Source of the DNA: a virus
Strand: one strand, 5' to 3'
IMG/VR virus record: IMGVR_UViG_3300023284_002928
Span: 1 to 20,465 of that record
DNA length: 20,465 nt
The stretch's first letter is position 1, and each line of letters starts with the position of its first letter. The notes under the pieces were generated by a model that was not told the DNA's origin, did not search any database, and saw nothing but the letters and a program-made list of their open reading frames with translations. Shown here one piece after another: positions 1 through 20,465 of this stretch. Both the position numbers and the translations under genes were made by a program.

Positions 1-551
1 TGAGGGATATTTTGGCAGAGAGAATAGGTCGCGGAACGAATGAGGCATATACTGTTGGGGATGGAGTATCAAAACCAACAGGTGTTACTGAGGACAGCAA
101 ACTTGGTAAGACCGCCGCCTTGGCTAACGCACTTACGGCAGATGAATTGATAGATGTTTTCCACAGTGTAGATGCAGCTTATCGTAAAAGTCCTAAAGCT
201 TGGTGGATGTTCACAGACCTGACCATGAAGGCAATTAGGAAACTGAAAGACGGCGATGGTCAATTCATCTGGCAGCCAGGCTTGAGAGCGGGCGAACCGG
301 ATATATTGTTGGGCAAACGCTTTATCATCAATAATGATATGGCAGAAATCGGCAAGAACAATATCACCGTTCTATTTGGCGATTTCAATAAATTCATTAT
401 CAGGGATATTGGCGGTTTCATCTTGTTGAGGCTTGATGAGCGTTTCGCTGACAATTTACAGGTTGGATTTACTGGGTTCCTACGAACAGACAGTAAATTA
501 ATAGATGCCGGGACAGGTCCTATAAAGCATCTACGACACCCCAACACGTAG
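1..551 (+). CDS. Major capsid protein, HK97 fold (C-terminal part, 5' truncated by window)
   Basis: The reading frame is open from the first base of the window (codons in phase from position 3), so the start lies upstream; the TTG at 12 is not a credible start. The visible ~183 residues resemble the C-terminal part of HK97-type major capsid proteins. There is a GDG...KPTG stretch near the beginning, where family members have the loop before the P-domain helix. A long helix follows (ELIDVFHSVDAAYR), then the W-x-M segment and the strand-rich region around PDILLGKRFIINNDM, and an IRDIGGFILLRLDERF segment near the end. The protein would form the icosahedral shell. It is followed by a perfect hairpin and then by connector genes, the usual order. 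The family call is by eye, but the gene order supports it. Confidence 0.85.
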   Translation, partial: RDILAERIGRGTNEAYTVGDGVSKPTGVTEDSKLGKTAALANALTADELIDVFHSVDAAYRKSPKAWWMFTDLTMKAIRKLKDGDGQFIWQPGLRAGEPDILLGKRFIINNDMAEIGKNNITVLFGDFNKFIIRDIGGFILLRLDERFADNLQVGFTGFLRTDSKLIDAGTGPIKHLRHPNT

Positions 552-577
552 AATTTAAGGGAATTGGATTCATTCAT

Positions 578-604
578 GATGCGGGCATAAAGTATGCCCG
601 CATC
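578..604 (+). terminator. 12-bp perfect hairpin after the capsid gene
   Basis: GATGCGGGCATA (578-589) and TATGCCCGCATC (593-604) are perfect reverse complements around a 3-nt AAG loop, 26 nt after the capsid stop. The stem is stable, but only TCTAAAATAT follows instead of a U-run. It may therefore be a partial terminator, an mRNA 3'-end stabiliser or a processing site that lets capsid mRNA exceed downstream mRNA. That role is inferred; the inverted repeat itself is certain. Confidence 0.55.
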
Positions 605-619
605 TCTAAAATATAAACC

Positions 620-877
620 ATGAAAATAAAACTACTGGAAAGCTTCTCCGGTCCAGATATTGACTGGGCAATGGGAGATATTGTAGACATTAAACCAGAA
701 ACAGCAAAAAAATTGGTCAAATTAGAAATGGCGGAATCTGTAAAAAATGGTGAAACAGATACAGAGAAACCTCCTAAATTGAAAATTTATGATGGGGACA
801 AGAAAAAAACCGTTAAGAAAAAAACAATGAGCAACACAAAAGGTAAGCGTAAGATTATCAAGGCAACCCTTTCGTAA
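620..877 (+). CDS. Small head-region protein with MKIKLL N-terminal domain
   Basis: An 85-aa protein. The first ~45 residues (MKIKLL, then a G-D-I-V-D turn and an A-x-x-LVK-x-x-MA helix) form a small domain that recurs in phage head and tail gene clusters, where it tends to be annotated hypothetical. The same domain begins the gene at 4365 of this window. The C-terminal ~40 residues are very lysine-rich (KKKTVKKKT, KGKRKIIK) and probably disordered or nucleic-acid binding. The stop overlaps the next start (TAATG), indicating translational coupling to the connector gene. The position after the capsid suggests a head or neck accessory role, but the function is unknown. Confidence 0.75.
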   Translation: MKIKLLESFSGPDIDWAMGDIVDIKPETAKKLVKLEMAESVKNGETDTEKPPKLKIYDGDKKKTVKKKTMSNTKGKRKIIKATLS

Positions 878-1485
878 TGGCAATAAAATTCCAAGAATCC
901 AGTCTTGAACTGATCACTCCGCCATCGGTCAAACCAATTACTTTAGCAGAAGCAAGGGATCATCTACGTGTAACAACAACAGATGAAGATAGTTATATTC
1001 AATTAGTCATAGATGCAGCGACTGATTATTATGAGCGTTTGACCTGGTTGCAATTGATTACTGCTACCTATGATTTTTTCTTGGATGAATTTCCTACGGG
1101 AGATACACCGATAGAACTTCCGAGACCGCCATTTCAAAGCATCACAAGCATAAAATTTGTGGATGAGGATGGCAACACACAGACATTAGCAACAAGCAAA
1201 TTTGAGGTGGATACATCCGTGCTACCCGGAAAGGTTCGTCCTGTTAACGGTGAATTTTATCCGAGTACAAAAGACCAATTCAAGGCAGTTACAATCACAT
1301 TCAAAGCCGGTTATGGAGATAGTAGTGCGGAGATACCATCCGGCATCTTACAGACATTAAAACTATTGATTAGTTTCTTATATGATCACAGGGATTTTGT
1401 AATTCCACAAAGGGAAAAGGGACACGATATTCCGATGGGCATTATTAACATGATTCAACAGCATTCAGTCTGGCGTTTTATATGA
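877..1485 (+). CDS. Head-tail connector protein (gp6/phiE125 gp8-like)
   Basis: A 202-aa protein. The N-terminus matches the phage connector family: a PITLAEARDHLRV segment, a DEDSYIQLVIDAATDYYERLT helix, then a Q-L-I-T-A strand leading to the ELPRPPFQSITSIKFVD strand that these proteins share. Near the C-terminus comes the FKAGYGDSSAEIP...LLISFLYDHRD region, where family members have a GY/GW-G...P motif followed by a helix with YxHR. Known relatives form a ring below the portal and lead DNA into the tail. Length and order (after capsid, before head closure) fit. It starts in a 1-nt TAATG overlap and ends in an ATGA overlap with the glycosyltransferase gene. Confidence 0.85.
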   Translation: MAIKFQESSLELITPPSVKPITLAEARDHLRVTTTDEDSYIQLVIDAATDYYERLTWLQLITATYDFFLDEFPTGDTPIELPRPPFQSITSIKFVDEDGNTQTLATSKFEVDTSVLPGKVRPVNGEFYPSTKDQFKAVTITFKAGYGDSSAEIPSGILQTLKLLISFLYDHRDFVIPQREKGHDIPMGIINMIQQHSVWRFI

Positions 1486-2375
1486 AAATACTAATATTTG
1501 TAACCGTATGGCAGCGACCTGAAATCACTAAATTGTGTTTGGCAGGTATCCGTCGTCTGCAGAAATACAAGCCGGAATGGAATATTGAGCCGTTATTTAT
1601 TGTGAGCGAGGACTGGGCCGAGGAGTGGTGCGATCAGGAAAAATTAAATCATATTTGGGTTGAAAACAGTCCCCTGGGAAGGAAGATGAATCTGGGAATT
1701 GAGGCTGCGATGGAATTGGATTTCACCCATTTGATGTTTTTTAATTCAGATACCATCATAGACAATGAACTATTAGATATTTATGAGCCATATTTACAAG
1801 GAAAAGAAAGAGTATTTAACCAAGAAATAGAATTTTTTGGTATTGACAAAGTTCATTTTATAGATATGGAAGGTAAGCGAGCAAAGCTGGTGGATTATGA
1901 TTTGACTATTTGTGGCGCAGCGAAGGTGATTAGCAAAAAGTTCCTTGAAAAATACGCCTATCGTGTAAAGGTAAAATGGTTGGATTCATACAGTGGAAGT
2001 TCAGGAAGTTGGGGGCTTGGAGAAACAACATGGATGCCATTTTTTCAAGTTGAGGATTTGGAAAGAAAGGATGTGATTGAAGTAATATCAAAACCTAAAT
2101 ACACGATTTGGGATGTGGACAGAAGCGACACAATAGATCATCAATTTTTAGACAGGATACTATTTACCGGCAGGCAGGTCCCAAATAGATGTATTGATAT
2201 TGATGAAAGACCATTGGTATTTGATATTAAGAGCGAAATAAATATCTGGGATTACGATAGTATTAAGGGAACCCCGGTAGATTTTGATGAGATAATTAAA
2301 AACATACCAGAGATAAATGCAAGCGGGAAAATTGGACAGGCGGATCACCTTTCAGTCGCTCACAAGAATTCGTAA
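1482..2375 (+). CDS. GT-A-like glycosyltransferase inserted among connector genes
   Basis: A 297-aa protein that looks like a family-2-type (GT-A) glycosyltransferase. It has an N-terminal MKILIFVTVWQRPE strand and loop for the nucleotide-sugar. A PLGRKMNLGIEAA segment (about 64-76) follows, as in GT2 enzymes, then a DxD-like MFFNSDT at 86-91. A later helix, AAKVISKKFLEKY (146-158), and a GLGETTW (178-184) could supply the acceptor or catalytic acid region. No signal peptide or membrane segment is seen, so it is probably cytosolic. It starts in an ATGA overlap with the connector, and its last 19 codons (2317-2375) overlap the head-closure gene in another frame. Glycosyltransferases are not part of the head-tail joining set, so this looks like an acquired cargo gene. 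Possible targets are capsid or tail proteins or modified DNA bases; none can be chosen from sequence. Confidence 0.7.
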   Translation: MKILIFVTVWQRPEITKLCLAGIRRLQKYKPEWNIEPLFIVSEDWAEEWCDQEKLNHIWVENSPLGRKMNLGIEAAMELDFTHLMFFNSDTIIDNELLDIYEPYLQGKERVFNQEIEFFGIDKVHFIDMEGKRAKLVDYDLTICGAAKVISKKFLEKYAYRVKVKWLDSYSGSSGSWGLGETTWMPFFQVEDLERKDVIEVISKPKYTIWDVDRSDTIDHQFLDRILFTGRQVPNRCIDIDERPLVFDIKSEINIWDYDSIKGTPVDFDEIIKNIPEINASGKIGQADHLSVAHKNS

Positions 2376-2646
2376 TACTTATGGAGAGGAAGTGGCGTCG
2401 TGGGCAAATATAGCAACTGCACCGACGGTATGGGCTAATGTGATGGAATTAAAGGGTAAAGAGAAGTTTGAGGCAGCCCAGATAACATCTTTTGCTGATT
2501 TACGTATAAGAATACGATTCCGTTCCGATCTCAACGAGAGATTGAGAATAAGTTATCAATCCAAGTTTTATGACATACATTCCATAACAGAACTTGGCAG
2601 AAAGGACGGACTGGAAATATTGGCACAATCAATACCGGTGACATGA
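2317..2646 (+). CDS. Head closure / head-tail adaptor protein
   Basis: A 109-aa protein typical of the head-tail adaptor (SPP1 gp16-like) family. The opening MQAGKLDRRITFQ fits the family pattern of a short GxLxxRI start. It is followed by a G-E-E-V...W sequence, VWANVMELKGKEKFEA, a LRIRIRFRSDL strand and the C-terminal YDIHSITELGRKDGLEILAQ. These proteins close the connector after packaging and bind the tail. The start at 2317 is chosen because it gives the family N-terminus, even though it lies 59 nt inside the glycosyltransferase gene. The gene ends in an ATGA overlap with the next one. Confidence 0.85.
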   Translation: MQAGKLDRRITFQSLTRIRNTYGEEVASWANIATAPTVWANVMELKGKEKFEAAQITSFADLRIRIRFRSDLNERLRISYQSKFYDIHSITELGRKDGLEILAQSIPVT

Positions 2647-3164
2647 GTCAGTTTAAATTAATAGGTGTAGAGGAGCATATAAGGTTGTTTAAAAAACTTC
2701 CTAAGAGGATAGGCAGCAAAGTAATGATAAAAGCACTCAAGGCAGCCGGCAAGTTGCTTGTGAAGTCCGCAAAGAAAAAGATAAGACCTATTACAATAGA
2801 ATTGAGAAAGGGCACCAGAGTAACAGACAAGGAGATACGCACCACCATAGGAATGGAGGTGAGGAAAGGAAAAGGAGGTGGAGCAGACAGATATGTGGTT
2901 GTTGGTCCAAGATTAAAGAAAAATAAGAATATAGCCATAATTTCAACCTGGTTGGAATATGGCACATTGGCACATAGGATAAAACCATTATTAAAAAAGC
3001 GTTCCGCAGCCGCAGAGGAGGCGAAATCCAGAGGCTTTGGAATACGAAAGCAACCATTTATGAGACCCGCGTTTCAGCAAACCAAGGGTCTAATGGCTGC
3101 CGTAATACGGAAAAATATTGAGGTAGGCATTGTTAAGGAAGTTAATAAATTCTTAAAAAAATAA
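2643..3164 (+). CDS. HK97 gp10-like head-tail joining protein
   Basis: A 173-aa basic protein matching the HK97 gp10 family. It has a start such as GVEEHIRLFKKLPKRIG, a helix AAGKLLVKSAKKKIRP, then a strand with VVVGPRL. The hallmark WLEYGT (about 103-108) is followed by the QPFMRPAFQ motif (about 139-147) and a C-terminal amphipathic helix. Family members join completed heads to tails, probably at the tail terminator level. The gene is coupled to both neighbours (ATGA upstream, TAATG downstream). Lysine content is high even for the family. Confidence 0.85.
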   Translation: MSQFKLIGVEEHIRLFKKLPKRIGSKVMIKALKAAGKLLVKSAKKKIRPITIELRKGTRVTDKEIRTTIGMEVRKGKGGGADRYVVVGPRLKKNKNIAIISTWLEYGTLAHRIKPLLKKRSAAAEEAKSRGFGIRKQPFMRPAFQQTKGLMAAVIRKNIEVGIVKEVNKFLKK

Positions 3165-4315
3165 TGGAAAAGGCGATTGTTGACATATTAGAAAATGACG
3201 CAAATGTTAGCGCTGTAGTGGGTGATAGGATTTTTCCCATATTCATCCCCCAAGAAAAGGCATTCCCAGCAATAACCTATGAAAGAATTGATACAGACCC
3301 CAAGGATACAAAAGATGGATTAAGCACATTGGACATGCCTTTAATTGATATTGATCTGTGGGGCAAGGATTTTAAGGTATTGAAGGATTTAGCAAGGGAT
3401 GTCAGGAAGGCGCTGGATAGATTTTCGGGCAGAAGGCAATCAGTAGAAATACAATCCATTCAATTTGACAATGAGATTCAGGCATTTTCAGACGAAAAAG
3501 AACTTCATCATTTGACACAGACCTACCGGGTACGACAAACTGGACCCGTATTTGATGTAAATGCAAGCAACTTTTTCAGGTCAGCAATAATAACAGATTT
3601 GACAGAAAAGAATGCTGTTGATATTATGGTATCATCTTTAAAGGATAAAAAAATAACAGCCAAAACCTTATGGGATAAAATGAAATGCCTTAATCCAGTC
3701 AGTGCTACAGGTCTGGAAGCTGCAAGATTTAATTTAAAAAACCCGAACAAATTTAAAATGGATTGGTTCGAAAATCCCACACATGCCCCAAGTGGTGTTG
3801 CGGGCAATGCAGTTGATGCTTATGGAGATTTAAACTACAATCCTGTTACGGAAGGAGATAGTATTACTGATTGGTCTTTTGGGGTATATGTCAATACAAA
3901 CGTAAATAATGGCATAGATATAGGAACACTTAGTTTAGCTCCAACAAAATCACAGTTAATTAGTTCAAGAAGCGCAGATTTTTTTATTTGGAGATTAACT
4001 GATGGTGCACGTTTATCAGCAAATATAGATTCAAAAGGGTTTTGGATTGTAACGGTTGACTCAACAAATGAAACAAGTTATAAAGACGGTGTGCAAGTAA
4101 ATCAATTTCCCATTGGAATCGATGCTTTTGCGGATTTAAACATGTTTGTATTAGCCGTCAATACAGATGCTGGTGCTGGTGTTGGTTCTTTTACAGGTAG
4201 AAGACACGCACTTTATTTCATAGCTGAAAAATTAAACGCCGCAGAGGTAGCAGCACTTAATACCATTGTACAGACATATCAAACAAATGTGATAAGCGGA
4301 GGACGTCAAGTATAA
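3164..4315 (+). CDS. Tail-completion protein (DUF3168) fused to a LamG-like domain
   Basis: A 383-aa protein with two parts. Residues 1-127 match the DUF3168/gp17-like tail completion family: VDILENDANVSAVVGDRIFP, the FPAITYERI strand, a DIDLWGKD segment, an RDVRKALDRF helix and a YRVRQTG end. Such proteins are normally about 110-140 aa. Residues 128-383 are an additional beta-rich domain. It starts with a helical ITDLTEKNAVDIMVSSLKDK lead-in, then LWDKMKCLNPV and NLKNP, and ends with GRRHALYFIAEKLNAAEVAAL, the closing strand and helix typical of LamG/concanavalin-like folds in Bacteroidota phage proteins. The fusion would place a sugar- or surface-binding domain at the neck or tail terminator. 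The domain identity of the C-terminal part is by eye; the fusion is one continuous frame. Confidence 0.8.
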   Translation: MEKAIVDILENDANVSAVVGDRIFPIFIPQEKAFPAITYERIDTDPKDTKDGLSTLDMPLIDIDLWGKDFKVLKDLARDVRKALDRFSGRRQSVEIQSIQFDNEIQAFSDEKELHHLTQTYRVRQTGPVFDVNASNFFRSAIITDLTEKNAVDIMVSSLKDKKITAKTLWDKMKCLNPVSATGLEAARFNLKNPNKFKMDWFENPTHAPSGVAGNAVDAYGDLNYNPVTEGDSITDWSFGVYVNTNVNNGIDIGTLSLAPTKSQLISSRSADFFIWRLTDGARLSANIDSKGFWIVTVDSTNETSYKDGVQVNQFPIGIDAFADLNMFVLAVNTDAGAGVGSFTGRRHALYFIAEKLNAAEVAALNTIVQTYQTNVISGGRQV

Positions 4316-4364
4316 AAAAATAATTTATTATGAAATAACAAATAAAATTATTAAATTTGCTGTT

Positions 4365-4694
4365 ATGAAGATAAAATTATTGAAAAACACAAAAATAGGA
4401 CAGTATTCATACAGTGTGGGTGCTGAGCTTGAAGTAGATCGTCCAACAGGAATGGCATTAGTCCGAAAAAAGATTGCAATGTCAGAAGAATTTGTAACCT
4501 TAACCGAAAAAGTGGCAGAGAAAGTATCCAAAATAAAGGTAGAGGAAATATCGGAAAATCTACCAACCAACGCAAAAAAATTAGTAAAAACTATTAAAAT
4601 GTTAGTAAATATTCCTACATTGGAACTTTTACTGAACGATGCACGTATATCAGTTAGAGATGCAGCATCAACACGACTTGAAGAATTACATTAA
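4365..4694 (+). CDS. Small structural-region protein, second MKIKLL domain
   Basis: A 109-aa protein. The N-terminal ~45 residues repeat the domain seen in the gene at 620: MKIKLL, a Y-S-V-G-A-E-L-E-V turn and an ALVRKKIAM helix. The C-terminus differs: a helical TNAKKLVKTIKML, then IPTLELLLNDARISVRDAAS, resembling small helical repeats found at the ends of phage structural proteins. The gene has a 49-nt AT-rich leader after the tail-completion gene rather than an overlap. It sits between the tail-completion and tail tube genes, suggesting a tail or neck accessory role. No specific function can be assigned. Confidence 0.75.
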   Translation: MKIKLLKNTKIGQYSYSVGAELEVDRPTGMALVRKKIAMSEEFVTLTEKVAEKVSKIKVEEISENLPTNAKKLVKTIKMLVNIPTLELLLNDARISVRDAASTRLEELH

Positions 4695-4713
4695 TTAATT
4701 AAAACAACTAAAC

Positions 4714-5127
4714 ATGGCACAAACACTTGGAATTTTGAATGGTACCAATATAAAATTATTTATAGATGGTACTGCAATAACAGGCATAACAGCTATGAAT
4801 CTTGCCTTGGCGGTAAATATGCGGGATGCCTCAACAAAAGACAGTGGAGGCAAGGAGGAGGTGCTTCCGGGAATGTCCTCAGCTACTATGGGTGTTGATT
4901 TCTTTGTTGCTGAAGACGCAGCATTTCCCTATAACAACTTATTTGATGAATATATCAACAAGACCAAAGTAGCATTCAAATATTCAAATGAGAATGTAGG
5001 TGATACTCGTTACAAGGGAAGCGCCTTTTTGGAATCATTGGACCGTGATGATCCATTAGAGGATAACGTCAGCGCAAGTGCAACATTACACGTAACAGCT
5101 GGTGTTAGCAGAGAGGCTATAACATAA
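4714..5127 (+). CDS. Major tail tube protein (TP901-1 MTP-like)
   Basis: A 137-aa protein resembling the TP901-1-type major tail protein family: MAQTLGILNGTNIKLFIDG, then a strand carrying LALAVNMRDASTKDSGGKEEVLPG. This is the common turn where tail tube proteins read 'sTKDsgG...lpG.....s'. Then come MGVDFFVAED, a central helix FDEYINKTKVAFKY, and the C-terminal strands GSAFLESLDRDDPLEDNVSA. It would polymerise as hexamer rings into the tail tube. The leader upstream is ATTAATTAATTAAAACAAC, one of the A/T-rich leaders repeated in the window. It ends in a TAATG overlap with the tail chaperone, the classical order tube, chaperone, tape measure. Confidence 0.85.
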   Translation: MAQTLGILNGTNIKLFIDGTAITGITAMNLALAVNMRDASTKDSGGKEEVLPGMSSATMGVDFFVAEDAAFPYNNLFDEYINKTKVAFKYSNENVGDTRYKGSAFLESLDRDDPLEDNVSASATLHVTAGVSREAIT

Positions 5128-5498
5128 TGACGATTAAATTAGACAGGGAGCGTAAGGTTCGGTTTAATACGGCTGCTATCATACAGATAGAGGAGCAACT
5201 TGACTGCTCCATATTTGAAATACTCAGTACACAGATGAGACTGGGTACGATAGCAGTCGTTATATGGGCTGGATTAGAAGATGACCTGGAGTTGGAAGAT
5301 GTAAAAAAGATTTTGCCTTTAAATCGCTTGGTAGAGGTTACTGAACAAATTTTTAAAGCATTGACAGTAGCAATGGGGTCAGACGAAGAAATATACGATA
5401 AAACACTTGCAGAAGCAGATGTAAAAAAAAAGGTAGAGAGTACAAAAATTTCCGACAATGGTTCAGAGAAACCGAAGAAGATTGCTACGGTTTCCTAA
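5127..5498 (+). CDS. Tail assembly chaperone, unshifted product (gpG-like)
   Basis: A 123-aa protein between tail tube and tape measure, where siphophages encode the tail assembly chaperone. The N-terminal half has the expected features: a short strand ERKVRFNTAAIIQIEEQL, then an IAVVIWAGLEDD helix as in other chaperones ('lfwaGL...d'), and an NRLVEVTEQIFKALTVAMG helix. The last ~20 residues are polar and lysine-rich and look like the tail made when no frameshift happens. A slippery heptamer lies at codons 100-102, and the -1 frame continues for 126 codons (see the fusion entry). Start by TAATG coupling. Confidence 0.8.
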   Translation: MTIKLDRERKVRFNTAAIIQIEEQLDCSIFEILSTQMRLGTIAVVIWAGLEDDLELEDVKKILPLNRLVEVTEQIFKALTVAMGSDEEIYDKTLAEADVKKKVESTKISDNGSEKPKKIATVS

Positions 5499-5812
5499 AT
5501 TTACGCCCACAAGAGGTACTGGACATGACGCCCTCTGAGCTTACGAAGATGCTTCGTGGCAAAAGGAGGGCGTTGTTGTATGAGGAGGACTGGAAAAAAA
5601 CCGAACTAAGAGTATTACGTTGGATAGGATCATTAATTTACAATACAAACGTAAAGAAAGCACATCAAAAGAATGCCGAAAAACTTTTACCATTCGCTTT
5701 TGACAAAGAACTAAAAAATGGCAGGAATAGTAAGCAGCATGACGGCGGTAGTGAGCGCAAACACGGCGGGCTTCACGTCGGGGATGGAAAAGGCACGAGC
5801 ATCCACAAGTAG
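5127..5812 (+). CDS. Tail assembly chaperone, -1 frameshift fusion (gpGT-like)
   Basis: Reading codons 1-102 in the starting frame and slipping back one base at A AAA AAG (5426-5432) gives a 228-aa protein ending at 5812. The shifted frame resumes at 5432 with no stop before the TAG-terminated end. It encodes NFRQWFRETEEDCYGFL, then NLRPQEVLDMTPSELTKML. This is the W..yg..l...P.evl.MTp.El pattern of the second chaperone domain in phages with a lambda G/GT-like system. The 3' part from 5525 could be read as a separate ORF, but its N-terminal conserved segment lies upstream of that ATG, so the fusion is the better model. It overlaps the tape measure start by 95 nt. Confidence 0.8.
5426..5432 (+). 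promoter_or_regulatory. -1 programmed ribosomal frameshift site (A AAA AAG)
   Basis: The heptamer A AAA AAG lies in the correct phase (codons AAA and AAG are 5427-5429 and 5430-5432) inside a run of nine A residues. It is an efficient -1 slippery sequence in bacteria. A 7-bp stem, GAAACCG (5468-5474) with CGGTTTC (5488-5494), lies 35 nt downstream. That is farther than usual stimulatory structures, so its involvement is uncertain. Confidence 0.8.
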
Positions 5813-8540
5813 ATTTCAACGTTCCACAAAAAATATTGAGAGAAGATTAGCCAAGATAGGAAAACAGATGACGAAAGTGGGCAAGCAGATGTCAATTGCC
5901 GTATCTGCTCCATTGGCATTATTAGGAGGATTAGCTGTTAAGACCTTCGCTGATTTTGAGCAAGAGATGGCAAAAGTACAAGCCGTCTCCGGAGCCACAG
6001 GAAAAACTTTTGATGATTTAAAAAAACTTGCCGAGGATTTGGGCAAGTCTACACGATTTACCGCAGGTGAAGTAGCAAATCTTCAACTTAATTATAGTAA
6101 GTTAGGTTTCGTTCCATCAGAGATACAAAAAATTACAGCATCAACACTTGATTTAGCATTGGCAACTGGTGAGGATTTAGCTGATAGTGCAGAAGTTGCC
6201 GGCGCTACTTTGCGTGGCTTTGGATTGACAGCCGAAGAAATGCCCAGAGTCATTGACGTAATGGCTCTTTCTTTTAGTTCATCAGCTTTAGAACTAACAA
6301 AATTCAAGGATTCCATGAAGACTGTTGCCCCTGTCGCAACAGCTGTTGGAGCAACTTTAGAAGATACCACAGCCACACTTGGTATATTGACAAATGCTGG
6401 TCTTGACGCATCTACCGCTGGGACATCATTGAGAAATATTTTTATAAGATTAAAAAAACAAGGTATAACATGGGACGAGGCAATGAAAAAAATTAGGGGT
6501 TCCAGTGATAAACTAACAACATCTGTGGAATTATTTGGTGTTAAATCAGCAACAGCTGGTCTTATAATAGCAGAGAACGAAGGGGAAATAAGCAAATTAA
6601 CCGTAAGTCTTGAAAATGCAGAGGGCTCCGCTAAAAAGATGGCAAAGATTATGGATGCTACCCTGAAAGGATCAATGCTCAAAGTAAAATCAGCATTAGA
6701 GGGATTGGCAATTTCCTTTGGTCAAGTGCTTGCTCCAACCGTAAAATTCATAGGCGAAAAGATAGCAATACTCGCAAATAAGTTTGAGGCATTATCACCT
6801 ACAACAAAGAAATTTGTCCTTATAGCTGCTGGAATAGCAGCCGCTATTGGTCCTGCATTGGTCGCCCTGGGCTTTTTGGCGACAACTATTCTTCCTGCTC
6901 TCATATCTGGTTTTGCAATATTGACTGGTCCCATAGGATTAGTGATATTAGCAGTAGCCGCATTAACTGCTGGCATCATAGCATTTAGCAGAGAATCTAA
7001 AAAGGCAAGGAATATTCAGGAACTGATGAATGATGTTAGTAAAGATGCCCAAAAAGCCATCACAAGTGAAGTAATAGAATTGAGAAAGTTATTAAGAATA
7101 GCAGAGGATGAGAGATTGTCAAAAGATGACAGATTAAAAGCGATAAAAAAACTTAATGAGATTTCGCCAGAATACCTGGGCAATTTGACTTTGGAGAATA
7201 TCAAAACAGATGACGCAAGAATAGCTACTGAAAAATATAGGGATGCTATTTTGGCAAAGGCAAAAGCACAGGCAACAAGCAATAAAATAAGCAAACTTAC
7301 AGAGGAATTATTAGAAATAGAACTTAAAGAGACGGAGGAATTTATAAGTTTTTTTGAAAAAATGGCTGGTGGATTTGCCACTTCAAAAGAACAACTGGCA
7401 AAATTCAATGAAGAATTAGAAAATAAAGCTATTGAAAGGAAGGCAACAGAAGTCAAAAGATTGGGGGATGAGATAAATAGATTAATCACAATAGAATTCG
7501 CTGCGGAGACAAGCACCGATAATTTAACTACAAGCACCGATGATTTAACAAAAGCCGATAAAAATCTTACTGATACTATCAGTTCGGGAAATAAAGTTAA
7601 AGAAAAATTCATAGAAGGTACGCTGGGAGCTATTAAAGCACAAATGGCATCTATTGAAAAAGAAAAAGATTTTGCCTCTACAAGAGCAGAAACCATTAAA
7701 ATAGATGAACGTCTTAATGAACTTGAGGAAAAACGTGCAAAAATATTGGGAATAGAAACAAGTGCAATGAAAAAATCACGTGAGGAGGAGGAAAAAAGGC
7801 AAAAAAAAGAAATTGAAATAATAAAATTTACTCCTGAAGAAATGGAAGAATTTGACGTTCCATTTGATAGTAAAAAAATAAAGGAAGAAGCAGAAAAAAT
7901 AAGAGGTGAAACATTAACTATTTTTCAAAAATTAAAAGAAAATTTTGATGGGATTGTTAATAAAATACAAGAAAAATTTCAAGACTTTGCTGAAATTTCA
8001 GGGCAAATATGGGGACAGATAAGCGACATTATTGGTCAAAGCATTGAGAATAAATTGATTAAATTGGAAAATTCACACGCCAGGGAGGTGGAAATGATAG
8101 AAAACTCAAGATTGAGTGAGGAGCAGAAACAGGCAGCTATTCTAAAATTGGATAAAAAAACGGAAAAGGAACGAAAAAAATTATTGAGAAGACAAGCTAT
8201 ATTAGCCAAAATTAATGCAATATTTAATGCAACAATAAATGCAGCAGCTGCGGTTGTCAGAGCATTGGCAACAGGAGGTCCCATATTGGCAGCAATTGTT
8301 GGAGCGTTGGGCGCCATCCAGATAGGCGTAATAGCTTCCCAGCCAATACCTCTCCAGGAAGGTGGCATCATAACACGACCAACAACAGCAATTATTGGAG
8401 AGGCGGGACCGGAGGCAGTTATTCCATTGAGTAAAATGGGAGATATGGGATTTGACAAGGAATTAACGGTTAAGATAACCGCAGAGGATATTGATCTGAT
8501 ATTGAAACGCAGGGAAAAGCGGCTATCCTTTACCTCATAG
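5718..8540 (+). CDS. Tail tape measure protein (TP901-like)
   Basis: A 940-aa protein, the largest in the window, that sets tail length and passes through the tail during ejection. The N-terminus (VVSANTAGFTSGMEKARAS, then LAKIGKQMTKVGKQMSIAVS-APLAL) and the VSGATGKTFDDLKKLAEDLG region match the TP901-type tape measure core. A hydrophobic block at about residues 365-424 (with IGPALVALGF and GPIGLVILAVAAL) could span membranes. Residues 425-850 are charged, mostly coiled-coil helix. The end has QEGGIITRPTTAIIGEAGPE at 879-898, a common tape measure tail. The ATG at 5718 gives the expected N-terminus, although it overlaps the chaperone fusion by 95 nt. The stop at 8540 directly abuts the next ATG. 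Confidence 0.92.
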   Translation: MAGIVSSMTAVVSANTAGFTSGMEKARASTSRFQRSTKNIERRLAKIGKQMTKVGKQMSIAVSAPLALLGGLAVKTFADFEQEMAKVQAVSGATGKTFDDLKKLAEDLGKSTRFTAGEVANLQLNYSKLGFVPSEIQKITASTLDLALATGEDLADSAEVAGATLRGFGLTAEEMPRVIDVMALSFSSSALELTKFKDSMKTVAPVATAVGATLEDTTATLGILTNAGLDASTAGTSLRNIFIRLKKQGITWDEAMKKIRGSSDKLTTSVELFGVKSATAGLIIAENEGEISKLTVSLENAEGSAKKMAKIMDATLKGSMLKVKSALEGLAISFGQVLAPTVKFIGEKIAILANKFEALSPTTKKFVLIAAGIAAAIGPALVALGFLATTILPALISGFAILTGPIGLVILAVAALTAGIIAFSRESKKARNIQELMNDVSKDAQKAITSEVIELRKLLRIAEDERLSKDDRLKAIKKLNEISPEYLGNLTLENIKTDDARIATEKYRDAILAKAKAQATSNKISKLTEELLEIELKETEEFISFFEKMAGGFATSKEQLAKFNEELENKAIERKATEVKRLGDEINRLITIEFAAETSTDNLTTSTDDLTKADKNLTDTISSGNKVKEKFIEGTLGAIKAQMASIEKEKDFASTRAETIKIDERLNELEEKRAKILGIETSAMKKSREEEEKRQKKEIEIIKFTPEEMEEFDVPFDSKKIKEEAEKIRGETLTIFQKLKENFDGIVNKIQEKFQDFAEISGQIWGQISDIIGQSIENKLIKLENSHAREVEMIENSRLSEEQKQAAILKLDKKTEKERKKLLRRQAILAKINAIFNATINAAAAVVRALATGGPILAAIVGALGAIQIGVIASQPIPLQEGGIITRPTTAIIGEAGPEAVIPLSKMGDMGFDKELTVKITAEDIDLILKRREKRLSFTS
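7509..7550 (+). repeat. Two-copy 21-nt tandem repeat inside the tape measure gene
   Basis: ACAAGCACCGATAATTTAAC-T (7509-7529) is followed directly by ACAAGCACCGATGATTTAAC-A (7530-7550), differing at 2 of 21 positions. It encodes TSTDNLT-TSTDDLT, followed by a weaker third unit (KADKNLT). In-frame repeats of 7 residues fit the heptad nature of the coiled coil. Confidence 0.85.
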
Positions 8541-10919
8541 ATGGCATTCGGGAAAAAATTTGATATTAGCTGGTCAGATTTAAGAAAGAAAACTTTCAAG
8601 GCAGAGATACACCAGGACGGTTTTATTGGATCAAGCATCCCAGTAAAGGCAAAAGATACTGTCGTTGAATTAACATGGCAAGAGGACGCCAACCATTTAA
8701 GTCCTGTCAAGCCCTCAACAGCCAATCTACAACTTTATTCAGAGACCGACTTCTTTTTTAAGGAATTTTTTTCTACTAAAGTAGGTGAATATTTTTTAAG
8801 ATTAATACAAGATGGAAACACGTTTTGGGAAGGGCTTATTGTGGATTCCGTGTACAATGAGCCCTATGTGGATGTCCCCTATCCAATAAATCTCAGATTT
8901 TCCTGCGGATTAAGTGAACTAAAAAGCATAGATTATCTGGACGGATCAGGAAATTTTTTGACCGGCTTTGAAAGTCTGCTGACCATCATTCAAAGATGTT
9001 TGAATAAACTCCCCTATAATCTTCGGCTCAAGGAATTAATAAGCGTGTTTGACGACAACATGAACAAGGCAAATAGTACGCTTGCTGAAACATTCATTGA
9101 CAACCTGGTCTTTATAGATGTGGACAATGCCGGCAAGATGGAGGCAAGGAGTTGCAGGTATGTCATAAATGAAATTATGAAGTCAATGGGATGCAGGATA
9201 TTCCAAAGTTCAAGCGATCCAGATACTGCCGGAGCACCTGAGAATGTATGGTGGGTTCAGCGTGTGGAGGAGTTGAGTGGTGAAGCTGCAAGTCAATTGG
9301 ATTACTGGGAATATAACTCAAATGGCATATTAAATAATTCAGGGAAACTGAGTTCCTTGACAAAAACCATAACAAATACAGAGGCGGGCATAACATTCCT
9401 AAACAGCGATGCAGAGTTGGAGATTATCCCAGCGGTAAAGACCATAAAATACACGAGAATATTGCCTTATAATTGGAAAGGCAAAAGGGACAAAAAGGCA
9501 AAGGAAAATTTAGTGATTGATGAAAACTTTTGCTTTTGGATAAAAAATAAAGATACTGGATTGAGTGAAGCATTTGAAAGTAATAAGCCAAAACATTGGT
9601 TTCTAAGTCCTGCCTTGCAAGCATTGACAAATTTCAACGATTTTAACACTGCATCATTAGGCGACGATTATATTCAGAAATTATCTGCCGATGGCGGCCT
9701 TAGATGGGGAACCAACTTAATAAATGCATATAATCCAAAAGACGAAAATTTATTTATGGAGGCACAATTTTTTCCTATTGAAACAGATCCTTATGCTGCG
9801 CCGACTCCAAGAAGCACGCAAGAGATAATTCAGGTTAATAGCGGAGATAAATTAATGTTTATTTATGATGCTGACATTTTTGCTTTTTGGGATATTGACG
9901 AAATTGAGTTTTTAAAACCTCTTTTTGCTTCACTAATATTCAGAATAACCTTAGAAGATATTGCCACAAGCACCGTACATTTTTTTACAGCAAAAGTTGG
10001 AACTGGTGGTATATCTGAGGTTTCTATAAAGTGGGTGACAACAGGATTTAAAAAAATTTCTGTTTTCAATCTTTTAGAGCAAACAAAAACCAAATTTTCA
10101 GGAAGTATTACATCGCCCGTTTTTCCTTTTACAGGAACTGCAAAATTGACATTAAGAATAGAAGCAACTGGTAAATATGATATTACAAAAAATGATGGAA
10201 CTAAAATAGCATTTTTAACAAAAGTTGATTTCAACGAATGCAACCTGAGATATATTGACGCCAAAAATCTTCTTCCCGATTTGACTTGCCCCATTATAGA
10301 AGAAGAAAAAAACATTATACCACAGGAGGAGGAAATACACTTACAGGATTCAGACCTCATTCGTGATAATGATTATCCTATTAATGTGATTTTTGGGGAT
10401 GGTCTTAATGTAGCTTCAACAAGTGCCTTTAAACACAAGGCAAATCCAACTACTTTTATTAATACAAGTGTGTGGAGTCGCAAAAATGCTTCTACGCCTC
10501 CATTTTTTTCAGCAAAAGACATTTTTTTGATTGACGTGCTAAAAAAATTCGTTGCAAATCAAAAGACAATGATAAGCGGAACGCTTTACGGGTTAACGGA
10601 CTTTAATTTTCAGAACATTATCATATCGGACAAATCTGTAAGATATATAATAGATGGGATGGTATGGAATTTAAAGACAGGAGAAAAAAATGTTAAGTTG
10701 CTTGAACTCACCGTAGGAGTTGGATTATTTGTAAGGAGTGTTCAACCAAGCGGGACAGTTCAAGCAATTTCTGAAGTTCCTGGTAACATTGGAAGAAATT
10801 TTGTAGAGGGGGGTCCTATTGATTCAGGCACAATACACATTGGCGGTTCAGTAGGTACAGGAACATTGGCAAGTAATATAGATGGGGATATTGCAGACAT
10901 ATCAAACTATCCATTATAA
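8541..10919 (+). CDS. Tail-tip / distal tail-hub protein
   Basis: A 792-aa protein right after the tape measure, where the distal tail and tail-associated proteins sit. The first ~130 residues are strand-rich: FKAEIHQDGFIG, then VKAKDTVVELTWQ, KVGEYFLRLIQDGNTFWEG, YPINLRFSCGLSELK. They resemble the ring-forming N-terminal part of tail-tip proteins in Bacteroidota prophages. The middle (about 130-290) carries helices such as LLTIIQRCLNKL and YVINEIMKSMGCRIF, then WWVQRVEEL. The 450-600 region is again beta-rich. The C-terminal ~40 residues are glycine-rich (GGPIDSGTIHIGGSVGTGTL), perhaps a contact to the next protein. No peptidase motif was seen. Immediate abutment to the tape measure stop suggests coupled translation. 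The exact equivalence (Dit, Tal or a fusion) is not decided. Confidence 0.7.
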   Translation: MAFGKKFDISWSDLRKKTFKAEIHQDGFIGSSIPVKAKDTVVELTWQEDANHLSPVKPSTANLQLYSETDFFFKEFFSTKVGEYFLRLIQDGNTFWEGLIVDSVYNEPYVDVPYPINLRFSCGLSELKSIDYLDGSGNFLTGFESLLTIIQRCLNKLPYNLRLKELISVFDDNMNKANSTLAETFIDNLVFIDVDNAGKMEARSCRYVINEIMKSMGCRIFQSSSDPDTAGAPENVWWVQRVEELSGEAASQLDYWEYNSNGILNNSGKLSSLTKTITNTEAGITFLNSDAELEIIPAVKTIKYTRILPYNWKGKRDKKAKENLVIDENFCFWIKNKDTGLSEAFESNKPKHWFLSPALQALTNFNDFNTASLGDDYIQKLSADGGLRWGTNLINAYNPKDENLFMEAQFFPIETDPYAAPTPRSTQEIIQVNSGDKLMFIYDADIFAFWDIDEIEFLKPLFASLIFRITLEDIATSTVHFFTAKVGTGGISEVSIKWVTTGFKKISVFNLLEQTKTKFSGSITSPVFPFTGTAKLTLRIEATGKYDITKNDGTKIAFLTKVDFNECNLRYIDAKNLLPDLTCPIIEEEKNIIPQEEEIHLQDSDLIRDNDYPINVIFGDGLNVASTSAFKHKANPTTFINTSVWSRKNASTPPFFSAKDIFLIDVLKKFVANQKTMISGTLYGLTDFNFQNIIISDKSVRYIIDGMVWNLKTGEKNVKLLELTVGVGLFVRSVQPSGTVQAISEVPGNIGRNFVEGGPIDSGTIHIGGSVGTGTLASNIDGDIADISNYPL

Positions 10920-10928
10920 AATAGAATT

Positions 10929-13154
10929 ATGGCTTTATTAGGAAGTTGGCATTTTAACGAAAATGATACGGCGAATGTTCGGGACTATTCCACGAAGGGA
11001 TTGGATAGTACATCTGTTTCAAGTCTGACAATAGTATCTTCAAACAGGGGTTTGGCTGGTAAATTTCAGGTTATAGTTAATGGCGGACCGGTACTAACTA
11101 AAGTAAATTTTGGTGATGTAGGAGAGCCCGGAGCAGACAAATTAGCGATTAATTTTAAACTAAAATTTAATGGAGTTGGGACCGACCAATTTATCATAGA
11201 CAAAAACAATCAATTTAGGGTTGAATTAGTTGGTGCAAGTAATAAGATAAAGTTCAGCGTTTGGATTGGTTCGGTTCAGAAAACTGTATTGTCTACTACT
11301 GTTTTCACTGCTGGTACTTTTTTTCGCTTAATATGTATTTATGATGGCTCAACTATGGAAATAATTGTTGATGGAATATCAGACGCAACAGTCAGTTCAA
11401 TTACAGGAAATGTGGACTCAGGAACAGATGACTTATTGCTTGGACACAAATCAGACAATACTAATGGATTAAAAGCCGATTTGGAAGTCATAGAAATAAG
11501 GGATGCAGATTTAACAACTAATGAAATAGCCACTTTAGATAAAAACATGGGTGGCATTGAAACCACTTTATTAACTAAACACAGTTTTTCGGAAGGGGAT
11601 TTGCTGGAATGGGTGAGTGATATAGCAGGATTATCTAATAGCAGAGTGGTGTGCACACTAAACAAGGATGCCATTACTATTCTACTTATTCCCATTTCAG
11701 GAAGATTTATACCGGGACTAAGATACAGGAGACGTGGCAACCTGTTTGATACGGCGAGACAATGGCTTGCAGAGATTAAAGAAGTTGCTGGTAAGCCCTA
11801 CATTTTTTTTAAGGATAATATTAGCTCATTTGATAGTGATACGCCCGCAGATGATTCCGTGATGGATTTGAGTGGCGTAGATGACAGGGGGGCACTATTG
11901 CCTTCATTGACAGACGCACAGCGTAATCTTATCATAGCTCCCACTGATGGATTGTTGATATTAAACAAGAATGCAGGTGCACTTAATATTGGGTTCAATA
12001 AAAAGTGGAATGACTTATCATTGAGATTTGTGGAACTTCGGATACCGAGTGCTCAGGTATTAACATTTTTTAGTTCTAAGGTGGATTTGATTGCTGCTCC
12101 CGCTTCCGATAAAATAAATGTCATAATAGGAATACCAACTGTTGAGAATGTTTTTAACAGCACTGCATATAGTGATAGCGACGGAGATGGCAAGGCGGCA
12201 GTTCAACTTATTTATGATACAGCTACAAAAGTTCTCTATGAACATTTAGATATTCTACTTGCCACTACGGGTCGTAATTATTTAATGACACCAATAGCAC
12301 CAATAGTAGCAAGTGATAGTCAAATTTTTGCAGGAAAAGCCATTAAAATCACATCCATTCAGGATCAACCCAATGGAGATAGTCCTATAATTATTCGTGC
12401 TTATTATAAGCAAATAGACGCAAGTTCTTTATTCAATAATTTCAGCTTAGATTTTGATGGTGTCAATGAATATTTAACAGTGGCAGATGATGACAGTTTA
12501 AGTTTTGGAGATTTTGTAACGGATAGTCCTTTTAGTATTTTAGCATGGATCAAAATGGATGATGCAACTGCATTTAGAATCATTAATAAAAGAGATGTTG
12601 TAAATATTGAATGGGTTTTTGACATAGAATCATCAGATAAATTATCTTTTGCTGTATTTGATGCCAATGTAAGTAATTTTATAGGAAAACTAAGCACAAA
12701 TACAATTACAGCTGATGAAGGTAGTTGGATATTTCTTGCAGGCACCTATGATGGCAATGGTAGTTTAAGTGGCTTAAACTTATATCGTAATGGAGTTTTA
12801 ATCCCTATGACCAATAATTCAGCAGGGACCTATGTCGCAATGCACAATTTCAATGTTCCGGTACGTATAGGAACTGTTTTATTTGCACCACAGCATTCAA
12901 ATGGTAAAATGTCAATGATACGTATTGTAAATAAAGAATTGTCCGCAGCAGAAATATTGGACGCATACAATAACGGAAAAGTTTTGCATAAAAATAATTT
13001 GAGTTTTAAAGCTAATCTTATAAGTCAATGGGCTATGGGTGATGGCGCCAGCTTTGCGGGTGGCAACTGGACAATACAAGATGATGTGGGAAGCAACGAT
13101 GCTACCAGCGTAAATATGGAGCAAAATGATCGTACTGATGATATTCCTGAGTAA
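10929..13154 (+). CDS. LamG-domain tail protein, putative receptor binding
   Basis: A 741-aa protein, 9 nt after the tail-tip gene. It has two LamG/concanavalin-like regions. Residues 1-205 begin MALLGSWHFNENDTANVRDYS and end with the ADLEVIEIRDADLTTNEIATL strand and helix. Residues about 501-700 have FSLDFDGVNEYLTVADDDS, FSILAWIKMD, WIFLAGTYDG, and a closing IRIVNKELSAAEILDAYNNG. Between them lies a segment with LPSLTDAQRNLIIAPTDGLL, a motif common in Bacteroidota phage surface proteins ('aP..GlliyN'), and a strand-rich stretch with GDGKAAVQLIYD. LamG folds often bind sugars, so adsorption to the host surface is the likely role, but no ligand can be named. No catalytic residues were recognised. 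Confidence 0.75.
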   Translation: MALLGSWHFNENDTANVRDYSTKGLDSTSVSSLTIVSSNRGLAGKFQVIVNGGPVLTKVNFGDVGEPGADKLAINFKLKFNGVGTDQFIIDKNNQFRVELVGASNKIKFSVWIGSVQKTVLSTTVFTAGTFFRLICIYDGSTMEIIVDGISDATVSSITGNVDSGTDDLLLGHKSDNTNGLKADLEVIEIRDADLTTNEIATLDKNMGGIETTLLTKHSFSEGDLLEWVSDIAGLSNSRVVCTLNKDAITILLIPISGRFIPGLRYRRRGNLFDTARQWLAEIKEVAGKPYIFFKDNISSFDSDTPADDSVMDLSGVDDRGALLPSLTDAQRNLIIAPTDGLLILNKNAGALNIGFNKKWNDLSLRFVELRIPSAQVLTFFSSKVDLIAAPASDKINVIIGIPTVENVFNSTAYSDSDGDGKAAVQLIYDTATKVLYEHLDILLATTGRNYLMTPIAPIVASDSQIFAGKAIKITSIQDQPNGDSPIIIRAYYKQIDASSLFNNFSLDFDGVNEYLTVADDDSLSFGDFVTDSPFSILAWIKMDDATAFRIINKRDVVNIEWVFDIESSDKLSFAVFDANVSNFIGKLSTNTITADEGSWIFLAGTYDGNGSLSGLNLYRNGVLIPMTNNSAGTYVAMHNFNVPVRIGTVLFAPQHSNGKMSMIRIVNKELSAAEILDAYNNGKVLHKNNLSFKANLISQWAMGDGASFAGGNWTIQDDVGSNDATSVNMEQNDRTDDIPE

Positions 13155-13157
13155 ATT

Positions 13158-13400
13158 ATGAGAATAAAAAATAAATACATCATTTTGCCAGTAGTATCTT
13201 TGACAGCGGCAAGGGTGGCTTTGATTGTCGGTAAAAAGGCAACGCAGAGAAAGAATATTGCCGGCACCAAATACGTTGTAAAATTACCGGTAAATGTGCA
13301 AACTATTCCAAATGAATTTGCATCTTTGCAGGCATATAATCATAATAATATATTGGTTGAGATAAGAAAACCAGAATGGACTTCGGATGAACTTATTTAA
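13158..13400 (+). CDS. Small unknown protein after the tail module
   Basis: An 80-aa protein beginning 3 nt after the LamG-protein stop. The N-terminal MRIKNKYIILPVVSLTAARVALI is moderately hydrophobic but interrupted by charged residues, so a true membrane segment is doubtful. Further on are KYVVKLPVNVQTIP and LQAYNHNNILVEIRKPEW, which look like short strands. No family was recognised. Tight spacing and codon use like its neighbours argue that it is a real gene, possibly a tail fibre accessory. Confidence 0.6.
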   Translation: MRIKNKYIILPVVSLTAARVALIVGKKATQRKNIAGTKYVVKLPVNVQTIPNEFASLQAYNHNNILVEIRKPEWTSDELI

Positions 13401-13411
13401 AATTTTGAATT

Positions 13412-13570
13412 ATGCTTATACTTGACCATTGGACAGACATGACATTTCATCTGAAAGATGTCATATATATAGGCGGGATTATATTTTCCATAGCAGGAGC
13501 TTATTTTACAATCAAGAGCAATAAGAGGCGGATTTGCAGGTTAGAAAAGAAAGTTTTTAAATTAAAATAA
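13412..13570 (+). CDS. 52-aa single-pass membrane protein
   Basis: ATG at 13412, stop TAA at 13568-13570. One hydrophobic segment, VIYIGGIIFSIAGAYFTI (about residues 17-34), is followed by a strongly basic tail, KSNKRRICRLEKKVFKLK, that looks like a short amphipathic helix. Topology would be N-out, C-in by the positive-inside rule. It lies just before the putative endolysin, so a role in lysis (pinholin or regulator) is possible but not shown. The next ORF starts 2 nt later. Confidence 0.6.
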   Translation: MLILDHWTDMTFHLKDVIYIGGIIFSIAGAYFTIKSNKRRICRLEKKVFKLK

Positions 13571-13571
13571 A

Positions 13572-13652
13572 ATGATATTATTTTTATGCGGTTTCATAGT
13601 GGGATTTTTAATAGGATTGCTTTTACAATTATTTGTAAATGGTAGAGAATAA
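13572..13652 (+). CDS. 26-aa membrane microprotein
   Basis: ATG at 13572, TAA at 13650-13652. Nearly the whole peptide is one membrane helix: LFLCGFIVGFLIGLLLQLFV, then NGRE. It fits exactly between the stop of the 52-aa gene (1 nt away) and the endolysin start (2 nt away), and this tight packing is the main argument for it being translated. GxxxG-like spacing (GFIVGFLIG) could allow helix packing. Function unknown; lysis-related by position. Confidence 0.45.
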   Translation: MILFLCGFIVGFLIGLLLQLFVNGRE

Positions 13653-13654
13653 TT

Positions 13655-14107
13655 ATGGATTATTACATCAAAATAGATCGTTACCTCTATACTGCCAGGA
13701 CTACCATCGGCAGATTATATTTACCAAAAGAGATTATACCTTTTTGTTTTACGCTGGAGGATACGGTACGTGCCCATGGTATTAAGGTGCCAGGGGAAAC
13801 AGCAATACCAGAGGACATTTACAAAATAGATATAAGCATGAGCCGGCGTTTCAAACGATTAATGCCCATGCTTTACACCGAAAGCAACAAGTATGAAATA
13901 AAGACTTACGGTATTAGTTTTAAAGGGGTGCGGTTCCACGGTGGAAATGACCACGGAGACACCAAGGGATGTCCCCTGGTGGCATATAATTATATAAACG
14001 ACACAAAGATACAGGGAACGGCAGAAAAAGAGCTTACAAGCAAGATACAAGAATATCTGCTAAATGGAAATGTATTTGTGAAAATTACTAATTTGCCACA
14101 GGCATGA
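13655..14107 (+). CDS. DUF5675 family protein, putative endolysin
   Basis: A 150-aa protein of the DUF5675 type found in phage lysis clusters. Conserved features are FTLEDTVR (32-39), KVPGETAIPEDIYKI (44-58), the S-x-RFKR-x-MP region (63-71) and the key block GVRFHGGNDHGDTKGCPLV (91-109). That block, with H95, N98, H100, T103 and C106, resembles the histidine/cysteine arrangement of L,D-transpeptidase-like enzymes. Action on peptidoglycan is therefore likely but is an inference from the motif and context. No signal peptide is present, so release would need the neighbouring holin-like proteins. The start at 13655 is 2 nt after the upstream stop. Confidence 0.75.
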   Translation: MDYYIKIDRYLYTARTTIGRLYLPKEIIPFCFTLEDTVRAHGIKVPGETAIPEDIYKIDISMSRRFKRLMPMLYTESNKYEIKTYGISFKGVRFHGGNDHGDTKGCPLVAYNYINDTKIQGTAEKELTSKIQEYLLNGNVFVKITNLPQA

Positions 14108-14134
14108 GGATGAAGGCTGACGAAAACAAACTGT

Positions 14135-14260
14135 ATGATCAATGCTAAAACGTTATACATTTTATTAGAATTTTTTATGGGGACAATGATTACATTTGTA
14201 ATATCATTTTCATTAGCAATACTTTTATTAAATTTGCTGCATGAGTTTTTTATTAATTAA
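14135..14260 (+). CDS. 41-aa membrane protein overlapping no strong neighbour
   Basis: ATG at 14135, TAA at 14258-14260. After MINAKTLYILLEFF it has a long hydrophobic run, MITFVISFSLAILLLNLL (about 18-35), ending HEFFIN. A single membrane helix is clear. It lies between the endolysin and the holin-like gene, so it may be a second holin component or an antiholin. Its existence rests on frame, hydrophobicity and fit to the gap. Confidence 0.5.
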   Translation: MINAKTLYILLEFFMGTMITFVISFSLAILLLNLLHEFFIN

Positions 14261-14273
14261 AACAATAACCATC

Positions 14274-14519
14274 ATGACAAGAATTGGAAAAGTATTAAGG
14301 GGCGTAGGGAAATTCGCCAAAAGAGTAGCCCTGGGAGGGGGGGATATTATACCTCTCAATTTAACAGCCAACAGAGCCGCCTCAGAGGGCGGTGAGGGCA
14401 AGTTTGACTATATTCGCTTAGTAAGCAGTTTAATCTTATTGGTGGGCGTATTGGGCTTCCTATTCGGCAAAGTTACCTGGGAGCAGGTAGAGAACATATT
14501 GGAGTTTCTGAAACAGTAG
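14274..14519 (+). CDS. Holin-like membrane protein
   Basis: An 81-aa protein read from the ATG at 14274. An in-frame ATG at 14241 would add 11 residues, but it lies inside the upstream 41-aa gene. The 14274 start has the TTAATTAAAACAATAACCATC leader, similar to the leaders of the tail tube gene and of the gene at 16578. The N-terminal ~40 residues are basic (RIGKVLRGVGKFAKRVALGG). A membrane helix, LVSSLILLVGVLGFLFG (about 49-65), follows, then an amphipathic helix, TWEQVENILEFLKQ. Similar small proteins next to DUF5675 genes are annotated as holins. It would form membrane holes that let the lysin reach the wall. The exact class is not clear. Confidence 0.6.
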   Translation: MTRIGKVLRGVGKFAKRVALGGGDIIPLNLTANRAASEGGEGKFDYIRLVSSLILLVGVLGFLFGKVTWEQVENILEFLKQ

Positions 14520-14523
14520 ACTA

Positions 14524-14732
14524 ACGGTAGTGGCGGAATAGGTAGACGCTAATTTAGGCGGAGTAGGGTTATAGTCCCGGAGTAACAAACTCGACCCTTG
14601 CCGAATCATCAAAGGGACATGCAGGGTGACTATACGAGTAATCCCTACGGGGGCAGTTAATACTGATTTGGACTTCAATGTTCATGGTAACTTGCTGTCA
14701 TAGCATGCTCTCGTCAAATCCCTGCCTACCGT
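14524..14732 (+). ncRNA. Structured RNA with tRNA-Leu-like ends (interrupted or degenerate tRNA-like element)
   Basis: The 5' end reads ACGGTAG (14524-14530), then TGGCGGAATAGGTAGACGC (14531-14549), almost the bacterial tRNA-Leu D-arm consensus. The 3' end CTACCGT (14726-14732) pairs perfectly with the 5' heptamer like an acceptor stem. A T-arm can be formed from GCAGGGT (14621-14627) and TCAAATCCCTGC (14714-14725), but with an 86-nt insert in the T-loop and a 6-bp stem. The interior has further pairings: GTAGGG (14563-14568) with CCCTAC (14643-14648), TATAGTC (14570-14576) with GACTATA (14628-14634), CCCTT (14595-14599) with AAGGG (14612-14616), and CAGT (14654-14657) with ACTG (14662-14665). 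No proper anticodon arm was found, so it is not an ordinary tRNA. It does not match tmRNA, and I could not fit a group I intron. Confidence 0.5.
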
Positions 14733-14740
14733 TTTATTAA

Positions 14741-14849
14741 TTGCCCCGCAGGTGAAGTGAGTGGTCTTTTTACTTTAGTTGCCCATTCTAACTCATAGAT
14801 AGAGCACACGCTAAAGTATTTTCAGCCATGTTCATTTCCGGCGGGGTGA
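14741..14849 (+). ncRNA. Second structured RNA element between holin-like gene and 43-aa gene
   Basis: CCCCGC (14744-14749) pairs with GCGGGG (14841-14846), extended by wobble and A-U pairs outward (14741-14743 with 14847-14849). Inside, ACTTTAG (14772-14778) pairs perfectly with CTAAAGT (14811-14817), enclosing a 32-nt loop that holds CTC/GAG (14792-14794, 14802-14804). AGGTGAA (14750-14756) can pair, with wobbles, to TTCATTT (14831-14837). There is no open frame across it, and the element ends 21 nt before the next ATG. It may be a leader for that gene or part of one larger RNA with the tRNA-like element upstream. Confidence 0.5.
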
Positions 14850-14870
14850 ATTTTATAAAAACTTTCAATT

Positions 14871-15002
14871 ATGCTTAATATATTTCTTTGGATATTTTTG
14901 ATAGCTGTTATATCATTTCTAATAATAATCATATCCATAGCTTTCTTTGGTCATGGAATAGGTTTTATGCTTCCGCCAGAAAGACCAGGTATAGACGACT
15001 AA
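14871..15002 (+). CDS. 43-aa membrane protein
   Basis: ATG at 14871, TAA at 15000-15002. One long hydrophobic helix spans LWIFLIAVISFLIIIISIAF (about residues 6-25). A polar proline-rich tail, PPERPGIDD, ends the protein. It is the last + strand gene of the late region and faces the minus-strand operon. The AT-rich leader (TATAAAAACTTTCAATT) is like other starts here. Function unknown; a lysis or superinfection role is possible by position. Confidence 0.55.
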   Translation: MLNIFLWIFLIAVISFLIIIISIAFFGHGIGFMLPPERPGIDD

Positions 15003-15132
15003 GTCCGATATGGATAATTGTAGATCGCAGCATCCCTTTTCTATTTTATATTTGTCCCATATAATAATTATTATGTTAAATAGAAGTATCTAAACCACCC
15101 TTTACTCTCCCCTTCTAATATAGAAGTAAGTT
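15003..15132. other. Intergenic region between convergent genes with AT palindromes
   Basis: The + strand late genes end at 15002 and the minus operon ends at 15133. The gap holds a perfect palindrome, ATAATAATTATTAT (15061-15074), and an inverted repeat, CTTCTA-ATA-TAGAAG (15112-15126). Neither has a GC-rich stem with a U-run, so I do not call a terminator. No ORF of note was seen. Confidence 0.5.
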
Positions 15133-15531
15133 TTAGTCAAAAGACCGATCATCTAAGCACTCTCCCCTCTCTGGGGGACTTGAAGCATCAAATAAAGTAA
15201 CCATAGTTGGTCGGGCTGTGACCAGGTTGTCGGTGGGGGGACAGTGCCTGGGTTTGTCATGCTTACGTTGTGCTATCATAATCACTTCCTTTTTTGATGA
15301 CGCAGGTGGGATGGACTGAACCTGCTGTGTTAAATCTACTTTCTTTAACGGGACCACTAAATATTTAAGAAAGTCCTTTGCGGCGAATTCCTTATTGATG
15401 TATTGTGGTACTTGTAGTCGTTCACTATATGCTACCGGATTTTCGTAGACGGCAAATCTTTTCGGGTTCAAGGCATTTTGAATATAGAACTTACCGCTTT
15501 TTCCTATGAAAGATATTGGTTTGCTGGTCAT
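15133..15531 (-). CDS. Unknown protein, third gene of minus operon
   Basis: A 132-aa protein beginning in an ATGA overlap (15528-15531) with the upstream 49-aa gene, which supports translation. The N-terminal 55 residues look globular (SFIGKSGKFYIQNALNPKRF, then NKEFAAKDFLKYLVVPLKK). The C-terminal half from about residue 70 is polar and low in hydrophobics (RKHDKPRHCPPTDNLVTARP), probably disordered. No family was recognised. It runs against the flanking late and early genes, so it belongs to a separate transcription unit. An early control or host-takeover role is plausible but unproven. Confidence 0.6.
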   Translation of the reverse strand: MTSKPISFIGKSGKFYIQNALNPKRFAVYENPVAYSERLQVPQYINKEFAAKDFLKYLVVPLKKVDLTQQVQSIPPASSKKEVIMIAQRKHDKPRHCPPTDNLVTARPTMVTLFDASSPPERGECLDDRSFD

Positions 15532-15677
15532 TTCTTTTTTGTTTTAAACTTAAAATTTTTACCTAATACCCACAATAACATATCTCTACTAACTTTTGCA
15601 GAAGGGACTAACGCATTAAGTGTTTCTAAATCATTAAATATTTTAATCGCTTCTTTAATTTCTTTTTCTGTTCTCAT
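15528..15677 (-). CDS. 49-aa unknown protein, second gene of minus operon
   Basis: ATG at 15677 on the minus strand, TGA at 15530-15528. The sequence is helical and charged: MRTEKEIKEAIKIFNDLETL, then VPSAKVSRDMLLWVLG, ending KFKTKKK. It starts 1 nt after the stop of the zinc-ribbon-like gene and overlaps the next gene by ATGA, so the three genes are clearly co-translated. Family unknown. Confidence 0.6.
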   Translation of the reverse strand: MRTEKEIKEAIKIFNDLETLNALVPSAKVSRDMLLWVLGKNFKFKTKKK

Positions 15678-15678
15678 G

Positions 15679-15909
15679 TTATTTATCTTTAGTGGTTAAT
15701 TGTTTTATGACTAAATTATCTTCATCATCGTAGCTCCAGCATTCAGGACAATAATGCTTATCATCTTCTATGTGCCATTCACCATCTTCATCTAAATATG
15801 CCTTAATCCCACTATCATCTGTAAATGCAACAAATCCCATACCTTCATCCTCCCATTGTTTGCCACAATTATCGCACTTACATCCATACATTGTCATTTC
15901 TACAATCAT
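15679..15909 (-). CDS. Zinc-ribbon-like acidic protein, first gene of minus operon
   Basis: A 76-aa acidic protein with two cysteine pairs, CKCDNCG (about residues 10-16) and HYCPEC (about 52-57), as in small zinc ribbons. Between them is a compact acidic part (GFVAFTDDSG, DEDGEWHIEDDK). Similar small proteins are frequent in Bacteroidota phages with unknown function. A second in-frame ATG (MTMYG, at 15897) could be the start; the ATG at 15909 is kept because it is the first after the leader. A structured leader and a promoter lie upstream on the minus strand, so it is the first gene of a three-gene unit. Confidence 0.7.
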   Translation of the reverse strand: MIVEMTMYGCKCDNCGKQWEDEGMGFVAFTDDSGIKAYLDEDGEWHIEDDKHYCPECWSYDDEDNLVIKQLTTKDK

Positions 15910-15933
15910 GATTATTTAGTTTAATTAAATAAA

Positions 15934-16029
15934 AACCCGCACCAGTGCCACTAATGTTGGTGATCCCAGCAAGAGAAACCTCAAATGGTAAAAGTACGGG
16001 TTCTAAATTTTAGCTTTTTCTGTTGCTGG
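15934..16029 (-). promoter_or_regulatory. Pseudoknot-capable 5' leader with terminator-like hairpin (candidate riboswitch/attenuator)
   Basis: In minus-strand RNA order, CCAGCAACAGAAA (16029-16017) pairs with TTTCTCTTGCTGG (15978-15966), 12 of 13 positions. AACCCGTAC (16002-15994) pairs with GTGCGGGTT (15942-15934), 9 bp with one U-G wobble. The two helices interleave, which makes an H-type pseudoknot possible. The second helix is followed by TTTTATTTAATT, so it resembles an intrinsic terminator just before the start at 15909. On the + strand the wobble becomes an A-C mismatch and no comparable U-run follows, so the minus strand is the functional one. No known riboswitch class was recognised. 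Confidence 0.6.
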
Positions 16030-16045
16030 AATACTTTGATAACCA

Positions 16046-16077
16046 CAAACATAAAACTTAATTTCTTAAAAACAAAA
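16046..16077 (-). promoter_or_regulatory. Bacteroidota-type promoter for the minus operon
   Basis: Minus-strand TTTTG (16077-16073), 19-nt spacer, TATGTTTG (16053-16046), matching TTTG-N19-21-TAnnTTTG. The start would be near 16041, giving a ~130-nt leader that contains the pseudoknot element. Confidence 0.65.
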
Positions 16078-16092
16078 CTTTTAAGGAAAAAA

Positions 16093-16125
16093 TTTGGAAT
16101 ATTTCAGATAGTTTTTTTAACTTTG
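16093..16125 (+). promoter_or_regulatory. Bacteroidota-type promoter for the small RNA
   Basis: TTTG (16093-16096), 21-nt spacer, TAACTTTG (16118-16125). The predicted start near 16130 coincides with the first base of the first hairpin of the candidate small RNA. It is back-to-back with the minus promoter. Confidence 0.65.
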
Positions 16126-16129
16126 TCAA

Positions 16130-16215
16130 GTCGGTGGTGCGACAGAGCCTTAATTGGTTCTCCTTTGTTTATTATTCCCCGTCAGACTACCAAGCATCTG
16201 GCGGGGATTTTTTTT
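16130..16215 (+). ncRNA. Candidate ~85-nt small RNA, three consecutive hairpins
   Basis: A promoter ends 5 nt upstream and a strong intrinsic terminator closes it, with no credible gene between. Hairpin 1: GTCG (16130-16133) with CGAC (16140-16143), loop GTGGTG. Hairpin 2: AGAGCC (16144-16149) with GGTTCT (16156-16161), loop TTAATT. Then a single-stranded CCTTTGTTTATTATT-like linker and the terminator hairpin. The + strand frame 15985-16251 that crosses it is not credible, because it includes the terminator and promoters. The function is unknown; antisense or protein-binding action is possible. Confidence 0.6.
16177..16215 (+). terminator. Intrinsic terminator
   Basis: CCCCGTCAGA (16177-16186) and TCTGGCGGGG (16197-16206) form a 10-bp stem (one G-U) with loop CTACCAAGCA, followed by A and eight T. 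It is the best intrinsic terminator in the window, on the + strand only. Confidence 0.9.
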
Positions 16216-16225
16216 GTAATAAAAC

Positions 16226-16256
16226 TTGTATCTTACAATAACTTTATTTAGCTTTG
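16226..16256 (+). promoter_or_regulatory. Promoter with overlapping operator, upstream of HTH gene
   Basis: TTG (16226-16228), 20-nt spacer, TAGCTTTG (16249-16256). The expected start, 5 nt on, is 16261, the A of the ATG, so the mRNA would be leaderless. The inverted repeat TTGTA-TCT-TACAA (16226-16238) covers the upstream element and probably serves as an operator. Nearly the same 42 nt recur at 16519-16560. Confidence 0.7.
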
Positions 16257-16260
16257 CAGT

Positions 16261-16446
16261 ATGAATCTTAAAGATTTAGAAAATTTAATGTCTGTCTCTC
16301 AATTTGCCAGGAAGCTTAAGGTAAGTCAACAATGGATATGGCAATGTGTACAAGATAGCCGGTTATCAGTTGTAAGGGTTGGCGGTGTACCCTACATAAA
16401 TAAGGACGCAAAAATAAAACCCAAAGGCAAAAAAATTCCTATTTAA
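16261..16446 (+). CDS. Small helix-turn-helix DNA-binding protein
   Basis: A 61-aa protein of the MerR/excisionase-like HTH kind. MSVSQFARKLKVSQQWIWQ (about residues 10-28) gives the two helices of the HTH with a serine before the recognition helix, then VQDSRLSVVRVGGVPYINKD as the wing-like strands. The C-terminus is basic (KIKPKGKKIP). It lies just downstream of one copy of the TTGTA-N3-TACAA site and just upstream of the other. It is therefore a good candidate for the protein that binds them, repressing itself and the early operon; this is inference. The predicted transcript is leaderless. Confidence 0.75.
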   Translation: MNLKDLENLMSVSQFARKLKVSQQWIWQCVQDSRLSVVRVGGVPYINKDAKIKPKGKKIPI

Positions 16447-16519
16447 CATAATTTATTACAAAATCGGCTAAATTTGGCTGGAAACGGCAAAAATAAATTG
16501 AAAATAATCGTACTTTTAC

Positions 16520-16550
16520 TTGTATATTACAATTAAATTATTTATCTTTG
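16520..16550 (+). promoter_or_regulatory. Early promoter with second copy of the operator
   Basis: TTG (16520-16522), 20-nt spacer, TATCTTTG (16543-16550); predicted start near 16555. The inverted repeat TTGTA-TAT-TACAA (16520-16532) is the second operator. 35 of 42 bases in 16519-16560 match 16225-16266. It is followed by the leader ATTAATTAATTAAAAAATC before the ATG at 16578. Confidence 0.75.
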
Positions 16551-16577
16551 TAGTATTAATTAATTAAAAAATCAATT

Positions 16578-16754
16578 ATGAAAACAGGAACTTTGACATC
16601 AAACGGTATAATGTTTAAATGGTGCCTTACAACTCAGCAAGGTGCTCATTATGATTTATTTCCAAGCAAACAGCATACTGAAAAGGACATATATATAGCT
16701 AAGCTGTATATGTGGGACAATTTTGATCCAGTTACACTTAGAGTTATTAAGTAA
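16578..16754 (+). CDS. 58-aa unknown early protein
   Basis: ATG at 16578, TAA at 16752-16754, first gene behind the early promoter. It begins MKTGTLTSNGIMFKWCLTTQ and continues QQGAHYDLFPSK, HTEKDIYIAKLYMWDNFDP. It looks like a small beta-rich fold with one cysteine. No family recognised. Its first 13 nt, ATGAAAACAGGAA, are identical to those of the gene at 17118, perhaps a translation-initiation preference. Confidence 0.6.
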   Translation: MKTGTLTSNGIMFKWCLTTQQGAHYDLFPSKQHTEKDIYIAKLYMWDNFDPVTLRVIK

Positions 16755-16778
16755 TTATATTAATCAAAAATTAAAATC

Positions 16779-17099
16779 ATGGAACTATTAACAAAAGAAT
16801 TGCTAAACAAATTGCCAGCACTTTATGTTAACGATGACAAAAAACCAGAAGAAACAAAAGTAATACTCAAACTTTTTACTCCTGATGCTCAATGCACTTG
16901 GTATATTACAGAATTTGATGGCAAAGATAAATTTTATGGCTTCTGTAATTTAGGTGACGAACAAGGGGCAGAATTGGGATATATTAGTTTAAGGGAATTA
17001 CAAACAATACGAGGTCGGCTTGGACTACCCGTTGAACGAGATAAGTATTGGAATAGCAATACTACCTTAGATAAGGTAATGAATTTTCAAGTTACTTAA
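16779..17099 (+). CDS. DUF2958 family protein
   Basis: A 106-aa protein closely following the DUF2958 pattern. It has a helical start, LLNKLPALY, then TKVILKLFTPDAQCTWYITEFDG (about 26-48), the FYGFCNLGDEQGAELGYISL region with the family's ELGY-x-SL motif, and LGLPVERDKYW (about 81-91) near the end. The family is common on phages, plasmids and integrative elements; its function is unknown. Length is normal for the family. The A/T-rich leader ATATTAATCAAAAATTAAAA precedes the ATG. Confidence 0.8.
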   Translation: MELLTKELLNKLPALYVNDDKKPEETKVILKLFTPDAQCTWYITEFDGKDKFYGFCNLGDEQGAELGYISLRELQTIRGRLGLPVERDKYWNSNTTLDKVMNFQVT

Positions 17100-17117
17100 T
17101 CAGTTAAAAAAGAAACA

Positions 17118-17354
17118 ATGAAAACAGGAATATATCTCACTTTAAAAGAACGAGAAGCATTAGACTTAATAAAATCAACTCCTGGAGGCGAATTACGTCC
17201 ATATAGAAATCCATCAAAGACGTTTTGCTACCGGCTAATAAATAATAGGCATTCTCCAATTACAAATATTAAAGCCAGAATTATTGAAGTATTATATAAT
17301 GCAGATATATTAATTAAAAAAGACGGATATTTTTGTCTTAAAAACCCAAAATAA
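17118..17354 (+). CDS. 78-aa unknown early protein
   Basis: It starts MKTGIYLTLKEREALDLIKS, a helix-rich opening. PSKTFCYRLINNRHSPITNI and a final IEVLYNADILIKKDGYFCL follow. The layout of helices and a terminal two-strand wing resembles small winged-helix proteins, but no family was recognised. It ends in a TAATG overlap with the next gene, consistent with an operon. Confidence 0.6.
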   Translation: MKTGIYLTLKEREALDLIKSTPGGELRPYRNPSKTFCYRLINNRHSPITNIKARIIEVLYNADILIKKDGYFCLKNPK

Positions 17355-17596
17355 TGAAAACAGAGGATGAAATAACTCATTTAACTAAAACAGTTAAGGG
17401 CAAACAAATTCAATGGTATATTAGCCAAGTCCTTCATCCTAAAATGCAACAGGATATTTGGGGTTGCTGGTTAAATTCAAATAAGTACAAACAAGATAAA
17501 ATCAAAAAAGCATTAATATTTTTATATGGCAGGACAAAAAAGTGGAATACAATAAAATGCTTTTTCAAAAAACAAAATGCAGTTTCAACTAACTAA
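17354..17596 (+). CDS. 80-aa unknown basic protein
   Basis: It starts in a TAATG overlap with the previous gene. MKTEDEITHLTKTVKGKQIQ begins the protein, then WYISQVLHPKMQQDIWGCW and a lysine-rich helical end (KQDKIKKALIFLYGRTKKW). High tryptophan and lysine content suggest nucleic-acid contact, but no motif supports a specific function. Confidence 0.55.
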   Translation: MKTEDEITHLTKTVKGKQIQWYISQVLHPKMQQDIWGCWLNSNKYKQDKIKKALIFLYGRTKKWNTIKCFFKKQNAVSTN

Positions 17597-17607
17597 AAAC
17601 TAAAATT

Positions 17608-17784
17608 ATGAAAAAAGAAGAAATATCTTTGCGGGATTATTTTGCTGGAAAAGCTATGCAGGTTTTAATAGAATGTGATTGGAATGTATCAGAAAAAGAT
17701 GAAGAACCAAGAGCTTCCTGTGAATTAATGGCAGAATTTGCTTATGAATACGCAGATGCAATGATTAAAGAAAAAAATAAATGA
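17608..17784 (+). CDS. 58-aa phage protein with SLRDYFAGKAMQ motif
   Basis: ATG at 17608, TGA at 17782-17784, overlapping the next start by ATGA. The sequence has the ISLRDYFAGKAMQVL opening (about 6-20) and the closing AEFAYEYADAMIKEK (about 42-56). This pair of helices recurs in many short phage and prophage proteins annotated as hypothetical. It is probably a small helical protein; role unknown. Its placement directly before the recombination gene is typical of early modules. Confidence 0.7.
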   Translation: MKKEEISLRDYFAGKAMQVLIECDWNVSEKDEEPRASCELMAEFAYEYADAMIKEKNK

Positions 17785-18248
17785 AGGATTTAACTATCAG
17801 GCACACAGCCAAAGTTCAAAGAGGCAAATTGGTGATGGACAACCGGGAATTGTTTAAGTGGGATATGGAGAATTATGAAGGTAAATATATTGAATTAGTA
17901 ATCAAAGGTGTAAAATACACACGATCCAGCAGAATGAACAGATATTATTGGGGAGTGATAATGAAGTCGCTCACAAATTATTTCAATAAGGAGCAGACTT
18001 TCAATAAAAAAATAGACGTGGAGACCGTACACGAGCTAATGAAAATGAGATTTTTAAGCACAAATATATGGACTATGTCCAACGGAGACGAAATGGAGGC
18101 GGTGGAAAGTTCAAAAAATCTCAATAATGAAGAGTTTATTGCTTATTTTGAGAACATCATAGCATGGTCAGCGGAGATGTTCGGACTTGTTATTCCTTTA
18201 CCAAACGAACTAAAAACAACCGAAAATGAAAACATTCCACAAACCTAA
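17781..18248 (+). CDS. NinB/Orf-like recombination protein
   Basis: A 155-aa protein resembling the lambda NinB (Orf) family. RSSRMNRYYWGVIMKSLTNYF (about 48-68) is like the family's N-terminal signature (basic, then a YYWG core). VETVHELMKMRFL (about 80-92) is like its central helix. The region LNNEEFIAYFENIIAWSAEMFGL precedes a VIPLPNE end. Lambda Orf assists RecA loading and can bind single-stranded DNA. The gene is coupled to the small gene before it (ATGA) and overlaps the nuclease gene after it by 23 nt, consistent with a recombination set. Confidence 0.7.
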   Translation: MKDLTIRHTAKVQRGKLVMDNRELFKWDMENYEGKYIELVIKGVKYTRSSRMNRYYWGVIMKSLTNYFNKEQTFNKKIDVETVHELMKMRFLSTNIWTMSNGDEMEAVESSKNLNNEEFIAYFENIIAWSAEMFGLVIPLPNELKTTENENIPQT

Positions 18249-18975
18249 AGAAAATTGTGTAGAATTTTTGGACGAAAGGTTCTACACAAAAGACGGCGAG
18301 ACATTTTATCCGAGTGTAACGACCGTACTTGACGTATATCCCAAAGGATTTGGCTATATACAATGGCTAAAGGACATGGGCAGCAATGCTAGTGAAGTCC
18401 TGGCGAAAGCAGGAGAGCAGGGAACTAAGGTACACAATGCCATTGAAAGGTGTCTAAATGGAGAAGAAGTGTTTTGGACTGAAGCTAATGAACAATATAG
18501 CTTCTTAGAATGGCAGATGATCAATAAGTTTTTGGAGTTTTGGGAAACTTACAAGCCAAAGATTATAGCCGGACCCGAAGTAACTATCATTTCAGACAAA
18601 ATGAAGGTAGGTGGAACTATTGATATTGTCTGCGAAATAGATGGTGTGATGTTTCTAATAGACTACAAGACCTCAAATGGCATCTACAAGACCCATGAAC
18701 TTCAACTATCTGCTTATTGTATGCTGTGGAACGAAGCCAATCCAAGTAATACCATAAACCGCACAGGAATATTATGGCTTAAAGCCCGCACCCGGGGACC
18801 GGATAAAACAGGAAAAAAAATTCAGGGTGCCGGCTGGCAATTAGTAGAATTTGAAAAGCATTATTCAGATAGTTTTAAACTATACGAACACACCCGAAAA
18901 ATATATGATGAGGAAAACCCAAATCCGATGCCAAAGAATTTAATTTATCCTGATAAAATAAAACTAAATAGTTAA
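18226..18975 (+). CDS. PD-(D/E)XK superfamily nuclease (RecB/Cas4-like)
   Basis: A 249-aa protein with the ordered motifs of the PD-(D/E)XK nuclease superfamily: GTKVH (H70), GPEV (E118), GGTID (D133), IDYKTS (D146, K148) and QLSAY (Q160, Y164). D133, D146 and K148 would be the metal-binding and catalytic residues. An opening YPSVTTVLDVYPKG is shared by phage members. No four-cysteine iron-sulfur cluster typical of Cas4 is visible, so it is closer to phage exonuclease-like forms. It probably trims DNA ends for recombination or replication along with the NinB-like and OB-like neighbours. The start at 18226 overlaps the preceding gene by 23 nt and is the first ATG. Confidence 0.85.
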   Translation: MKTFHKPKENCVEFLDERFYTKDGETFYPSVTTVLDVYPKGFGYIQWLKDMGSNASEVLAKAGEQGTKVHNAIERCLNGEEVFWTEANEQYSFLEWQMINKFLEFWETYKPKIIAGPEVTIISDKMKVGGTIDIVCEIDGVMFLIDYKTSNGIYKTHELQLSAYCMLWNEANPSNTINRTGILWLKARTRGPDKTGKKIQGAGWQLVEFEKHYSDSFKLYEHTRKIYDEENPNPMPKNLIYPDKIKLNS

Positions 18976-19010
18976 AAACGGAAAATTTATTGAAGATAAA
19001 ACCTAAGCTA

Positions 19011-19343
19011 ATGAATGGTACAATAATAAAAACCGTAATAATTGATAAGGTAGATTGTAAGGAAACAAAGACCTCGCAAAATAACGGTAAGCAATATTGC
19101 TTCTGCGGAATTGTGATTAATGAAAAATGGTACAATGGTACAATGTGGGAAAAGCAGATTGATATAGTATCACAATGGAAGGCAAAAGATAAATTAACAC
19201 TTGTCTTTTTTCAGGAGGAGTATCAAGGCAAAATATACAGCAAGTTCAAAATACCAACAAAGACGGACTTAATTTATCAAGAAATAGACGCAATCAAAAG
19301 GGAGCTATTTTTGATTAAGGAGCATATTAATTTGAAACCATGA
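19011..19343 (+). CDS. OB-fold-like small protein, possible single-strand binding
   Basis: A 110-aa protein read from the ATG at 19011; an in-frame TTG at 18990 is possible but less likely. The sequence has alternating strands (TIIKTVIIDKVDCKE, then KQYCFCGIVINEKWYNG, then KLTLVFFQEEYQGKIYSKF) and a C-terminal helix, IDAIKRELFLIKEH. The pattern is compatible with a five-strand OB barrel, and the neighbours (nuclease, recombination protein) support DNA binding. This is a fold guess rather than a recognised family. It ends in an ATGA overlap with the next gene. Confidence 0.5.
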   Translation: MNGTIIKTVIIDKVDCKETKTSQNNGKQYCFCGIVINEKWYNGTMWEKQIDIVSQWKAKDKLTLVFFQEEYQGKIYSKFKIPTKTDLIYQEIDAIKRELFLIKEHINLKP

Positions 19344-19633
19344 AAACAAAAATGCAAATAACCTCACTGATCACTTATGATAGTATCCGAGAAGAATTGC
19401 CCCGCAGAGAACGGCAAGTGTTTGAATGTTTTGCTAAAATAGGACCAGCAAATAATAAGCAAGTATCTATTGATACCGGATTAGACATAAATCAGGTAAC
19501 AGGACGCACAAATAAATTGGTTAATAAGAGAAAAAGAATTTACGCCTATGATAAGCAGATAGATTTAATATCCGGCAAGCCGGCAATTAGATGGGCAATA
19601 GTCCCAGCAAATGGACAATTAAAAATATTATAA
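19340..19633 (+). CDS. Winged-helix DNA-binding protein
   Basis: A 97-aa protein with a helical opening, TSLITYDSIREELPRRERQV, typical of small phage winged-helix proteins that start near 'TS..aY..i...l..rq..v'. NNKQVSIDTGLDINQVTGRT (about 33-52) gives the HTH, with the recognition helix at INQVTGRTNKL. A wing follows (KRIYAYDKQIDLISGKPAIRW). It probably binds DNA, perhaps in replication or control. Coupled to the gene before it by ATGA. Confidence 0.7.
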   Translation: MKTKMQITSLITYDSIREELPRRERQVFECFAKIGPANNKQVSIDTGLDINQVTGRTNKLVNKRKRIYAYDKQIDLISGKPAIRWAIVPANGQLKIL

Positions 19634-19634
19634 C

Positions 19635-19946
19635 ATGGAAGCCAAAAAACTTAGCCCTGAGCAATTTAAAGTATTATCTGGTGAAAATCATGGGAATATC
19701 TTTCAAAATAACCCTGTAGGTTATGGAGTGCATCAAGGAGGCATTAATATACACTCCACAGAGCAATTTATGCAGGGGGCAGAAGTCTTATTACAAAATC
19801 TTATAGAATTGGCAAAATTTGAAGTTAAAAAGGAGCAAGCGGGTTCCCGACAAAATACCGAAAAAATAACCTTAATATATAATCTGATTGAGTTCAAAAA
19901 ACAGGAGCTTGCAATGATATACAATTACATCAAAAAATACAGATAA
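19635..19946 (+). CDS. 103-aa unknown protein
   Basis: It starts 1 nt after the winged-helix gene. The N-terminal half is polar and has glycine and asparagine (GENHGNIFQNNPVGYGVHQG). The C-terminal half is helical (QFMQGAEVLLQNLIELAKFE, then IYNLIEFKKQELAMIYNYIK). No family recognised. The operon position supports a real gene. Confidence 0.55.
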   Translation: MEAKKLSPEQFKVLSGENHGNIFQNNPVGYGVHQGGINIHSTEQFMQGAEVLLQNLIELAKFEVKKEQAGSRQNTEKITLIYNLIEFKKQELAMIYNYIKKYR

Positions 19947-19947
19947 A

Positions 19948-20157
19948 ATGAAACTAATATCCAAAGAAATATGTCCGGTAACTGTCCGGGATAGGTTAAT
20001 AAAAAACTTAGCAAGTCAAGACGTAGCTATATGCGACCTTGTGAGAGCGGTAAAATGGGCAGAGGAGAAATGCTTGGAATTGAATGATAGATTAGAAGCA
20101 TTAAAAGCTATTGGAATTATAGGGATACAAAAATTTGAAGAAAAAGATAACCAATGA
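19948..20157 (+). CDS. 69-aa unknown helical protein
   Basis: It begins 1 nt after the previous stop. MKLISKEICPVTVRDRLIKN, then LASQDVAICDLVRAVKWAEE, is followed by LELNDRLEALKAIGI: three probable helices, the last coiled-coil-like. Two cysteines occur, but there is no zinc motif. It ends in an ATGA overlap with the next gene. Function unknown. Confidence 0.55.
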   Translation: MKLISKEICPVTVRDRLIKNLASQDVAICDLVRAVKWAEEKCLELNDRLEALKAIGIIGIQKFEEKDNQ

Positions 20158-20465
20158 CCAAATCTAAACCAACAATGGATAAAGTAGAAAAATTAACGCT
20201 AAAGGAATTAGCACCCTATTTGCCTTATAGGTTGAAAGTATATTGGGATAATCCCGATTATACTCTAAATGGAGGTAATCTTAGAGCAACGATTGACGAT
20301 CAAAGGAAACCAATCCTACGACCCCTATCCGACCTAACAAAAGAGATAGGGCATAATGGAGAGAAGTTTGTGCCAGATCAAGAATTACAAAAGTATGTAG
20401 ATGCTAATAATGGTCTTTTGAAATATAAAAAACAGGATGTCTATGATTTGGCAAGTTGTGAATAT
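20154..20465 (+). CDS. Unknown phage protein with LAPYLPYRLKV motif (3' truncated by window)
   Basis: It starts at 20154 in an ATGA overlap and stays open to the window end (104 codons visible). An alternative in-frame ATG is seven codons downstream. The sequence has LTLKELAPYLPYRLKVYWDN (about 14-33), then RATIDDQRKPILRPLSDLTK (about 43-62), a pattern seen in proteins of Bacteroidota phages where 'yLPY.Lk' leads to 'lrPLsdLt'. No biochemical function is known to me. The gene continues beyond the window. Confidence 0.65.
   Translation, partial: MTKSKPTMDKVEKLTLKELAPYLPYRLKVYWDNPDYTLNGGNLRATIDDQRKPILRPLSDLTKEIGHNGEKFVPDQELQKYVDANNGLLKYKKQDVYDLASCEY

Follow-up and report, generated by a model that had tools for sequence, protein, structure and literature searches.

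Early phage transcription has few known regulators that consist of RNA alone, and the control RNAs of Bacteroidota phages are almost uncharted. In phage T4, the operator of gene 32 is joined to the ribosome site by a long unstructured stretch and binds the SSB that is encoded there. Among the RNAs that act on termination, put of phage HK022 binds the zinc-binding domain of the RNA polymerase beta' subunit and suppresses terminators that lie downstream. It is about 70 nt long, is composed of two stem-loops and makes the polymerase pass later terminators (PMC9378689). IsrK of the Gifsy-1 prophage, a phage RNA that acts in trans, occurs in a short form and a read-through form, and its locus also carries a Q-like antiterminator (PMC4825925). 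In the Bacteroidota, which are without Shine-Dalgarno sites, the folding of the mRNA close to the start tunes the initiation of translation (PMC6847099). The consensus and position of their primary promoter form have been reported (PMC7366714; PMC9723704).

The window studied here, i.e., the whole stretch of 20,465 bases that was analysed, is an uncultured virus record (IMGVR_UViG_3300023284_002928) and carries on its minus strand a new leader motif, which is probably an attenuator. A promoter of the Bacteroidota sigma-A type, TTG-N19-TATGTTTG, was predicted from the sequence at 16046-16075 (minus strand; TTG at 16075-16073 and TATGTTTG at 16053-16046), and six sites of this type are present in the window vs 2.3 expected. 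TAnnTTTG sits at -12 to -5 (PMC9723704), and hence the start of the RNA is predicted at about 16041-16039, which would put the 5' arm of the first helix (P1a) at the extreme 5' end of the transcript. The predicted RNA 5' end is AUCAA (16036-16040, minus strand), identical in all four members of the motif.

An earlier note on this DNA had described two interleaving helices in the leader, and both were recovered from the window sequence. In the first (P1), 12 of the 13 positions between 16029-16017 and 15978-15966 are paired, the sole miss being C16022/C15973. P1 is longer than first noted, with three extra outer pairs that extend it to 16032/15963; its 5' arm AUUCCAGCAA occupies 16023-16032 (minus strand), with pairing that reaches 16017 beyond the mismatch at 16022, and its 3' arm (P1b, UUGCUGGGAU) occupies 15963-15972 (minus strand). 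In the second helix (P2), 16002-15994 pairs with 15942-15934 at nine of nine positions, one of the pairs being U-G; its arms are AACCCGUAC (P2a, 15994-16002, minus strand) and GUGCGGGUU (P2b, 15934-15942, minus strand). P1b and both arms of P2 were read from the window sequence together with the relatives described below. The arms interleave as a pseudoknot that spans about 105 nt and has long loops of 20-31 nt. The conserved unpaired bases are AUCAA, UUUGAG and ACCAAYAUUA; UUUGAG lies in loop 2 (15980-15985, minus strand), is invariant in the four members and ends 7-8 nt before the 3' arm of P1. A terminator-like U-rich run (15935-15927, minus strand) follows P2, shares its last U and lies about 25 bases ahead of the ATG at 15909, as had been noted.

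The leader was found in four distinct phages, all of them uncultured: the window, L002 (L003 has the same leader sequence), L125 and L299. Two were located independently of the helices, L002 through its zinc-ribbon protein and L299 through a pattern derived from an unrelated hairpin DNA element; L125 was located by a pattern of UUUGAG and the end of P2b, so that part of its P2b was preselected. All four have the order P1a, P2a, P1b, P2b and U-run with the same promoter spacing, P1a starting 12-13 nt past the -7 promoter element, and in all four the U-rich UUUAUUUA stands directly 3' of P2. The U-run of L002 is interrupted by a C. The promoter element of the window also precedes the leaders of L002 and L299, and the version in L125 is TATCTTTA. 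The arm sequences mostly differ between members and the pairing is retained. The leader of L002 (TATGTTTG, P1 AGCGGGAAGCA/UGCUUCCCGCU, P2 ACCUCACAA/UUGUGGGGU, then UUUAUUUAUG) is unlike that of the window in sequence and alike in plan.

An architecture scan of 7,941 promoter-like sites in 2.82 Mb returned the four members and two other matches, one probably coding sequence that matches by chance and the other a possible analogue. The latter, at 6478 (+) of L322 in the phage of L051, has a true terminator hairpin with a loop (CTACCACAA) that is paired to the 5' end predicted there (TTGTGGTAG), at p = 0.0022 in a mononucleotide shuffle, a single-site value for a site picked from the scan. Nothing significant was obtained when the window leader DNA was compared with phage and plasmid records. 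A pattern of P1 only gave 34 matches in IMG/VR, all unrelated; the exact promoter with UUUGAG gave the known phage only; a looser loop-3 pattern gave no new member among the matches listed; a strict-pattern scan of a genome collection gave one chance match, in Rossellomorea; and a lysis-gene alignment search gave the same phages only. The motif thus appears, so far, to be limited to one group of uncultured phages.

The helices were evaluated by a shuffle test in which the 3' arms were fixed and the upstream part was dinucleotide-shuffled. For P1, the p values were 0.0076 (window), 0.0002 (L002), 0.0002 (L125) and 0.0004 (L299); for P2, they were 0.0048, 0.073, 0.040 and 0.048, respectively, the significance of P2 in each relative taken singly being marginal. 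Both helices together were reached by none of 5000 window shuffles. In a hand alignment of the arms of the four members, 71 of 72 cells are paired (98.6%), 12 of 18 pairs are altered on both sides and none of 500 shuffles was equally good, but the arms were picked for pairing, so that these figures overstate the case and the test with fixed 3' arms is the fairer one. Sliding the alignment by 1-3 columns destroys the structure. The strand polarity that had been argued from the U-G pair in the window extends to the relatives, with six G-U vs no A-C across the four members, and the structure is therefore assigned to the minus (leader) strand. Both helices are kept in the relatives by compensatory change, so that the refutation set out in the earlier note, homologous leaders that conserve neither helix, did not come about. 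The knot-free fold of the whole window leader is only mildly better than that of shuffles (z = -1.97); the window sequence by itself would be unconvincing and it is the relatives that make the case. Pairing, compensatory conservation, fixed spacings and the position between the predicted promoter and the first gene were all computed. Judged from these sequences, the leader is very likely a real RNA control element.

Three open reading frames follow the leader in the window, all on the minus strand. The first (15679-15909) encodes 76 amino acids with two Cys pairs, a weak zinc-ribbon match and a match to phrog_17873 (unknown function); the second (15528-15677, 49 amino acids) is without a significant family match; and the third (15133-15531, 132 amino acids) is without a family and has a DNA relative in L299, where it stands behind the HTH operon. 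The earlier note had taken the Cys pairs as a hint of metal sensing. This hint fails, since the first gene is different in each phage: a zinc ribbon in the window, a member of the unknown family phrog_10841 in L002, an HNH nuclease in L125 and a weak Q-like zinc finger in L299, the last with weak matches to Q-type antiterminators (Pfam below the cut-off; phrog_127, E = 4e-6). A tie between the leader and the zinc-ribbon gene was likewise rejected, because the gene for the 91% identical relative of this protein in L002 and L003 comes second after the leader, with another gene before it. The operon of L002 continues to a DnaD-like helicase loader (phrog_2514) and that of L125 likewise reaches a helicase loader, a relative of the former, so in these two relatives the leader heads an operon of the replication type. 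A match to the end of the first gene of L299 (AACUAAAUAAUCAUG) is present at the window junction, UUUAUUUA-AUUAAACUAAAUAAUCAUG, and suggests that the window has lost its first gene and that its leader now adjoins the former second gene. Such a loss would account for the odd 24-nt gap between P2 and the AUG in the window and would leave no reason to invoke zinc. In L048, the closest phage by its exonuclease, the cassette is absent.

Other elements surround the leader. A long hairpin at 14743-14846 (+) of the window, between the lysis genes and the next operon, recurs at 2172-2245 of L002, at 2781-2856 of L125 and on the minus strand of L299. It has near-invariant arms (GCAGGTGAAGTGAGTGGTCTTTTTAC and GTATTTTCAGCCATTCATTTCC) and a fixed internal loop, has no match in Rfam and may mark the end of the late operon. 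The region at 14524-14740 (+) is noncoding and contains tRNA-Leu-like letters (TGGCGGAATAGGTAGACGC), though it is not called as a tRNA; at the matching place, L305 has a true tRNA by Rfam (4256-4329). A common element, GGGCG(GA)CTTAACCAAATCCTAAC...CAAGTATYTGATCATCCCGCCC, is located ahead of the operon in L002 (about 2260-2330) and L299. Divergent from the leader, a small RNA with a strong terminator at its end is predicted at 16130-16215 (+), with a promoter at 16094-16125; it is kept in L299 with compensating changes, and a sub-threshold NsiR1 match overlies it. Its pairing with the leader is not significant in the window, where 26% of shuffles do equally well (3% in L299). Near-identical 43-nt direct repeats at 16226 and 16520 (+) form tandem promoters before the HTH gene and the gene after it. 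With respect to the late genes, the block of leader, small RNA and HTH gene (15900-16590) has the opposite orientation in L299, so that the leader there faces the other gene set; in the comparison of the window with L299, the block showed no strong inverted repeats at its flanks.

The attenuator-like look of the minus-strand leader was supported, with a G+C stem and a U-run in a leader that stands between the predicted promoter and the first gene. Since, in addition, the P1 and P2 folds are close in three of the four members and the U-rich UUUAUUUA comes after P2, an attenuator is the most economical reading, and there is a little better than an even chance that a conserved cis-acting leader of uncultured Bacteroidota phages works here as a transcription attenuator. 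Transcription would start at about 16040, and the first 10-15 nt (P1a) would pair with P1b once the latter had been transcribed. P2b would appear about 25 nt after P1b and pair with P2a to give a terminator-like hairpin with P1b inside its loop, after which the U-run and, at once in three of the four members, the first start codon would follow. The stop or read-through of RNA polymerase would be set by the way in which P1 and P2 share the RNA, as a pseudoknot or as alternate folds. We infer that transcription yields this RNA, that termination is due to P2 and that P1 modulates P2; a translation block is possible as a second effect of the leader.

Knot-free folding of the nascent RNA up to the end of P1b gave P1 a probability of about 1.0 in all four members. 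For the full-length leader, the energy of the P2 fold less that of the P1 fold came to -2.0 kcal/mol in the window, -6.4 in L002, +3.5 in L125 and -1.1 in L299, and the model thus places the two states close to each other in three of the four members. P1 and P2 have no sequence overlap and are compatible as a pseudoknot, so they need not be mutually exclusive. The loop of P2, at about 50 nt, is much larger than an ordinary terminator loop and is a real difficulty for termination by P2. P2 was not called by a simple terminator scan, and an inner extension of it, which would strengthen the terminator, was not beyond chance (p = 0.23-0.45).

The first of the rival explanations is a translational operator, in which the pseudoknot, alone or protein-bound, would lie over the site where translation of the first gene begins and keep ribosomes away, in the manner of the T4 gene 32 leader. 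The first AUG is indeed 8-9 nt past P2 in L002, L125 and L299, and an initiation tuned by mRNA structure would fit the Bacteroidota (PMC6847099). However, the AUG of the window is 24 nt from P2, a U-run behind a G+C stem is needed by a terminator and not by an operator, and no shared self-binding product is evident, given that the first genes have no relation to one another; this explanation is unlikely, though it stands ahead of the other rivals. Next to it, and unlikely as well, comes a stable trans-acting small RNA of about 110 nt (promoter, pseudoknot and terminator) as the main product, with read-through being secondary, as in Gifsy-1 IsrK. The promoter of its own, the compact fold and the terminator-like end argue for such an RNA, as does the Q-like antiterminator of the IsrK locus (PMC4825925), given the weakly Q-like first gene of L299. 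Against it, a gene stands immediately behind the leader in three of the four members and the leader keeps its place in front of an operon; outside the leader, the four phage contigs show no conspicuous exact complement to it of at least 12 nt; and the arms differ freely in sequence, as a pairing seed would not.

A new class of ligand or ion riboswitch, with AUCAA, UUUGAG and ACCAAYAUUA as the binding pocket, would explain why unpaired bases are conserved within a pseudoknot next to a terminator-like hairpin and why no Rfam class matches; but the first genes share no common pathway and the motif was found only in this phage group, the one Rossellomorea match of the strict scan being due to chance, which makes such a switch very improbable. 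A leader-peptide attenuator was also considered and rejected: the ATG frames of three members (MPQSSGIK-stop, MIQVYINLISHA-stop and MDYTFCIKKN-stop) are mutually unrelated by eye, and by eye the window leader has no ATG reading frame. Chance pairing, or a DNA-level repeat such as operator half-sites misread as RNA, is the least credible explanation, for although inverted repeats are abundant in AT-rich phage DNA and the folding z-score of the whole leader is just -1.97, the order and spacing are alike in four phages and the wobbles are confined to one strand.

The attenuator reading can be taken one step further, to a protein-free switch of early phage transcription in the Bacteroidota in which the nascent 5' end, by pairing into the first terminator's loop, sets read-through of the operon. 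Folding order alone, or a contact with RNA polymerase, would then tune read-through, and the device would be an RNA-based antitermination of a form unrelated to HK022 put. This version is improbable, ranking after the small RNA and before the riboswitch; if no phage protein were needed for it to work, it would represent a second type of RNA antitermination device. If the leader instead binds a ligand or a protein, it would offer a way to learn what these phages sense. A compact motif with strong paired changes provides a testable model.

In keeping with the earlier note, in which no known riboswitch class was recognised, the leader matches no described class: in the window and in its relatives, the leader strand has no match in Rfam 15 at or above the gathering cut-off, and permissive thresholds gave no match to preQ1 or other pseudoknot riboswitches either. 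It resembles these in having a 5'-leader pseudoknot beside an expression platform and differs in its loops of 20-31 nt and in the lack of a common downstream pathway. With leader-peptide attenuators, it shares short reading frames over P1a to P2a in L125, L299 and L002, but the window has no ATG frame and the peptides are dissimilar. Like the T4 gene 32 operator, it is a pseudoknot near the 5' end of a phage mRNA, whereas here three members have the AUG only 8-9 nt past P2 and none of the first genes encodes an SSB. As in Gifsy-1 IsrK/AntQ, there is a phage RNA with a terminator and possible short and read-through forms, and a Q-like gene is nearby in L299 only; for the leader, however, a trans target was not found and a sequence relation is not evident. 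HK022 put (putL and putR) is, as the leader may be, a cis-acting RNA by an early phage promoter that affects termination without an evident phage protein, but the leader described here spans about 105 nt with its two helices interleaved, and one of the two is terminator-like in its own right.
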